Source: Latilactobacillus sakei (GTDB taxonomy: Bacteria; Bacillota; Bacilli; Lactobacillales; Lactobacillaceae). Taken from it: DNA of 64,000 nt. The notes beneath the pieces were generated by a model that saw only the letters and a program-made list of their open reading frames with translations, ran no database searches and was not told the origin of the DNA. Both the position numbers and the translations under genes were made by a program. The stretch spans positions 558,001-622,000 of the forward strand of contig CP025839.1 of assembly GCA_002953655.1 (NCBI GenBank), given 5' to 3'. Below are positions 1-64,000 of this stretch, in pieces. Numbering within the stretch: position 1 is the stretch's first letter; every line of letters starts with the position of its first letter.

Positions 1-2
1 AT

Positions 3-743
3 ACCGTGAAGTCTAAATTTCAGGCGTTAGTGATTTTGTATGATTTAACCGATATTCGCCGGGTTGAGCAGATGCAGCTCGATTTTGTCAGCAACGTCAG
101 TCATGAATTGAAGACGCCGGTGACAGCAATTACTGGCTTTGCTGAAACATTATTAGCCGGAGCCAAGGATGATCCGGAAACCTTGCAGCAGTTTTTGAAG
201 ATTATTTACGAAGAAAGCACACGCCTGACAGCCTTAATTCAGGATATTTTAGCGCTATCGCACTTGGACCGCCAAGACCAAACACAGGCTCAAGATATCG
301 CGTTAAAAGCGATGGTGACAGCTAATCTAGAATTGATGCAACAAAAGATTCAGCAAAAAGAAATTCACGTTTCCGTCAATATTCCGGAGACATTAACGTT
401 TAAGACGCAAAAGATGAAGTTAAACCAGGTCTTAAAGAATTTAATCGCCAATGGCATTACCTACAACAAACAAGCAGGATCGCTGGTCGTTACCGCTCAG
501 GCCAATCAACAGCAATTAATCATTCAGGTTGTGGATTCCGGTCTCGGTATTCCGAGTGATTTACAAGAACGCATTTTTGAACGTTTTTACCGTGTTGATC
601 AAGCGCGGGCGACACATAAGAGTGGTACCGGGTTAGGGCTAGCGATTGCCAAAGAAATTACCGAAAGCATTGGTGGCCAATTAACAGTTGAAAGTCAATT
701 AGGCGTTGGCAGTCAATTTACTTTGACGTTCCCCTTAGTGTGA
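3..743 (+). CDS. phoR: PhoR-type sensor histidine kinase, 3' part only
   Basis: C-terminal 246 codons of a membrane sensor kinase whose start lies before the window. Visible in order: the end of a PAS-like sensing segment, the HisKA helix with the phospho-accepting His in VSHELKTP, then the ATPase domain with N-box (NLIANGI), G1 (DSGLGIP), F-box (FERFYR) and G2 (GTGLGLA). It would autophosphorylate and pass phosphate to a PhoP-type response regulator encoded just upstream, outside the window. The assignment as PhoR rests on the pst-phoU operon that follows and on the PhoP-like box between them. The GTG at 6 is only an internal codon, not a convincing start. Confidence 0.85.
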   Translation, partial: TVKSKFQALVILYDLTDIRRVEQMQLDFVSNVSHELKTPVTAITGFAETLLAGAKDDPETLQQFLKIIYEESTRLTALIQDILALSHLDRQDQTQAQDIALKAMVTANLELMQQKIQQKEIHVSVNIPETLTFKTQKMKLNQVLKNLIANGITYNKQAGSLVVTAQANQQQLIIQVVDSGLGIPSDLQERIFERFYRVDQARATHKSGTGLGLAIAKEITESIGGQLTVESQLGVGSQFTLTFPLV

Positions 744-797
744 TTTACACAATCTTTACATTCAGTAGTGTTAGATTTTACAATTCTTTTCTATAAT
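744..797 (+). promoter_or_regulatory. PhoP-box promoter of the pst operon
   Basis: TTTACA occurs at 744-749, 755-760 and 777-782, with a degenerate copy (TAGTGT) at 766-771, giving four half-sites with exact 11-bp period. The last half-site ends 9 bp before a perfect -10 box TATAAT (792-797); no good -35 is present. This is the layout of a promoter activated by an OmpR-family regulator, and the repeat matches the known PhoP box (TTAACA-like repeats, about 5-bp spacers). Phosphate starvation control of the pst operon is inferred from this. Confidence 0.8.
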
Positions 798-835
798 TAA
801 TTAAAGGGTTTAAATGGAATTCGTGGAGGATTAGC

Positions 836-1696
836 ATGCGTAAACGTAGTGTTATTGGCTTATTAGTCACATTCGTTGTCTTACTATTAACTGGTTGTCA
901 AACTAAACAAAATGGTCAATCAGTCACGGCAGTCGGGTCATCGGCCTTGCAGCCATTGATTGAAGCCTTAGCCGAACAATACAGTGCCCAACATTCAGGT
1001 CAGTTTATTAACGTCCAGGGTGGTGGTTCTGGGACTGGTTTAAGCCAGATTCAAGAAGGTGCCGTTCAGATGGGTAATTCTGATCTATTTGCAGAAGAAA
1101 AAGCTGGCATTAAAGCGGCTAAATTAGTCGATCATAAAGTAGCCGTTGTCGGTATTACACCAGTAATTAACAAAAAAATTGGCGTTAAGAATTTAACATT
1201 GACGCAATTGGCTAAAATCTTTAGCGGCGAAATTACGAACTGGCAACAAGTCGGTGGGCCTGATCAAGAAGTGGTCTTGGTCAACCGAGCACAAGGTAGC
1301 GGGACGCGGTCAACCTTTGAACAATGGGTAATGGGTAATCGCAAGACAAAACCAGCGCAAGAACAAGATTCAACTGGGATGGTCCGCTCAATCGTGGCCA
1401 ATACACCGGGGGCGATTAGTTATCTAGCCTTTTCTTACGTTGATCATACGGTTGCTACCCTTAAAATCGACGGCGTTGCACCAGATGATCAAAACGTCAT
1501 GAATAATACTTGGCCAATCTGGTCGTACGAACATGTTTACACTAAAGGTCAACCAACGGGATTAACTAAGGCCTTCTTGGCTTATGTCCTATCAGATGAG
1601 GTTCAAAACAAACAAGTTAGCAAAATGGGTTACATCCCAGTCGCACAAATGCAAGTTGAACGGTCGTTAGACGGCACAATTACGAAGGTTAAGTAG
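836..1696 (+). CDS. pstS: Phosphate ABC transporter substrate-binding lipoprotein
   Basis: Extracellular phosphate receptor of the high-affinity Pst importer, 286 aa. The N-terminus is a lipoprotein signal with lipobox LLTGC, so Cys21 should be lipidated (lgt lies downstream in this window). The phosphate-binding loops typical of PstS are visible: SSALQPL near 36, GGGSGTGLSQ near 62 and GSGTRSTF near 155. The start is preceded by GTGGAGGATTAGC. First gene of an operon with pstC directly adjoining. Family and context agree, leaving little doubt. Confidence 0.95.
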   Translation: MRKRSVIGLLVTFVVLLLTGCQTKQNGQSVTAVGSSALQPLIEALAEQYSAQHSGQFINVQGGGSGTGLSQIQEGAVQMGNSDLFAEEKAGIKAAKLVDHKVAVVGITPVINKKIGVKNLTLTQLAKIFSGEITNWQQVGGPDQEVVLVNRAQGSGTRSTFEQWVMGNRKTKPAQEQDSTGMVRSIVANTPGAISYLAFSYVDHTVATLKIDGVAPDDQNVMNNTWPIWSYEHVYTKGQPTGLTKAFLAYVLSDEVQNKQVSKMGYIPVAQMQVERSLDGTITKVK

Positions 1697-2629
1697 GTGG
1701 CAAAAATGGATCCAATTAAGGCAAGTTTACTGAAAAAATCACGGGCGGCGAAAACCGAAAGCCGAGGAAAATTAATCAGTTTATTGTGTATCAGTTTAAT
1801 CGTTTTTATCGTTCTGGCTATTTTTTACTTTGTGGCTTCTAAAGGATTGGCAACCTTCTTTAAGGATAAGGTCAGTCTAGGGCGCTTTTTAACCCAAAGT
1901 GATTGGAATCCAAGTCTTAAGGATAGTCATGGTCGGCCAGAAGTTGGGGCGCTTCCCATGATTATGGGCTCGTTTGGTGTGACGTTCTTGGCAGCCTTAT
2001 TGGCAACCCCATTTGCTATTGGCGCCGGAATCTTCATGACAGAAATTTCACCTAAACGGGGCGAAAAGATTTTACAACCCGTTATGGAATTATTGGTTGG
2101 GATTCCATCTGTTGTTTACGGTTTTATCGGGTTATCAGTGGTTGTGCCAACAATGCGCCATATCTTTGGCGGTAGTGGTTTTGGGATTTTAGCCGGAACC
2201 TGTGTGTTGTTCATCATGATTTTACCAACGGTAACCTCAATGACCGTTGATGCTTTGAAGAGTGTGCCACGGCACTATCGGGAAGCTTCATTGGCACTAG
2301 GAGCCACGCGTTGGCAAACCACTTGGAAGGTCGTTTTAAAAGCAGCGACCCCCGGGATTTTAACTGGGGTCGTCTTCGGGATGGCACGGGCGTTTGGTGA
2401 AGCACTGGCCGTTCAAATGGTGATCGGGAATGCGGCCTTAATGCCACATAACTTGATTTCACCGGCCTCAACATTAACCAGTGTCTTGACAATGGGTATT
2501 GGGAACACCGTTATGGGCTCACTTGCCAATAACGCCTTATGGTCATTGGCACTGCTCTTATTATTAATGTCACTATTATTTAACTTATTAGTTCGTTTAA
2601 TTGGTCGGAAGGGAGCAATGGGTCGCTAA
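1697..2629 (+). CDS. pstC: Phosphate ABC transporter permease PstC
   Basis: Inner-membrane permease subunit, about 310 aa with six predicted hydrophobic segments and the binding-protein-dependent transport signature around EASLALGATRWQT (EAA loop contacting PstB). The start given is a GTG immediately after the pstS stop; an ATG three codons on (1706) has a better spaced AGGTGG and may be the true start. Its stop overlaps the pstA start (TAATG), consistent with coupled translation of the two permeases. Confidence 0.93.
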   Translation: MAKMDPIKASLLKKSRAAKTESRGKLISLLCISLIVFIVLAIFYFVASKGLATFFKDKVSLGRFLTQSDWNPSLKDSHGRPEVGALPMIMGSFGVTFLAALLATPFAIGAGIFMTEISPKRGEKILQPVMELLVGIPSVVYGFIGLSVVVPTMRHIFGGSGFGILAGTCVLFIMILPTVTSMTVDALKSVPRHYREASLALGATRWQTTWKVVLKAATPGILTGVVFGMARAFGEALAVQMVIGNAALMPHNLISPASTLTSVLTMGIGNTVMGSLANNALWSLALLLLLMSLLFNLLVRLIGRKGAMGR

Positions 2630-3513
2630 TGGATGCAAAAAAATGGGATAAAGTTGCAACCGGCGTTTTAACACTAATCGCTGGCTTAATTGTTTTATTA
2701 TTGGCAAGTTTACTAGGTTACATTTTGATTCGCGGATTACCGCACGTGACTTGGCAATTCTTGACGAACCCAGCGTCAACCTTTACAAAAGGTGGCGGGA
2801 TTGGTGTTCAACTTTTTAATTCATTCTACCTATTGGTAATTGCCATGGTGATTTCCGTACCACTTTCGATTGGTGCTGGGATTTACCTCGCTGAATATGC
2901 GCCTAAAAACTGGGTCACGAATGTCGTCCGGACGGCAATTGAAGTTTTAAGCTCTTTACCATCAGTCGTGGTTGGTTTGTTTGGTTTCTTAGTCTTCGTT
3001 ATTCAATTCAAATTAGGTTTCTCAATTTTAGCGGGGGCTTTGGCCTTAACCGTCTTTAACTTACCATTGTTAACACGAAACGTGGAAGATGCTTTGAAAT
3101 CAATCCACTTTACACAACGTGAAGCTGGCCTGGCGCTTGGCTTATCACGTTATGAAACGGTTAAACACGTCATTATTCCAGAAGCGTTACCCAATATTAT
3201 TACGGGGATGATTTTAGGGGCCGGCCGGATTTTCGGTGAAGCGGCTGCTTTAATTTACACAGCAGGTCAAAGTGCGCCTTCATTGGATTTCACAAACTGG
3301 AACCCAATGTATATTGCAAGTCCTTTGAACCCAATGCGGCCAGCCGAAACATTGGCGGTGCATATTTGGAAGATTAATTCTGAAGGCATTATGCCGGATG
3401 CGACAGCTGTTTCAGCAGGTGCATCGGCCGTCTTGATTATCGCTGTCCTATTATTCAACTGGTTAGCACGGGTAATCGGCAAGCGCGTTTATCGCAAAAT
3501 GACAGCAGCATAG
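2629..3513 (+). CDS. pstA: Phosphate ABC transporter permease PstA
   Basis: Second permease subunit, 294 aa, forming the channel heterodimer with PstC. Six hydrophobic helices, with the EAA-type loop at REAGLALGLSRYETV. The start overlaps the pstC stop by one base. Ends 9 bp before the first pstB, with AGGAG between them. Confidence 0.93.
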   Translation: MDAKKWDKVATGVLTLIAGLIVLLLASLLGYILIRGLPHVTWQFLTNPASTFTKGGGIGVQLFNSFYLLVIAMVISVPLSIGAGIYLAEYAPKNWVTNVVRTAIEVLSSLPSVVVGLFGFLVFVIQFKLGFSILAGALALTVFNLPLLTRNVEDALKSIHFTQREAGLALGLSRYETVKHVIIPEALPNIITGMILGAGRIFGEAAALIYTAGQSAPSLDFTNWNPMYIASPLNPMRPAETLAVHIWKINSEGIMPDATAVSAGASAVLIIAVLLFNWLARVIGKRVYRKMTAA

Positions 3514-3522
3514 GAGAAGTTT

Positions 3523-4332
3523 ATGGCAGATTATGATTTAACAAAAACACATATCAAAAAATTAGCAGAACCTAAGCATGAAATTGCGTTGTCAACTGAA
3601 GACTTAAACGTCTACTATGGTGACAAACGCGCGATGCACGATGCGTCATTACAATTTGAACGTTATCGGATTACGGCTTTAATCGGGGCTTCCGGCTCTG
3701 GTAAATCAACGTATCTGCGGAGTTTAAACCGGATGAACGATAATATTGCTAATACTCGTGTGACCGGGAAGATTATGTATCGGGATGTTGATATCAATAG
3801 TGATGAAGTGGACGTTTATAAGATGCGCGAACATATTGGGATGGTTTTCCAACGCCCTAATCCGTTTGCTAAATCTATTTACGACAACATTACGTTTGCA
3901 TTGAAACAACACGGTCAAAAAGATAAAAAGTATCTTGATGAAATCGTTGAAACAACGCTTAAACAAGCTGCACTTTGGGATCAAGTGAAAGATTCATTAA
4001 ATAAGAGTGCCTTAGCGTTGTCAGGTGGGCAACAACAACGGCTTTGTATCGCACGCGCAATCGCAATGAAACCTGATATTCTCCTGATGGATGAACCGGC
4101 TTCAGCTTTGGATCCTATCTCAACAAACACCGTTGAAGAAACGTTGATTCGTTTGAAAGAGCAATATACAATTGTCATTGTGACGCATAACATGCAACAA
4201 GCAGCACGGATTAGTGATTACACGGCCTTTTTCCATTCAGGGCACGCGCTTGAATTTGATGAAACCCGGAAGATGTTTACCCGGCCTAAGATTAAAGCGG
4301 CAGAAGATTATGTGTCTGGTCATTTCGGCTAG
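3523..4332 (+). CDS. pstB: Phosphate ABC transporter ATPase, first copy
   Basis: Cytoplasmic ATPase that powers PstCA, 269 aa. Walker [10 protein letters not shown] at 55-63, ABC signature LSGGQQQR, Walker B ILLMDEP followed by ASALDP, and the switch His in VTHNM. Relative to the second copy it has an N-terminal extension of about 20 residues. A tandem pair of pstB genes is common in lactobacilli and streptococci; whether the products form a heterodimer or are alternatives cannot be told from sequence. Confidence 0.93.
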
Positions 4333-4352
4333 CATACAAGGAGGTTTGCCAG

Positions 4353-5111
4353 TTGGCGAATAAAATTATTGAATCCTCAGATGTTCATTTGTTCTATGGT
4401 AAAAATGAGGCCTTAAAAGGCATTAATATGGATTTTGCAGAAAATGAAATTACAGCGTTAATCGGGCCTTCTGGCTGTGGTAAATCGACCTATCTCCGGT
4501 GTTTAAACCGGATGAACGATTTGATTGATTCCGCAACGGTGACGGGCAAGTTTTTGCTTAATGGTCAGGATATTTATGCGCCTGAGATGGATACCGTTAA
4601 ATTACGGAAGGAAGTTGGGATGGTTTTCCAACAACCTAATCCATTTCCCTTTTCAATTTATGAAAATGTTGTCTATGGTTTACGCTTATCTGGCGTGAAG
4701 GATCACCGTGTTTTGGATGAAGCGGTTGAAACCAGCTTGAAACAAGCTGCCGTTTGGGATGACGTGAAAGATAAACTTCACGAAAGTGCTTTGTCACTTT
4801 CAGGTGGGCAACAACAACGGGTCTGCATTGCGCGGGTGCTGGCTGTTAAACCCAAAGTGATCTTAATGGATGAACCAACTTCGGCACTGGACCCAATTTC
4901 GAGTACAAAAATCGAAAATATGTTGCTAGAATTGCGCCAACAGTATACCATTATAATGGTGACGCATAATATGCATCAGGCTTCTCGTATTTCGGATAAG
5001 ACAGCATTCTTTTTACAAGGTGAATTAATTGAATATGCACCAACGAAGAAAATTTTCTTGAACCCAACCGAAAAAGAAACGGAAGATTACATTAGTGGCC
5101 GCTTCGGCTAA
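4353..5111 (+). CDS. pstB: Phosphate ABC transporter ATPase, second copy
   Basis: Paralogue of the preceding ATPase, 252 aa, with Walker [10 protein letters not shown] at 38-46, signature LSGGQQQR, Walker [14 protein letters not shown] and switch His in VTHNM. The start is TTG, chosen because AAGGAGG lies 8 bp before it and the protein begins collinearly with PstB families (ANKIIES). All catalytic motifs are intact in both copies, so neither looks degenerate. Confidence 0.92.
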
Positions 5112-5128
5112 GAAAGAAGGGAAATAGC

Positions 5129-5806
5129 ATGCGTAGACTTTTTGAAGATGAATTGAATGAACTGCACGTTCGTTTTTCTGAAATGGGCATGATGGTCAAT
5201 GAAGCCATCTATAAATCTGTTAAAGCCTTCATTAATCACGATAAGCAATTGGCAAGAGAAGTGATTGCCGATGATCATAAGATTAATGAACGGGAAACGG
5301 ATTTGGAACGTAAGAGTTTTGAATTAATTGCTCTTCAACAGCCGGTATCGACTGATTTACGGATTATCGTAACCATCATGAAGGCCAGTTCTGACTTGGA
5401 ACGAATGGGCGATCATGCGGTTTCAATCGCTAAATCAACGATTCGTGTGAAGGGCAATACTCGCGTACCAGATATCGAAAAAGATATTGCGGATATGGCC
5501 GACAAAGTAAAACAAATGGTAGAAGAAGTCTTGGATGCCTACGTTAAAGAAGACCGGCGCCGAGCAATTGCGATTGCTGAAGAAGATACAGCAATTAATG
5601 CTTATTCGGAAAATATTTACGATGACTGTGTTAAAGAAATGCAACGTGATTCAGAGACCGTTGTTGGTAGCATGGATTACATGTTTGTAGCCAGTTATTT
5701 GGAACGAATTGGTGATTACGTCACAAACATCTGTGAATGGATTGTTTATTTAAGAACTGGCAAAGTTGTCGAATTAAATTCAAACGACAAAGAAGACGAA
5801 TTTTAA
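5129..5806 (+). CDS. phoU: Phosphate signalling regulator PhoU
   Basis: 225 aa, all-helical, with the two PhoU half-repeats: each contains the metal-binding E/DxxxD-type motif (ASSDLERMGDHA near 90 and ASYLERIGDYV near 190). PhoU links Pst transporter state to PhoR and damps phosphate uptake. Last gene of the pst operon, 17 bp after the second pstB, with GAAGGGAAATAGC as ribosome site. Confidence 0.95.
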   Translation: MRRLFEDELNELHVRFSEMGMMVNEAIYKSVKAFINHDKQLAREVIADDHKINERETDLERKSFELIALQQPVSTDLRIIVTIMKASSDLERMGDHAVSIAKSTIRVKGNTRVPDIEKDIADMADKVKQMVEEVLDAYVKEDRRRAIAIAEEDTAINAYSENIYDDCVKEMQRDSETVVGSMDYMFVASYLERIGDYVTNICEWIVYLRTGKVVELNSNDKEDEF

Positions 5807-5809
5807 AAG

Positions 5810-5922
5810 AGTGTTTTATCAGCCGGTTATATTTTGAGGATTAGCATAGAATGGCGAATGATTGCTTCCAGCAATCATTTGGTATTCGTAGCTAACCGGA
5901 AGAATATGGCTGATAAAACACT
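5810..5922. repeat. Long inverted repeat (113 bp) after phoU
   Basis: Perfect 15-bp terminal arms AGTGTTTTATCAGCC (5810-5824) and their complement (5908-5922). Nested inside are CCGGTTA (5823-5829)/TAACCGG (5893-5899) and a perfect 9-bp stem AATGATTGC (5857-5865)/GCAATCATT (5871-5879). There is no T-tract, so it is not a simple terminator. It could be a non-coding miniature inverted-repeat element or an RNA-processing/stabilising structure in the pst transcript. No target duplication is obvious. Confidence 0.6.
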
Positions 5923-5933
5923 TTAAGAAGAGA

Positions 5934-5989
5934 GTGCGTTTAAGTCTGCACAGTAGGGTTAAGCGGCGGAAACTAGACTTAAAAAGCAC
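5934..5989. repeat. Second hairpin downstream of phoU
   Basis: GTGC-GTTTAAGTCT (5934-5947) pairs with AGACTTAAA-GCAC (5975-5989) around a 27-base loop. It sits 12 bp after the 113-bp inverted repeat and lacks a T-run. Probably an intergenic repeat or RNA structure; function unknown. Confidence 0.45.
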
Positions 5990-6015
5990 GTTAAAAAAAT
6001 CATATTCGCCAATCG

Positions 6016-6061
6016 AAAAAAGGGGCGGTAGACAAAAGCAATTTTGTCCCACCCCTTTTTA
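6016..6061 (+). terminator. Terminator of the pst-phoU operon
   Basis: Hairpin with GGGG-GG-GACAAAA arm (from 6021) and TTTTGTC-CC-CCCC arm, flanked by A5 and T5 so it could work in both directions. The next gene, reading the same way, starts 27 bp later. Confidence 0.75.
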
Positions 6062-6087
6062 ATGTTTAATAAAGAGGAGTCGTAATA

Positions 6088-6558
6088 ATGCAAAAACAAA
6101 TTTACTTAGCAGGTGGTTGGTTCACCCCTAAACAAGCAGATATGGTGGCGCGCGCCCATAAAGCGTTGGCTGCTAATCCGACCGTTGGTTATATCCATAG
6201 TCCGCAAGAACATCAATACAAAGATGTCACTGAAGATAATGATCCTAATGGTTTATTCGGTGGTTACGAATGGGCCAATCAAACTTATCAAAATGACATT
6301 ACTGCAATGGACTTAGCGGATTTGGCGGTTGTCTTATGGGATATGGCTGATGAAGATACGGGGACCGCTTTTGAAGTCGGTTACCTTAATGCAAGCCATA
6401 CACCAATCGTATTTGTTTGTGAAGATGATTTGCAAGAAAATCCGATTAACTTAATGTTAGCTAAAGGGATTAGCAAGTGTGTGACAGATATTAATGAATT
6501 AGAAACCTTAGATTTCCAATTTGTAGCGGGCGAACCTTACCCTGGTAAGATCGTTTAA
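6088..6558 (+). CDS. Nucleoside 2-deoxyribosyltransferase
   Basis: Cytoplasmic enzyme that exchanges the base of 2'-deoxyribonucleosides, a salvage reaction typical of lactobacilli. 156 aa, the length of the Lactobacillus leichmannii enzyme (157). Motifs: LAGGWFTP at the start, the Asp pair near DMADEDTG, and the catalytic Glu in TAFEVGY (Glu96). Start supported by AGAGGAG 10 bp upstream. Own terminator downstream, so probably a single-gene transcript. Whether it is type I (purine only) or type II cannot be decided here. Confidence 0.88.
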   Translation: MQKQIYLAGGWFTPKQADMVARAHKALAANPTVGYIHSPQEHQYKDVTEDNDPNGLFGGYEWANQTYQNDITAMDLADLAVVLWDMADEDTGTAFEVGYLNASHTPIVFVCEDDLQENPINLMLAKGISKCVTDINELETLDFQFVAGEPYPGKIV

Positions 6559-6575
6559 GCAATTGTTTTCAAATT

Positions 6576-6618
6576 AAAAAAGCCCGTCCGAATTATGATA
6601 ATTCGGACGGGCTTTTTT
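6576..6618 (+). terminator. Terminator after deoxyribosyltransferase gene
   Basis: Perfect stem AAGCCCGTCCGAATTAT / ATAATTCGGACGGGCTT with A6 before and T6 after; bidirectional in form. Confidence 0.9.
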
Positions 6619-6689
6619 AATGACCTTCTTATAATTGACCTCGTTAAATAGCGCTTTGTTAATTTAGATAAAAAGAACGATTGTTTTTA

Positions 6690-6718
6690 TTGTAAGCGAT
6701 TACATTGCGTGCTATATT
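6690..6718 (+). promoter_or_regulatory. kbl promoter with perfect cre site
   Basis: TTGTAAGCGATTACATT (6690-6706) fits the CcpA operator consensus WTGNNARCGNWWWCAWW at every position. It overlaps the -35 box TTGTAA (6690-6695), which is 17 bp from the -10 box TATATT (6713-6718). Binding of CcpA here should block the promoter, so the kbl-tdh pair is expected to be glucose-repressed. Confidence 0.85.
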
Positions 6719-6747
6719 TTATTTATTAAATGGACAGGAGTGATTGG

Positions 6748-7935
6748 ATGACTAAAACGTTAGAAGCATTCTTGCACGAAGGATTAGCATCGTTGAAGGA
6801 ACAGGGGTTATATAACACAATCGATGTTCTAGAAGCGCACAATGGGCCGGTGATTAAAATCAACGGACATGAATTAATTAATTTAGCATCTAATAATTAT
6901 CTAGGCTTTGCTAATCGCGATGAATTAAAGGCGGCGGATCAAGCGGCCACACAAAAGTGGGGTGTGGGGGCTGGTGCGGTGCGGCCGATTAACGGAACAC
7001 TTCAGATTCACCAAGATTTAGAAGCTAAAATTGCCGAGTTCAAAGGTACTGAAGCGGCCATTGTGTTTCAATCCGGTTTCAATTGTAATATGGGTGCGAT
7101 TTCAGCAGTCATGACTAAGAATGATGCGATTCTTTCAGATGAATTAAATCACGCGTCAATTATCGATGGGTGCCGGCTATCAGGGGCGAAAATCATTCGT
7201 ATCAAGCATCAAGATATGGCAGATTTAGAAGAAAAAGCAAAGGCCGCAACCGAAAGTGGTCTTTATGAAAAAGTGATGTACATTACCGATGGCGTCTTTT
7301 CAATGGATGGTGATGTGGCTAATTTACCCGAAGCGGTTAAAATCGCTGAGAAGTATCAACTGATTACTTACGTTGATGATGCGCATGGTTCTGGTGTGAT
7401 GGGACATGGAAAGGGCACCGTTAAACATTTTGGCTTACAAGACAAGATTGATTTCCAAATGGGGACCCTCTCCAAAGCAATCGGCGTTGTCGGTGGTTAT
7501 GTTGCGGGGACTCAAGCATTAATCGATTGGTTGAAGGTTCGTGGCCGGCCATTTCTTTTTTCAACCTCATTAACACCTGGTGCAGCGGCTGCTTGTATTA
7601 CGGCGTTAGATTTAATCATGGCGCACCCCGAATATGTGGATCAGTTGTGGGAGAATGCCGATTACTTCAAGGCTAAATTAAAAGCGGTGGGCTTTAAAGT
7701 CGCAAAATCGGAAACGCCAATTACACCGGTAATTTTAGGCGATGAACAATTAACTCAAAAATTCTCGCAAGCCTTGGTTGCAAATGGTGTCTATGCCAAA
7801 CCAATCGTATTCCCAACCGTCCCACTGGGAACTGGGCGGATTCGTAACATGCCAAGTGCTACTCATACCAAAGCAATGCTGGATGAAGCAGTGACGGTGT
7901 ATGAAAAAGTAGGTCGTGAACTAGGGATTATCTAA
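6748..7935 (+). CDS. kbl: Glycine C-acetyltransferase (2-amino-3-ketobutyrate CoA ligase)
   Basis: PLP enzyme that splits 2-amino-3-ketobutyrate with CoA into glycine and acetyl-CoA, the second step of threonine degradation. 395 aa, near the usual 398. Class II aminotransferase fold with [17 protein letters not shown] (Asp binding the PLP nitrogen) and the Schiff-base Lys243 in GTLSKAIG. Start ATG at 6748 chosen because AGGAG sits 7 bp upstream; an in-frame ATG 18 bp earlier overlaps the ribosome site. The dehydrogenase for step one follows 19 bp downstream, which favours this function over related 8-amino-7-oxononanoate synthase. Confidence 0.9.
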
Positions 7936-7954
7936 ATTCAAAGGAGGAACTAAC

Positions 7955-8902
7955 ATGCATAAAGTGATGGTAACGGGTTGTTTAGGACAAATCGGATCAG
8001 AATTAGTGGCCCAATTGAGAGCCCAAAACGGTGTCGATAGTGTGATTGCAACGGATATTCGGCGACCAGACCATAACGAAACGGTTGAAAGTGGTCCGTT
8101 TGAAGTATTAGATGTAACGGATTATGATCGAATGCTTAAAATTGCGACCGATTATCAAGTCGATACACTTATTCACTTAGCGGCATTACTGTCAGCAGTG
8201 GCTGAAGAACGGCCACAATTTGCTTGGCAGTTAAATATGACCGGTCTCGTTAATGCATTGGAAGTGGCCCGGGAATTAGATTTGAAATTCTTTACACCAA
8301 GTTCAATTGGCGCATTTGGCCCTAGTACACCTAAAGATAATACACCACAAGATACGATCCAACGACCAACAACGATGTATGGCGTAACGAAAGTCTCTGG
8401 GGAATTACTCTGTGATTACTACCATACTAAATACGGGGTTGATACACGGGGCGTTCGTTTCCCAGGTTTGATTTCTTATAAGACCTTACCTGGCGGCGGC
8501 ACGACTGATTATGCAGTCGATATCTACTACGAGGCTTTACGCAATGGCCATTATGAATCATTCATTAAAGAAGGTACTTATATGGATATGATGTATATGC
8601 CAGATGCTATCGGGGCCATCATTAAACTGATGAATGCCGATCCAGAGCGCCTGGTTCATCGCAACGCCTTTAATATTACGGCGATGTCTTTTGAACCAGA
8701 ACAAATTAAAGCCGCGATTCAAAAAGAAATGCCAGATTTTGAAATGACTTACGCCGTTGATCCAGCGCGTCAAGCGATTGCCGATTCATGGCCTAATAGC
8801 ATTGACGCCAGCTGTGCTCAAGCGGAATGGGATTTTAAACCGCAATATGATTTAGAAGCAATGACCAAGGATATGTTGGCGCAATTAAAAACTAGAATCT
8901 AA
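7955..8902 (+). CDS. tdh: L-threonine 3-dehydrogenase, short-chain (epimerase-like) type
   Basis: 315-aa NAD-dependent extended SDR. N-terminal nucleotide motif [10 protein letters not shown], catalytic SS...YGVTK (Tyr and Lys), and the [16 protein letters not shown] segment characteristic of SDR-type threonine dehydrogenases. It oxidises threonine to 2-amino-3-ketobutyrate, the substrate of the preceding kbl product, so the two form a complete threonine to glycine plus acetyl-CoA route. This is not the zinc-dependent Tdh of E. coli. AAGGAGG precedes the start. Confidence 0.88.
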
Positions 8903-8908
8903 TGCAGT

Positions 8909-8941
8909 AAAGGACCGGGCTTAGTCGCTCGGTCTTTTTTA
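8909..8941 (+). terminator. Terminator of kbl-tdh
   Basis: AAGGACCGGGC/GCTCGGTCTT stem followed by T6. The 147 bp to the next start contain no other feature that I can support. Confidence 0.8.
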
Positions 8942-9088
8942 TGTGCCGCAATTAGTTATCGCTCGGAGTACCTAAATAAAAATCAACCTTTGGACCTATG
9001 ACATTTCCAATTAAAATGGGCATAATAGAACCATAGTCAAGTGTGACAGATATCGAGGTCATCATTTAAACCAATGGAGGTCATAACA

Positions 9089-10570
9089 ATGAATGAACGT
9101 CAAAGAATTTTAGACTTAGTGAACCAAGGTGTATTAACATCTTCAGAAGCCTTAATCTTATTAGAAAATTTAGCCAAAAACGATCAAAATACAAATACAA
9201 CTAAAATGTCAGCAGAACCTGAAGTCCCTGATGTTGATGATGCCGAACAAGAAACGACCCAAGAAGCTGATCAACGCGTGCTTGTTGAAGAACGCGCCAG
9301 GGAATTAACCATTGCGTTATCAGGCGTTAATCGCCAATTACAAGACTTGAAGCAAAAAATTCAAGCCGATCAAGAACAAGTGACTGTGCTGGATACGATG
9401 GAAGATTTAGATAGCCTGACAAGTGAAAAGGCGGCTGAACGTCAAGCACTCAAAGCAGCTGTTTTACAAAATCAAGCTCAAATTGATGACTTGGAAGAAC
9501 AACGGCAAACATTAACGGAAGAATTAAATCAAATTGAAAAGCAACGTCGGCAGATGGCGAAAAATCAATGGTCTGAAAAGCTAGGCCTTTCAGATGATTG
9601 GAAAGAAAATGCTAGTGAAACTTTCGATGAAATCAGCGGTCGTTTAGGCGAAGCAAGCCTACATCTTGGTAAATTCATGAAGGAAACTGCTAAAAACGTG
9701 ATGGATAACGTTGACTGGAAAGAAGTTAACTTCAAGGTACCAGGTTTGGCAACCGAGAAATTCACGCATGAATTTATTTACTCAGACGTGACACCAGAGA
9801 TGATTAACGTCAAGGTAGCCAATGGGAATGTCGATTTCAAGATTTGGGATCAACCCGAAATTAAAGTCGTGGCCCAAGTCAAACTTTACGGTAAGATGGG
9901 TGAACCAACAGCTCGCGAAGCTTTTGAAGCCCGCAGCAATATCAATGTCACCGATGCTGATTTGGTCTTCCAAGTGCCTAACAAACGCATTCAGGCGGAC
10001 TTAACATTCTATCTACCTGCTAATAATTACTTACAAACTAACGTTAAGTTATTAAACGGCGATATTGCATTAGATGGGTTCACAGGTCGTGATTTATACC
10101 TTAAAACGACAAATGGTCAATTAACATTGAACAGTACGAATGTCGCAATGTTAGAAGCAGAAAACGTCAACGGTGGCATTACGGTTACTGATGGCCATTA
10201 TGAAGATATTCTAGGGACAACCGTCAACGGTAATATCGTGATGAAAGCCCAAGTGCTAAATAGTAGTGTTTCAACGGTTAACGGTGATATCAAAGCTTCT
10301 TTCAACGATAATCAGTTACAGCATTTGAAAGCTAAGTCGGTTAATGGTACGGTTAAGTTAGCCTTACCACAAACAATTGGCTTCACACTTGAAGCGCGGA
10401 CACGTTTTGGGATGATCAAAAATCGTTTAGCCAATACGCAAACGGTTGATCAACATCAAAGTACAGGGAGCCAAATGTTACAATTAGCCCGCAACGAAGA
10501 TATGCAAGCAGCCCAATTAACATTAGGCACGACAACTGGTAATATCTTATTAAAAGACAAAGAAAACTAA
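9089..10570 (+). CDS. DUF4097 (YvlB-like) envelope-stress protein with coiled coil
   Basis: 493 aa. Residues 1-30 form the short helical module (MNERQRILDLVNQG, ...EALILLENL) common to this family; about 60-165 is a charged coiled coil rich in Q and E; the rest is the repetitive beta-structure of DUF4097 with recurrent VNG/NGNI turns. No signal peptide or membrane segment. ATG at 9089 is preferred: the in-frame ATG at 9074 overlaps the GGAGG that serves it. First gene of a four-gene set matching the B. subtilis yvlABCD neighbourhood, which responds to cell-envelope stress; the molecular role is unknown. Confidence 0.75.
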   Translation: MNERQRILDLVNQGVLTSSEALILLENLAKNDQNTNTTKMSAEPEVPDVDDAEQETTQEADQRVLVEERARELTIALSGVNRQLQDLKQKIQADQEQVTVLDTMEDLDSLTSEKAAERQALKAAVLQNQAQIDDLEEQRQTLTEELNQIEKQRRQMAKNQWSEKLGLSDDWKENASETFDEISGRLGEASLHLGKFMKETAKNVMDNVDWKEVNFKVPGLATEKFTHEFIYSDVTPEMINVKVANGNVDFKIWDQPEIKVVAQVKLYGKMGEPTAREAFEARSNINVTDADLVFQVPNKRIQADLTFYLPANNYLQTNVKLLNGDIALDGFTGRDLYLKTTNGQLTLNSTNVAMLEAENVNGGITVTDGHYEDILGTTVNGNIVMKAQVLNSSVSTVNGDIKASFNDNQLQHLKAKSVNGTVKLALPQTIGFTLEARTRFGMIKNRLANTQTVDQHQSTGSQMLQLARNEDMQAAQLTLGTTTGNILLKDKEN

Positions 10571-10597
10571 AAAATAATGAATGGTGGTTTCTGAATA

Positions 10598-10834
10598 ATG
10601 GCACAAAAGAGATTATATAAATCAAGAGATAACCGGATGATTTCCGGTGTAATGGGTGGGATAGCAGAATACTTCAATGTTGACGCGACATTGGTTCGAG
10701 TGCTCTACTGTTTGTTCTCAATCTTCTCAGCAGCTTTCCCAGGGATTGTCGTCTATATTATCTTGGCCCTCGTTATTCCGGAACGGCCAAGTCAAACGCG
10801 TCGCGATTCTCATGATGAATGGAGTGAATATTAA
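10598..10834 (+). CDS. PspC-domain membrane protein
   Basis: 78 aa. The PspC signature is complete: KRLYKSRDNRMISGVMGGIAEYF, then VDATLVRVLY and a hydrophobic helix ending in LALVIPERP. PspC proteins sense or relay membrane stress. GGTGG lies 13 bp upstream, and its stop overlaps the next start (TAATG), so it is co-translated with the following membrane protein. Confidence 0.88.
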   Translation: MAQKRLYKSRDNRMISGVMGGIAEYFNVDATLVRVLYCLFSIFSAAFPGIVVYIILALVIPERPSQTRRDSHDEWSEY

Positions 10835-11109
10835 TGCCTTTTCTATTAATCCTAGTCCCAATCTTGGCGATTATTCTCGCCATTACGGTAATGGGCGTCT
10901 TGATTGGTTCAGTGATGATTCTCTTCAAGTTCGCGATTCCGTTACTAGTGATCTGGCTCATTTACCGCTTAATTGTCGGTCATAATAAACCACGTCACCA
11001 TTACCATGCACAACAACATCAAGCTTATTACAGCCAACCGGGCGATGCTCGGGGCCGTAAGGAAGCACGTGATGTGAAGGTCGATGATGACAACTGGAGT
11101 GATTTTTAA
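10834..11109 (+). CDS. Small membrane protein of the PspC operon
   Basis: 91 aa. Two closely spaced hydrophobic helices (residues 3-24 and 27-47) followed by a His/Gln-rich hydrophilic tail ending in DDDNWSDF. Not recognised beyond its place between PspC and a holin-4-like protein. Start overlaps the PspC stop and its stop overlaps the next start, so it is part of a tightly coupled unit. Confidence 0.7.
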   Translation: MPFLLILVPILAIILAITVMGVLIGSVMILFKFAIPLLVIWLIYRLIVGHNKPRHHYHAQQHQAYYSQPGDARGRKEARDVKVDDDNWSDF

Positions 11110-11483
11110 TGCGCTATTGGACCCGTGTTTTAGTGAATACAATTTTATTTATCGCAATTTCGGGCTTACTACCAAGCCTATTTCATGTTGACGGGATTTT
11201 GGTCGCCTTAGTGGCAAGTATTGTCTTATCAATTTTAAACGTGCTAGTAAAACCGATTTTGCATATTCTCTCATTTCCAATTACGTTTTTAACACTCGGC
11301 CTTTTCAGCTTAGTGATTAACGGGATTATGTTGGAATTAACGTCAATCTTCGTCAGTTCAGGGAGTACCTTCCCGAACGTGACGTTTGGCTTTTCTGGAT
11401 TAGGCGCGGCGATTGTCGTGGCGTTCATCCTATCAATTGCCAATACGATCATTGGCAATCAATTTAGCAGAGAGCGTTATTAA
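11109..11483 (+). CDS. Phage_holin_4-family (YvlD-like) membrane protein
   Basis: 124 aa with four hydrophobic segments and the family pattern LPSLFHVDGILVALVASIVLSILN.VKPI followed by LPITFLTLGLF-like FPITFLTLGLF. Despite the family name these are chromosomal membrane proteins, not lysis holins. Last gene of the yvl-like operon, followed by a terminator. Confidence 0.8.
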   Translation: MRYWTRVLVNTILFIAISGLLPSLFHVDGILVALVASIVLSILNVLVKPILHILSFPITFLTLGLFSLVINGIMLELTSIFVSSGSTFPNVTFGFSGLGAAIVVAFILSIANTIIGNQFSRERY

Positions 11484-11486
11484 TGA

Positions 11487-11526
11487 TAAAGCCTGCATCA
11501 GAAATTTGATGACAGGCTTTATTTTT
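11487..11526 (+). terminator. Terminator of the yvl-like operon
   Basis: AAAGCCTG-CATCA / TGATG-CAGGCTTT stem followed by ATTTTT. Confidence 0.8.
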
Positions 11527-11557
11527 AGATTAATTTAAGAAAACGCCTACATTAATG

Positions 11558-11586
11558 TTGAAAAATGTATCTAAAAGCAATATGAT
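11558..11586 (+). promoter_or_regulatory. hprK promoter
   Basis: TTGAAA (11558-11563), 17-bp spacer, TATGAT (11581-11586). It lies inside the longest possible open frame of hprK and so argues for the downstream ATG at 11621 as start. Confidence 0.75.
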
Positions 11587-11620
11587 AGTACGTATAAGAG
11601 TAGAAGAAGGACGGTATATC

Positions 11621-12562
11621 ATGGCGGATAGTGTTTCAATGGAAAGATTAGTGACGGACCTTAAGTTACAAGTGTACTCAGGGGAAGCTCATTTAAAAGA
11701 GAAAACAGTGACGTTGAGTGATATCTCTCGTCCGGGACTCGAATTAACTGGTTATTTTAATTATTACCCATACGAACGAATTCAATTATTTGGGATGACG
11801 GAAGTTTCCTTTACGCAAAATATGACGGCGGAAGAACGCTTAATGATTATGCGGCGAATGGCCTCTGAAAATACGCCTTGTTTCTTAATTTCGCGTAGTT
11901 TAGAACCACCTAAGGAAATGTTACAAGCAGCTGAAGAATCAGGCATTCCAGTATTGGGATCAAACCTATCAACAACGCGTCTTTCAAGTTTAGTGACGGA
12001 TTATTTGGATGGTCAATTGGCTGAACGGCGCTCAATGCATGGCGTGCTTGTCGATATCTACGGCCTAGGGGTGCTTATCACAGGCGATTCTGGTGTTGGG
12101 AAGAGTGAAACTGCACTCGAATTGGTTAAACGGGGCCACCGTTTAATCGCCGATGATCGGGTTGATGTGTACCAACAAGATGAACGGACGGTTGTTGGTG
12201 AAGCACCAATGATTTTACGGCACTTACTTGAAATTCGGGGAATTGGCATTATCGATGTTATGAACCTCTTTGGGGCCGGTGCTGTAAGGGCTGATACATC
12301 AATTTCATTGATTGTTCATTTACAAAACTGGTCACAAGATAAGAAGTACGATCGTCTTGGTTCCGATACAGAAGAACAAATGATTTTCGATGTGCCGGTA
12401 CCTAAGATCACGGTGCCCGTTAAGGTTGGACGTAACTTGGCCATCATCATTGAAGTTGCAGCGATGAACTTTAGAGCCAAATCAATGGGCTATGATGCAA
12501 CGAAGACTTTCGAAGCGAACTTAGGCAAGTTAATCGAATCTAATTCTGACGACGAAAACTAA
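11621..12562 (+). CDS. hprK: HPr kinase/phosphorylase
   Basis: Bifunctional enzyme that phosphorylates HPr on Ser46 and removes the phosphate again; the central switch of CcpA catabolite repression, relevant to the cre sites in this window. 313 aa: N-terminal domain 1-130, Walker A GDSGVGKS at 155-162, catalytic His140 region, and the family signature EIRGIGIIDVMNLFGAGAV. Start ATG 11621 preceded by AGAAGGAC; longer frames run through the promoter. Confidence 0.95.
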   Translation: MADSVSMERLVTDLKLQVYSGEAHLKEKTVTLSDISRPGLELTGYFNYYPYERIQLFGMTEVSFTQNMTAEERLMIMRRMASENTPCFLISRSLEPPKEMLQAAEESGIPVLGSNLSTTRLSSLVTDYLDGQLAERRSMHGVLVDIYGLGVLITGDSGVGKSETALELVKRGHRLIADDRVDVYQQDERTVVGEAPMILRHLLEIRGIGIIDVMNLFGAGAVRADTSISLIVHLQNWSQDKKYDRLGSDTEEQMIFDVPVPKITVPVKVGRNLAIIIEVAAMNFRAKSMGYDATKTFEANLGKLIESNSDDEN

Positions 12563-12601
12563 TTTAAACGTTAAAAGTACCTTAATATAGTAGGTCATCT
12601 G

Positions 12602-12657
12602 ACTAGATTGAGCTATACTGTTATAAAGACAGGATAGTACTCAGTCTAGTTTTTTTA
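12602..12657 (+). terminator. Long hairpin terminator between hprK and lgt
   Basis: ACTAGA-TGAG-CTAT-CTGT pairs with ACAG-ATAG-CTCA-TCTAGT and is followed by T7. lgt follows 24 bp later, so hprK and lgt-gpsA are probably separately transcribed, or read-through is partial. Confidence 0.75.
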
Positions 12658-12680
12658 ATTGAATATGAGGAGCGATTATC

Positions 12681-13517
12681 GTGAACCTAATATTAGGTGT
12701 TTTAAATCCGATTGCCCTACAATTAGGGCCGTTGGCAATTCATTGGTACGGCGTGATCATTGCTAGTGGTGTCGTATTGGCCGTCGTGTTGGCCTTGCGC
12801 GAAGCTACACGACGTAATGTTAGTGAAGATGATATTTTGAATTTAATTTTATGGGCCTTACCGTTTGCCTTAATCGGGGCGCGGCTGTATTATGTGATTT
12901 TTGAATGGTCCTATTACCAAGCTAATCCAAGTGAAATTATTAAAATCTGGCACGGGGGGATTGCGATATATGGTGGTTTAATTGCCGCAACAATTGTGTT
13001 CATCATCTATTGTCGCAAGCATTTCTTGTCGCCATGGTTGGTTTTGGATATCGCGGCGCCAACGGTCATGATTGCCCAAGCAATCGGGCGTTGGGGGAAT
13101 TTTATGAACCAAGAGGCCTTCGGGGCTAAGACGACGTTGCACTTCCTACAGACGCTTCATTTGCCCAATTGGGTAACCGAACAGATGTTGATTGATGGGG
13201 CTTATCGCCAACCAACTTTCTTATATGAATCGACTTGGAATGTCTTAGGGTTTATAATCATTATGAGTGTCCGTCATCGTCAAGGCTGGTTTAAACAAGG
13301 TGAGATTTTATTGAGCTATGTTGCTTGGTACGCCTTTGGCCGCTTTTTCGTGGAAGGGATGCGGACCGATAGTTTATTTATCGGACCATTACGTGTGTCA
13401 CAGATTCTATCACTCGTGTTATTCTTTGGCGCGATTGGGCTGTGGATCTGGCGGCGTAAACAACAGCCGTTACCCGACTACTTAGAAGGTAATACACTGC
13501 GTTCAGCAGTTAAATAA
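12681..13517 (+). CDS. lgt: Prolipoprotein diacylglyceryl transferase
   Basis: Membrane enzyme that attaches diacylglycerol to the lipobox Cys of lipoproteins such as PstS here. 278 aa, seven hydrophobic segments, HWYG near residue 22-25, HGG around 94 and the family signature [19 protein letters not shown] ambiguity resolved by GAGGAGCGATTATC upstream of GTG at 12681. Gene order hprK-lgt-gpsA is typical of lactobacilli. Confidence 0.95.
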
Positions 13518-13534
13518 AAGGAGAATTAGGATTA

Positions 13535-14557
13535 ATGACAGTTAATGTTGCAGTTTTAGGTGCCGGTTCATGGGGCACAATTTTAGCCAACTTATTAGTA
13601 GAAAATGGCCACCACGTTGAATTATGGGGGAATGATCCTGAGAAAGTAGCAGAGATTAACGAACAACACACTAACAAGCATTATTTACCCGAATTCAAGA
13701 TTGACCCACGCTTACACGCAACTTTAGATTTAAACGAAGCGTTTGAAGCGGTGGACGTTGTTTTATTCGTTATTCCAACACAAGTGATTCGCCAAGTGGC
13801 AGCACAAATCGTACCAGTGCTAGAAGCCAAAGGGGTGAAACCCGTGATTGTCACCGCCTCAAAAGGGCTGGAACAAGGGAGTCATAAACGAATTTCAGAA
13901 GTTTTAACTGAAACTATTCCAGCCGATGTCCGCAATGGCATCGTCGTCTTATCAGGTCCTAGTCACGCTGAAGATGTTGCGATGAAGGATATTACCACTT
14001 TAACGGCTGCTTCAACTGATTTAGTGCAAGCCCAATGGATTCAAGAAATCTTCATGAACGATTACTTCCGCCTTTACACGAATACGGATGTCATTGGTGT
14101 TGAAATGGGGGCGGCTTTGAAAAACGTAATTGCTTTAGGCGCAGGTGCATTACATGGCTTGGGTTATGGCGATAACACGAAGGCCGCTTTAATGACACGG
14201 GGCCTAGCCGAAATTTCTCGTTTAGGAGTGGCCATGGGGGCTAATCCATTAACCTTCATCGGTTTATCTGGTGTTGGTGATTTAATTGTTACTGGGACCA
14301 GTGTGCATTCACGAAACTGGCGGACTGGTAATGCTTTAGGCGAAGGTCAAAAGCTAGACGACGTGCTTGAAAATATGGGGATGGTCGTTGAAGGGGTTGC
14401 CACCTGTAAGGCCGCTTATGAATTAGCACAACAACGCTCAGTTGATATGCCAATTACCAATGCAATCTACAATGTCCTTTATCGTGGTTGTGATATTCGC
14501 ACTGAAATTGGCAACTTGATGCAACGTTCTGGTAAACCAGAAATTGATTTTAAATAG
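13535..14557 (+). CDS. gpsA: Glycerol-3-phosphate dehydrogenase [NAD(P)+]
   Basis: Cytoplasmic enzyme reducing dihydroxyacetone phosphate to sn-glycerol-3-phosphate for phospholipid synthesis. 340 aa. N-terminal [13 protein letters not shown] dinucleotide motif, [16 protein letters not shown], catalytic Lys in [11 protein letters not shown], and [11 protein letters not shown]. 17 bp after lgt with AAGGAG, probably one operon. Confidence 0.95.
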
Positions 14558-14617
14558 AGACCAATTAATTTAATTGATAAAAACGCCATCATTTTAAACA
14601 GGTATCGCATCTGCAAA

Positions 14618-14633
14618 ACGAATATGTTATGAT
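14618..14633 (+). promoter_or_regulatory. Probable extended -10 promoter of the TPR gene
   Basis: TG-T-TATGAT ends at 14633; the -35 region is weak. Placed 42 bp before the start codon of the TPR gene. Confidence 0.4.
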
Positions 14634-14675
14634 GACATAGGCTGATAAATTGACTAAAGGAGAACCGATTACTTT

Positions 14676-15077
14676 ATGGGCGATTTGGTATCTGTAAGAC
14701 CAACTTGTGAATTTTATTTTGATAGAGGCATGCAGGCATTTGAGCGATTTCATTATGAAAAAGCCCTTACTTGTCTACAACGCTCTAAGTCACTGGCAAA
14801 AACAAAAGATGATTATATCTTTGTGGTCTGCCAATTAGCAATTTGTTTAGAATCGGTCGGTAATTACCGCGGTGCTGTGATTGCATTGGAAGAAATTCCA
14901 AGCGTCAATTACCAGACACATCCGGAATTACAGTATTTTTTAGCAACGGCGTACGCTTTTTTGGGCCAGATGCAAGAGAGCTATCAATTAGCGAAAGCTT
15001 ACTTACAAAGTGACGACGTAGATTTTGAAGCTGAAGCCACTGAATTATTGCAAGAATTAAAGCAAATTAAAGGTTAA
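14676..15077 (+). CDS. Tetratricopeptide-repeat protein, small
   Basis: 133 aa, all helical, with TPR-like repeats around FYFDRGMQAFERFHYEKALTC, VCQLAICLESVGNYRGAV and LQYFLATAYAFLGQMQES. No signal peptide. Likely a protein-interaction adaptor; partner unknown. AAGGAG upstream supports the ATG. Sits alone between gpsA and trxB with its own terminator. Confidence 0.7.
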   Translation: MGDLVSVRPTCEFYFDRGMQAFERFHYEKALTCLQRSKSLAKTKDDYIFVVCQLAICLESVGNYRGAVIALEEIPSVNYQTHPELQYFLATAYAFLGQMQESYQLAKAYLQSDDVDFEAEATELLQELKQIKG

Positions 15078-15089
15078 CTATAAATGTAG

Positions 15090-15132
15090 AAAGTTCACTA
15101 ACTGGGCAAACAGTTTGGTGGACTTTTTTTTT
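15090..15132 (+). terminator. Terminator after TPR gene
   Basis: AAGTTCACTAACTG / CAGTTTGGTGGACTT stem followed by T9. Confidence 0.88.
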
Positions 15133-15193
15133 AATAACGGGTAAGATACACTCTATTAGAAGTAACTTGATAAAAGTAAGGAGATTATGCAAA

Positions 15194-16114
15194 ATGGCTA
15201 AAAGTTATGATGTAATTGTAATCGGTGCTGGCCCCGGCGGGATGACCGCGGCGCTTTATGCATCACGTTCGAACCTATCTGTTTTAATGTTGGACCGAGG
15301 AATTTATGGCGGTCAAATGAATAATACGGCAGAGGTCGAAAACTATCCTGGCTTTAAGTCAATTTTGGGCCCCGAATTGGGCGAAAAAATGTATGCGAGT
15401 GCCACACAATTTGGTGCTGAATACGGTTATGGCACCGTTAATAGTATCGAAGATAAAGGTGAATTTAAATTAGTGCATACTGACGAAGGTGACTTCCAAG
15501 CACGGGCCGTGATTATCGCAACGGGTTCTGAACATAAGAAGGTTGGCATTCCTGGCGAAGACGAATATGGTGGCCGCGGGGTCTCATACTGTGCCGTCTG
15601 TGATGGTGCGTTCTTCAAGAACAAGGAAGTCGTTGTCATCGGTGGCGGTGACTCAGCGATTGAAGAAGGTCTTTATTTAACACAATTAGCTAGCAAAGTA
15701 ACGGTCATTCACCGTCGTGATCAACTACGTGCGCAAAAGATTTTACAAGATCGTGCATTTGCTAACGATAAGATGGCCTTTGTCTGGAATGCACAAGTTA
15801 AAACGATTGAAGGCGACGATAAAAAAGTCACCGCTGTCACTTATGTTGATAAGGAAAGTGGCGAAACTAAAGAAGTCCCAGCAAGTGGGGTCTTCATCTA
15901 CGTCGGGATTGATCCAATGACAAGTGCTTTCAAAGACCTAGGTATTTTAACGGAAGCCGGTTGGGTTAAAACCGACGACCACATGGCAACTAGTGTCCCC
16001 GGGATTTTTGCAATCGGTGATGTTCGTGAAAAGGACTTACGTCAAATTACAACAGCAGTCGGTGACGGCGGCATAGCCGGCCAAGAAGTCTTCAAATATA
16101 TTCAAAGTATTTAA
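15194..16114 (+). CDS. trxB: Thioredoxin reductase
   Basis: Flavoenzyme that reduces thioredoxin with NADPH. 306 aa. FAD motif GAGPGG at 11-16, redox-active CAVC at 133-136, NADPH motif GGGDSAIEEG near 150, and C-terminal FAD motif GIFAIGDV. Start ATG 15194 begins right at the FAD domain (MAKSYDVIVIG); a longer frame from an upstream TTG includes the AAGGAG ribosome site and is rejected. Confidence 0.95.
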   Translation: MAKSYDVIVIGAGPGGMTAALYASRSNLSVLMLDRGIYGGQMNNTAEVENYPGFKSILGPELGEKMYASATQFGAEYGYGTVNSIEDKGEFKLVHTDEGDFQARAVIIATGSEHKKVGIPGEDEYGGRGVSYCAVCDGAFFKNKEVVVIGGGDSAIEEGLYLTQLASKVTVIHRRDQLRAQKILQDRAFANDKMAFVWNAQVKTIEGDDKKVTAVTYVDKESGETKEVPASGVFIYVGIDPMTSAFKDLGILTEAGWVKTDDHMATSVPGIFAIGDVREKDLRQITTAVGDGGIAGQEVFKYIQSI

Positions 16115-16141
16115 AGAACGTTTAAATGAGCTATACCAATG

Positions 16142-16180
16142 AAAGCGCCGGTCCATAAAAAATGGATCGGCGCTTTTTTA
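16142..16180 (+). terminator. Terminator after trxB
   Basis: AAAGCGCCGGTCCAT / ATGGATCGGCGCTTT with T6 tail. Confidence 0.9.
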
Positions 16181-16221
16181 AGTTTCTTAACATGTGATGC
16201 CCTAGGGAAAGCGGTTGATTT

Positions 16222-16231
16222 ATGCTATAAT
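16222..16231 (+). promoter_or_regulatory. Extended -10 promoter of phosphoglucomutase gene
   Basis: TG-C-TATAAT, -10 box at 16226-16231, no clear -35. It lies inside the longest open frame, supporting the later ATG at 16269. Confidence 0.65.
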
Positions 16232-16268
16232 TATAGTGAGATTTTATAACAAATGTGGGGGTTACAAA

Positions 16269-17993
16269 ATGAGCTGGCAAGATAATTATGCAATTTGGAA
16301 TAAACAAACAAAAATGGATTTACCTTTACGAGAAGCATTAGACAATATGGCAAACGATGAAGAAGCGCTTGAAAAAGCCTTCAGCGTGCCAATGGAATTT
16401 GGGACAGCTGGTATGCGTGGCCTCTTAGGCCCTGGGATTAACTGCATGAATATTTATACAGTTCGTCAAGCGACAGAAGGCCTTGCCCAATTCATGGAAA
16501 CTTTACCAGAAGCAACTAAAAAACGCGGGGTTGCGATTAGTTTTGATTCACGTTATCAATCAGAAACTTTTGCACACGAAGCAGCGCGTGTTTTAGGCCA
16601 ACATCAAATTCCAACATTCGTTTTTGATGCTTTGCGCCCAACACCTGAATTATCATTTACGGTTCGTCACCTACATACGTATGCAGGGATTATGATTACC
16701 GCTAGCCACAATCCTAAACAATACAACGGCTACAAGATTTATGGTGAAGATGGTGCTCAAATGCCACCTAAGGAATCTGATTTGATTACAAGTTACATTC
16801 GTCAAGTATCAGATCTATTTGCAATCGAAGTTGCTGATGAAATGGCCTTACGTGAAGCTGGCATTATGTCGTTAATTGGTGAAAATGTTGATCAAGCTTA
16901 CTTAGCCGAAGTTAAAAAAGTAACGATTAACCAAGAATTAGTGGATACTGTTGGTAAAACAATGTCATTAATTTACACACCACTTCATGGGACTGGGAAA
17001 GTCCTTGGCGAACGTGCTTTACGTCAAGCGGGCTTCGAACAATTCACAATGGTGGCCGAACAAGCCGTTGCTGATCCAGAATTTGCAACAACACCTTTCC
17101 CTAACCCAGAATTCCCGCAAACTTTTGATATGGCAATTGAGCTTGGAAAGGCGCAAAAAGCAGACCTTTTAATTGCGACTGATCCAGATGCCGATCGTCT
17201 CGGGGCTGCTGTGCGCCAACCAGATGGTAGCTATCAATTAATGACGGGAAATCAAATTGCATCGGTTTTACTGCGTTATATTTTACAAGCAAGTAAAGAT
17301 GCTGGGACCTTACCAGCAAATGCTGCTGCGGTCAAATCAATCGTTTCAACAGAATTAGCCACTAAGATTGCGGCTAGTTATAATGTCAAAATGATTGATG
17401 TCTTAACAGGCTTCAAGTTTATTGCAGAACAAATCCAACATTTTGAAGATACAAACGAAAATACCTTCATGTTTGGTTTTGAAGAAAGTTACGGTTACTT
17501 GGTTAAACCATTTGTTCGTGATAAGGATGCCATCCAAACGTTGGTCCTATTAGCTGAAGTCGCAGCTTATTACAAATCAAACGGTAAGACATTGTACGAC
17601 GGGATTCAAGAACTATACGCTGAATATGGCTACTATGCTGAACAAACGACAGCGATTGATTTTGAAGGTGTCAACGGGCCACAACAAATGGCTGACTTAA
17701 TGGTTAAATGTCGTGAAGAAAGTCCCGTTGATTTTGCTGGCATCAAAGTTGCTTCAGCAGAAGACTTCCAAACCCAAACTCAAACGTTTGCTGATGGTCA
17801 CACTGAACCAATTAATTTACCAACCTCAAATGTTTTGAAATACCACTTAGAAGATGGCACATGGATTGCCATTCGGCCAAGTGGCACAGAACCTAAGGTT
17901 AAATTCTACGTTGGGACTAGCGCTGATGATGAAGCAACGGCCGATTTGAAATTAGCTAACTTTGAAAAAGCAATTCAAGCCCTCGTTAAATAA
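16269..17993 (+). CDS. pgcA: Phosphoglucomutase (alpha-D-phosphohexomutase family)
   Basis: Interconverts glucose-1- and glucose-6-phosphate for sugar-nucleotide and wall-polymer synthesis. 574 aa, the length of the Firmicute PgcA/PgmB type. Active-site phosphoserine in ITASHNPKQYNGYK, metal loop DPDADRLG, sugar loop GFEESYGY and phosphate-binding RPSGTEPK near the C-terminus. Start chosen at ATG 16269, 5 bp after GTGGGGG; the longer frame overlaps the promoter. Confidence 0.92.
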   Translation: MSWQDNYAIWNKQTKMDLPLREALDNMANDEEALEKAFSVPMEFGTAGMRGLLGPGINCMNIYTVRQATEGLAQFMETLPEATKKRGVAISFDSRYQSETFAHEAARVLGQHQIPTFVFDALRPTPELSFTVRHLHTYAGIMITASHNPKQYNGYKIYGEDGAQMPPKESDLITSYIRQVSDLFAIEVADEMALREAGIMSLIGENVDQAYLAEVKKVTINQELVDTVGKTMSLIYTPLHGTGKVLGERALRQAGFEQFTMVAEQAVADPEFATTPFPNPEFPQTFDMAIELGKAQKADLLIATDPDADRLGAAVRQPDGSYQLMTGNQIASVLLRYILQASKDAGTLPANAAAVKSIVSTELATKIAASYNVKMIDVLTGFKFIAEQIQHFEDTNENTFMFGFEESYGYLVKPFVRDKDAIQTLVLLAEVAAYYKSNGKTLYDGIQELYAEYGYYAEQTTAIDFEGVNGPQQMADLMVKCREESPVDFAGIKVASAEDFQTQTQTFADGHTEPINLPTSNVLKYHLEDGTWIAIRPSGTEPKVKFYVGTSADDEATADLKLANFEKAIQALVK

Positions 17994-18020
17994 CAAAATC
18001 CTCATAAAAAGGGTTACTAT

Positions 18021-18098
18021 TTTACATTGACGTGGAATTTATCTATAATGAGTGCAACAAATAGGCGGACTATATCGTTAGTCGGTCTATTTTTGTAA
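18021..18098 (+). promoter_or_regulatory. Promoter plus short terminator-like leader before HD gene
   Basis: TTTACA (18021-18026), 17-bp spacer, TATAAT (18044-18049). About 10 bases after the expected start of transcription begins a hairpin AATAGGCGGACTA (18060-18072)/TAGTCGGTCTATT (18079-18091) followed by T5. The terminator lies between the promoter and the only downstream gene, so this is an attenuator or yields a roughly 40-nt RNA. Confidence 0.65.
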
Positions 18099-18117
18099 GA
18101 ATGGAGGCTTTTTTAGA

Positions 18118-18750
18118 ATGGGTATGCATCAGTATTTGCAAGGATTAAATAATTTGGAGACACTAAACCGGGCACCAGGCTTATTTAAGTACCAGGAACA
18201 TTCCGTCGCAGCACATTCTTTTAAGGTTTGCGAGATTGCGCAGTTACTAGGGGATATCGAAGAAGAAAATGGTCAAACCATTAATTGGCAAGTTTTGTAT
18301 GAGCGAGCGTTGAATCACGATTATACGGAGCGTTTTATTGGGGACATCAAAACGCCCGTTAAATATGCGACCCATGAGTTACGGGCAATGTTAGCCAATG
18401 TCGAAAGTTCTTTAACGGATAATTTCATTAATAATGAAATTCCCGGCTTTTTACAAGAACGCTATAAACGGCGTTTGAGTGAAGGGAAAGACGAAACCTT
18501 GGAAGGCCAATTGTTGGCAGTCGCTGATAAGATTGACTTGCTTTATGAATCATTTGGTGAGATTGAAAAGGGTAATCCGGAAAATGCCTTTTTGGAAATT
18601 TTCGCGGAAAGTTTAAAAACGATTATGCAATATCAAAATCTAGCTAGTGCGCAATATTTCATCCGAAAAATGCTGCCAGACCTGTTGAGTGAGGATTTTG
18701 CCGATCGTGGTAAGCTGACGCAGTTGGTCCGTCAAACGTTGTCAAACTAG
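18118..18750 (+). CDS. HD-domain phosphohydrolase (YfbR-like)
   Basis: 210 aa. Metal-binding pattern of HD hydrolases: His in SVAAHSFKV (about 32), HD pair in LNHDYTE, and Asp in ADKIDLLYES. Resembles YfbR-type 5'-deoxynucleotidases, but the substrate cannot be read from sequence. Two ATGs lie two codons apart (18118 and 18124); GGAGG is 10 bp before the first. Confidence 0.75.
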   Translation: MGMHQYLQGLNNLETLNRAPGLFKYQEHSVAAHSFKVCEIAQLLGDIEEENGQTINWQVLYERALNHDYTERFIGDIKTPVKYATHELRAMLANVESSLTDNFINNEIPGFLQERYKRRLSEGKDETLEGQLLAVADKIDLLYESFGEIEKGNPENAFLEIFAESLKTIMQYQNLASAQYFIRKMLPDLLSEDFADRGKLTQLVRQTLSN

Positions 18751-18768
18751 GCTAGTTCACTAGTGTGG

Positions 18769-18794
18769 CGAAAATATGTTCGGTATGTTAGAAT
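18769..18794 (+). promoter_or_regulatory. LexA (SOS) box and -10 of uvrBA
   Basis: CGAAAATATGTTCG (18769-18782) differs at one position from the Gram-positive LexA/DinR operator CGAACATATGTTCG. An extended -10 (TG-T-TAGAAT, ending 18794) follows 6 bp later. LexA bound here would cover the -35 region, giving DNA-damage induction of uvrB-uvrA. Confidence 0.82.
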
Positions 18795-18800
18795 GGTAAT

Positions 18801-18957
18801 TGATAAAAAAGAGGGCGTCTGTTTAGTGGCTTAAGCACCACGTAGAGACGATCACTGACAACTTATAAATTTGTAATTTAAGAAGGTGTCTGGTACAAAA
18901 CCCCGTTTTGTATCAGGCGCTTCTTTTATCGCAATAAAATGGCACTGGAGGCAATTC
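18801..18957 (+). promoter_or_regulatory. Structured 5' leader of uvrB
   Basis: About 157 nt of untranslated leader. First hairpin: CGTCT (18816-18820)/AGACG (18846-18850) enclosing GTGG/CCAC. Second: a 19-20-bp stem from GAAGGTGTCTGGTACAAAAC (18882-18901) to its imperfect complement (18905-18923), loop CCC, then TTTT. The second looks like a weak Rho-independent terminator placed 31 bp before the uvrB start. The first hairpin contains GTAG/CTTAAG loops not matched to any riboswitch that I know. Confidence 0.6.
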
Positions 18958-20961
18958 ATGATTGATAGACAGAACGATAACCAATTTGACTTAGTCGCAC
19001 CATACGAACCTGCTGGCGATCAACCTGCTGCAATTGAAACCTTAACGAAGAATTTTGAAGCGGGTGCTAAAGCCCAGGTCTTGATGGGTGCCACTGGGAC
19101 TGGGAAAACTTTTACAATGTCCAATGTGATTAAGAATCTCAACAAACCAACGTTGATTATTTCGCATAATAAGACGTTGGCCGGACAATTATATGCCGAA
19201 TTTAAGCAGTTTTTCCCCAACAACGCGGTTGAATATTTCGTGAGTTATTATGATTATTACCAACCAGAAGCCTATGTACCTTCCAGTGATACGTATATCG
19301 AAAAAGATTCGAGTATCAATGACGAAATCGATAAATTACGGCATTCAGCCACGAGTTCGTTATTAGAACGCAACGATGTGATTGTTGTGGCCTCTGTTTC
19401 TTGTATCTTTGGGTTAGGGGATCCACGCGAATACCAAAATCACGTCTTGTCATTGCGACCAGGGATGGAAGTTGAACGCAATGATTTATTACGTCAGCTA
19501 GTTGATATTCAATTTGAACGCAACGATATTGACTTTCAACGGGGACGCTTTAGAGTGCGCGGTGATGTCGTTGAAATTTTCCCAGCTTCTCGTGATGATC
19601 ATGCTTTACGCGTTGAATTTTTTGGCGATGAAATTGATCGGATTGTCGAAGTCGATGCGCTAACTGGTGAAGTAATTGGCGAACGGTCACACGTTGCTAT
19701 TTTCCCCGCAACGCATTTTATGACAAATGACGAAAAAATGGAAAAGGCGATTGAAAGTATTAAAGCTGAACTGGCTGAACGGCTAGCTGTTTTAAAAGGC
19801 GAAGGTAAATTATTAGAAGCGCAACGCCTTGAGCAACGGACAAACTATGATCTTGAAATGATGCAAGAGATGGGCTATTGCTCCGGGATTGAAAATTACT
19901 CACGCCATATGGAAGATCGCCAAGCCGGCGAACCGCCTTATACGTTGTTAGATTTCTTCCCAAAAGATTCAATCATGATGATTGATGAATCCCATGTTAC
20001 TATGCCCCAAATTCGGGGGATGTACAATGGCGATCGCGCGCGGAAACAAATGTTAATTGACTATGGTTTCCGGTTACCAAGTGCGTTAGATAACCGCCCC
20101 TTAACGTTGCCAGAATTCGAAGAGCACGTGAATGAAATTATGTATGTGTCGGCCACACCTGGTCCTTACGAAGCGGAACAAACCGATATTCAAGTGGATC
20201 AGATTATTCGACCAACCGGCCTGTTGGATCCCAATATTGAAGTGCGGCCAATCATGGGTCAGATTGATGATTTAGTCGGTGAAATCAATGATCGCATTGA
20301 AAAGAACGAACGGGTCTTCATTACAACTTTAACCAAGAAAATGTCGGAAGATTTAACCGATTATCTCAAGGAACTGGGCATCAAAGTCCGGTACTTGCAT
20401 AGTGATGTCAAGACGTTGGAACGAACGGAAATTATCCGTGATTTACGACTGGGTAAATTCGATGTCTTAATTGGGATTAACTTATTACGGGAAGGAATTG
20501 ATGTGCCTGAAGTGTCCTTAGTGGCAATTTTAGATGCGGATAAGGAAGGCTTCTTACGTAGTGAACGGTCCTTAATCCAAACCATTGGCCGGGCATCTCG
20601 TAATGAAAATGGACAAGTCTTGTTGTATGCCGATAAGATTACAGACTCAATGCGCCACGCAATTGATGAGACTAAACGTCGACGGACAATTCAAGAAGAA
20701 TATAATGCCGCCCACAATATCACACCGAAGACGATTATTAAACCAATTCGGGATGCAATTTCAATGGTACAATCGGTTGAACATCCAGAAGAAATTAAGA
20801 TGACCAATGAGATTGATTTAGAGAACATGTCGAAGGCTGAAAAACTAGAAATGGTTGAACGACTATCCGAACAGATGCGCTTAGCAGCTAAGAAACTTGA
20901 TTTTGAACAAGCGGCGACATTGCGCGATACCATTCTAGAATTAAAAAGTGAAATAGATTAG
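18958..20961 (+). CDS. uvrB: Excinuclease ABC subunit B
   Basis: Damage-verifying helicase-like subunit of nucleotide excision repair. 667 aa. Walker [10 protein letters not shown], the [12 protein letters not shown] hairpin that clamps DNA, DEAD-like [10 protein letters not shown], helicase motif [11 protein letters not shown] and a C-terminal UVR domain ([14 protein letters not shown]). Start ATG 18958 follows GGAGGCAATTC; an upstream in-frame start falls in the leader hairpin and is rejected. uvrA follows after 9 bp. Confidence 0.96.
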
Positions 20962-20970
20962 AGGTCAAGT

Positions 20971-23823
20971 ATGGCAAATGATAAGATAGTAATTCACGGC
21001 GCACGCGCCCATAATTTAAAGGATATCGATGTTACGATTCCAAGAGATAAGTTGGTGGTTATCACTGGATTATCTGGTTCTGGGAAGAGTTCGTTAGCGT
21101 TTGATACGTTATACGCAGAAGGACAACGGCGGTATGTTGAGAGTTTATCAGCATATGCCCGTCAGTTCTTGGGGCAAATGGATAAACCGGATGTTGATTC
21201 AATTGACGGGTTAAGTCCAGCGATTTCGATTGACCAAAAGACGACCTCTAAGAATCCACGTTCAACAGTCGGAACAGTCACTGAAATCAATGATTATCTC
21301 CGCTTATTGTGGGCCCGAGTTGGTCAACCCATCTGTCCCAACGATGGGACTGAAATCAGTAGCCAATCAGTAGAACAAATGGTTGACCGGGTATTGGCTT
21401 TACCGGAGCGGACTAAACTCCAAATTATGTCACCAATCGTTCGTGGCAAAAAAGGCCAACACAAAAAAATCTTTGAGAAGATTCAACGTGAAGGCTATGT
21501 GCGTGTTCAAGTGGATGGCGAAGTGATGGATGTTAGCACCGACCTAGAATTAGATAAGAATAAGAAACATGATATCAATATTGTTGTTGATCGAATTGTC
21601 GTTAAAGACGGGGTGCGCTCACGGTTATTTGATTCATTTGAAGCAGCCTTGAGACTATCTGATGGATATGCGACAGCCGATGTAATTGGCGGCGAACAAC
21701 TCTTATTCTCTGAACATTATGCGTGCCCAATCTGTGGGTTTACAGTTGGGGCATTAGAACCACGGCTATTCTCATTTAACGCGCCATTTGGGGCTTGTCC
21801 TGAATGTGATGGTTTGGGCTTAAAACTAGAAGTTGATACGGATCTCGTTGTGCCAGATACAAGTAAAACATTGCGTGAAGGGGCGATTGCACCTTGGAAC
21901 CCAATCAGTTCGCAATACTACCCACAAATGTTAGAACAAGCTTGCACGGCCTTTAAAATCGATATGGACCGTCCTTTCAGTAAGTTGACACCTCGTCAAA
22001 AAGATATCATCTTAAATGGCTCACAAGGCAAAGAATTCCACTTCCATTATGAAAATGATTTTGGGGGCGTTCGCGATGTTGAAGTGCCTTTTGAAGGGGT
22101 CCTCAGCAATATTGATCGGCGTTATCGTGAAACGAATAGTGATTTCACACGGACGCAGATGCGCACTTATATGACGGAATTAACGTGTCAAACGTGTCAC
22201 GGGAAGCGACTAAATCGCCAAGCTTTGGCGGTTAAAGTCGGTGGCCAAGATATCGCTGAAGTCTCAGACAATGCGATCAAAGATGGCCTTCCATTCTTCG
22301 ATAACCTTGAACTTTCTGAAAAAGATCAAGTGATTGCGAAACCCATTTTGAAAGAAGTTCATGACCGCCTAACTTTCTTGATTAACGTCGGCTTAGACTA
22401 TTTGACGTTGAGTCGTTCTGCTGGCACGCTTTCCGGTGGGGAAGCGCAACGGATTCGTTTGGCCACGCAAATTGGGTCGAACTTATCTGGCGTGCTTTAC
22501 ATCTTAGACGAACCTTCAATTGGGTTGCATCAACGTGATAATGACCGGTTAATCGGTTCTTTGAAGAAGATGCGCGATTTAGGGAACACCTTAATCGTGG
22601 TTGAACATGATGAAGATACGATGCGAGCAGCCGATTACCTAATTGATATTGGCCCAGGTGCTGGGGATCTTGGCGGAGAAGTGATGGCCGCTGGGACACC
22701 CACGGAAGTCGAACAAAACCCTAATTCCTTAACAGGCCGTTATTTAGCGGGGCAGGATTATATTCCGGTACCATTAAAACGGCGTCAAGGAAATGGTAAA
22801 AAGGTGCGGGTAACTGGCGCTGCTGAAAATAATTTAAAAGATTTAACGGTTGATTTTCCATTAGGTGAATTTGTCGCCGTGACCGGAGTTTCTGGATCGG
22901 GTAAATCAACATTAGTGAATACGATTTTGAAGAAGGCGCTTGCGCAAAAGATGAATCGTAATTCAGCTAAACCGGGGCAGTATAAGACTATCACGGGTTA
23001 TCAAAATCTTGAGAAGTTGATTAATATCGACCAAAGTCCAATTGGCCGGACACCGCGGAGTAATCCAGCCACTTATACTGGAGTCTTCGATAATGTCCGT
23101 GATTTATTCGCCCAAACCAATGAAGCGAAGTTACGAGGCTACAAGAAGGGCCGTTTTAGTTTTAATGTGAAGGGCGGTCGCTGTGAAGCCTGCAAGGGTG
23201 ACGGGATTATCAAGATTGAAATGAATTTCTTACCGGATGTCTACGTCCCTTGTGAAATTTGTCATGGTAGTCGTTATAATTCAGAAACTTTAGAAGTGGT
23301 TTACAAAGGCAAGAATATTGCTGAAATTTTGGATATGACCGTTTCTGAAGCAACTGAATTCTTCGAAAATATTCCTAAGATTGCCCGTAAACTACAAACA
23401 ATCGTCGATGTTGGTCTAGGTTATGTAACATTGGGCCAATCGGCAACAACCTTATCTGGTGGAGAAGCCCAACGGATGAAATTGGCTTCTGAATTACAAA
23501 AGCAATCAACCGGTAAGAACTTGTATATCTTGGACGAACCAACAACTGGTTTGCATACGGATGATATCAAACGGTTGTTAGGCGTACTAGAACGGTTGGT
23601 TGATGAAGGCAACACGGTTTTAGTCATCGAACATAATCTAGATGTGATTAAAACAGCTGATTATATCATTGATTTAGGACCAGAAGGCGGTGACAAAGGT
23701 GGCACCATCGTTGCGACTGGCACACCTGAAACGTTGGTGAACGTTGCAGAAAGCTATACGGGGCGCTACTTGAAACCAATTTTAGAACGGGATACCGCCC
23801 GCACATTAGCGGCACAAGAATAG
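20971..23823 (+). CDS. uvrA: Excinuclease ABC subunit A
   Basis: Damage-recognition ATPase, 950 aa. Two ABC modules: first Walker [10 protein letters not shown] near 32-40 with signature [11 protein letters not shown], second GVSGSGKST near 640 with [11 protein letters not shown]. Zinc-binding Cys pairs CPICGF / CPECDG and CEACKGDG / CEICHG, and the HxxRY-type UvrB-binding region. Forms the UvrAB scanning complex; co-transcribed with uvrB under the SOS box. Confidence 0.96.
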
Positions 23824-23827
23824 TCAT

Positions 23828-23860
23828 GAAGCTGAGTCCTATTTTAGGCTCAGCTTTTTT
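23828..23860 (+). terminator. Terminator of uvrBA
   Basis: AAGCTGAG-CCTA / AGG-CTCAGCTT stem with T6. Confidence 0.85.
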
Positions 23861-23885
23861 GATGGGTTTCTTTTTACTAAAGTTA

Positions 23886-23914
23886 TTGAGCATTGCTTCC
23901 AAAAAAAGTATGAT
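23886..23914 (+). promoter_or_regulatory. Promoter of DUF308 gene
   Basis: TTGAGC (23886-23891), 17-bp spacer, TATGAT (23909-23914). Confidence 0.65.
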
Positions 23915-23943
23915 AGATTTATTAGATAGGAAGAGGTGGTAAG

Positions 23944-24480
23944 ATGTTTAGAAGAAATGATTGGCGCTTTGATTGGTCAGAACTAATGACCGGCATTATT
24001 TTCCTAATTGGAGCGTATTTCTTATTGAATAAGCCCCAAGCAACATTATCCGGCTTAGTCATCATTGTGGCGGTGGCTGCAATTATCCGGGGAGTGGCTA
24101 AAATTAGTGTTTACGGCCAGTTAAGACAAGATACGGGTATCCGGGCGACCGTGATGTTGATCAATGCTATTTTAGATATTGTGATTGGGTTATTATTCAT
24201 CTTTAATATTCCAGCCGGTATCTTTACAATGAGTTATATGTTTGCAATCTGGTTCTTGTTAGATGCGGTTGTTGGTCTATTAAATGTGAGCCATTTGAAG
24301 CAATTTAACATGGGCTTATACATGCTATCAATCATATTAAACGTTTTAGGGTTGATTGTTGGTTTGTTATTATTAATGCATCCAGTGGTTGCAGCTGTAA
24401 CAATGACAACTTTATTGGGTTTTTATTTTGTGATTGTGGGAGTCAATGCGATTGTGATTGCAATTGCGCGCCGCTTATAA
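23944..24480 (+). CDS. HdeD/DUF308-family membrane protein
   Basis: 178 aa with six hydrophobic segments arranged as three similar pairs, the pattern of HdeD/DUF308 proteins (ITGIIFLIGAYFLLNKP; INAILDIVIGLLFIFNI; GLIVGLLLLMHP). HdeD in E. coli is linked to acid resistance; that role is only suggestive here. Short cytoplasmic N-terminus RRNDWRFDWSE. AGGTGG upstream. Own promoter and terminator. Confidence 0.75.
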   Translation: MFRRNDWRFDWSELMTGIIFLIGAYFLLNKPQATLSGLVIIVAVAAIIRGVAKISVYGQLRQDTGIRATVMLINAILDIVIGLLFIFNIPAGIFTMSYMFAIWFLLDAVVGLLNVSHLKQFNMGLYMLSIILNVLGLIVGLLLLMHPVVAAVTMTTLLGFYFVIVGVNAIVIAIARRL

Positions 24481-24485
24481 AAACG

Positions 24486-24524
24486 AAAAGTCTAGAACAA
24501 CATTCAGTTGTTTTAGACTTTTTT
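24486..24524 (+). terminator. Terminator of DUF308 gene
   Basis: AAAAGTCTA-AACAAC / GTTGTT-TAGACTTTT stem with further T residues. Confidence 0.88.
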
Positions 24525-24544
24525 ATGTTTATAGCCGTGTTTGC

Positions 24545-24572
24545 TTTCAATGACACGCCAGGAATGCTACAA
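24545..24572 (+). promoter_or_regulatory. Promoter of rapZ-yvcK-whiA
   Basis: TTCAAT (24545-24550), 16-bp spacer, TACAAT (24567-24572) with the extended TG-C motif in front of the -10. Confidence 0.6.
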
Positions 24573-24605
24573 TAGAATAACCGATAATTCGAGGAGTGGG
24601 GACTA

Positions 24606-25490
24606 ATGACAGATACATTGAATTTAGTAGTAATTACTGGGATGAGTGGTGCGGGTAAAACCGTTGCAATGCAGAGTTTTGAAGATTTAGGTTATTTCTG
24701 TGTTGATAATATGCCACCTTCATTATTACCCAAATTTTGGGAATTAGTGAAGGAATCCGGTAAGGTTACAAAGATCGCGTTAGTGATCGATTTACGTTCG
24801 CGCGCCTTTTATGATGGGATTATCGAAATGCTTTCCGGGCTTGATAATACCCAATTTGTCACAACTAAGATTCTATTCTTAGATGCTTCTGATGAAGAAC
24901 TTGTTTCTCGCTATAAAGAAACGCGTCGTTCGCACCCACTTGCGCGTAATGGTCGTTTAATGGATGGGATTCATAAGGAACGTGAATTACTAACTGAAAT
25001 CAGAAACCAATCTCAGATGGTGGTTAATACGTCAATGTTATCACCTCGCGAATTACGGGAACAGATTTTCCGGGTCTTTAAGACCTCTGATAATCCGTCA
25101 TTTCATATCGAAGTGATGTCATTTGGATTTAAATATGGGTTGCCAATCGATGCTGATATTGTGATGGATGTGCGCTTCTTGCCTAATCCATACTATGTTG
25201 CGGAATTCAAAGCGTTAAATGGGTTAGATAAACCAGTTAGAGATTACGTTATGGAACAGCCCGCAACAGAACAATTTTATCAACAATTGACGGCCCTACT
25301 AAAAAGTATCATGCCAGGGTACCTTAAAGAAGGTAAAACCAGTGTCACGATTGCAATTGGCTGTACTGGCGGTCAACATCGCTCAGTCGCATTAGCACAA
25401 CGTTTAGCGGATGATTTAGCCGTTGACTATCCAGTTGATGTGACGCATCGTGATATGAAGAAACGAAAGGAATCGGTGAACCGCTCATGA
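24606..25490 (+). CDS. rapZ: RapZ/YvcJ nucleotide-binding protein
   Basis: 294 aa P-loop protein: Walker A GMSGAGKT at 12-19, RSHPL loop, and the C-terminal [10 protein letters not shown] / VTHRDMKKR region that binds glucosamine-6-phosphate or small RNAs in the E. coli protein. In Firmicutes (YvcJ) it binds nucleotides; its RNA role there is unsettled. First of the conserved rapZ-yvcK-whiA trio; its stop overlaps the yvcK start by 4 bp. Confidence 0.93.
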
Positions 25491-26521
25491 CAGCTACTAA
25501 TCGCATAATCCGGGTGATTAAAGGTCGTCGTCCCAAGGTGGTTGTGATTGGTGGTGGGACAGGCTTACCCGTTATTCTAAAAAGTTTACGTGAACAAAAT
25601 GCGGATGCGACTGCCATTGTAACGGTTGCAGACGATGGTGGTTCATCTGGTGTGATTCGAGATTATATTAACGTTGTGCCACCTGGCGATATTCGCAACG
25701 TTTTGGTGGCTTTATCAGATTTACCACAATTGACGCTCGACATTTTTCAATATCGATTTAAATCACATGACGCCTTCTTTTCAGGCCATGCGATTGGTAA
25801 TTTAATTATTGCGGCGCTTTCTGAAATGGAATCCGGCATCTTTGACGCGGTCCAACGACTTTCAGAAATGATGGCTGTCGATGGGCATGTTTACCCAGCC
25901 GCTAATGTGGCCTTAACGCTAAATGCAGCTTTCCAAGATGGCACACAATTGGCCGGTGAATCTGAAATTACCGCAGCACGCAAACAAATTAAGCGTGTCT
26001 GGGTGACCAAGACAGATCCTGAGGATCAAGAGGAACCAACCGCAGTTCAAGAAGTTGTCGCAGCAATCATGGCCGCTGATGTGGTGGTCCTCGGTCCAGG
26101 AAGCCTATTTACCAGCATTTTACCTAATTTAATGATTAAAAATCTTGGTGAGGCAGTTAAGCAAACCAAAGCCGAGGTTATTTACATTTGTAATATCATG
26201 ACTCAAAAAGGCGAGACCGAGCGCTTCACAGATGCTGACCATGTCCGGGTTTTGAATGAACATCTAGGGCAACATGTGGTGGACACAGTTCTTGTCAATA
26301 CTGGTCAGGTGCCAGCTAATTATTTGGATCACCAAAAATATGATGAAATTTTATGGCCAGTCGAACATGACTTTGATGGGCTGAGACAACTAGGTTGCCG
26401 AGTGATTTCGGACAATTTCTTAAAGCTCGATAATCATGGCGTCTTCCATAATGGTCAAAAGGTCGCAAGTGAAATTATGAATCTTGCCTTTCAGGTTAAT
26501 ACAACTAAGCGAGGTGAATAA
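25487..26521 (+). CDS. yvcK: YvcK/GlmR gluconeogenesis factor (CofD-like)
   Basis: 344 aa. UDP-sugar-binding CofD/YvcK fold with [15 protein letters not shown] at the N-terminus, [10 protein letters not shown] and GPGSLFTSI. In B. subtilis it channels carbon towards peptidoglycan precursors during growth on non-glycolytic substrates. ATGA overlap with rapZ and 2-bp gap to whiA point to one transcript. Confidence 0.92.
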
Positions 26522-26523
26522 GG

Positions 26524-27468
26524 ATGGCTTCATACGCAAGTGAAGTAAAAAAAGAGCTAACGCAACTCGAAGTACATCCGGAACATGCACGGGCTGAACT
26601 AGCCGCTTTAATCAGAATGAATGGCTCATTAAGTTTGATGAATCACCAATTTGTTTTGAACGTGCAAACCGAAAATCCGGCGATCGCTCGCCGGATTTAT
26701 AGTTTATTAAAGCAAAACTATCAAGTTGAATCAGAATTATTGGTTCGGCGCAAAATGAAATTAAAGAAAAATAATCAATATATTGTACGACTCAAATATG
26801 ATACAAATACGGTTTTGAACGACTTAAACATCGTTGCTGAAGACGGGTTTACAATTCATACACGAGTGTCAGAAGATATCATTGATGAAGATCAGCGCGT
26901 CCGTTCATATCTAAGAGGGGCCTTTTTAGCTGGTGGTTCGGTTAATAATCCGGAAACTAGCCGCTATCACTTAGAGATTTATTCACTCTATGAAGAGCAC
27001 AATCAAGATATTGTGCGGATGATGAATAGATTTGGGCTAAACGCTAAAACAACGGTTCGCCGCAGTGGTTACATTACTTATTTGAAAGAAGCGGAAAAAA
27101 TTGCTGATTTCTTACAGGTGATTGGTGCCACGAATGCGATGTTGAAGTTTGAAGACATTCGAATTGTCCGTGATATGCGTAATTCAGTGAACCGGTTAGT
27201 TAACTGCGAAACAGCCAATTTAAATAAAACGATTGATGCGGCTGCGAAACAGATTGAAAATATCGAGTATTTAAGGGATTCAGTAGGGCTAGATAATTTA
27301 CCCGCGAAATTGCGGGAAATTGCGTTATTACGGTTGGAATTTCCGGACATTACTTTGAAAGAACTTGGTGAAAAGATGCCGAGTGGGGCGATCTCAAAAT
27401 CAGGGATTAACCATCGTTTAAGAAAATTAAATCAATTGGCTGAAGGTTACCAACAAAAAGTCATTTAG
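26524..27468 (+). CDS. whiA: WhiA sporulation-type DNA-binding protein
   Basis: 314 aa. N-terminal LAGLIDADG-like domain (residues 1-200, e.g. [13 protein letters not shown]) fused to a C-terminal helix-turn-helix ([23 protein letters not shown]). In non-sporulating Firmicutes it affects cell division and chromosome segregation. Directly after yvcK. Confidence 0.94.
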
Positions 27469-27499
27469 AAGAAATGCTCGTTAATAAATGCACAAGAGT

Positions 27500-27528
27500 T
27501 TGACTTTTACAATTAAATTGTGTACACT
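27500..27528 (+). promoter_or_regulatory. OhrR-type operator inside the marR-family promoter
   Basis: TTGACT (27500-27505), 17-bp spacer, TACACT (27523-27528). The spacer holds TACAATTAAATTGTG (27508-27522), an inverted repeat nearly identical to the B. subtilis OhrR operator. This implies autorepression relieved by organic peroxide. Confidence 0.8.
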
Positions 27529-27560
27529 ATAAACTAACGGGTTTCCGGGGAGGAAAATAT

Positions 27561-28016
27561 ATGATTAAACCAGTATTATTAGATGAGCAATTATGCTTTT
27601 CGATTTATCGCGCACAGAAAGCTTATAACCACTTTTACGGAAAGGTCTTAAAACCTTATGGCTTAACTTATCCACAATTCATCGCAATGTTAGCATTGTG
27701 GGAACATGGGACAATGTCAGTTAAGGAATTAGGTCACCATTTAGAATTAGATAGTGGGACATTAACACCACTATTGAAACGCCTAGAAGCGGATGGTTGG
27801 GTTGATCGTAAGCGTGCATCTGATGATGAACGTCGCGTTGACGTTTCATTAACAGAGCAAGCAGAATCACAAAAACTTGAAATTTACGAACGTGTTGGTA
27901 ACTGTACCAACTACCTAGATTTCACAAGCGACAAATATCATGACTTACGTCAAAGCATGAACGAAGTCGAAAAACATTTAAATGCTATTCAAGCTGATAC
28001 CGATCGATTTGCTTAA
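27561..28016 (+). CDS. OhrR-like MarR-family peroxide-sensing repressor
   Basis: 151 aa winged-helix MarR protein. The sensing Cys of OhrR is kept at position 12 (LDEQLCFSIY), followed by the family segment YPQFIAMLALWEH, the recognition helix LELDSGTLTPLLKRLE and wing DDERRVDVSLT. No ohr peroxiredoxin-like gene lies next to it, so its targets must be elsewhere apart from its own promoter. GGGGAGG precedes the start. Confidence 0.85.
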   Translation: MIKPVLLDEQLCFSIYRAQKAYNHFYGKVLKPYGLTYPQFIAMLALWEHGTMSVKELGHHLELDSGTLTPLLKRLEADGWVDRKRASDDERRVDVSLTEQAESQKLEIYERVGNCTNYLDFTSDKYHDLRQSMNEVEKHLNAIQADTDRFA

Positions 28017-28042
28017 AGCGAATCATGATGAGTGCAAAAATT

Positions 28043-28085
28043 AAGCGGTCAAAATCCTTGTTATAAAGGATTTTGACCGCTTTTT
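28043..28085 (+). terminator. Terminator after ohrR-like gene
   Basis: AAGCGGTCAAAATCCTT / AAGGATTTTGACCGCTT with T5. The following hairpin at 28089-28127 with T5 on the reverse strand ends the convergent DsbA-like gene. Confidence 0.9.
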
Positions 28086-28088
28086 ATA

Positions 28089-28127
28089 TTAAAAAGCGCG
28101 TCCTTGAGTAAATCAGGGGCGCACTTT
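28089..28127 (-). terminator. Terminator of the DsbA-like gene
   Basis: On the reverse strand AAAGTGCG-CC-TGA pairs with TCA-GG-CGCGCTTT, two mismatches, T5 tail. Confidence 0.65.
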
Positions 28128-28129
28128 AT

Positions 28130-28654
28130 TTATTGAGCTTGTAAAATCATATCGAGTTCTTCTGGTGTTATTGATTCATCAAAGATGTGTTCACCAGCGA
28201 TGATTGTTGGGACGAATTTGATATTGGCCGCTTGAGCTTCGTCAACAATGGCCGCTAACTGTACGGTATTATCAAGTGGACTTAGTTTAAGGTTAGCTTG
28301 CATGTATTTATCGAATTCAGAATCCGATAAATCAGGCCGCCATGTTTTTTGATGCGTGTAGAGAAAATGGATGGCGTTTAAAGCAATAGCGGGTTGATCG
28401 AAGGGTAGGTAAGTATGGGCGAGGTTACCAATTAATAGATCATCTTTATCCTTGTTATAAGGTTTGATGATTCGTCGTACTTGACCGGCTTCGACGGCCT
28501 TAGTGAGCTGTTCCTCGGATTTGAGGAACCATTTGCGACAATAGGGACAAGCTAAATTCAAAAATTCAACAAATGTGACGGGTGCTTCAGGGTGGCCAAT
28601 GACAATCCCACCTTCAGTTGTCACTTGATCACTTTTAATAATACTAATATCCAT
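28130..28654 (-). CDS. DsbA-like thioredoxin-fold protein, cytoplasmic
   Basis: 174 aa. Thioredoxin fold of the DsbA/Thioredoxin_4 group: EFLNLACPYCRKW with CPYC at 36-39, and cis-Pro region KFVPTIIAG near the C-terminus. No signal peptide, so it acts inside the cell, perhaps on oxidised thiols. Two ATGs are adjacent; the second (28654) has the better 7-bp spacing to AGGAGG. Convergent with the peroxide regulator. Confidence 0.75.
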   Translation of the reverse strand: MDISIIKSDQVTTEGGIVIGHPEAPVTFVEFLNLACPYCRKWFLKSEEQLTKAVEAGQVRRIIKPYNKDKDDLLIGNLAHTYLPFDQPAIALNAIHFLYTHQKTWRPDLSDSEFDKYMQANLKLSPLDNTVQLAAIVDEAQAANIKFVPTIIAGEHIFDESITPEELDMILQAQ

Positions 28655-28699
28655 CATAAAACCTCCTCTGTATTAAACTAAGTATAGCAAATACGCAGC

Positions 28700-28738
28700 A
28701 AAAAAGGACACCACAAGGATTAAACTTGAGGTGTCCTG
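28700..28738 (-). terminator. Reverse-strand terminator upstream of DsbA-like gene
   Basis: AGGACACC-CAAG / CTTG-GGTGTCCT stem followed on the reverse strand by T6. Together with the next terminator, clpP transcription is stopped twice before the DsbA-like gene. Confidence 0.75.
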
Positions 28739-28796
28739 TTTGAATTAATGTCCGGAATGAAAACGTGCTTCCTCAAACTACCTTTTCCGGTTAAAC

Positions 28797-28843
28797 TAAA
28801 AATGGCAATCATGGTTGAAAAACACCATAATTGCCATTTTTTG
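28797..28843. terminator. clpP terminator, bidirectional
   Basis: AAAAATGGCAAT-ATGGT / ACCAT-ATTGCCATTTTTT stem 36 bp downstream of the clpP stop, with A/T runs on both sides. Confidence 0.8.
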
Positions 28844-28878
28844 TTAATCATCAAAGTCAAAGCGTTTGAGTCAGCACG

Positions 28879-29463
28879 CTATTTTGGTTGGTTAACCATA
28901 ATGTCGTCAATCAAACCGTAATCTTTTGCTTCTTGGGCTGTCATGTAGTTATCACGATCAGTGTCTGCTTGTAATTTTTCGAATGTTTGGCCGGAATTGT
29001 CTGCCAAGATTTGGTTCAAGCGTTTCCGGGTCTTCAAGATTTCGCGAGCAGCGATTTCAATTTCAGTTTGCTGGCCTTGTGCACCACCTAAAGGTTGGTG
29101 AATCAAGACTGTTGAGTTAGGCAATGCAAAACGTTTACCTTTTGTCCCAGCTGAAAGTAAAACGCTGGCCATTGAAGCAGCCATGCCCATAGCGATGGTT
29201 TGAACGTCAGATTTGATGAAGTTCATTGTGTCCATGATAGCCAAACCGGCTGTCACAGAACCACCAGGTGAGTTGATGTAGATTGAAATATCCTTATCTG
29301 AATCTTGCGCATCTAAGAATAGTAATTGCGCAATGATTGTGTTAGCCATTTGGTCGTTTACTTCACCAGATAACATGATGATCCGGTCTTTTAATAGACG
29401 AGAATAAATATCGTAGGCGCGTTCGCCACGAGATGTTTGTTCGATAACTGTCGGTACTAACAT
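28879..29463 (-). CDS. clpP: ATP-dependent Clp protease proteolytic subunit
   Basis: 194 aa serine protease that forms the double heptamer degraded-protein chamber with Clp ATPases. Catalytic triad Ser97 (MAASMAS), His122 (LIHQPLGG) and Asp171 (TDRDNYM). Start ATG preceded by AAGGAGG with 7-bp spacing. Under a CtsR-boxed promoter. Confidence 0.97.
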
Positions 29464-29544
29464 TGAATTGCCTCCTTATATAAAGCTGGGAAGGTATGTT
29501 TAACCAAAGTAATTGGTTAATCCTCCCAATAATCTATAAACCAA

Positions 29545-29574
29545 ATTTTACAGCAAAGGTCAACTATGGTCAAA
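29545..29574 (-). promoter_or_regulatory. clpP promoter with CtsR box
   Basis: On the reverse strand TTGACC (29573-29568), 17-bp spacer, TAAAAT (29550-29545). The CtsR heptad repeat AGGTCAA-CTA-TGGTCAAA (forward 29557-29574) covers the -35, predicting heat and protein-stress induction. The 80-nt 5' UTR contains a hairpin TTAACCAA/TTGGTTAA and a GGGAGG not next to a start codon. Confidence 0.85.
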
Positions 29575-29608
29575 TGGTAAGCCCTAAATACTGATTAATT
29601 ATGTAGGG

Positions 29609-29636
29609 TGCAATCCCATGCCAAATATGATATACT
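29609..29636 (+). promoter_or_regulatory. Promoter of structured RNA gene
   Basis: TGCAAT (29609-29614), 16-bp spacer, extended -10 TGA-TATACT (29628-29636). No open reading frame follows for about 700 bp. Confidence 0.6.
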
Positions 29637-29642
29637 GTTTAT

Positions 29643-30003
29643 TAGTTAATCAGCACGTATCACTGTAGTATCAAGTATTGTTTGAAGACTTTAATCAACT
29701 GGAGTAACCCTGGAGTTACAAGTAGTGTAAAGAGGCGGCTTACGCTGTTTAAACGAGAAAATATTTAGAAACACAAGAATTGAGACATAATTGCATTAAC
29801 CCAAAAATAAAACCGGCATAAGAATATGCCCTAACCGCTAGTGATTAATACTAGCGAGTGGCGCCAATTAGTGACTGGCGCCCCCGACATTATGTCAGAT
29901 TTAATATGCGAAATTAATTAGAAGGCCACCTAGGAATAGGTGGCCTTCGTCAATTCTATTAGAAAAAGATTAAGTTGCCTGAGGGTGATTTAATCTTTTT
30001 TTT
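29643..30003 (+). ncRNA. Orphan structured RNA gene between clpP and the PTS operon
   Basis: Stretch without any plausible ORF but dense in perfect helices. GTAAC/GTTAC (29704-29719) and GTGTAA/TTACGC (29725-29745) form a 5' part. An 8-bp closing helix GACATAAT (29784-29791)/ATTATGTC (29889-29896) encloses three hairpins: GGCATA/TATGCC (29815-29830), CGCTAGT/ACTAGCG (29836-29856), GGCGCCA/TGGCGCC (29860-29882), a four-way junction. Then a perfect 12-bp hairpin (29921-29948) and a 17-bp terminator with T8-9 (29963-30003). It does not show tmRNA, RNase P, SRP or 6S hallmarks. Identity unknown. Confidence 0.6.
29963..30003 (+). terminator. Terminator of the structured RNA
   Basis: AAAAAGATTAAGTTGCC / GGTGATTTAATCTTTTT, loop TGAG, continuous pairing with G-U wobbles, T8-9 tail. 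Confidence 0.85.
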
Positions 30004-30120
30004 ATGAAAGTAAATAGATTAGTAATCAGTTTATTCGATAATTTTGGTATACCATTAAAACCCGCAAAAAGTAATCGATGGTTCTAAGAAAATGTAACTA
30101 AATCATTCAAATATAGAGAT

Positions 30121-30132
30121 TGGTTAATACCA
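30121..30132 (+). promoter_or_regulatory. Putative GntR operator upstream of the PTS promoter
   Basis: TGGTTAATACCA: the TGGT-N4-ACCA pattern that also occurs twice around the gntR-type gene (33858, 33932). It resembles the NagR/DasR-type operator of HutC-subfamily regulators. Lies about 110 bp before the -35; a nearby TGGTATACCA palindrome (30045-30054) may be related. Confidence 0.5.
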
Positions 30133-30229
30133 CTTAAAAAGAGACTGGTCCACAAATTTAATTGTTCAAAAATGTTGGTTTAATAAGGTTTAAAGGAATG
30201 GATATAGATTTATAGTGGCGTAAAATTAA

Positions 30230-30258
30230 TTGACAAAGAAAGCGTTATCATTTATATT
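30230..30258 (+). promoter_or_regulatory. Promoter with cre of the aga-type PTS operon
   Basis: TTGACA (30230-30235), 17-bp spacer, TATATT (30253-30258), close to consensus. The spacer is exactly the cre-like AAGAAAGCGTTATCATT (30236-30252), one mismatch from consensus, so CcpA would block RNA polymerase directly. Confidence 0.85.
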
Positions 30259-30340
30259 GAAGCCAACTGGTAGTGATGAGTCACTGCTAGGTAGTGTTTA
30301 TTATTTTTAGTGCAATTATCCGATATGGAGGGTGATATAT

Positions 30341-30823
30341 ATGTCAATCACGGCTGTTAGAATTGATGGACGACTCGTTCATGGCCAAGTAGCCAATCTC
30401 TGGACACCATCTTTAGGTGTTACGCGTATTATGGTTGTTGATAACCAAGTGGTGGATAGCGCTGTCGAGAAGGCTGGACTGAGAATGGCGACGCCTGCTG
30501 GGACTAAGCTTAGTGTTTTATCGGTTGATACAGCAGCTGATCACATCTTGGCCGGGCGCTATGATTCGCAGAAACTATTTTTAGTCGTTAAGAAACCTGA
30601 GACATTATTAGCATTAGTTGAAAAAGGGGTTAAATTACCTGAGATTAATGTCGGTAATATGTCACAAACTGATGAAACAAAGCACATCAATAAATCGATT
30701 AATGTGACGCCTCATGATGTTGATGTTTTCAAAGAACTTAGCGCTAGCGGTATTCCAATTACTAATCGAATGGTTCCAGGCGATAAGGTAAATGATTTTA
30801 TGGCACTTATTAAAGACTTATAA
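30341..30823 (+). CDS. PTS mannose-family EIIB (GalNAc/galactosamine type)
   Basis: Cytoplasmic phosphocarrier, 160 aa. Active-site His14 in the family motif RIDGRLVHGQVA. Accepts phosphate from EIIA and passes it to the sugar during transport. ATG 30341 follows GGAGGG with 8-bp spacing; a GTG three codons earlier lies inside the spacer. First gene of the operon. Confidence 0.9.
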   Translation: MSITAVRIDGRLVHGQVANLWTPSLGVTRIMVVDNQVVDSAVEKAGLRMATPAGTKLSVLSVDTAADHILAGRYDSQKLFLVVKKPETLLALVEKGVKLPEINVGNMSQTDETKHINKSINVTPHDVDVFKELSASGIPITNRMVPGDKVNDFMALIKDL

Positions 30824-30850
30824 AAATCTATTTAAAAAGGAGACATTATC

Positions 30851-31762
30851 ATGGGCATTCAATGGTGGCAAATCTTATTACTAACGTTATACGCTGGTTA
30901 TCAAATCTGTGATGAATTAACCATTAACTCTAGTGCGGGTTCGGCTGTTTTTGCTGGCTTTATCTCAGGCGTAATCATGGGCGATATGAAGACGGGCTTG
31001 ATGATCGGTGGGGCAATGCAATTAACGGTTTTAGGTGTCGGAACGTTTGGCGGCTCTTCTAGAATCGATGCGAACTCGGGAACTGTTTTGGCAACCGCTT
31101 TTTCTGTTGGGTTAGGAATGAATCAAAATCAAGCAATTTCAGCAATTGCGGTACCGGTGGCAGCTTTATTAATTCAAACTGATATTATTGCGCGTTTTGC
31201 GAATACCTTTTTTGCACACCGGATTGATAAGTTGATTGAAGAGCACAAGTATCGCGCAATCGAAAGAAACTACCTGTATGGTGCGATTCCTTGGGCATTA
31301 TCACGCGCACTACCAGTTTTCTTAGCATTGACTTTTGGTGGGGGCTTAGTTAACTCGGTTGTCAGTTATATGAATAGTCAATTGAGTTGGTTAGCGACCG
31401 GGCTTGAAACAGCAGGTGCTGTCTTGCCAGCCGTTGGATTTGCCATTTTATTAAGATATTTGCCAGTTAAAAAACACTTCCCATATTTAATTATTGGCTT
31501 TGTTTTAACGGCGATTTTGGCAACAATTTACGCTGCAGTGGGAGCTCTAGGGGGTGCTGTAACAGGTGTTGCAAAAGATTTTACTTATAACTTTGCTGGT
31601 TTACCAATGTTAGGGATTGCCTTAATCGGGTTTGGTTTTGCCGCAATTGAATACAAACGCGGTATGGATAAGCACGAGGCAACTCTTTCGGCAACACCTG
31701 GTGTAACTAAACAAGCCGTTGAATTAGACGATAAGGGGGAAATTGAAGATGACGAACTCTAA
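30851..31762 (+). CDS. PTS mannose-family EIIC membrane subunit
   Basis: 303 aa, multi-pass membrane protein with the EIIC motif GGAMQLTVLGVGTFGGSSRIDANSGT and several helices. Longer than ManY by a hydrophilic C-terminal tail of about 30 residues. Its end overlaps the EIID start by 14 bp, indicating coupled synthesis of the two membrane subunits. Confidence 0.9.
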   Translation: MGIQWWQILLLTLYAGYQICDELTINSSAGSAVFAGFISGVIMGDMKTGLMIGGAMQLTVLGVGTFGGSSRIDANSGTVLATAFSVGLGMNQNQAISAIAVPVAALLIQTDIIARFANTFFAHRIDKLIEEHKYRAIERNYLYGAIPWALSRALPVFLALTFGGGLVNSVVSYMNSQLSWLATGLETAGAVLPAVGFAILLRYLPVKKHFPYLIIGFVLTAILATIYAAVGALGGAVTGVAKDFTYNFAGLPMLGIALIGFGFAAIEYKRGMDKHEATLSATPGVTKQAVELDDKGEIEDDEL

Positions 31763-32561
31763 TTATCAGTTAACCAAACAAGATTTTAAACAGATTAACC
31801 GTCGTAATTTATTCACTTTCCAATTAGGCTGGAATTATGAAAGAATGCAGAATACAAGTTACCTGTACATTATGTTGCCTCAAATACGTAAAATTTATGG
31901 GGATAATACCGACGAATTGAAGCAGGTGATGAAGAATGAAACCCAATTCTTTAATACGAGTAATTTCTTCAATACGATTATTACTGGGACCGATTTAGCT
32001 ATTCAGGAAAAAGAAGGTATTAAATCACTTGAAACTGTTTCTGGGTTAAAGGTGGGCCTAATGGGTTCTTTTGCCGCGATCGGTGATTCAATCTTTGCTG
32101 CTTTGATACCGGCGATTTTCGGAGCAATTGCAGCTAATATGGCGGTTGCTGGTAATCCAACGGGGGTTTTCCTATGGATCGCCGTTAATATTGGGATTAT
32201 GTACTTCCGGTGGCGTCAACTTGAATTTGCGTATAAAGAAGGCGTTAATTTAGTAACTCGGATGCAAGCTAAATTATCAGCGCTAACAGATGCAGCCACG
32301 CTTTTAGGGGTTTTCATGGTGGGGGCGCTAGTAGCGACGATGATCAATATTAAGATTGGTACAGTTATTCATTTAGGTGATTTAAACGTTGTTTTACAAG
32401 ATAAGATTGATATGATCTTACCAAAATTGATTCCAGCAGCGATTGTGGGCCTTGTCTACTGGATGCTTGGTCGTAAAAATATGACCGCCACTCGGGCAAT
32501 TTTCATCGTATTATTCGTATCAATTGCCCTTTCAGCAATTGGGGTGATTGCAAAAGGTTAA
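31749..32561 (+). CDS. PTS mannose-family EIID membrane subunit
   Basis: 270 aa. N-terminal LTKQDFKQINRRNLFTFQ and FQLGWNYERMQ motif, EIID-typical GLMGSFAAIGDSIF segment, C-terminal hydrophobic helices. EIIC and EIID together form the sugar channel. ATG 31749 is used since AGGGGG stands 9 bp before it; the TTG two codons earlier is less likely. Confidence 0.9.
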   Translation: MTNSNYQLTKQDFKQINRRNLFTFQLGWNYERMQNTSYLYIMLPQIRKIYGDNTDELKQVMKNETQFFNTSNFFNTIITGTDLAIQEKEGIKSLETVSGLKVGLMGSFAAIGDSIFAALIPAIFGAIAANMAVAGNPTGVFLWIAVNIGIMYFRWRQLEFAYKEGVNLVTRMQAKLSALTDAATLLGVFMVGALVATMINIKIGTVIHLGDLNVVLQDKIDMILPKLIPAAIVGLVYWMLGRKNMTATRAIFIVLFVSIALSAIGVIAKG

Positions 32562-32570
32562 TTTAATACC

Positions 32571-32612
32571 AGCCTCTCTCTACACGCGTGAATTGTAGCG
32601 GGGGGCTTTTAT
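32571..32612 (+). terminator. Intra-operon hairpin between EIID and EIIA
   Basis: AGCCTCTCTCTAC / GTAGCGGGGGGCT (12 of 13 paired) followed by TTTTAT. Within the operon it probably reduces distal expression or sets an RNA end rather than stopping all transcription. Confidence 0.6.
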
Positions 32613-32643
32613 ATTAAAAATAAAATGAATGGAGAACAATCAT

Positions 32644-33033
32644 ATGAGTACATTGGTATTAACAAGTCATGGGCGTTTTTGTGAAGAATTGAAAAAAAGT
32701 GTCGAATTAATTTTTGGACCACAAGATGAGATTCGAACATTGGCGCTGTTACCTGAAGAAGGCGAAGCAGATTATAGCCGTAAATTTAAAACGCTTCAGG
32801 CTGAAACAAACGGCGATAAATTAATTGTGTTAGCCGATCTAATGGGTGGGACGCCCGCTAATCAGGTTGCTAAGCTGGTGATGCAAGGTGCTGATATTGA
32901 TTTATATACTGGGATGAATATGCCAATGTGTATTAGCTATCTCAATGCACAAATGACGGGGCAGCCACTCAATTTAGTGGCAGATGCAACAACCGGTATT
33001 AAATTTCTCAACGAGATGCTCCCTAAAAATTAA
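32644..33033 (+). CDS. PTS mannose-family EIIA
   Basis: 129 aa cytoplasmic phosphocarrier. Active-site His9 in LVLTSHGRFCEEL; further family motif LADLMGGTPANQVAK. Takes phosphate from HPr. ATG 32644 with GGAG 9 bp upstream; the ATG 15 bp earlier overlaps that site. Completes EIIB-C-D-A for this transporter. Confidence 0.9.
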   Translation: MSTLVLTSHGRFCEELKKSVELIFGPQDEIRTLALLPEEGEADYSRKFKTLQAETNGDKLIVLADLMGGTPANQVAKLVMQGADIDLYTGMNMPMCISYLNAQMTGQPLNLVADATTGIKFLNEMLPKN

Positions 33034-33056
33034 GCGTTAATAGAGAGGGGAAAAGT

Positions 33057-33850
33057 ATGGGACTTAAGCTATTAGCCATTGACCTAGATGGCACCACTTT
33101 GAATTCACAAGGCGAAATTTCTGATGTTAATAAAGCGCATTTGCAGCAGATTGTTGCTGGTGGTGTTCAGTTGGTGGTTGCAACGGGTCGCAGTGTGCAT
33201 TCGGCGAGTTTTTTTTAGAGAAAATGGCAGTGAAAGAAGCCTATATTGTGGCGTTAAATGGGGCCGCCGTTTTTAAATGGGGTGATCTAAACCCCTTGAT
33301 GACGATTAAGATGCCAGTAACATTAGTTGAACAAGTGGTTGCTAATGGCGATTTGCAACAAGTCAATACCTATCTTAGTACAGATATGAGTTCTTATATT
33401 TTAGTACGTGATGAATCGTTATTGACGATGTTTGCTAAAAATGGGGAACTGACTACAATTGAGACGCTAGCTAACTTAGGTGATGACCAAGCGAAAGTTT
33501 CTAAGATGCTCTATTGTACGAAAAATCCAGCAATTCTAGCAGAACTCGTTGCCAAAACAAAGGATTTACCGGTGGCCGCGGTTAAACCGGATGAAATGTG
33601 TCTGGAAATAACGGCACAAGCTACGAGTAAAGCCAAAGGGTTACAGTTTTTAGGAAAGCGTTTAAATATTTTACCTGAGGAAATGGCTGCAATCGGAGAT
33701 AGTGAAAATGATTTTGAAATGCTCAAATATGTAGGAAACGGCATTGTGATGGCTAATGGGATGCCACACATCAAGGCCATTGCGGATTACGTCACTTTGA
33801 GTAATGATCAAGATGGGGTAGCGCATGCTATCAATTATTTATTGCACTAA
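33057..33850 (+). pseudogene. Cof-type HAD phosphatase, interrupted at a T8 run
   Basis: Two frames together make one HAD-IIB phosphatase of about 264 residues. The 5' frame (33057-33218, 53 aa) has motif I AIDLDGTTL and motif II ATGRS and stops at TAG right after eight T residues (33209-33216). The 3' frame (open from about 33214 to 33850) continues seamlessly with LEKMAVKEAYIVALNGA and carries motifs III/IV (KAKGLQFL, GDSENDFEML). A -1 slip on TTT-TTT, or one extra T in the RNA, would restore the protein. Mutation, sequencing error or slippage are all possible. Its likely role is sugar-phosphate dephosphorylation in the operon. Confidence 0.8.
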
Positions 33851-33857
33851 AGCCTTG

Positions 33858-33869
33858 TGGTACCTACCA
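33858..33869 (+). promoter_or_regulatory. Putative GntR operator, site 2
   Basis: TGGTACCTACCA, TGGT-N4-ACCA, 7 bp after the HAD stop and about 106 bp before the regulator gene start. Confidence 0.5.
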
Positions 33870-33931
33870 ATTACGTATAATTAGTCAGATGCCATTGACT
33901 TTAGGGTGTTAATAGGGTAGATTAATGTATG

Positions 33932-33943
33932 TGGTAGATACCA
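33932..33943 (+). promoter_or_regulatory. Putative GntR operator, site 3
   Basis: TGGTAGATACCA immediately upstream of the AGGAGG of the regulator gene; its centre is 74 bp from site 2. The arrangement suggests autoregulation, possibly through looping. Confidence 0.55.
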
Positions 33944-33963
33944 GTTACCAAGGAGGCGTTAGC

Positions 33964-34689
33964 GTGGTTACACATAAGAATAACCAACCACTTTATAATC
34001 AATTAGTGGATACTTTAAAAATTAAGATTGAAAATGAAATGAATGTAAATGATCGATTGCCCTCTGAACGTGAATTATCAACTCAATATGGATTGAGTCG
34101 GACGACGGTCAGAATCGCATTAAACGAACTGGAATTGATGGGATACGTTCATCGACAACATGGTAAAGGAACTTTTGTTTCAAATTTAATTAAGGGACAG
34201 ACGGATTTAGGTGGTACCTACAGTTTTACAGAGCAAATGAAATCTTTAGGTAAGGTTCCTGAGACGAAGATTTTGAGTTTAAAAACAATGAAAGCCAACC
34301 AGTTTGTAGCAGAAGGATTAGGAATCGCTGTTGATGATGACATTATCAAAATGAAACGGCTACGTTCAGCAGATAATGAACCAATGATGTTAGAACGAAC
34401 TTATTTGCCACTTAGTAAGTTTCCCGACTTAACGTTAGAAATGCTACAAACAACACCACTGTATGAACTCTTTATGAAGCGCTATAACCAAACAGTGAAA
34501 GTTGCAGATGAGATTTTATCGGTGGGGATTATGACGGCTAAAGATGCGCAACTCCTTAAATTTTATGAAGGCGCACCGGTCCTAAAGCTCAAACGGACAA
34601 CTTATAATAATAAAAATGAAATTATCGAATATACACTGAGCGTGGCGCGTGGTGATAAATTTACCTATCATTTGCGGCATCAACGATAA
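33964..34689 (+). CDS. GntR/HutC-family repressor of the amino-sugar operon
   Basis: 241 aa. N-terminal winged helix (PLYNQLVDTLK..., RLPSERELSTQYGLSRTTVRIALNELELMGY) and C-terminal UTRA effector domain from about 90. GTG at 33964 is chosen because AGGAGG precedes it by 8 bp; the ATG 39 bp upstream lacks a ribosome site and would put the operator inside the gene. Same position and type as GnbR of Lactobacillus casei. Effector probably a phosphorylated amino sugar. Confidence 0.87.
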   Translation: MVTHKNNQPLYNQLVDTLKIKIENEMNVNDRLPSERELSTQYGLSRTTVRIALNELELMGYVHRQHGKGTFVSNLIKGQTDLGGTYSFTEQMKSLGKVPETKILSLKTMKANQFVAEGLGIAVDDDIIKMKRLRSADNEPMMLERTYLPLSKFPDLTLEMLQTTPLYELFMKRYNQTVKVADEILSVGIMTAKDAQLLKFYEGAPVLKLKRTTYNNKNEIIEYTLSVARGDKFTYHLRHQR

Positions 34690-34714
34690 TTTTTTAAAGA
34701 AGGAGCGAAGTATT

Positions 34715-35884
34715 ATGTTTGAAGAAAATGAAAGCGCATTATCGAAAATGGGCGCTAGTATTACGACCCACGAAATCAAACAGCAACCAACACTATGGCA
34801 AGAGGCCTTTGACAACTTTAAGGCCCAAGCAGTAAAAATTAACACCTTTCTTACAGCAATTACACCACAAAATGGCTTACCAATTCGGGTTATCTTTACC
34901 GGAGCAGGAACATCAGCTTATGTTGGGGATACAGTGATGCCTTATCTAAATCAAGCAGGGGATACGGAGCGTTACCAATTTGAAAGTATTCCAACCACTG
35001 ATATTGTTGCGGCGCCGTATGATTATTTAAACCCTGATGTAACGACGATTCTAGTTTCATTTGCGAGAAGTGGTAACAGTCCTGAAAGTGTTGCAACAGT
35101 TGAAATTGCTAAGCAAGTGATTAAAGACTTATATGAAATCACGATTACTTGCGCACCGGATGGCCAACTAGCAGTTGCTTCTAAGAATGATGCTCGCAAT
35201 TTATTGTTGATGATGCCAGCGGGTGCTAATGACCAAGGCTTTGCAATGACCGGTTCCTACAGTTGCATGTCACTCACGGCCCTATTGGTCTTTGATCAAA
35301 CACCAATTGAGAAAAAAGCCCACTATGTCGCAAAAATAATTGCGATGGGTCAAGAAGTGATTGCACGGGAAGCGGAAATTCAAGCCGTCGTTGATTTGGA
35401 CTTTGACCGAATTGTTTATCTAGGATCAGGGAGCTTATCTGGATTAACACGTGAAGCGCAATTGAAAGTGCTTGAATTAACAGCTGGTAAGTTAACAACG
35501 ATGTTTGATTCATCAATGGGCTTCCGACATGGGCCTAAATCATTCGTTAACGAACAAACATTGGTTTTTGTTTTCGTCAATAACCAGCCTTACACGAGAC
35601 AATACGATGTCGATATCTTGGAAGAAATCAACGGTGATCAAATTGCCGCTAAGACGTTAGCAATCGATGTGCAGGGCGCGCAAAATTTCTCAGGTGATCG
35701 GTTCACTTTCGAAAGCGGTTGCTCGCACTTGCCAGAAGGGTATCTAGCATTGGCAGATGTGATGTTTGCCCAAACGGTCTCCTTATTAAGTTCGATTAAG
35801 GTTGGCAACACACCTGATACACCATCACCCAGTGGGACGGTCAACCGCGTGGTTAAAGGGGTTACGATTCACGAATACGAATAG
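34715..35884 (+). CDS. agaS: AgaS-type SIS-domain galactosamine-6-phosphate deaminase/isomerase
   Basis: 389 aa with two SIS sugar-isomerase domains: FTGAGTSAYVGD and SFARSGNSPESVA in the first, YLGSGSLSGLTREAQLKVLELT and FRHGPKSFV in the second. It would deaminate galactosamine-6-phosphate to tagatose-6-phosphate, feeding the LacC/LacD steps. ATG 34715 with AAGGAG; the longer frame runs into the preceding gene. Homologous to GnbE of the L. casei galacto-N-biose cluster. Confidence 0.88.
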   Translation: MFEENESALSKMGASITTHEIKQQPTLWQEAFDNFKAQAVKINTFLTAITPQNGLPIRVIFTGAGTSAYVGDTVMPYLNQAGDTERYQFESIPTTDIVAAPYDYLNPDVTTILVSFARSGNSPESVATVEIAKQVIKDLYEITITCAPDGQLAVASKNDARNLLLMMPAGANDQGFAMTGSYSCMSLTALLVFDQTPIEKKAHYVAKIIAMGQEVIAREAEIQAVVDLDFDRIVYLGSGSLSGLTREAQLKVLELTAGKLTTMFDSSMGFRHGPKSFVNEQTLVFVFVNNQPYTRQYDVDILEEINGDQIAAKTLAIDVQGAQNFSGDRFTFESGCSHLPEGYLALADVMFAQTVSLLSSIKVGNTPDTPSPSGTVNRVVKGVTIHEYE

Positions 35885-35923
35885 ATTGGCCTTAAATATA
35901 ATGATGATCTTGGGGGCTTTAAA

Positions 35924-37069
35924 GTGGCGACATATTATATTCATGCAGACAAATTTTTTTTGAAGAATAAAGTTGAAAATGGTGGCTATTTAGCCATTAT
36001 TGATGGTCGTTTTGGAACATATCAAACAGAAAAACCAGACGGCGAGATTAAGGATTATAGTGGCAAATGGATTGCACCGGGACTCGTAGATACCCATATT
36101 CATGGCTTAAAAGGGCATGATGTAATGGATAATGACTTTGAGGGTGTTAAAGCAATGTCAGACGGGCTTTTAGAATGTGGGGTAACGTCTTTCTTACCCA
36201 CGACCCTAACGGCAGCACCTGAAACATTGAATGAGGTGATTGCTGATATTGGGGATCATTATACGGAAGCTTCAGGGGCGAAGATTCAAGGCGTTTTCTT
36301 TGAAGGCCCATTCTTTACTGAAGAACATAAGGGCGCTCAAAATCCAAAGTACTTCTCTGATCCTAGTCTTGAAATTTTTAATCATTGGCAAGCGTTGGCC
36401 CATGGCATGATTAAAAAAATCGCCATTGCGCCGGAGCGAAAGGGTGCTAAAGTCTTCACGGCAACGTTAAAACAACAAGGCGTCAAAGTGGCGTTGGCCC
36501 ATAGTAGTGCAACCTATGAAGAAGCAAAGGAAGTTGTTGAAGCAGGTGCTTCAATCTTCGTTCATACCTATAATGGCATGAGCCCACTAAATCACCGTGA
36601 ACCGGGGATGGTTGGCGCCGCTATGACGCTCAAAGATGTTTTTGCTGAATTAATTTGTGACGGGCATCATGTCCATCCACAAGCCGCTCAAGCACTGATT
36701 AGTGTGCGAGGGACAGATCAAACCGCACTGATTACTGATTGTATGCGTGCTGGTGCAATGCCGGAAGGCCCATCAATGTTGGGTGAGTTCCCTGTAATGG
36801 TTAAAGATGGGGCGGCTCGCTTGGAATCTGGTAGTTTAGCAGGGAGTGTTTTAATGCTCAAGCAAGCTGTTAAACATATTGTGGATTGGAATATTGCGAC
36901 ACCCGCCCAAGCGATTAAGATGGCTAGTCAAGTACCCGCGGAAAGTGTCGGAATTGATAATCGATGTGGCAGTATTACACCGGAGCATGCTGCCGATTTC
37001 ATTGTTTTTGATCATGATTTAAATCTTGTTGAAACTTATTTAGATGGTATTTTACGTTACCAAAAATAG
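35924..37069 (+). CDS. nagA: N-acetylhexosamine-6-phosphate deacetylase (NagA/AgaA type)
   Basis: 381 aa amidohydrolase. Metal His pair in DTHIHGLKG (58, 60), Glu in FFEGPFF, HSSAT, HTYNGMSPLNHREPG, and catalytic Asp in ALITDCMRAG. Removes acetate from N-acetylgalactosamine-6-phosphate ahead of AgaS; context favours the GalNAc over the GlcNAc substrate. GTG start 7 bp after GGGGG. Confidence 0.88.
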   Translation: MATYYIHADKFFLKNKVENGGYLAIIDGRFGTYQTEKPDGEIKDYSGKWIAPGLVDTHIHGLKGHDVMDNDFEGVKAMSDGLLECGVTSFLPTTLTAAPETLNEVIADIGDHYTEASGAKIQGVFFEGPFFTEEHKGAQNPKYFSDPSLEIFNHWQALAHGMIKKIAIAPERKGAKVFTATLKQQGVKVALAHSSATYEEAKEVVEAGASIFVHTYNGMSPLNHREPGMVGAAMTLKDVFAELICDGHHVHPQAAQALISVRGTDQTALITDCMRAGAMPEGPSMLGEFPVMVKDGAARLESGSLAGSVLMLKQAVKHIVDWNIATPAQAIKMASQVPAESVGIDNRCGSITPEHAADFIVFDHDLNLVETYLDGILRYQK

Positions 37070-37098
37070 TTAATTAATATTAAAGGAGATTTATACCT

Positions 37099-38085
37099 AT
37101 GCTAAAACTAACACCTGCCAAAAAAGAAGCTTTGAAACGATTATCAACAAAGGATGGCATCATCAGTGCGCTCGCCATCGATCAACGCGGTTCATTGAAA
37201 AAAATGATTGCTAGTGATGTCCAAGGCAATCCAGAAAAAGAAATTGTTAACTTTAAAGTTGCTGTTTCCGAAGAACTAACACCATTTGCTTCATCAATTC
37301 TTTTAGATCCAGAATATGGCTTACCAGCTGCTAAAGCCCGGGATGACGATGCAGGTCTCTTATTGGCTTATGAAAAGACGGGGTATGACGCAACGACACC
37401 AGGGCGCTTACCTGATATTTTGGAGGATTGGTCAGTTCGTCGGATTAAGGAAAATGGTGCAGATGCGGTCAAGTTCCTTCTCTATTATGATACAGACGAA
37501 GATGATCATATTAATCACTTGAAACATGTTTTCATCGAACGTTTAGGAAGCGAATGTGTGGCAGAAGATATTCCATTTTTCCTTGAATTAGTGGCTTATG
37601 ATGCGAATAACGATGACGCTAATGGTGCAGCCTATGCAAAGGTTAAACCACATAAAGTCATTGAAATGATGAAAGAATTCTCAAAAGCACAATATCACGT
37701 GGACGTTTTAAAGGTCGAAGTGCCGGTTAATATGAAATATGTCGAGGGCTTTGGCGATGGTGAAGTCGTTTATACAAAAGCAGAAGCGGCCGCATACTTT
37801 AAGGAACAAGCCCAAGCAACCGATTTACCATTTATCTTCCTAAGTGCCGGTGTGACAGCTAAATTATTCCAAGAGACATTAATTTTTGCCAAGGAATCAG
37901 GGTCAACCTTCAATGGTGTTTTATGCGGCCGAGCAACATGGAAAAACGGTGTCAAACCATTTGCTGCTGAAGGTGAACAAGCTGGCCGTCAGTGGTTACA
38001 AACACAAGGTAAGCAAAATATTGATGAACTAAATGCAGTTTTACAAAAGACAGCTACACCATGGTTTGGAAAAGTAATGGCATAA
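37099..38085 (+). CDS. lacD: Tagatose-1,6-bisphosphate aldolase
   Basis: 328 aa class I aldolase that cleaves tagatose-1,6-bisphosphate to triose phosphates. Family markers: [13 protein letters not shown] near the start, Schiff-base Lys in [13 protein letters not shown], and [15 protein letters not shown]. The usual lacD length is 326. Follows nagA with AAGGAG. Confidence 0.93.
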
Positions 38086-38089
38086 AAAT

Positions 38090-38124
38090 AAAAGGGCTGA
38101 CTTTGCGAAGTTTAGCCCTTTTTA
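38090..38124 (+). terminator. Terminator between lacD and lacC
   Basis: AAAGGGCT-ACTT / AAGT-TAGCCCTTT with T5. lacC starts 19 bp after its end with no clear new promoter, so lacC is probably reached by read-through. Confidence 0.8.
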
Positions 38125-38142
38125 ATTAGGGAGGTAACCAGC

Positions 38143-39081
38143 ATGATTTTAACAGTCACTTTAAATCCGGCAGTTGATATTTCTTATCCGCTTGATACCT
38201 TAGTTATCGATGATGTAAATCGGGTGACACAAGTTAGTAAAACGGCCGGTGGTAAAGGTTTAAACGTTTCAAGAGTCCTCCACCTAATGAATCAAGAATT
38301 ATTAGCGACTGGGATTGTTGGCGGCCATATTGGTAACTTTATCAAACAAAAATTAGATGAAGATCATATTCAACACGCATTCTTCGAAATCAAGCAAGAG
38401 TCACGGAATGCGATTGCAATTTTACATGACGGCGGCCAACAAACTGAAATTCTAGAAGCCGGTCCCACGATTTCACAAGCTGATGCCCAAGCTTTCCTAG
38501 CGTTTTATGAGACCTTATTACCACGGGTTAACACAGTGACCTTATCGGGTAGTTTACCAGGGGGCTTATCAAATGATTACTATGCCAAAATGGTTACAAT
38601 GGCGCGCGATGCGGGTGTTAATGCCATTCTGGATACATCTGGGGTTTCATTGGCGGCTAGTTTAGCAGCGCCTGTTAAACCAACTTTAATTAAACCTAAT
38701 GAGACAGAAATCGCCCAATTAATAGGTCATTCAGTTGATGTTAATCATCTAGCAGCGTTAAAACATAGTTTACAGGAAGCGGTTTTTGAGGATGTTGAGT
38801 GGCTGGTTGTGTCGCTGGGGGCTGCGGGCGCATTTGCAAAACATAATAATCGATTTTATCGTGTGACCATTCCCAAAATCCACGTTGAAAATCCAGTTGG
38901 TTCTGGGGATGCGACGCTCGCCGGATTAGCAATGGGCATTGATGCAAACGCCTCGGATGAAATTATTCTTAAAACGGGGATGACTACCGGTATGTTAAAT
39001 ACCATGGAAAAACAAACAGGCTTCGTTAATCCTGAATTATTTGAGACTTATTTTGAGCAGGTAATAGTTGAAGAAGTTTAA
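38143..39081 (+). CDS. lacC: Tagatose-6-phosphate kinase (PfkB family)
   Basis: 312 aa sugar kinase. N-terminal TLNPAVDISY and GGKGLNVSRVL substrate motifs, C-terminal NPVGSGDATLAG with the catalytic Asp. 1-Phosphofructokinase is the main alternative, but the position after lacD favours tagatose-6-phosphate. The ribosome site region TAGGGAGGTA is fully complementary to a loop of the sRNA at 56224-56435. Confidence 0.87.
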   Translation: MILTVTLNPAVDISYPLDTLVIDDVNRVTQVSKTAGGKGLNVSRVLHLMNQELLATGIVGGHIGNFIKQKLDEDHIQHAFFEIKQESRNAIAILHDGGQQTEILEAGPTISQADAQAFLAFYETLLPRVNTVTLSGSLPGGLSNDYYAKMVTMARDAGVNAILDTSGVSLAASLAAPVKPTLIKPNETEIAQLIGHSVDVNHLAALKHSLQEAVFEDVEWLVVSLGAAGAFAKHNNRFYRVTIPKIHVENPVGSGDATLAGLAMGIDANASDEIILKTGMTTGMLNTMEKQTGFVNPELFETYFEQVIVEEV

Positions 39082-39091
39082 AAGTTAATAT

Positions 39092-39130
39092 AGTCCAAAG
39101 TTATGAATATCATGGCTTTGGATTTTTTTA
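39092..39130 (+). terminator. Terminator of the aga-type operon
   Basis: TCCAAAG-ATGA / TCAT-CTTTGGA with T7. Confidence 0.8.
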
Positions 39131-39189
39131 TACGCTTATTCAGGGTACTATTTTTCAAAAAAATTGGAAAAGGTTACCCTTTTAAAGCA

Positions 39190-39233
39190 TTGCACTAGCC
39201 CATACAATAAACCTATAGAAGTAAGCGCTTACT
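39190..39233 (+). promoter_or_regulatory. Promoter and cre-like palindrome of the second PTS operon
   Basis: TTGCAC (39190-39195), 18-bp spacer, weak TATAGA (39214-39219). A perfect 14-bp palindrome AGTAAGCGCTTACT (39220-39233) follows; it differs from cre consensus only at its two outer bases. Roadblock-type CcpA repression is likely. Confidence 0.6.
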
Positions 39234-39253
39234 TTAGGCAAAAGGAGGTCCCT

Positions 39254-41092
39254 ATGCGATTGTATCGAATCGTAAAACTATTCCTTGATTATTCACAGTT
39301 TATGACTTTAGCAGATTTAGCGACAACTTTAAAAGTAAGTACCAGAACAATCAGAACAGATATCGACGAATTAATGAGAGATGCTGGTGAACAAGGGTTC
39401 GAAATCCTAGAGCGTCCTAAGAAGGGGTACTACTTGGTGATTCATGATTCAGAAAAATTCCAGTTGTACTTTGATACTTTGAAAAAGATTGATTTTAAAA
39501 CGCCTGATCGCCGGCGCAATATGCTGTATGTAAACTTATTATTCCAAGCTGACTATCAGACAATTGCTAATTTGAGTGAATTGCTTCAAGTAAGCAAATC
39601 CCAAATAAAGATCGATTTAAAAAAATTAACACAAGAGAAAAGCTTAACAGGTCGATTGGAACGAAGAGCACACTACGGGCTTCGATTGACAGTTAGTTTT
39701 GAAGATCGACTAACAATGATGCTCGAACAATACTATGCAGCCGATACAGATTTTTTGACACTATATTATCAATTTCTTGATGCTGGTGTGGAAGAACAGT
39801 TAATTCATTTTGTTAATGCTTTGCTAGCAAATAGACAACAGTATCGAGATGAGCAATTAACTTTGATATATCAAAAATATTTTATCAGCTACGCTTTTAT
39901 TGCGTTTAATAATCAGCTGTTATCACCAGCTGATTTTTCAGAAGCAGTATTTAGAGAACTGTTGGCAATCTCAGAATTTAAACCATGTGCGGATTATCTG
40001 GCGCAATTAATAACGGATCAATCAAAAGGATTGGATGTTCCACCAGTTGACTGCGTCAAAATCGAGCATGAAATTGAGTTATTTTTTCGTAAAATCGATG
40101 GTTTATACCAAACGAATATGTCTGAAGACCAGGAATTTATGCGATTAATTAAACTTCATATTCGGGCTTTGATTGGACGCCAGCCATTTCAAGAGGATTG
40201 TCACCAGCCATTAACAATTGAGATGAGTCAGCGATATGCTCAAGAATTTGATTTTTCATTAAAATTAGCAGATATGTTAGAAGAAGCCTTTAATATCCAG
40301 ATTACTGCGGTCGAAGTAGGTTTGATTTGTACGCATCTAGCAGTTCATTTTGAGCGGCATAAATATCGACAGATAAATAATTATCGCAAAATCGCAATTG
40401 TTTGTTCGAGTGGTGGTGGGAGTGCGCATCTCATAAAACTTCAATTGAGTTATCTCTTCACAGATGCCACTATTGGGACTTTCGCCTTGAATGCTGAAGA
40501 ACAGATTAGTACTTTTAGGCCGGATATTATTTTCTCGATTAGGCCGTTACGTGCGACTTACCAAGTACCAGTGGTTTTAATTAATGAATTGGGATTAGAT
40601 TTAACGCCCAATACACTGTTAGAAGCAATTGCGCAACAAAGCAGTAATGTGGCCGAAAATGATAAACAAGTTTTTTTATCGCTATTCGATAAACACTATT
40701 TCAGACGAGAAAAAGGGATAACTTACCCACAATTATTAGCTCAGATGTCAAACCAACTCGAAGATGACGGAATTGTCGAGTCTGGCTTCACACAGAGTGT
40801 TTTGGAAAGAGAGAATTTACTGAGCACGCTGTATGGCGAACGACTGGCTATACCACATCCACTTGAACTACTTGCTAAGCGAAATCAAATCTCAGTGGCG
40901 CTTTTCCAACCAACACCGAATGAGCCGTTTAAAATTATTTTCCTTCTAGCAATTCAGGGCCAGCAAGTTAATTTAATCAGGATGGTTACCGAAAAAACTT
41001 TTCAATTACTAGGTAAGGAACAGATGCTTCGAGAACTGTCAGAGACAAGTAGCTTTGAAGAATTCTATGTCATATTAAAAAATAGTTTGTAA
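39254..41092 (+). CDS. PTS-regulated transcriptional activator (PRD, EIIB and EIIA domains)
   Basis: 612 aa BglG/MtlR/LicR-type regulator. Two N-terminal helix-turn-helix modules (LADLATTLKVSTRTIRTDI; IANLSELLQVSKSQIKIDL), PRD segments in the middle, an EIIB-like domain with CSSGGGSAHL near 410 and a C-terminal fructose/mannitol-type EIIA with the site AIPHPL. It should activate the adjoining PTS operon according to its phosphorylation state. ATG 39254 follows AAAGGAGG; the longer frame would include the cre site. Confidence 0.87.
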   Translation: MRLYRIVKLFLDYSQFMTLADLATTLKVSTRTIRTDIDELMRDAGEQGFEILERPKKGYYLVIHDSEKFQLYFDTLKKIDFKTPDRRRNMLYVNLLFQADYQTIANLSELLQVSKSQIKIDLKKLTQEKSLTGRLERRAHYGLRLTVSFEDRLTMMLEQYYAADTDFLTLYYQFLDAGVEEQLIHFVNALLANRQQYRDEQLTLIYQKYFISYAFIAFNNQLLSPADFSEAVFRELLAISEFKPCADYLAQLITDQSKGLDVPPVDCVKIEHEIELFFRKIDGLYQTNMSEDQEFMRLIKLHIRALIGRQPFQEDCHQPLTIEMSQRYAQEFDFSLKLADMLEEAFNIQITAVEVGLICTHLAVHFERHKYRQINNYRKIAIVCSSGGGSAHLIKLQLSYLFTDATIGTFALNAEEQISTFRPDIIFSIRPLRATYQVPVVLINELGLDLTPNTLLEAIAQQSSNVAENDKQVFLSLFDKHYFRREKGITYPQLLAQMSNQLEDDGIVESGFTQSVLERENLLSTLYGERLAIPHPLELLAKRNQISVALFQPTPNEPFKIIFLLAIQGQQVNLIRMVTEKTFQLLGKEQMLRELSETSSFEEFYVILKNSL

Positions 41093-41108
41093 AAAAGGAG
41101 CAGTAATA

Positions 41109-42158
41109 ATGGCGAACATCACAATTGAAACACTCGAAAAATTATCCAATGCGGATGGGATCGCATCTTGTGAACAAGAAGTTAGAGATGTCATCAAAGC
41201 GAGTATTAGTGAGCACGTTGATGATATTAGTTACGACGGTTTAGGCAGTCTTATCGCAACTAAGCAGGGGCAACCTGGTGGGCCCAAGATTATGATTTGC
41301 GCCCATATGGATGAGGTTGGGTTCATCGTTAGAAGTATTAGTACAGGCGGATTAATTCAATTAATGGTCGTTGGTGGCGTTAAGTTAAATGCGCAACAAT
41401 TTCAAAAATTACGTGTGACTACGCAAACTGGCGCTAAAATCAGTGGGATTGTCTGTGGCGAATATGATAAAACAGCCGCCTCTAAGCTTTACCTGGATGT
41501 AGGGGCTACTAGCGCTGAAGACGTCGCCCAGTTAGGGATTCAAATTGGTGATATGGTGACTTACGCGACACCATTTGAATCGTTTGATTTAACTGATATT
41601 TATGCTGGCAAGGCGCTTGACGATCGATTAGGCTGTTTCATTATGACGGAAATTGCTAAGCGTTTAGCTGATGAATCGTTAGAAAGTACGATTCAATATG
41701 CTGCAACGAGTAGTGAAGAAGTTGGTATTCGGGGTGCAAAGACGGCAGTTTATACAGGTAATCCAGATGTCGTTTTTGTAATTGACGTCGCTTGTTTTCC
41801 AGATGAATACGTTCGAGATCATACAAATAATCGTCAAATTGGCAAAGGGATGATGTTAACGCATTTTGATCGTACGCTTGCCCCTAATCGTCAATTAATT
41901 AAGATGGTCAAAGAAACGGCCCAACGTCACCAGTGGCCACTTCAATTGGATATGTTTAACAACGGTGGTACTGACGGTGGAGAGGCGCATAAGGTTAATG
42001 AAGGGAAACCCACCGTAGTCACATGTTTACCTTGCCGTTATGGTCATTGTGCGTATTCAATGATTGATATGAAGGATATTGAAGATTGTATTTCAATTTA
42101 TGTTGATTTATTAAAAAATTTCCATCAAAAAGATTTACAAAACTTACTCACATTTTAA
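41109..42158 (+). CDS. M42-family aminopeptidase (FrvX/YpdE-like)
   Basis: 349 aa. Co-catalytic metal motifs of M42 peptidases: CAHMDEVGF (His, Asp), ALDDRLG (bridging Asp), SSEEVGIRGA (Glu base), IDVACFPDE and CRYGHCAYS (His). Members form large dodecameric cytosolic aminopeptidases; some are misnamed glucanases. In E. coli both frvX and ypdE encode M42 enzymes inside PTS operons, as here. AAGGAG before the start. Confidence 0.85.
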   Translation: MANITIETLEKLSNADGIASCEQEVRDVIKASISEHVDDISYDGLGSLIATKQGQPGGPKIMICAHMDEVGFIVRSISTGGLIQLMVVGGVKLNAQQFQKLRVTTQTGAKISGIVCGEYDKTAASKLYLDVGATSAEDVAQLGIQIGDMVTYATPFESFDLTDIYAGKALDDRLGCFIMTEIAKRLADESLESTIQYAATSSEEVGIRGAKTAVYTGNPDVVFVIDVACFPDEYVRDHTNNRQIGKGMMLTHFDRTLAPNRQLIKMVKETAQRHQWPLQLDMFNNGGTDGGEAHKVNEGKPTVVTCLPCRYGHCAYSMIDMKDIEDCISIYVDLLKNFHQKDLQNLLTF

Positions 42159-42169
42159 GGAGCATACAG

Positions 42170-42484
42170 ATGGCACAAAAAGAGATTGATATCATGACAA
42201 TTATTTCGACAGCTGGAGATAGTAAGGCGAAGGCATTCATGGCGTTGAAAAAAGTTCGAGATAAGGACTATGTAGGGGCCCGTGCACTTATTGCCCAGGC
42301 GCGTCAAATTGGCACAGCTGCGCATAATATTCAAACAGATTTAATTACAGCAGAATTAGATCCGGATCAAGAGAGTCCAGAAATGGGGCTGTTGATGGTT
42401 CACGCGCAAGATCACTTTATGACGTCACAATTAGCTTGTGACTTAATCGAATCGTTAATCGATGTATTTGAAGGAGGAAAATAA
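42170..42484 (+). CDS. PTS lactose/cellobiose-family EIIA
   Basis: 104 aa, three-helix EIIA of the Lac family, with the active-site region LLMVHAQDHFM. Donates phosphate to the following EIIB. Start preceded by AAGGAG, 11 bp after the M42 gene. Confidence 0.9.
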   Translation: MAQKEIDIMTIISTAGDSKAKAFMALKKVRDKDYVGARALIAQARQIGTAAHNIQTDLITAELDPDQESPEMGLLMVHAQDHFMTSQLACDLIESLIDVFEGGK

Positions 42485-42485
42485 A

Positions 42486-42818
42486 ATGAGAATTTTACTT
42501 TGTTGTGCAGGTGGTTTTTCAACGAATATGTTAATGCAAAATATGAAAAAGGTCGTTCACGAAAGCCAAAAGTTAAACGATGATGATTTTGCATTCACGG
42601 CGATTCCCGCAGATAACTTGGAAAGCGAGATTGATAACTGGGATATTGTATTAGTTGGACCACAAATCACACATAAAATTGATTTTATCCAATCGTTAAC
42701 CGAACCACGTCAAATTCCGTATGCCATTATTGATAAAGATGTTTATGGCCAAATGGATGGCGCAACAGTGATGAAATTAGCGTTGGTTACTTATAACAAA
42801 TATCAAGCTGGCCACTAG
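42486..42818 (+). CDS. PTS lactose/cellobiose-family EIIB
   Basis: 110 aa. Phosphorylated Cys in the N-terminal ILLCCAGGFSTNML (Cys6 or Cys7; a double Cys is seen where the family usually has one). ATG 42486 with GGAGG 7 bp before it and no gap to EIIA. Confidence 0.88.
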   Translation: MRILLCCAGGFSTNMLMQNMKKVVHESQKLNDDDFAFTAIPADNLESEIDNWDIVLVGPQITHKIDFIQSLTEPRQIPYAIIDKDVYGQMDGATVMKLALVTYNKYQAGH

Positions 42819-42847
42819 TATAAATTAGATCGAAGGGAGAAATAGCG

Positions 42848-44176
42848 ATGTTTTCAAAATTCGAAAGTATTATGAATCGGTTCTTCATGCCACTGGCGCA
42901 TAAGGTCGATAATCAACCACACTTGAGTGCGATTAAAGCGGGGATGGTGGCAATGACCCCCTTTACTATTTTAGGAAGTTTCTTTGCCATTATTCCGGCA
43001 TTGCCGAATATGATTGGTCTGAAGAATCCAGTCAGTCAGTTTATTCTAGGGAATGCTGAGTTACTCGATTTACCTGTTAAATTATCAATTGGTTTGATTG
43101 GATTATACGCCTGTATGTGTATTGCTTATCAACTCGGTAATCACTATAAATTGTACATCCCGGGTTGTGTAACATTGTCGACGTTCTCATTTTTATTTAT
43201 CGCGGCATCGTTTACGAAAGATGGTGCGTTAGAATTTACCAATTTAGGCGCTAAAGGATTATTCGCTGGAATGATTGCGAGCATCTGTTCCGTTGAACTT
43301 TATCACTTCTGTAAAGCCAAGAATTTAACGGTTAGAATGCCAGAAGGAGTACCGGATTTTGTTTCTAAATCCTTTGAATTAATTCCAACTACGATTATTG
43401 TCGGCGGGACTTTTATTTTTGCGCGATTCCTCTCATTAGAATTAACCGGTCAACTACCACCAGATTTATTAACGAAACTATTAGCCCCACTAGTTGGGAG
43501 CATGGACAACCCATGGGCGGTATTGGGCTTAAACTTTGCGATTTGTACGATTTTCTTCTTTGGGATTCATTCTTCTGTTTTTGGACCGATTACGCGACCA
43601 ATCATGGTAACGTTTATTGCCGAAAATATTGCTGCAATGCAAGCTGGTAAAGAATTACCACATTTTTATACAGCGGGGGTTTCAAGTGCTTTCTTCGGTT
43701 TTACAGGTGCCGGTATTACAATGGGCTGCGTTGTCGCCTGTATGATTTCAAAGAGCAAACGCTATCGTAAAATTGGTCAAGTAGCACTTTTTCCATCATT
43801 GTTTGGAATCAATGAACCCATTTTATTTGGGGCACCGATTATTTTAAACCCCATCATGTTTATTCCGTTTGTTTTTGGAGGCGCCATTATCGGAACGTTA
43901 CCAATGTTCTTCATGAGTTGGGGTTGGATTGCAAAGCCAGTTTTTGATCCACCATATGTCGGTGTTTTCTTAGAAGGTTTTTTAACCAACGGTGATTGGC
44001 GGTCAATTGTCGCTAATTTATTACAATTTGTATTAGCAGTTGCAATTTATATCCCATTCTTCAAAGTCATGGAAAAAGCTGAATTAGAAGCGGAAAACAA
44101 ATCAGTTGAAGCAAGTAAAGACATATTTAATGCGGATGACAAAGAAGTGCTTGATGGATTAGATCTTGATTTCTAG
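42848..44176 (+). CDS. PTS lactose/cellobiose-family EIIC permease
   Basis: 442 aa, about ten hydrophobic helices. Family motifs: PLAHKVDNQPHLSAIKAGM near the start, FFGIHSSVFGPI and FPSLFGINEPILFGAPI (the conserved NEP sugar-binding segment). Substrate unknown: a phospho-glycosidase, normally coded next to such permeases, is absent. Confidence 0.88.
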   Translation: MFSKFESIMNRFFMPLAHKVDNQPHLSAIKAGMVAMTPFTILGSFFAIIPALPNMIGLKNPVSQFILGNAELLDLPVKLSIGLIGLYACMCIAYQLGNHYKLYIPGCVTLSTFSFLFIAASFTKDGALEFTNLGAKGLFAGMIASICSVELYHFCKAKNLTVRMPEGVPDFVSKSFELIPTTIIVGGTFIFARFLSLELTGQLPPDLLTKLLAPLVGSMDNPWAVLGLNFAICTIFFFGIHSSVFGPITRPIMVTFIAENIAAMQAGKELPHFYTAGVSSAFFGFTGAGITMGCVVACMISKSKRYRKIGQVALFPSLFGINEPILFGAPIILNPIMFIPFVFGGAIIGTLPMFFMSWGWIAKPVFDPPYVGVFLEGFLTNGDWRSIVANLLQFVLAVAIYIPFFKVMEKAELEAENKSVEASKDIFNADDKEVLDGLDLDF

Positions 44177-44190
44177 AAGGAGGCTTCAAA

Positions 44191-45255
44191 ATGACCGTCC
44201 AAGTTGAAAAAGTGCAGCACCTTCTGGATGAAATGAACTTGCAAGCTTTGATTATTAAAAGTAAAGCGAATAAAACCTATTTAGAATCGTTAACAGGTAG
44301 CGGCGTTTGGTTACTGATAACCAAGCAAACTAAGTATGCCTTTATGGATGGTCGCTATGTGGCTGAAGCACAACAAAAAATGAGTGATTTTCAAATAGAA
44401 ATAGTCTTCCAAGGGACGTATCTACAGGCGATTATTGAGAAATTAACGGCTTTACAAATTGATAATATTGGCTTTGAGGATCGCGCATTTTCAATTCAAG
44501 AGTATCAACTGCTACAAGCAGATGAGCATCATTTCGAGCCACTTGGTAGCCATTTGGCAGTTATCAGAGCGATTAAAACCGATGCTGAATTAGTCAAAAT
44601 GAAGGCGGCTTGCCAGCTGACAGATACTGCTTTTGCGCAATTGTTACTGCATGTTAAAGCCGGTGTGAGCGAAAAATGGTTATTAGGGCAACTTTATGCG
44701 ATTATTTTTGACTTGGGTGCTGACGGAATGGCGTTTGAGCCCATCATTGCATCTGGGATTAGAGGTGCAATGCCACATGGCCGGGCAACGGATAAATTGA
44801 TTCAAGAAGGTGAACTTGTCACAATCGATTTTGGTATCATCTTAGCCGGCTATCAATCAGATATGACCAGGACAGTGGCTATTGGTCAACCAAGTGTTGC
44901 AATGAAGCGTGTTTATGAAACGGTCAAGGCTGCGCAACAATTGGGAATCGATAGTCTACAGGTTGGAACAGTGGCTGCCGACAATCATAGCATCGTAGCT
45001 GATTTCATTATGGGCCAGGGTTATGGTGATTATTTTAATCATGGTTTAGGTCATGGCATGGGAATTGGGGATGGCGAACTACCAGTGCTGAATGCTAAAA
45101 GCCCGGATCAATTACAAGTGGGTATGGTGATGTCGTGTGAACCGGGTATTTATATACCTGATTTAGGGGGGGTTCGGATTGAAGATGACGTGGTTATCAC
45201 CAAAGATGGGCCTGTTATTTTAAACGAAACGACCAAGACGCTGTTGGTACTTTAA
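44191..45255 (+). CDS. M24-family Xaa-Pro aminopeptidase/dipeptidase
   Basis: 354 aa. N-terminal creatinase-like domain (1-125) and pita-bread M24 domain with metal ligands in TIDFGIILAGYQSDMTRT (Asp, Asp), FNHGLGHGMG (His), SCEPGIYIP (Glu) and GVRIEDDV (Glu). Removes N-terminal residues before proline or cleaves X-Pro dipeptides. In E. coli ypdF, its counterpart, also sits in a PTS operon beside an M42 gene. Confidence 0.87.
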   Translation: MTVQVEKVQHLLDEMNLQALIIKSKANKTYLESLTGSGVWLLITKQTKYAFMDGRYVAEAQQKMSDFQIEIVFQGTYLQAIIEKLTALQIDNIGFEDRAFSIQEYQLLQADEHHFEPLGSHLAVIRAIKTDAELVKMKAACQLTDTAFAQLLLHVKAGVSEKWLLGQLYAIIFDLGADGMAFEPIIASGIRGAMPHGRATDKLIQEGELVTIDFGIILAGYQSDMTRTVAIGQPSVAMKRVYETVKAAQQLGIDSLQVGTVAADNHSIVADFIMGQGYGDYFNHGLGHGMGIGDGELPVLNAKSPDQLQVGMVMSCEPGIYIPDLGGVRIEDDVVITKDGPVILNETTKTLLVL

Positions 45256-45280
45256 AATTAATGAATAAGGTGTGGCGTAA

Positions 45281-46474
45281 ATGATAAAATATGATTTCGA
45301 TACATGTGCGGATCGACGGATTGATCACGCGCGCAAATGGGACCGCAAAATTGTTCAGGGGAAATTTCCAAAAGTGAGAACTGATTTCATTCCCGTTTGG
45401 ATTGCAGATATGGATTTTCAAGCAGCCCCCGAAATTCGAGAAGCCCTAGCAAATGTCGCGCTAAATGGGGCATACGGTTACACATATGCCACTGATGAAT
45501 GGTACGACGCTGTTTTAAATTGGCAAAAAAGACGGCATCATAATCGGCTAGAGCGTGATTGGTTAACGCTCGGCTATGGAACCGTCCCTAATATGCATTA
45601 TTTATACCAAGCCTTTTTGGCACCAGATGAAAAAGTCTTGATGAATACGCCAGTTTACGGACCATTCGCTTATGCGGCTGAACATAACGGGTATCAAATT
45701 GTTAAAAATAAGCTTAAATTAGAAAATAAACGATATACGATTGATTTTGAATTACTGGCAAAACAGTTACAAGACGATAAAATTAAGATTTATCTACTCT
45801 GTTCACCGCATAATCCAAGTGGTCGGATCTGGCAACTGTCTGAAATGCAACGGATTGCGCAGTTATGCCTCGAAAACAACGTCTTATTAGTTGTTGACGA
45901 GGTCCATTCTGAACATATTATTAACGGGCAATTTTATTCAGCCTTTCAATTGCCTAAACAGTATTGGAACCAATTAATTGTTTTAACCTCTCCCAATAAA
46001 GGATTCAACCTAGGCGGTTTAAAACTATCTTATTCAATTATTCCTAATGTAAAATTGCGGGAAAGATTACGTCAACAATATGCTAAAAATTCAATTACTT
46101 CACCTAATGTTTTTGGACAGATAGCGATGATTGCGGCTTATAATCAAGGGGAAGAATGGCTGAACCAATGTGAGGCGTATATCAAACAAAATTATGTAGA
46201 TATTCAAGTCATGTTGGCTGAATCGTTTGATGGCTGGGAAATGTGTGACATGGATTCGTCTTATCTACCATGGGTTAATATTGCTAATACACCTTTTACG
46301 ATGCATGAAATTGTTGACATGATGGCCAATGAAGCCGGTGTTATTTTGGGTGATGGCGATGATTACGTTGCGGATGGTGACACCTTTATTCGGTTAAATC
46401 TAGGCGCACCTAATGCATTGATTAAAGAATCAATGACTAGAATGGCAGAAGTTTGGCAAGCACATACAAAATAA
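45281..46474 (+). CDS. PatB/MalY-type PLP C-S lyase or aminotransferase
   Basis: 397 aa fold-type I PLP enzyme: WIADMDFQAAPEI, YGTVPNMHYLYQAF, CSPHNPSGRIW, VVDEVHSEH and the PLP Lys in TSPNKGFNLGGLKLS. This subgroup cleaves C-S bonds (cystathionine and S-conjugates). Last gene of the PTS operon; it suggests that the imported compound, or the peptide released from it, carries a sulfur amino acid. Ribosome site weak (AAGGTGTGG). Confidence 0.8.
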   Translation: MIKYDFDTCADRRIDHARKWDRKIVQGKFPKVRTDFIPVWIADMDFQAAPEIREALANVALNGAYGYTYATDEWYDAVLNWQKRRHHNRLERDWLTLGYGTVPNMHYLYQAFLAPDEKVLMNTPVYGPFAYAAEHNGYQIVKNKLKLENKRYTIDFELLAKQLQDDKIKIYLLCSPHNPSGRIWQLSEMQRIAQLCLENNVLLVVDEVHSEHIINGQFYSAFQLPKQYWNQLIVLTSPNKGFNLGGLKLSYSIIPNVKLRERLRQQYAKNSITSPNVFGQIAMIAAYNQGEEWLNQCEAYIKQNYVDIQVMLAESFDGWEMCDMDSSYLPWVNIANTPFTMHEIVDMMANEAGVILGDGDDYVADGDTFIRLNLGAPNALIKESMTRMAEVWQAHTK

Positions 46475-46519
46475 AAATAACGGTTCAAAATCATAATAAG
46501 ATTTTGAACCGTTATTTTT
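46475..46519. terminator. Bidirectional terminator between convergent genes
   Basis: AATAACGGTTCAAAATC / GATTTTGAACCGTTATT, perfect 17-bp stem with T5 on the forward side and A-rich flank for the reverse. Confidence 0.88.
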
Positions 46520-46521
46520 AT

Positions 46522-47103
46522 TTAAGCATCATATTCCGCCAAGTCATAGTCTTGGATTGCCTTTTTGATTTTGGTTGCGTAGTTGGGGTCAGTGGCATAA
46601 CCAGTCTTTTGTAAGAGATCGGCTTGTTCCGCATAATTAGTGAGGTTGGCGAGTGTTGTATAAGTGCCAACACTCAGAAAGTCACTATGATCTTGAATCG
46701 CGATTTCAAGAGAGGGGTAAACCTTGAAATAATCTTTAATGGTGGTTCGTTGATTATTTTCGTATTCATCGGTGGTCATTAGGATTTGCTGGCCTTGGTA
46801 TTGACCCTTAACGCCAAAAAGATTATTGGCTTTGGTTGCTAAATCACTGCGTCCCCAGTCAGATTCAATAATGGCTTGGGCGATAATAATACTAGGTAAA
46901 ACCTGATGTTTTTTTTGATAGACCAATTTAGCATTTTGACCGATTTTTTTAATGAAGCGACTTTGTCGTTGCTGTTCTTCTTGATTAGTTTCCCAAGTTC
47001 GAGCGGGTGTTTGACTGCTTTGATGTAGGCCGCAGCCGGTCAGTAGCACTAACAGACTACTGAAAATTAGTCCGATTCGTATTTTAGACGTGATTGTTGC
47101 CAA
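46522..47103 (-). CDS. Lipoprotein glucosaminidase (cell-wall hydrolase)
   Basis: 193 aa. Lipoprotein signal with lipobox LLTGC, then a GH73/FlgJ-like glucosaminidase domain: IIIAQAIIESDWGRSDLA (catalytic Glu), NNLFGVKG, and a C-terminal YATDPNYATKI motif. It would cleave N-acetylglucosaminyl bonds in peptidoglycan at the outer membrane face. Start is TTG at 47103, 7 bp after GGGAGG; a longer frame starts within that site. The region TTGGGAGGCAATTT resembles the complement of an sRNA loop (56322-56332). Confidence 0.85.
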   Translation of the reverse strand: MATITSKIRIGLIFSSLLVLLTGCGLHQSSQTPARTWETNQEEQQRQSRFIKKIGQNAKLVYQKKHQVLPSIIIAQAIIESDWGRSDLATKANNLFGVKGQYQGQQILMTTDEYENNQRTTIKDYFKVYPSLEIAIQDHSDFLSVGTYTTLANLTNYAEQADLLQKTGYATDPNYATKIKKAIQDYDLAEYDA

Positions 47104-47240
47104 TAAATTGCCTCCCAATTGATAGTAAGATTCAGCTTAACAAATAATACGGTAAAATAATCAAAATACCTCCGAATTTTAGTGTGATTTAGTTAATTTT
47201 AAATAAATTTAAGAATAATCGGTGGGATGTCAGTTTAGAA

Positions 47241-47269
47241 TTTACGTTGTTCGCGCAATGCGGTACACT
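47241..47269 (+). promoter_or_regulatory. Promoter of nucleoside hydrolase gene
   Basis: TTTACG (47241-47246), 17-bp spacer, TACACT (47264-47269). Confidence 0.65.
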
Positions 47270-47317
47270 AAAGTTAGTTCCAAAAAAGCGTTCACAAAGT
47301 TTAGGAGGGGTTTTAAA

Positions 47318-48277
47318 ATGACACACAAAATGATTTTAGATTTAGATACTGGAATTGATGATGCATTGGCGATTGCCTATGCATTAGGTTCACCAGAAGT
47401 TGAATTAATTGGCATTACCTCAGAATATGGCAATGTTTTGACGGAAAGAAGTGTCGTCAATAGTCAACAAATCTTACATTTATTGGGCCATCCAGAAATC
47501 CCTGTTTATTTGGGCGCTGGTCATTCTACAACGACGAACGACTTTAGCGTGTTACCAATTAGTGCGGAAATCCACGGGCAAGATGGGGTCGGCGAAATCC
47601 ATTTAACACAGCCGCATCCGGATGCGGCTAGCCAGTCAGCTGTTGATTTTATATTAGCTGCTTGCCAACAATATGGAGCTGATCTCAGCATTGTGGCGAC
47701 TGGCCCAATGACGAATTTAGCCCTAGCGATTCAAAAAGATTTGCCAACACTGCAAAAAGTGGGACAAATCGTTATCATGGGGGGCGCGCTCACCGTTTGT
47801 GGGAATGTTTCACCATATGCAGAAGCTAATATTAGCCAAGACCCAGAAGCAGCCGATTTACTTTTCAAGAGTGGGTTACCAGTCACGATGGTCGGTTTAG
47901 ATGTGACGCTCAGAACACTCTTCACTAAGAAAGATACACAAGAGTGGCGGGCACTTGCAACGGATGCGGCGAAAGCCTATGCCGATATGGTTGATTATTA
48001 TATTAAGGCGTATGAAGTGACATCACCGCATTTACATGGTTGCGCCTTACATGATCCATTAGCAGTGGCAGTGGCCATTGATCCAAGCCTTGTGACAACC
48101 TTCCCATTAAACTTAAAAACAGAGGTTGAGGGGCCTTCGCGCGGTCGGACAATCGGCGACAATGCTCGCTTGGACGATCCGAAAACGAGAACGGCTGTCT
48201 GCGTTCAAGTCGATACCCCTCGTTTTTTGAACGCGTTTAAAACACGGATTGGTCAACTCTTAAAAGCAGTAAAATAA
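47318..48277 (+). CDS. Inosine-uridine-type nucleoside hydrolase
   Basis: 319 aa. Calcium-binding DLDTGIDDALA at the N-terminus, MGGAL and NISQDPEAA motifs, and HDPLAVAVAID with the active-site His. Hydrolyses ribonucleosides to ribose and base; useful on nucleoside-rich substrates such as meat. ATG 47318 follows AGGAGG; an earlier frame overlaps the promoter. Confidence 0.88.
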   Translation: MTHKMILDLDTGIDDALAIAYALGSPEVELIGITSEYGNVLTERSVVNSQQILHLLGHPEIPVYLGAGHSTTTNDFSVLPISAEIHGQDGVGEIHLTQPHPDAASQSAVDFILAACQQYGADLSIVATGPMTNLALAIQKDLPTLQKVGQIVIMGGALTVCGNVSPYAEANISQDPEAADLLFKSGLPVTMVGLDVTLRTLFTKKDTQEWRALATDAAKAYADMVDYYIKAYEVTSPHLHGCALHDPLAVAVAIDPSLVTTFPLNLKTEVEGPSRGRTIGDNARLDDPKTRTAVCVQVDTPRFLNAFKTRIGQLLKAVK

Positions 48278-48330
48278 TTAACAAGCAGAAAAATAGGATT
48301 ATTAAATTGAAGGTCGTATATTAGCGTTAA

Positions 48331-48371
48331 AGTAAGCGCCTGTGGCTAATTTAGTCATGGGGGCTTTTTTG
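48331..48371 (+). terminator. Terminator after nucleoside hydrolase
   Basis: AAGC-CC-TG-CTA / TAG-CA-GG-GCTT stem with T6. Confidence 0.65.
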
Positions 48372-48467
48372 TGTTATTTTTTGTAACTAATAATTACCAT
48401 AAGCATATAATTACCTTTTGTGTTTTGTGAATGTTAATTTGAGATTATACGAAAGGAGTGTTGCCAT

Positions 48468-51400
48468 ATGAAAAAGGTTAGTCGTAAGAAAATGCTCAGG
48501 CGGACATTGTATGTCTGTAGTGGTACGTTATTATTACTAAATAGTGGTGTTGGGGTGGCAAGTGTCTTTGTCATTAATCAAAATCGGGCGCAAGCGAGCC
48601 AGGTGAATCCACGGGCCGGCTTAGCTGATGTCTCGATTTTACAAAATGCGAGTTTAACCTCGACAACGGGGACACAAATGACCCCTAATGCAGAGGGGAA
48701 CTTTGATTTATCGTTAAACTACACAGGACAAGGTGTCGCCACAGTCGGTGTTGCGGATAAAAAAGTATTAGTTTATGCTTTACCCGCTTCACTTCAGGGG
48801 AAAGTTGTTGGCGGTAGTACAGTTGATATTCAAGCTGATCTTTTACCAATTACACCCGGGGATATCCCAGGTGTTAAGCCGTTATTTGATGCGTTAGGCT
48901 TAGCGATTACTGCATTGGATAAGGCTTTAAAAATTCCAGCAGTAGTTGCAGCCTTTGATGATTTGAAGCAAGTTCAAAGTTTAGGTAGTTATCAAGAAAC
49001 GGTAACTGCTAATGTCTCCCCGGATGGCAAAACAATTTCGGTCGACTTTACGCAAGGATTTGGGCGTTATGTCCACCAAGCTTACGCAGCCTTATTCCAT
49101 AGTCTCCGGGATGCGATTGCAGCCGTTCATTCGGACAATATCCTAATTGAGACTTTAGTGAAAGCGCTTCAAAAAGCGAGCGCCGAACTTTTTGAAGTAA
49201 TCGATGCGATTGCCGGTGGTACGTCAACAATTTTAGATAGTGCTTTGAGTGGTAATTTATTAGGCTCAGCTAGTGGGACCTTGCATACGACGGTTAGTGA
49301 TCCGGGTGTGCCAACTGCTACGGTGAAAGCAGCAGCCATTAATAATGCCTTAATTTCAGCAGACATTTTGACAGCGATTGAGCAAGAAGGGGAAGCAGTC
49401 ACATTGAATTTCCCAACGACTGCGACTAACCCGATTGAAAATTATGATGTGGCAACGCCAACGGTAACCCAACCAGTGGCGGGGCAAACAACAGTCGCTG
49501 GTAATGTGATTTTAAAAGAACCGATTCCAGCTGGCACCACTTTTGAAGCAGTTGTAACCCTGGATGATGGCACAACTAAGACTGCGGCAGTGCAGGCTGA
49601 CGGAACGTTTGCCGTGGATACGGGGGCTTTAACAGCTGGTCAAATTTTATCGACAAAAGTGGTGGCAACTAACGGCCAATATACAAAAGAAAGTACAGCG
49701 GTTGAATCAACGGTTAGCGATGTTTCAACTGAAAATCCAATCGAAAACTATGATGTGGCAACCCCGACAGTTGATCCTGCGACAGCGGGCGATACGAAAT
49801 TAGACGGCCAAGTGACATTAAATCAACCAATCCCAGCTGGTACGACGTTTAAAGCCGTCGCAACTTTAGCGAACGGCACTGAAGTCAGTGCTGATGTAGA
49901 CACAACGACCGGTAAATTTAGTATCGATACTGATCCATTAGTCGCCGGAGATGTGACGGTGAAAATCGTGGCAACAAATGGACAATTCACAAAACCAAGT
50001 GCCAACGTGACAGTCACAGTTGCGGATGCACCGATTGAAAATCCAATTGCCAATTATGATGTGGCAACCCCGACAGTTGATCCCGCAACAGCTGGCGATA
50101 CGAAATTAGATGGCCAAGTGACATTAAATCAACCAATCCCAGCTGGTACGACGTTTAAAGCCGTCGCAACTTTAGCGAACGGCACTGAAGTCAGTGCTGA
50201 TGTAGACACAACGACCGGTAAATTTAGTATCGATACTGATCCATTAGTCGCCGGAGATGTGACGGTGAAAATCGTGGCAACAAACGGTCAGTTCACGAAA
50301 CCAAGTGCCAACGTAACGGTCACAGTTGTGGATGCACCGATTGAAAATCCAATTGCCAATTACGATGTGGCAACACCAACGGTCAATCCCGCAACAGCTG
50401 GGGATACGAAATTAGATGGCCAAGTGACATTAAATCAACCAATCCCAGCTGGTACGACGTTTAAAGCTGTCGCAACTTTAGCGAATGGGACAGAAGTCAG
50501 TGGTGATGTAGACACAACGACCGGTAAATTTAGTATTGGGACTGATCCATTAATTGCGGGCGATGTAACGGTAAAAATCGTGGCAACAAACGGTCAGTTT
50601 ACAAAACCAAGTGCGAATGTAACGGTGACGGTTGCTGATGCACCAATTGAAGATCCAATCGCCAATTATGATGTGGCAACCCCAACGGTTGAAAAATCTT
50701 TTGCTGGTGATACGAGCGTTAAGGGCCATGTTGACTTGAAGACGCCAATTCCAGATAATACCAATTTTGAAGCAACTGTAACGCTTCCTGGTGGTCGTCA
50801 AGTTAAGGCGGAAGTGCAAGCAAATGGCGACTTTACGGTTAATACAGAAGATCCGCTAGTTGCAGGTAGTCAATTAGCTACCCATATTACAGCCATTAAT
50901 GGTCAATTTACAAAAGAAGGGGCCGCAGTCAACTCAACGGTGGCCGACGCCCTACCAACTGATCCATTAGTTAACTATCAAGTGACAACCCCAACATTGG
51001 ATTCAGCAATTGCTGGTCAAACCAAGGTGAGCGGTCACGTGAACTTACAGGTCCCAATTCCAGAGGGAACAACTTTCAAAGCTGAAGTGCAATTATCTGA
51101 TGGTGGGACCGTTGCAGCCGATGTACAGGCTAACGGTGACTTTGAAGTCCCAACGCGGGCGTTAGTTGCGGGTGAAAATCTATCCGTGAAAGTAATCGCA
51201 CAAAATGGCATCTATCAAAAAGAAAGTACACCAGCCTCATTATTGGTGAGTGAAGTTGTGCCAACCGATCCACTTGAAAATTATACAGTGGCGACACCGG
51301 ATGTTAATCCGATGACAACTGATGATACACAACTAACAGGGAAAGTAACGCTAACGGATATACCAGCTGGTACGACTTTTGAAGCTGTGGTGACAATGGC

Positions 51401-54400
51401 GGATGGTAGTACCAAACGCGCCAATGTTAGCCCTGATGGCCAATTTATAATTGAAACAGGTCAATTAGCGGCTGATGATGTTTTATCGGTTAAAATCACT
51501 GCTAAAAATAGTGGTTATATTAAGGATAGTGCTTCAGTCGACGTGACGGTTACCCAAGCACCGGATACGAATCCATTAGCCAATTATACGGTTGCTCAAC
51601 CAGTTGTAGACGCTGCTTATGCAGGTGATACGACAGTTACTGGGAAGGTTGATCTGACAACGAACCCAGCACCAGCCGGGACAACTTTTGAAGCAACAGT
51701 TATGCTACCAGACGGGACACTTAAAACGGCTGAAGTAGCAGATGACGGTACTTTTACGGTCACAACGGGTGAATTAAAGGCTGATGATATATTAGAAATT
51801 CATGTCACTGCCCACAATAGTGGTTATCAAAAAGAGAGTAATCCAGTTCAATTAACCGTTGACGCGACTGCAGAAACAAATCCGCTTGAAAACTACACGG
51901 TTAATGCACCAGTCGTAGCGCCGTTAACTGAAGGCGATACGGCAGTTAAAGGCCAGGTTAACCTAGGAATTCCGATTCCAAATGGGACGACTTTTGAAGC
52001 GATTGTGACACTTGCAGACGGGACCACTAAAGCTGTTACAATTGGTGCGGATGGTCAATTTACCGTACCAACGGCGGCCTTAGTTGCCGATGAGACGGTC
52101 GCTGTAAAGGTGGTCGCAACTAATGGCACATTTACCAAGGATAGTAGTGTCGTTTACCAAAAAGTGAGTCAAAAATTACCAACGGATCCAATTGCGGATT
52201 ATGAAGTTGGGACACCAACAGTTGATCCGGTAACGGCTGATCAAACGCGTGTCACTGGTCAAGTTGTGCTTGCAGAACCGATTCCAGAAGGCACAAGTTT
52301 TGAAGCAACAGTTACCTTAGCTGACGGCACGCAAAAAACAGCCGTAGTTGATGAAAATGGCCATTTTACAATCGTGACCGGTAACTTAACTGAAGGTGAT
52401 CAATTAACGGTGAAGGTAACCGCTAAGAATAGTATTTATACTAAAGATAGTGCGTTAGTAACGGTAAATGTTGGTCCAGCAGTTGAACAAAATCCACTCG
52501 CTGATTACGATGTCAATATGCCAGTATTGAATCCGGCTAAAGCGGGTGACACACATGTCAGTGGTTCTGTGACATTGAAACAACCAGTGCCGGCAGGAAC
52601 AACTTTTGAAGCGAGCGTGACATTACAAGATGGCACAACGACAACCGCAACAATCTTGCCATCTGGTGAATTTACAGTTGGTACAAAACCATTGACAGCC
52701 GGTGAAATACTATCAGCTAAAGTAACTGCGATTAATGGAAACTTCAAGAAAGATAGTCAGACAGTCAGTTTGACGGTTGATGCAGGCTTACCAACTAATC
52801 CGATTGAAAATTATGACGTGGCAACACCAATGATGCAACCGGCAGTTGAAGGCGAGAAGTCAATCAAGGGGCAAGTTACATTAGCCCAACCAATTCCAAA
52901 TGGGACGAGCTTTAAAGCGGTAATTACATTACCAGACGGCACGACGAAAGCGACAACCATCAATAGTAGTGGTCAGTTCGAATTAACGACCGATGCATTA
53001 GTGGCGGGGCAAACCTATACCGCTAAAGTAGTCGCAACAAATGGTGCGAATATGAAGGAAAGTCAATCCGCTTCCGTCACTGTTTCTGAAAAAGAAGAAA
53101 CAGATCCATTAGTTGATTACAACGTGGCAACCCCAACGATTAATCAAGGAATTGCGGGTGAAACCCAAGTTAGTGGTCAAGTTCAACTTGATCCAGATTG
53201 GCCAGCAGGGACAACCTTTGAAGCGGTGATTGTATTACCAAACGGTCGGACACGCGCTGTGAGACTTGATTCTGGCGCAGTGGCACCGGATGGCAAATTT
53301 ACAATTAATACAACGGCGCTAACGGCTAATCAAAAAGTCTTGGTTAAAATTGTTGCTAAAAATGGCACTTTCACGAAGGACAGTGCAAACGCTGAAATGA
53401 TTGTTAAAGCAGCCCCAATCACTGATCCATTAGAAAACTATGACGTGGCAACCCCAAGCGTTGATCCAGTTAAAGCGGGCGACATAAAAGTGACAGGTAA
53501 AGTCGAATTAACCAAACCAATCCCAGACGGGACAACTTTTGAAGCTGTTGTGACATTGCCAAATGGCGATAAACAAACAGTCACAGTAGATGAAAATGGT
53601 AACTTTAATATCCCAATCGATGCAGTTAGAGAAGGCGACCAATTAACGGTCGAAGTGATCGCACATAATGGTGATCATGAAAAAGGTAGCGATAAAGTTA
53701 ATGTGACGGTCGAAGCTGGTAATCCAGGTGAAACGAACCCACTAGAAAACTACGTCGTGGCTAAACCAAGTGTTGATCCAGTTAAAGCTGGCGACACAAA
53801 AGTGACAGGTAAAGTCGAATTAACCAAACCAATCCCAGACGGGACAAACTTTGAAGCTGTTGTAACATTACCAAATGGCGATAAACAAATAGTCACAGTA
53901 GATGAAAATGGTAACTTTAATATCCCAATCGACGCAGTTAAAGAAGGTGACCAATTAACGGTCGAAGTGATTGCGCATAACGGTGATCATGAAAAAGGTA
54001 GCGATAAAGTTAATGTGATCGTTGAAGCTGGTAATCCAGGCGAAACCAACCCACTAGAAAACTATGTGGTTGCCAAACCAAGTGTTGATCCAGTTAAAGC
54101 TGGCGACACAAAAGTCACAGGTAAAGTTGAATTAACCAAACCAATTCCTAAAGGGACAACTTTTGAAGCAGTTGTGACATTGCCAAATGGTGATAAACAA
54201 ACAGTCACAATTGACGAGAATGGTAACTTTGATATCCCAATCGACGCAGTTAAAGAAGGCGACCAATTAACGGTCGAAGTGATTGCGCATAACGGTGATC
54301 ATGAAAAAGGTAGCGATAAAGTTAATGTGATTGTTGAAGCTGGTAATCCAGGTGAAACCGATCCGCTTGAAAATTACTCAGTAGCAACGCCAACGATTAA

Positions 54401-55982
54401 ACAAGGTGTTGCTGGTGAAACACAAGTTAGTGGGACGGTTCAATTAGATCCAGACTGGCCAGAGGGCACAACTTTTGAAGCTGTTATCGTCTTACCAAAT
54501 GGCCGAACACGGATAGTTCGTCTCGATTCTGGGACAGTTGGGCCAGAAGGACAGTTCATTATCAATACTGCTCAATTGACAGCAAATCAAAAAGTGCAAA
54601 TTAAGATTACAGCTAAAAATGGCACATTTACAAAAGATAGTGCGATTGCTGAAATGATTGTCAAAGCAGCACCGATCACCGATCCATTAGAAGACTATGT
54701 CGTAGCTAAACCAAGCGTTGAACCCGTTAAAGACGGCGACACGAAGGTGACAGGTAAGGTTGTATTAACGCAACCAATTCCAGAAAATACAACTTTTGAA
54801 GCTGTTGTCACAATGCCAAATGGTAAGCAAGAAACAGTACCAGTTGATAAAGATGGTAACTTTGTAGTACCAATCGATGCTGTTAAGTCAGGTGATAAAT
54901 TAACAGTTGAAGTGATTGCCTACAATGGTAACTATCAAAAGGGTAGCGATAAAGTTAATGTGACGGTCGAAGCCGGTAATCCAGGTGAAACGAATCCACT
55001 AGAAAACTATGTGGTTGCGAAACCAAGTGTTGACCCGGTTAAAGCTGGTGATACGAAAGTAACAGGTAAGGTTGTATTAACACAACCAATTCCTAAAGGA
55101 ACGACTTTCGAAGCCGTTGTAACATTGCCAAATGGCGATAAAGTGAAAGTGGCAGTTGATTCAAATGGCAACTTCATATTACCAATCGATGCAGTTAAAG
55201 CAGGTGATAAATTAACGGTCGAAATAATCGCACATAACGGCAATCACGAAAAGGGTAGCGATAAAGTTAATGTGACGGTTGAATCTGGTAATCCAGGTGA
55301 AACCAATCCGCTAGAAAACTACGTTGTTGCTAAACCAAGTGTTGACCCAGTTAAAGCGGGTGATACGCAAGTGACTGGTAAAGTCACTATCAATAAGCCA
55401 TTCCCTAAAGGTACAATGTTTGAAGCAAGCGTGACAATGCCTGATGGTTCCGTTAAATACGGTATGGTTGATATCAACGGCAATTTCATCGTTAAAACAG
55501 GGCAATTAAAAGCCGGTCAAAGATTGATCGTCACGATAATTGCTCACAATGGTGACTTTGAAAAAGATGGTCAACCAGTCAGAATTCGTGTAGCCGCTAA
55601 TGACCAGGATGGCTCTGGTACCGGCAATGGCAATGGCGATACTGGTAACAACACTGGTAACGGTGGCAACACGAATGGTAATTCAAACGGCAGTCATAAC
55701 CCGGGCAATAATAATGCCGGTAATGGTGATAATGGCCAATTAGGGAATTCAAACAACGTCAATAATTTGACGAATAACGGATTGAATAGTAGTCAAAATA
55801 ACCATTACATGTTAAATGTGGGTGTTAGTGACACAACTGGTGGTCAAAATGCTAACAGTAAAGATGGCGATTTACCACAAACAGACGCCAATAAGACTGG
55901 TGTCTGGGCAGCGGTTGGGGCATTCTTAATCGCAATGGTGACACTATTTAAGAGCTTATTACCAATCAAACGTGATAAATAA
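48468..55982 (+). CDS. Giant sortase-anchored surface protein with 20 Ig-like repeats
   Basis: 2504 aa. Signal peptide of about 44 residues after a basic KKVSRKKMLRR start; unique N-terminal domain to about residue 320; then 20 tandem units of about 102 residues (bases 49428-55600), each opening with NP/DP-hydrophobic-xNYxVATPxV and containing PIPAGTTFEAVVTL-like strands, as in bacterial Ig-like (Big) domains; an Asn/Gly/Ser-rich linker; sorting signal LPQTD (55871-55885), hydrophobic helix and KRDK tail. Likely an adhesin or biofilm stalk; ligand unknown. AAGGAG 9 bp before ATG. Confidence 0.88.
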   Translation: MKKVSRKKMLRRTLYVCSGTLLLLNSGVGVASVFVINQNRAQASQVNPRAGLADVSILQNASLTSTTGTQMTPNAEGNFDLSLNYTGQGVATVGVADKKVLVYALPASLQGKVVGGSTVDIQADLLPITPGDIPGVKPLFDALGLAITALDKALKIPAVVAAFDDLKQVQSLGSYQETVTANVSPDGKTISVDFTQGFGRYVHQAYAALFHSLRDAIAAVHSDNILIETLVKALQKASAELFEVIDAIAGGTSTILDSALSGNLLGSASGTLHTTVSDPGVPTATVKAAAINNALISADILTAIEQEGEAVTLNFPTTATNPIENYDVATPTVTQPVAGQTTVAGNVILKEPIPAGTTFEAVVTLDDGTTKTAAVQADGTFAVDTGALTAGQILSTKVVATNGQYTKESTAVESTVSDVSTENPIENYDVATPTVDPATAGDTKLDGQVTLNQPIPAGTTFKAVATLANGTEVSADVDTTTGKFSIDTDPLVAGDVTVKIVATNGQFTKPSANVTVTVADAPIENPIANYDVATPTVDPATAGDTKLDGQVTLNQPIPAGTTFKAVATLANGTEVSADVDTTTGKFSIDTDPLVAGDVTVKIVATNGQFTKPSANVTVTVVDAPIENPIANYDVATPTVNPATAGDTKLDGQVTLNQPIPAGTTFKAVATLANGTEVSGDVDTTTGKFSIGTDPLIAGDVTVKIVATNGQFTKPSANVTVTVADAPIEDPIANYDVATPTVEKSFAGDTSVKGHVDLKTPIPDNTNFEATVTLPGGRQVKAEVQANGDFTVNTEDPLVAGSQLATHITAINGQFTKEGAAVNSTVADALPTDPLVNYQVTTPTLDSAIAGQTKVSGHVNLQVPIPEGTTFKAEVQLSDGGTVAADVQANGDFEVPTRALVAGENLSVKVIAQNGIYQKESTPASLLVSEVVPTDPLENYTVATPDVNPMTTDDTQLTGKVTLTDIPAGTTFEAVVTMADGSTKRANVSPDGQFIIETGQLAADDVLSVKITAKNSGYIKDSASVDVTVTQAPDTNPLANYTVAQPVVDAAYAGDTTVTGKVDLTTNPAPAGTTFEATVMLPDGTLKTAEVADDGTFTVTTGELKADDILEIHVTAHNSGYQKESNPVQLTVDATAETNPLENYTVNAPVVAPLTEGDTAVKGQVNLGIPIPNGTTFEAIVTLADGTTKAVTIGADGQFTVPTAALVADETVAVKVVATNGTFTKDSSVVYQKVSQKLPTDPIADYEVGTPTVDPVTADQTRVTGQVVLAEPIPEGTSFEATVTLADGTQKTAVVDENGHFTIVTGNLTEGDQLTVKVTAKNSIYTKDSALVTVNVGPAVEQNPLADYDVNMPVLNPAKAGDTHVSGSVTLKQPVPAGTTFEASVTLQDGTTTTATILPSGEFTVGTKPLTAGEILSAKVTAINGNFKKDSQTVSLTVDAGLPTNPIENYDVATPMMQPAVEGEKSIKGQVTLAQPIPNGTSFKAVITLPDGTTKATTINSSGQFELTTDALVAGQTYTAKVVATNGANMKESQSASVTVSEKEETDPLVDYNVATPTINQGIAGETQVSGQVQLDPDWPAGTTFEAVIVLPNGRTRAVRLDSGAVAPDGKFTINTTALTANQKVLVKIVAKNGTFTKDSANAEMIVKAAPITDPLENYDVATPSVDPVKAGDIKVTGKVELTKPIPDGTTFEAVVTLPNGDKQTVTVDENGNFNIPIDAVREGDQLTVEVIAHNGDHEKGSDKVNVTVEAGNPGETNPLENYVVAKPSVDPVKAGDTKVTGKVELTKPIPDGTNFEAVVTLPNGDKQIVTVDENGNFNIPIDAVKEGDQLTVEVIAHNGDHEKGSDKVNVIVEAGNPGETNPLENYVVAKPSVDPVKAGDTKVTGKVELTKPIPKGTTFEAVVTLPNGDKQTVTIDENGNFDIPIDAVKEGDQLTVEVIAHNGDHEKGSDKVNVIVEAGNPGETDPLENYSVATPTIKQGVAGETQVSGTVQLDPDWPEGTTFEAVIVLPNGRTRIVRLDSGTVGPEGQFIINTAQLTANQKVQIKITAKNGTFTKDSAIAEMIVKAAPITDPLEDYVVAKPSVEPVKDGDTKVTGKVVLTQPIPENTTFEAVVTMPNGKQETVPVDKDGNFVVPIDAVKSGDKLTVEVIAYNGNYQKGSDKVNVTVEAGNPGETNPLENYVVAKPSVDPVKAGDTKVTGKVVLTQPIPKGTTFEAVVTLPNGDKVKVAVDSNGNFILPIDAVKAGDKLTVEIIAHNGNHEKGSDKVNVTVESGNPGETNPLENYVVAKPSVDPVKAGDTQVTGKVTINKPFPKGTMFEASVTMPDGSVKYGMVDINGNFIVKTGQLKAGQRLIVTIIAHNGDFEKDGQPVRIRVAANDQDGSGTGNGNGDTGNNTGNGGNTNGNSNGSHNPGNNNAGNGDNGQLGNSNNVNNLTNNGLNSSQNNHYMLNVGVSDTTGGQNANSKDGDLPQTDANKTGVWAAVGAFLIAMVTLFKSLLPIKRDK
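49428..55600 (+). repeat. Tandem array of about 306-bp repeats in the surface-protein gene
   Basis: Twenty units. Units 2, 3 and 4 (49734-50039, 50040-50345, 50346-50651) are almost identical in bases including silent positions, as are units 14-16 and 19-20 (from about 53424), whereas units 5-12 have diverged. Unit 17 repeats the variant form of unit 13. This pattern indicates recent unequal recombination and likely length variation between strains. Confidence 0.85.
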
Positions 55983-56003
55983 TAAGTTATCTGAATAATG
56001 CCA

Positions 56004-56138
56004 CAAAAAAAGGGTGATCATCATGATCACCCTTTTTGTATTTTCTTGGAAGGAAAATCGAGCTAGCGGGGATTGAACCCGCATTGATCATCATTTAGTG
56101 TTTCTAACTTGATTTTTCTTGGGAGGAATTTATCTGAT
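56004..56138 (-). ncRNA. Candidate anti-Shine-Dalgarno sRNA 2 with tRNA-like minihelix
   Basis: About 135 nt on the reverse strand. Promoter -10 TATTCT (56150-56145), start near 56138, end at the T7 terminator. The 5' open stretch has UUCCUCCCAAG (CCUCCC at 56126-56121). Next is a long stem (56105-56116 with 56054-56065, one mismatch, one wobble) holding a T-arm-like hairpin GCGGG-UUCAAUC-CCCGC (56082-56066). A second C-rich stretch CCUUCC lies at 56053-56048. No ORF. Existence and ends are inferred, not measured. Confidence 0.6.
56007..56037. terminator. Terminator shared by surface-protein gene and sRNA 2
   Basis: GGGTGATCA/TGATCACCC stem, loop TCA, with A5-7 upstream and T5 downstream. 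On the reverse strand the tail is T7, making it the end of the proposed RNA of 56004-56138. Confidence 0.9.
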
Positions 56139-56144
56139 GTATAA

Positions 56145-56176
56145 AGAATACCAATTGAATGTGAACGAAATGTGAA
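56145..56176 (-). promoter_or_regulatory. Promoter of sRNA 2 with direct repeat
   Basis: Reverse strand: TTCACA (56176-56171), 5 bp, TTCACA (56165-56160), 9 bp, -10 TATTCT (56150-56145). The 11-bp repeat period and the 9-bp gap equal those in the pstS promoter (TTTACA repeats, gap 9, TATAAT). There is no separate -35. Confidence 0.65.
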
Positions 56177-56223
56177 GATTCACAGATGAAACTAAGACGA
56201 ATTGACGGCTTTTATGGGAAAGC

Positions 56224-56271
56224 AAAAATGCGAGGTAAAAAGTCGCTTAACAGCGGCCCTTTACCTCGCAT
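56224..56271 (-). terminator. Terminator of sRNA 1
   Basis: Perfect 12-bp stem ATGCGAGGTAAA/TTTACCTCGCAT with inner CGCT/AGCG; on the reverse strand it is followed by T5. On the forward strand only CTTT follows, which sets the direction. Confidence 0.85.
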
Positions 56272-56435
56272 CTTTGGTTGGCCAGCTATTGGGAGATAGC
56301 GGCCTGGCAATTGAAGTTCTTGGGAGGAATTTCAATTGATTACTTATTATTAGGATGGTTCTGGGAGTAAATCGACATAGGGAGGTATGCCGATTCGGTT
56401 AATCAGATGATACTTGGGAGGCGTTCATCTGATAT
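56224..56435 (-). ncRNA. Candidate anti-Shine-Dalgarno sRNA 1 with multiple CCUCCC loops
   Basis: About 212 nt on the reverse strand, no ORF. In 5' to 3' order: hairpin AUCAGAUGA/UCAUCUGAU with loop CGCCUCCCAAG (56433-56402); hairpin AAUCG-CAUA type stem with six-base loop CCUCCC (56395-56370); open ACUCCC (56368-56363); hairpin CAAUUGAA/UUCAAUUG with loop UCCUCCCAAG (56338-56308); hairpin GCUAU/AUAGC with loop CUCCCA (56300-56285); terminator. Five copies of a Shine-Dalgarno complement in loops or open RNA is the design of csRNA and LhrC regulators. Confidence 0.65.
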
Positions 56436-56441
56436 ATATAT

Positions 56442-56473
56442 AGAATAACAATTAAATATGAACAAAGTATGAA
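56442..56473 (-). promoter_or_regulatory. Promoter of sRNA 1 with direct repeat
   Basis: Reverse strand: TTCATA (56473-56468), 5 bp, TTCATA (56462-56457), 9 bp, -10 TATTCT (56447-56442). About 50 bp around it align with the sRNA 2 promoter (shared AATTG, TATTCT, ATCAGAT), so the two units arose by duplication. Confidence 0.65.
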
Positions 56474-56527
56474 TATTTAATTGCGATTGTTAGATAAATA
56501 TGACTATCTTTTTGTAAGTGTTTTTAT

Positions 56528-56556
56528 TTGTAAAAAAGGTTAGCAGTCGCTACACT
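56528..56556 (+). promoter_or_regulatory. Promoter of NmrA-like gene
   Basis: TTGTAA (56528-56533), 17-bp spacer, TACACT (56551-56556); divergent from sRNA 1. Confidence 0.7.
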
Positions 56557-56588
56557 TTAGATAGTGATAAATTTAGGAGGCGTTTTAA

Positions 56589-57233
56589 ATGGAAAAGGTA
56601 TTAATATTAGGGGCGCATGGCAAGATTGCACAATTGACACGAGCACTATTGCTAGCTAAAACGGATGCGCAATTAGTGTTATTTCTAAGAAAAGCGAACC
56701 GACTAACAATCCAAGATCAACAACGCGAACAGTTGGTTGAAGGTGATGCTAGCCAGCAAGTCGATTTAGTCCAAGCGATGAAGGGCGTCACAGTCGTCTA
56801 CGCAAATTTAGCGGGCGTTAATATTGAAACGCAGGCTAAAGCCGTTGTATCTGCTATGAAAACAGCGGGGGTTAAACGCTTAATTTGGATTTCAACACTC
56901 GGTATCTATGACGAAGTTCCCGGGGCATACGGTCAGTGGAACCATCAAATGTTAGACGATGGTTATTTACCAACATACGCAGCCGCCGCCAAGGTAATTG
57001 AAACGTCAGGATTAGCCTTTACAATTATTCGCCCAGCTTGGTTATCTGATAAGGACGAAATCGATTATGAAATTACACATCGTGCGGATGCTTTCAAAGG
57101 GACCGAAGTTTCCAGAAAAAGCGTCGCTGCAGAAGTTGTTCATTTGATTCAAAACCCAACTGAAGCAGTTGGTGATTCATTGGGCTTAAATAAACCCAAT
57201 ACAGAGGGTGACAAACCAGAATGGTACCGCTAA
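56589..57233 (+). CDS. NAD(P)-binding reductase, NmrA/atypical SDR type
   Basis: 214 aa Rossmann protein: LILGAHGKIAQLTRALL at the N-terminus (GxxGxxG-like), WISTLGIYDE, and IIRPAWLSD. Similar to YwnB/YtfG-type NAD(P)H-binding proteins. Substrate unknown. Ribosome site TTAGGAGG. Own terminator follows. Confidence 0.8.
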   Translation: MEKVLILGAHGKIAQLTRALLLAKTDAQLVLFLRKANRLTIQDQQREQLVEGDASQQVDLVQAMKGVTVVYANLAGVNIETQAKAVVSAMKTAGVKRLIWISTLGIYDEVPGAYGQWNHQMLDDGYLPTYAAAAKVIETSGLAFTIIRPAWLSDKDEIDYEITHRADAFKGTEVSRKSVAAEVVHLIQNPTEAVGDSLGLNKPNTEGDKPEWYR

Positions 57234-57266
57234 AAAAAGAAGGTCATAGCGACCTTCTTTTTTTGT
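57232..57266 (+). terminator. Terminator after NmrA-like gene
   Basis: AAAGAAGGTC / GACCTTCTTT stem with A and T7 flanks. Confidence 0.88.
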
Positions 57267-57333
57267 GTTCGATTTTCTTTTGACGGCGGTTAGGGTATGA
57301 TAGACCAATCATAATCAAATTGAGGTGGCTTTA

Positions 57334-57714
57334 ATGAACGAACCACAAAATCATTATACAAATGGCGTCCTGATGACCTTAGCGGTGATGGGCACAAAAT
57401 GGAAACCATTAATTTTATGTCATTTAGTGGATGGTCCCCAGAGACCGGCCGACTTAAAAAGAGCGGTTCAAGGAATCTCATCAAAAGTACTGACGGATCA
57501 ACTACGAGAACTAGAGCGCGATGGGATTATTACACGGACTATTTTTAACGAAGTACCACCGCATGTCGAGTATGCTATTTCTGAATACGGGCAATCATTG
57601 GTGCCCATTCTAGGCGTGATGGCCAACTGGGGTGAAGCCCGAATTGATTTTCTAAAGCAAAGCGGTGTAGCAGTCGATTTGACTTACACAGATCATGAAA
57701 AATATGAACTTTAA
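57334..57714 (+). CDS. HxlR-family transcriptional regulator
   Basis: 126 aa winged-helix protein: TKWKPLILCHLVDGPQRPADLKRAV, ISSKVLTDQLRELERDGII and the wing EVPPHVEYAISEYGQSL. HxlR proteins often sense aldehydes or redox state and control neighbouring reductases; the flanking NmrA-like and SDR genes fit this. Unlike thiol-sensing members it has a single Cys (CHLVDG) in the first helix. ATG 57334 with GAGGTGG close upstream. Confidence 0.85.
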   Translation: MNEPQNHYTNGVLMTLAVMGTKWKPLILCHLVDGPQRPADLKRAVQGISSKVLTDQLRELERDGIITRTIFNEVPPHVEYAISEYGQSLVPILGVMANWGEARIDFLKQSGVAVDLTYTDHEKYEL

Positions 57715-57819
57715 TGTAAAAATAAGCTGTTAAAAATTTTTTGAGATCGTCTTGATTAATTTAAGCTGCCATACCACAAAACTTACTTTAAAGTGCCTTA
57801 GTTAGTTGAAAGTGCGTAA

Positions 57820-57847
57820 TTGTTTATTCCGATAAGCCGTCTATACT
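57820..57847 (+). promoter_or_regulatory. Promoter of SDR gene
   Basis: TTGTTT (57820-57825), 16-bp spacer, TATACT (57842-57847). Three AAAGTG repeats around it (57789-57863) could be regulator sites, but this is weak. Confidence 0.5.
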
Positions 57848-57877
57848 AGCCTTATCAACTAAAAGTGAGGAATAAAA

Positions 57878-58624
57878 ATGACAATTCAAAATAAAGTCGT
57901 CGTGATTATCGGCGCATCAAGTGGAATTGGTAAAGAAACAGCTACGTTATTAGCGGCTAAGGGTGCCAAGTTGGTCTTAGCGGCTCGTCGTGAAAGTCTG
58001 TTGGCACCATTGGCTGCAGCGTTGACTGCTAAATACAATACGGAAATTATTTATCAAAAAACAGATGTGACGCAATTAGCGGAGGTGAAAGCACTGATTG
58101 ATTCTGCAATCACTAAATTTGGTCGCATCGATGTGTTGTTTAACAATGCCGGGTTAATGCCTGTTTCAATGTTGCGCGACGGTAAAGTTGATGAATGGGA
58201 AGCAATGATTGATATTAATCTGAAGGGTGCTTTATACGGTATTAAATACGCCCTACCAATTATGGAACAACAAAAGAGTGGTCATATTATCACAACTGAT
58301 TCAGTTGCGGGCCATTTTACAGGTGAAGGTTCGTCTGTTTATTCAGCCACTAAATACGCAATGCGGGCCGTGATGGAAGGCTTGCGCGTTGAAGAAGTTG
58401 GTAAAGGCATCAAATCAACGTTGATTTCACCAGGGCATGCGCAAACTGAATTGGCTGCCAAAATTAGTGATCCGAAATTAAGAGAAGCAGTTCTCAAGAG
58501 TGAAGCAGAAACGGGCTTGAGTGCCAACGATGTCGCTAATGCCGTGGTTTATGCAATTGAGACACCAGCCAACGTGGGAATCAATGAGGTCATTCTACGA
58601 TCGATTGATCAGAGAGATTATTAG
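57878..58624 (+). CDS. Short-chain dehydrogenase/reductase
   Basis: 248 aa classical SDR: cofactor motif GASSGIGKETA near 12, NNAGLMP, catalytic Ser in TTDSVAGH, YSATKYAMR (Tyr and Lys). Cytoplasmic oxidoreductase of unknown substrate, probably controlled by the HxlR regulator upstream. Confidence 0.88.
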   Translation: MTIQNKVVVIIGASSGIGKETATLLAAKGAKLVLAARRESLLAPLAAALTAKYNTEIIYQKTDVTQLAEVKALIDSAITKFGRIDVLFNNAGLMPVSMLRDGKVDEWEAMIDINLKGALYGIKYALPIMEQQKSGHIITTDSVAGHFTGEGSSVYSATKYAMRAVMEGLRVEEVGKGIKSTLISPGHAQTELAAKISDPKLREAVLKSEAETGLSANDVANAVVYAIETPANVGINEVILRSIDQRDY

Positions 58625-58637
58625 TCTAAAAGACTCA

Positions 58638-58672
58638 AAAAAAGCGAGATGCCTAGGCATCTCGCTTTTATT
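58638..58672. terminator. Bidirectional terminator
   Basis: AAAGCGAGATGCC / GGCATCTCGCTTT between the convergent SDR and alcohol dehydrogenase genes. Confidence 0.9.
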
Positions 58673-58677
58673 TTGGA

Positions 58678-59796
58678 TTAGATTTGGTAATCAGGGTCGA
58701 TAATTAAGACAGGTTTAATTGTTTCGCCCTTAATTGATGCTTCATTTGCAAGATTGATATCTTCGAAGCGATAGAATTTTTCAGTTTTATCAAATGGGAA
58801 CATCCCTTGACGGTAGAATTCAATTAAACGCGGAATGTCGATTTGTGGGATTGAATCACCCATGTTGACGCCAACGACTGATTTATCGTTAACACATAAA
58901 TCGTTCCAAGTATCGAGATCGATGTGGTTAGGGGTAACAGCGATTGTTGCTGAAACACCACCTTGGCAAAGTGCTTTGATTGAGTCTTCCATGACTGGGG
59001 TAATCCCAGTGGTATCGACACAGAAGTTCACACCACGGCCGTTAGTGAGTGCTTGAATAGCGGCAACCACATCGTCTGTTTGACGACTATTAATCGTATC
59101 AGTGGCGCCAAGTTCTTTAGCGAGTGCGAGGCGTTCGTCGATAATATCGACTGCGATGACTTTGGTACAGCCGGAAATTTTACCGGCCATCATTGCGGCT
59201 AAACCAACGGCTCCTGTGCCGAAGACGGCGATTGTATCACCAGGTTTTGGTTTTAAAGTATTTAAAACAGTACCACTACCAGTAACGTAGCCACAACCAA
59301 GCGGTCCGAGTTCACGTAAGTCTAAATCATCAGGCACTTTAACGGCATTTCGTTCACGAACGACAGTCGTTGTGGTGAATGATGATTGATCAAACATATC
59401 AGCAACATGGTGTTCGTTTTCGGTAAAGTGTGAACTACCATCTGGACGTACGCCAGAAAGGTTATTTTCAGCATAGTTTAAGCATTGGGTTGGCATCCCT
59501 TTAAGACAGTTTTCACAAATGCCACAAGCATAAAATGACAGAACGACATGATCGCCAACTTTTAAACTTTGGACGTTTGAGCCAACTTTTTCAACAATCC
59601 CGGAACCTTCATGACCAAGTACGATTGGATAGCCAATAATTGCGTCGCCTTTACGCAGCGCTTCATCAGAATGACAAATCCCGCTAGCGACCATGTGGAC
59701 TTGCACATCGTCTGGATGAAGTGGGGCCAATTCGATATTATCTTTAATGACAAATGGTGCACCTTGTTGTTCAACAACGGCTGCTTTAATTTTCAT
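58678..59796 (-). CDS. Zinc-dependent alcohol dehydrogenase (aryl-alcohol type)
   Basis: 372 aa MDR protein. Catalytic zinc ligands in ASGICHSDE and GHEGSGIV; structural zinc Cys cluster CGICENCLKGMPTQC; NAD motif FGTGAVGLAAMM. Overall most like benzyl/aryl-alcohol dehydrogenases. AGAGGG 7 bp before ATG. A catabolite-repressible promoter suggests use during sugar limitation. Confidence 0.87.
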   Translation of the reverse strand: MKIKAAVVEQQGAPFVIKDNIELAPLHPDDVQVHMVASGICHSDEALRKGDAIIGYPIVLGHEGSGIVEKVGSNVQSLKVGDHVVLSFYACGICENCLKGMPTQCLNYAENNLSGVRPDGSSHFTENEHHVADMFDQSSFTTTTVVRERNAVKVPDDLDLRELGPLGCGYVTGSGTVLNTLKPKPGDTIAVFGTGAVGLAAMMAGKISGCTKVIAVDIIDERLALAKELGATDTINSRQTDDVVAAIQALTNGRGVNFCVDTTGITPVMEDSIKALCQGGVSATIAVTPNHIDLDTWNDLCVNDKSVVGVNMGDSIPQIDIPRLIEFYRQGMFPFDKTEKFYRFEDINLANEASIKGETIKPVLIIDPDYQI

Positions 59797-59832
59797 GAGA
59801 ATACCCTCTTATTTAAATATTTAATTCACAAA

Positions 59833-59864
59833 TAATTATAACATTTTTGAAATCGTTTACAATA
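59833..59864 (-). promoter_or_regulatory. Alcohol dehydrogenase promoter with cre
   Basis: Reverse strand TTGTAA, 16-bp spacer, TATAAT. The cre-like TTGAAATCGTTTACAAT (forward 59847-59863, one mismatch) overlaps the -35. Confidence 0.7.
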
Positions 59865-59906
59865 TCAAATTAAGGCTATCAAGTAAAAAGGTTGAATAAC
59901 CGGACC

Positions 59907-60548
59907 CTAAAGCCATCCGTGTTGTTCACGGTCCCAATCTTTTTTCAAAGTGCCGCTGACATAGGGATTACCGGTAATAAAATAACGGTAAGGGAGTTGG
60001 CCACTGGCCGCTTTAGCGTTAACCCCGATGCGGGGCGCCGTTGTAATGTGACGTGGTTGGCGCCGATTTGCGAGATCAATTGTTAATGGTGCGGTAGCCA
60101 CATTTTTAAAAGTTAGTTGTTTATCATGAATCCCTAAGGCGCCCATTAATTTACCGGGGCCGTTAGTGAGGTTAACACCAGGTTTGTTCGGTCGATTGCG
60201 CTGCATCTGTGCCAAACCATGTGTAGGTTCAATGGCTCGGATCAAGACGCCCTGGGGCTGATCCACAGCTTGCGTCACGATATCAAATAGGAAGAAACTG
60301 CGTAATTGGTAGATATAAATTGTGCCCGGTTCGTGATAAAGGGGTTCACTAAACGGCGTGCGGCGCCCATTATAAGCGTGTGCGGCAGTATCTTGAGCAC
60401 CCACGTAGGCTTCGGTTTCAACGATTAAACCACCGAGGGTCCCTTGGTGGCTCGTGTATAACAGGTGAGTCCCCAGTAAATCACGGGCAATCTCAGTTGT
60501 GGGCCGATTGGTAAAAAAAGCCATTGGTGCTGGTTGTATGCTTGTCAT
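59907..60548 (-). CDS. 3-methyladenine DNA glycosylase (AAG/MPG family)
   Basis: 213 aa. Removes alkylated purines from DNA. Family motifs: RDLLGTHL, catalytic ETEAYVG with Glu, DTAAHAYNGRRTP, GTIYIYQLR and VLIRAIEP, LTNGPGKL. ATG 60548 is chosen because GGAGG is 7 bp upstream; the longer frame has no ribosome site and enters the divergent operator. Confidence 0.88.
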   Translation of the reverse strand: MTSIQPAPMAFFTNRPTTEIARDLLGTHLLYTSHQGTLGGLIVETEAYVGAQDTAAHAYNGRRTPFSEPLYHEPGTIYIYQLRSFFLFDIVTQAVDQPQGVLIRAIEPTHGLAQMQRNRPNKPGVNLTNGPGKLMGALGIHDKQLTFKNVATAPLTIDLANRRQPRHITTAPRIGVNAKAASGQLPYRYFITGNPYVSGTLKKDWDREQHGWL

Positions 60549-60599
60549 CTTAAAACCTCCAGACAAATTTATTTTAACACGGTGCTGCGAAGATGTGAC

Positions 60600-60660
60600 A
60601 TTTGTCATATCGAAATCATGACAAATGGGTCTAAGTGTGCGGGAGAGATTTCGCTATACT
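60600..60660 (+). promoter_or_regulatory. Inverted repeat operator and -10 of the ABC-two-component operon
   Basis: ATTTGTCAT (60600-60608), 9-bp spacer, ATGACAAAT (60618-60626): a perfect 9+9 inverted repeat. A -10 box TATACT (60655-60660) follows without a good -35. Positioned as an activator site, probably for the NarL-family regulator encoded at the end of the same operon. Confidence 0.6.
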
Positions 60661-60686
60661 TGGTTTATTCAAACGAGGTGACTAAA

Positions 60687-61559
60687 ATGATTGATATTCA
60701 ACAATTAAAAATGCGATTCGATTCCCAAGTTGTTTTAGCAGGACTTGATTTAACTGTTCACCCGGGTGAAATTATCGGCTTGGTCGGTGCTAATGGGGCC
60801 GGCAAATCAACGTTAATTAACCTAATGTTGGGGCGATTAGCACCGACGCAAGGTCAGATTCGTATTTTGGGCGAACAACCAAATGAAAAACGCCACTTGA
60901 ATCAAGTCGGTGCCATGACGCAAGGTGATATGCCACTAGCACGTTTAAAAGTGATTGAAGAACTGGCATTAGTGCGCAGTTATTATCAAACACCGCTAGC
61001 AACTGAAACGTTGTTAACCCTTGCGAACTTAACGGAACACGCCCAAAAATTAGTGTCACAGTTGTCAGGCGGTCAATTACGACGTTTATCGTTTGCCCTT
61101 GCTATGGCGGGCAATCCCCAGCTTCTCTTTTTAGATGAGCCGACGGTCGGCATGGATGTCGGTAGTCGGCAGCAGTTTTGGCAGCAGATTGATTATTTGA
61201 AAAAACAAGGGAAAACGATTATTTTAACGTCCCATTACTTAGAAGAAATTGAACAGATTGCGACTCGGATTTTAATTCTTAAGGCGGGCCAATTTCAATA
61301 CGATGGGGACTTTGCCACGTTACAACGCCAATTCAAGAATGCGCAAGTTAGTTTTACGACGACCGAACCTCTGGATAGTTTTACACAGTGGTCAGCGGTT
61401 ACCAGTGCCAGTCAAGATGGCGCAAAAGTGACATTACAAGTTAGTGATAGTGATCAGGTATTAGCACAGTTGGCGCCGTTATTGCTCACAAAGGTCCACG
61501 ATATTCGAATTCAAGCGAGTTCGTTAGCCGATATCTATCACGACATAATGGGGGAATAA
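60687..61559 (+). CDS. ABC transporter ATPase
   Basis: 290 aa. Walker A GANGAGKST near 37, signature QLSGGQLRR, Walker B LLFLDEPTVGMD, switch His in TSHYLEE; C-terminal about 75 residues form a domain usual in exporter ATPases. ATG 60687 preceded by GAGGTG. Pairs with the following permease; in similar operons these export lipids or toxic compounds or confer resistance to membrane agents. Confidence 0.9.
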   Translation: MIDIQQLKMRFDSQVVLAGLDLTVHPGEIIGLVGANGAGKSTLINLMLGRLAPTQGQIRILGEQPNEKRHLNQVGAMTQGDMPLARLKVIEELALVRSYYQTPLATETLLTLANLTEHAQKLVSQLSGGQLRRLSFALAMAGNPQLLFLDEPTVGMDVGSRQQFWQQIDYLKKQGKTIILTSHYLEEIEQIATRILILKAGQFQYDGDFATLQRQFKNAQVSFTTTEPLDSFTQWSAVTSASQDGAKVTLQVSDSDQVLAQLAPLLLTKVHDIRIQASSLADIYHDIMGE

Positions 61560-61562
61560 TAG

Positions 61563-62306
61563 ATGAAGACAGTGATGACACAAACAAAAATGGATTTTAA
61601 GCGGGCTTATCTAAGAAATCCCAGATTTGCCTTTTTCTCTTTATTAATGCCCATTGGCTTTTATCTCTTGTTTACCAAAGTGATGAATCAAGGTCTAGCG
61701 AGCGCAAGTTTCAATTTACAGTACATGGTTAGCATGACGACGTATAGTTTAATTCTCAGCAATATTTTTACGTTATCGACACTGCTTTATAACGATATGA
61801 GAGAAGGTTTGTTAGCGTTGATTGATCTGTCGCCAACGAGCAAAGCAACCTATTATACGGCAAAGTTGCTTAATTTAGGGGTTATCAACGGCGTAACCAT
61901 TATCGTTATTTTTGTGGTCGCGGCACTTAGCAATCAGCTCCAATTGGCATGGACAACATGGCTATTAACAGTGGGGTGGTTGTGGCTAGCAAGTTTACCA
62001 CTTTGTTTGCTGGGCATTAGCATTTCGTTTTTAAATGATGATAATCAAATTCAGTTGGCAGCGAATTTACTCGCATTTCCACTGGCAATTTTAAGCGGTC
62101 TTTGGTGGCCGTTAGCGCTGATGCCTAAACAGGTACAAGTCATTGGTCGTCACTTACCGGTTTATCCAATTAATCAAATCGCGCAATCAATCGTCTTAAA
62201 AAAGACGGTTCACTTCGCAGATTATGGCGTAACGCTTGGTTGGACTGTGATATTAGTTGGGCTTGTCGTATACTTAAATCATCATCAAAAGGGAGCACGT
62301 CATTAA
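61563..62306 (+). CDS. ABC transporter permease (ABC-2 type)
   Basis: 247 aa with six hydrophobic helices and the ABC-2 layout (cytoplasmic start, PIGFYLLF, PLCLLGISISFL, LSGLWWPLALMP). Three bp after the ATPase gene; its stop overlaps the kinase start (TAATG). Confidence 0.88.
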   Translation: MKTVMTQTKMDFKRAYLRNPRFAFFSLLMPIGFYLLFTKVMNQGLASASFNLQYMVSMTTYSLILSNIFTLSTLLYNDMREGLLALIDLSPTSKATYYTAKLLNLGVINGVTIIVIFVVAALSNQLQLAWTTWLLTVGWLWLASLPLCLLGISISFLNDDNQIQLAANLLAFPLAILSGLWWPLALMPKQVQVIGRHLPVYPINQIAQSIVLKKTVHFADYGVTLGWTVILVGLVVYLNHHQKGARH

Positions 62307-63433
62307 TGTCTTTTTTTAAACGTTACATTGCAATGCCCCAACAATACGGTCTTTTCCCGTATGTTTGGTTACTCTTTTTACTTTTCCCAATCGCCTATTC
62401 GTTTCCGTTTAAAACATTGCGGCAACAGGTCATTATAGGGTTGGTGCTTATTTTTGTGATCGCGTACCGCAATAGTTATGTCGCCACTACCTATCGACCA
62501 TTTTGGTTGTTGCTCCAAATGGTGGTGAGTGCGATTCTTGCGGTGATTGTTCAAGCGCTCTATCTCAGTATTTATACGGCCTGGGTGTTTGGCTCGATTC
62601 CGATGCGCCGACGTAGTTTCTGGGGTTATTACGGGGCCTATATGCTGTCAATCTTGGTACCGACGCTTTTTCTTTACTATTATTATGGTGGTCAGATGGG
62701 GCGTGATGATTGGGTTGGCTTAGCCGTCTATGGCTTATTCTGCATTTTATCTCCATTTGCAGCCGGTTCAATTCAACGTTATAATCGCAAAAATCGGCAG
62801 TTAATGCAGACCAATCAACGATTGACGGAAATCATTAAACAAAATGAGCGCCAGCGAATTGCTCGTGATTTGCATGATAACTTAGGCCAATCGTTTTCGA
62901 TGATTACTTTAAAAGCGGAATATGCGCGTAAATTATTGGCTAAAAAGCCGGATGCGGTGCCTGAACAACTATTGGCGATTGAACAAGCGTCCCGCCAGAA
63001 TTTAAAAATGGTGCGTGACATTGTGGCCGGCTTACGCCAAACGACAATTGCCGAAGAATTGATTAATCAAGAACGTAATCTCAGCGTAGCGGGCATCATC
63101 TTATTAACGAAGGATGAAAATCAAATTGAAGGTTTACCACAATCAAACCAACAAGTATTAGCACAATGTTTGCACGAAGCAGTGACTAATATTATTCGTT
63201 ACAGTCACGCCACGGAGTGTTACGTGACGTTTGCGCAATCGGCAACGACTTTTCAGATGACGATTCAAGATAACGGCCGAGGCTTGAAAAAGGCTGACCA
63301 GTTCAAAAGTCATGGGCTGGCAGGGATGCGTGAACGCTTGGAAGTGATTCAAGGTGAATTAACCGTTGATGGGCGCCACGGGACCACATTAACACTGACA
63401 ATGCCAATTGCCACGGAGGCAAAAAATGATTAA
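62306..63433 (+). CDS. DesK-type sensor histidine kinase
   Basis: 375 aa. Five or so N-terminal membrane helices (to about 165), HisKA_3 box NERQRIARDLHDNLGQ with the phospho-His, and ATPase domain with N-box HEAVTNIIRYSH, DNGRGL and HGLAGMRERL. Membrane-state sensing is typical of this class. ATG 62306; longer frames enter the permease gene. Confidence 0.9.
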   Translation: MSFFKRYIAMPQQYGLFPYVWLLFLLFPIAYSFPFKTLRQQVIIGLVLIFVIAYRNSYVATTYRPFWLLLQMVVSAILAVIVQALYLSIYTAWVFGSIPMRRRSFWGYYGAYMLSILVPTLFLYYYYGGQMGRDDWVGLAVYGLFCILSPFAAGSIQRYNRKNRQLMQTNQRLTEIIKQNERQRIARDLHDNLGQSFSMITLKAEYARKLLAKKPDAVPEQLLAIEQASRQNLKMVRDIVAGLRQTTIAEELINQERNLSVAGIILLTKDENQIEGLPQSNQQVLAQCLHEAVTNIIRYSHATECYVTFAQSATTFQMTIQDNGRGLKKADQFKSHGLAGMRERLEVIQGELTVDGRHGTTLTLTMPIATEAKND

Positions 63434-64000
63434 ACTTTATTTAGCAGAAGATCAACAACTTTTAAATACCGCACTAGCTGGTATTTTAGAGCTAGAAGAT
63501 GACCTAACAATGATTGGAACCGCCACTAATGGCCAAATCGCCTTGGAACAGATTGCAACCTTACAACCGGATGTCGCTTTACTGGATATCGAGATGCCGG
63601 GGTTAACGGGACTTGAAATCGCTCGACGATTGCATGAACAACAGCCACAGGTTAAGGTCATCATTTTAACGACCTTTGCTCAGACTAGTTATTTTAAACA
63701 GGCGATTAGTGCTGAAGTTGCCGCTTATCTCTTAAAAGACGGCCCTAGTGATGATTTAATCGTCGCGATTCACTCGGTGATGGCGGGCAAAACAGTCTAC
63801 GCACCAGAATTAGTGGTCGGCTTAACCAATCAACCGCAAAATCCACTTTCACAACGGGAAACCGATGTTTTGCAGGCGGTGGCCAACGGTTTGAGCAATA
63901 AAGAAGTCGCGCGCCAACTCTTCTTATCAGATGGGACCGTCCGTAATTATATGTCGATGATTCTCAGCAAATTAGCCGCCAGCAATCGGATTGAAGCAAT
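63426..64000 (+). CDS. NarL/DesR-type response regulator, runs off the window
   Basis: First 191 codons. Receiver domain with phospho-Asp54 in VALLDIEMPG, Thr and Lys switch residues (ILTTFAQ, YLLKDG), then a LuxR-type helix-turn-helix (LSQRETDVLQAVANGLSNKEVARQLFLSDGTVRNYM). Start overlaps the kinase end by 8 bp and has GGAGG 6 bp upstream. Full family length is about 200, so little is missing. Likely binds the inverted repeat at 60600-60626. Confidence 0.92.
   Translation, partial: MIKLYLAEDQQLLNTALAGILELEDDLTMIGTATNGQIALEQIATLQPDVALLDIEMPGLTGLEIARRLHEQQPQVKVIILTTFAQTSYFKQAISAEVAAYLLKDGPSDDLIVAIHSVMAGKTVYAPELVVGLTNQPQNPLSQRETDVLQAVANGLSNKEVARQLFLSDGTVRNYMSMILSKLAASNRIEA

Follow-up and report, generated by a model that had tools for sequence, protein, structure and literature searches.

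In the window, by which we mean the whole 64-kb stretch of DNA analyzed here, two units on the reverse strand lie between gene 48468-55982, which runs convergently toward them, and the divergent gene 56589-57233 (Table 1). The former encodes an adhesin-like surface protein of 2504 aa with many similar repeats and a Ca_tandemer match, whereas the latter has a weak, sub-cut-off match to HpnA and may encode an NAD(P)-binding protein. An initial annotation had described the stretch as a pair of tandem sRNA genes, each provided with a -10 box and a T-tailed terminator and displaying complements of the Shine-Dalgarno (SD) sequence in hairpin loops. The description of the terminators holds for both units, each of which indeed carries TATTCT (56447-56442 and 56150-56145), and the motif coordinates given turned out to be exact throughout.

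Table 1. Features of the sRNA locus in the window and of the related loci in the genus.
Feature	Position	Strand	Remarks
Unit 1, promoter box TTCATA-N5-TTCATA	56457..56473	-	Conserved in G005
Unit 1, -10 box TATTCT	56442..56447	-	15 nt past the start of the second half site
Unit 1, putative sRNA	56224..56435	-	Four anti-SD hairpins, one open CUCCC, terminator
Unit 1, hairpin 1, 5' arm and loop (AACGCCUCCCAAG)	56413..56433	-	
Unit 1, hairpin 3	56308..56338	-	7-nt loop CUCCCAA, closing UUC/GAA
Unit 1, hairpin 4	56281..56303	-	Loop UCUCCC
Unit 1, terminator hairpin and T tail	56224..56274	-	
Unit 2, promoter box TTCACA-N5-TTCACA	56160..56176	-	
Unit 2, -10 box TATTCT	56145..56150	-	
Unit 2, putative sRNA	56005..56138	-	Anti-SD motif; incomplete tRNA-like fold without D arm; hairpin with CCUUCC; terminator
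Unit 2, tRNA-like T arm and acceptor 3' strand (GCGGGTTCAATCCCCGCTAGCTCGA)	56058..56082	-	From aligned relatives
Bidirectional terminator	56005..56037	both	Common to unit 2 and the convergent adhesin-like gene 48468-55982
Locus A	downstream of fusA		6 genomes
Locus B (the window locus)	adjoins the same divergent gene		5 genomes; apparently elsewhere in G002
Locus C			G001, G002

Unit 1 reads CCUCCC as the complements of 56416-56421, 56380-56385, and 56322-56327, and further CUCCC motifs as the complements of 56363-56367 and 56291-56295. In agreement with the initial annotation, these motifs are exposed in four hairpin loops and one open stretch, the CUCCC letters being unpaired with a probability of 0.90-1.0 in the folding ensemble. 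None of 2000 dinucleotide shuffles reached the count of five (mean 0.62), and none of 200 shuffles folded as well as the unit itself (-74.4 kcal/mol, z -9.6). Moreover, the 64-kb window has six copies of GGGAGG, the forward-strand form of CCUCCC, and four of these are at the sRNA locus. The predicted RNA start of unit 1 falls at 56433-56435, with two extra letters after the -10 box compared with the other copies.

Unit 2 carries CCUCCC at 56121-56126 and CCUUCC at 56048-56053 (complements). With the former unpaired at 0.63-0.89 and the latter partly paired, exposure is less clean than in unit 1, and its single CUCCC is unremarkable by count, as one is reached by 347 of 2000 shuffles. A generic scan found no sigma-70 promoter on the reverse strand and two on the forward strand, with 2.9 expected by chance; it did not return the hairpin at 56224-56271 and gave the terminator at 56007-56037 for the forward strand only. 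An Rfam scan of the window gave no family at its cut-off. The earlier statement that the units hold no ORF stands for the reverse strand of unit 1; the end of unit 2 is overlapped by a 41-aa reverse ORF (56084-55959), but this ORF reads through the terminator.

A DNA search found related sequences in all six Latilactobacillus genomes (the window genome G000; G001; G005; G002, L. fragifolii; G003, L. fuchuensis; and G004, L. graminis; the three species names rest on 100% DNA identity), with two or three loci in each, including a further locus of the sRNA family in the window genome (Table 1). The gene upstream of locus A we take from its sequence to be fusA (EF-G). The initial annotation had named a lack of conserved loops and stems in relatives as one of the observations that would speak against it; loops and stems are kept, with covarying folds. 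In locus A of G001 and G004 (L013, L014), we also saw by eye a hairpin-like insert of >100 nt (TGCTTTTCAAGGTGG...TTACCTTGAAAAGCA) between hairpins 1 and 2.

In a 301-genome family sample, a pattern combining the D arm with CCUCCC was found in 8 genomes, namely the six of the genus and two others; with four hits in the reversed control, the matches in these two seem fortuitous. Searching genome contigs with the hairpin-3 core gave 19 stretches, six being the Latilactobacillus loci; the remaining 13 were rejected as relatives, having neither a second CCTCCC nor the GGTTCAA/GGTTCGA of a T arm within 200 nt. A plasmid or phage origin was likewise set aside, as one query each against plasmids, phages, and viral contigs (the last with the hairpin-3 core) gave no match.

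In 13 units, the RNA folds into a tRNA-like cloverleaf with an acceptor, a D arm, a long anticodon arm, and a T arm. The parts follow each other as hairpin 1, usually hairpin 2, UGAGUUA (acceptor), GUUUAAU-GGUAAAAC (D arm), and the anticodon arm; an insert whose length varies comes next, and GCGGGUUCAAUCCCCGC (T arm) and UAACUCG close the series. The tip of the anticodon arm reads UUC-CUCCCAA-GAA, with a 7-nt loop that is CUCCCUA in 3 of the 13 units. A stretch of the anticodon-arm insert, TTTCGAAGGCAC, is conserved in several units (L006, L022, L009-L011), L022 differing by one letter after it. Across the alignment, 95.8% of the cells pair and 10 of the 26 pairs are changed on both sides, in 29 cells altogether, a result that none of 500 shuffles gave; examples are A-U to C-G in the acceptor, U-A to C-G in the D stem, G-C/U-A/C-G in the anticodon stem, and C-G to U-A in the T stem. 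Because related sequences can beat such shuffles without any structure, a slide control and the tRNA model were also needed. Sliding the partners by 1-3 columns lowered the paired cells from 95.8% to 27-49%. Position 1-72 is U-G and invariant (13/13), and the minimum free energy structure of one G005 unit is the cloverleaf itself (z -4.3).

The Rfam tRNA model (RF00005, cut-off 29 bits) scored 35.7-37.2 bits in 4 of the 8 loci scanned, corresponding to three distinct units as two of these loci overlap, and 28.3 bits in one more; no tRNA row was returned for the other three loci or for window unit 2. Other permissive Rfam matches (RatA, MicX, STnc, and others) were below their cut-offs and treated as chance. 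ARAGORN called no tRNA and no tmRNA in 15 loci, and a test for an ordinary tRNA anticodon arm fails, as that of the cloverleaf holds an extra hairpin. A covariance model of the tRNA-like part (R1), which the 13 units match by construction because it was built from them, gave 81.6-103.5 bits in 11 units. The other two, at locus A in G000 and G005, had 50.3 and 52.3 bits, no more than ordinary tRNA-Trp with its scores of up to 54.1. The best listed R1 matches outside the genus (79 nt) were discarded as relatives, being tRNA-Trp in the six loci checked. A comparison of the arms with the 33 anticodon types present in 31 loci of the window genome placed tRNA-Trp first (mean identity 0.759) and tRNA-Gly(CCC) second (0.735). 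As the best parent per unit is split (tRNA-Trp in 6 of 13, tRNA-Gly(CCC) in 4, others in 3), we left the parent tRNA undecided.

At the window locus, G005 has three units: a unit 1, one in the middle, and one with the full tRNA-like fold. Compared by eye, unit 2 is the start of a tRNA-like unit joined straight to the sequence that follows hairpin 3, and the join falls at AAATTCCTCCCAAGAA, a repeat common to hairpins 1 and 3, so that a deletion by recombination would explain it. Of the tRNA-like part, unit 2 retains the T arm and some of the acceptor; it also has the CCUUCC hairpin and the terminator and is, as judged from this comparison, a deletion remnant of a tRNA-like unit. The copy with all arms sits, in the window genome, at locus A.

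The promoters of these units follow one design: TTCAYA-N5-TTCAYA, nine letters, TATTCT (TAATCT once), and usually six letters to AUCAGAU. Among 17 units of loci A-C, with window unit 1 counted though it is outside the spacing filter of the script, TTCAYA stands at the proximal half site of 16 (GTCCCA in C_G001) and at the distal one of 14, the other three reading GTCACA. The sRNA promoters present direct repeats phased by 11 bp at a fixed distance from the -10 box, of the type used by the OmpR family. The strict pattern matches four times in the own genome and its reversed control never; three matches are the sRNA promoters of the loci, and the fourth precedes another intergenic RNA with C-rich loops.

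This related RNA is present in all six genus genomes, where its identity to the copy of the window genome is 81-95% and 9 of 45 pairs are changed on both sides, and matches were obtained in 40 of 151 family genomes and 12 of 40 genera, the own one included, most of them only 22-50 nt long. It was seen at L070:1190-1480 (-), L122-L127, and L142-L160, with five matches each in G053 and G133 and two close copies in L145. The set read comprised 20 regions from 18 of the 34 matching genomes outside the genus, plus six genus loci. In the elements read, which come from eight genera, CUUUUUCAUUUUACUCCUCCAAAGUA or a near variant of it complements, in a single block, an SD (GGAGGAG), a spacer, and AUG-AAA-AAG; C-rich loops are also present in other hairpins and several terminators. 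The promoter box geometry lies 69-123 nt upstream in 28 of 29 elements (25 loci, 8 genera), region L161 having been left out because it has no element by the strict pattern. Elsewhere in the 86,650 positions of those loci, on both strands, the same pattern occurs 0 times, a count that serves as control as the pattern was set after the sequences had been seen. In 28 related RNAs, with ends set roughly by the first T run, CCC occurs 161 times and GGG 8 times. Alignments of 16 of the 28 (A3) and of the six genus ones (A4) were made; a permissive Rfam scan of one locus gave nothing at cut-off. The window units and the related RNA have no sequence homology beyond the box and the C-rich loops, and we treat them as one regulon and not as one family.

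We also looked at candidate targets. Among the 57 window genes, the divergent gene 56589-57233 gave the top pairing with the SD/AUG complement of the related RNA, and its start region pairs strongly with hairpins 1 (-19.3) and 3 (-18.6). In particular, AACGCCUCC of hairpin 1 of unit 1 is a perfect 9-nt complement to the SD region GGAGGCGTT at 56576-56584, a match that also holds in G005. The cognate pairing is weaker in G001, G004, and G003 (energies of -13.7, -6.4, and -12.7), and we therefore regard the gene as a species-level candidate target; in G004 and G003, a non-cognate start region outscores the cognate one, and in G002, the script did not find the counterpart of the neighboring gene beside the B locus. 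A pairing conserved across the genus was thus rejected, being strong in G000 and G005 only and mixed elsewhere. Secreted proteins (MKK starts) as a target class were also rejected, as no bias toward genes with a hydrophobic N-terminus was found (p 0.78 and 0.25; 57 window genes, 8 of them with such an N-terminus).

Which regulator could recognize the box? PhoP was our initial candidate because the pst promoters have the same ladder: phosphate limitation would drive the sRNAs through a variant of the PhoP box, placing them in the Pho response. One pstS promoter in each genus genome (6/6) indeed has the same 11-bp phasing and the same 15 nt from the last half site to the -10 box, five further pstS loci of the genus having the proximal half site only, and pst is found in the same window, behind a PnpS-type kinase gene running into it. 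The regulator beside pst, for which no equivalog scored over its cut-off, we take to be PhoP. Across Lactobacillaceae (window 744-797; pstS loci L128-L138, L162-L191), pst promoters often read TTTACA-N5-TTTACA-N16-TTTACA-N9-(-10), and this ladder is likely the PhoP box; the pho regulon of lactobacilli is still to be characterized according to the accessible text of a PhoPR paper (PMC11084836). On the contrary, the pst half sites are TTTACA in the genus and, among 30 pstS loci from 20 other genomes, in 20 (one of them with a proximal TTTATA), the remaining 10 giving no ladder by script. The sRNA promoters lack TTTACA and have half sites of the TCAYA type, with TCAAA at 2 of 28 proximal positions. 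Among the regulator genes, that of a PieR-like protein shows the TTCAYA form and the one beside pst does not. Control by PhoP thus appears unlikely to us.

The window genome encodes six OmpR-type regulators, and the box is present in the promoter of a single one of them, the PieR-like protein. Its gene (~G000:C1:1370311-1371051; L192, L198) is followed by a kinase gene, and the promoter, read by eye, is TTCATA-N5-TTCATA-N5-TTCATC-N5-ttggtt-N9-TATAAT, with the half sites in phase with TATAAT. The protein scores 299 bits to PieR, below the cut-off of 450. This box is known from one genome, and its weight rests on place and phasing because a chance match of two half sites in the ~39 kb scanned on both strands is not improbable. 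Considering that the pst half sites are TTTACA and not TTCAYA and that only this gene has the box, the PieR-like protein is a better guess than PhoP. In Listeria, PieRS controls how PrsA2, PrsA1, and products of unknown function are secreted, and in the accessible portion of that paper we found neither a binding consensus nor a small RNA (PMC12234432). Several further explanations concern the RNAs themselves. The forward strand could be the functional one, through repeated leaders of the form GGGAGGAA...ATG that resemble ribosome binding sites or through short ORFs, given that several hairpins read as an SD plus a possible start codon and that a 45-aa ORF with a TTG start is present (+ strand, 56202-56339). 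We consider this highly improbable, as the promoter box, the T-tailed terminators, the open loops, and the tRNA fold all fit the reverse strand, and so do the excess of CCC over GGG in the related RNAs and the box upstream of all but one of their elements. The tRNA-like part might be a decaying tRNA pseudogene or an attachment-site scar, functionless beside the sRNA hairpins: window unit 2 has no D arm, acceptor pairs are broken in locus C of G002, and ARAGORN recognized none of the 15 loci. Nonetheless, the compensatory changes in the acceptor, D, anticodon, and T stems of the 13 units, the constant order of the parts at several loci in six species, the invariant U1-G72, and the lack of plasmid, phage, or viral-contig matches with one query each make such an origin improbable. 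Finally, many redundant loops on one RNA would suit titration, as expected of decoys or sponges for another RNA or a protein, but the loops are complementary to the SD, and the related RNA complements SD plus AUG as a single block, which suits mRNA starts; a role as decoys instead of direct SD blockers is in our opinion quite unlikely.

Altogether, the anti-SD RNAs form a real set, structured and conserved, one branch of which is unusual in being tRNA-like. It is probably a multicopy anti-SD sRNA regulon driven by a two-component system and akin to csRNA and LhrC. The initial proposal of a csRNA/LhrC-like pair is, as to its kind, strongly favored on comparative grounds by conservation, covariation, and a response-regulator-type box, whereas the tandem pair has to be replaced by a wider picture: unit 2 is a tRNA-like unit shortened by deletion, a further locus exists in the genome, and an RNA with the same box and design occurs in several genera. 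Under this regulon model, the stretch would encode regulatory RNAs that are transcribed from the reverse strand and depend on an activator. This activator, a phosphorylated response regulator for which the PieR-like protein is the best candidate, would bind TTCAYA-N5-TTCAYA in place of a -35 box and turn on several sRNA loci simultaneously. The looped CUCCC motifs would then pair with SD sites of the GGGAG type and block 30S binding, so that one RNA could titrate many mRNAs; protein synthesis from chosen genes would probably be switched off in this way under stress. In most copies outside the window, one anti-SD loop would cap a cloverleaf that stems from a tRNA gene and that probably adds stability or allows processing by tRNA enzymes. 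Unit 1 would be the hairpins-only version, and unit 2 would have lost most of its cloverleaf by recombination between two anti-SD hairpins.

We can also imagine a bolder scenario, which we offer tentatively as a possibility. A tRNA gene may have been turned into a regulator, its anticodon arm becoming an anti-SD loop while the tRNA machinery (presumably RNase P/Z, CCA addition, or ribosome binding) would still use the fold for producing, protecting, or directing the RNA, beside a Lactobacillaceae-wide anti-SD set driven by the PieR-like regulator that would convert envelope or secretion stress into broad translational repression. If true, the tRNA-like branch would show directly how a tRNA can be remade into a regulatory RNA, its anticodon loop turned anti-SD loop, and the action of tRNA enzymes on such hybrids would become testable in a food bacterium. 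In addition, if the regulon model is true, its readable promoter code would make it findable in several genera, and a candidate regulator would be at hand.

Compared with tRNA (RF00005), the cloverleaf shares the acceptor, D, anticodon, and T arms as well as the T loop UUCAAUC. The tip loop CUCCCAA is one letter away both from CUCCAAA of tRNA-Trp(CCA) and from UUCCCAA of tRNA-Gly(CCC). The anti-SD loop may have grown out of the anticodon loop. It differs from tRNA in the extra hairpin joined to the anticodon arm, long copies having ~90 nt more than the shortest, in U1-G72, and in that the fold is embedded in a longer RNA. tmRNA is another case of a tRNA-like fold joined to a different functional RNA part; compared with it, the cloverleaf units have a D arm, and anti-SD loops in place of the tag frame.

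The csRNAs of Streptococcus, controlled by CiaRH, are multicopy, have a promoter made of a direct repeat-N5-direct repeat at a fixed step to the -10 box, and expose unpaired stretches complementary to SD and AUG, and a CiaH homologue was not found in Lactobacillus, as stated in the text available of PMC3091779. The RNAs described here likewise have several copies per genome, direct repeats spaced by N5, and, in unit 1, an exposed SD complement. They depart from the csRNAs, as far as that text portrays them, by the box, TTCAYA instead of the CiaR box TTTAAG-N5-TTTAAG, by the larger number of loops in unit 1, and by the tRNA-like cloverleaf of 13 units. A complement of SD and AUG is present in the related RNA (CUUUUUCAUUUUACUCCUCC) and, as CAUUUGAAAUUCCUCCC, in 10 of the 13 cloverleaf copies of hairpin 3, where CAU is in the stem, while window hairpin 3 reads CAAUUGAAAUUCCUCCC, without CAU. 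The LhrC1-5 sRNAs of L. monocytogenes, under LisRK, are also multicopy and under two-component control, and they carry UCCC redundantly: in a stem-loop, in an open stretch, and in the terminator; the accessible part of that paper neither names a LisR consensus nor mentions a tRNA-like domain (PMC4132741). Unit 1 resembles them by its redundant UCCC in loops and an open stretch, and the LhrC family had no match in the Rfam scans of the window, eight genus loci, and one related-RNA locus. Both kinds act in the manner that we propose for the set, which belongs to neither csRNA nor LhrC because the box, for the former, or the family model, for the latter, differs. Among open-license PMC papers, we found no published description of this sRNA system, although one may exist. 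If our reading is true, lactobacilli own a counterpart of the csRNA and LhrC networks.
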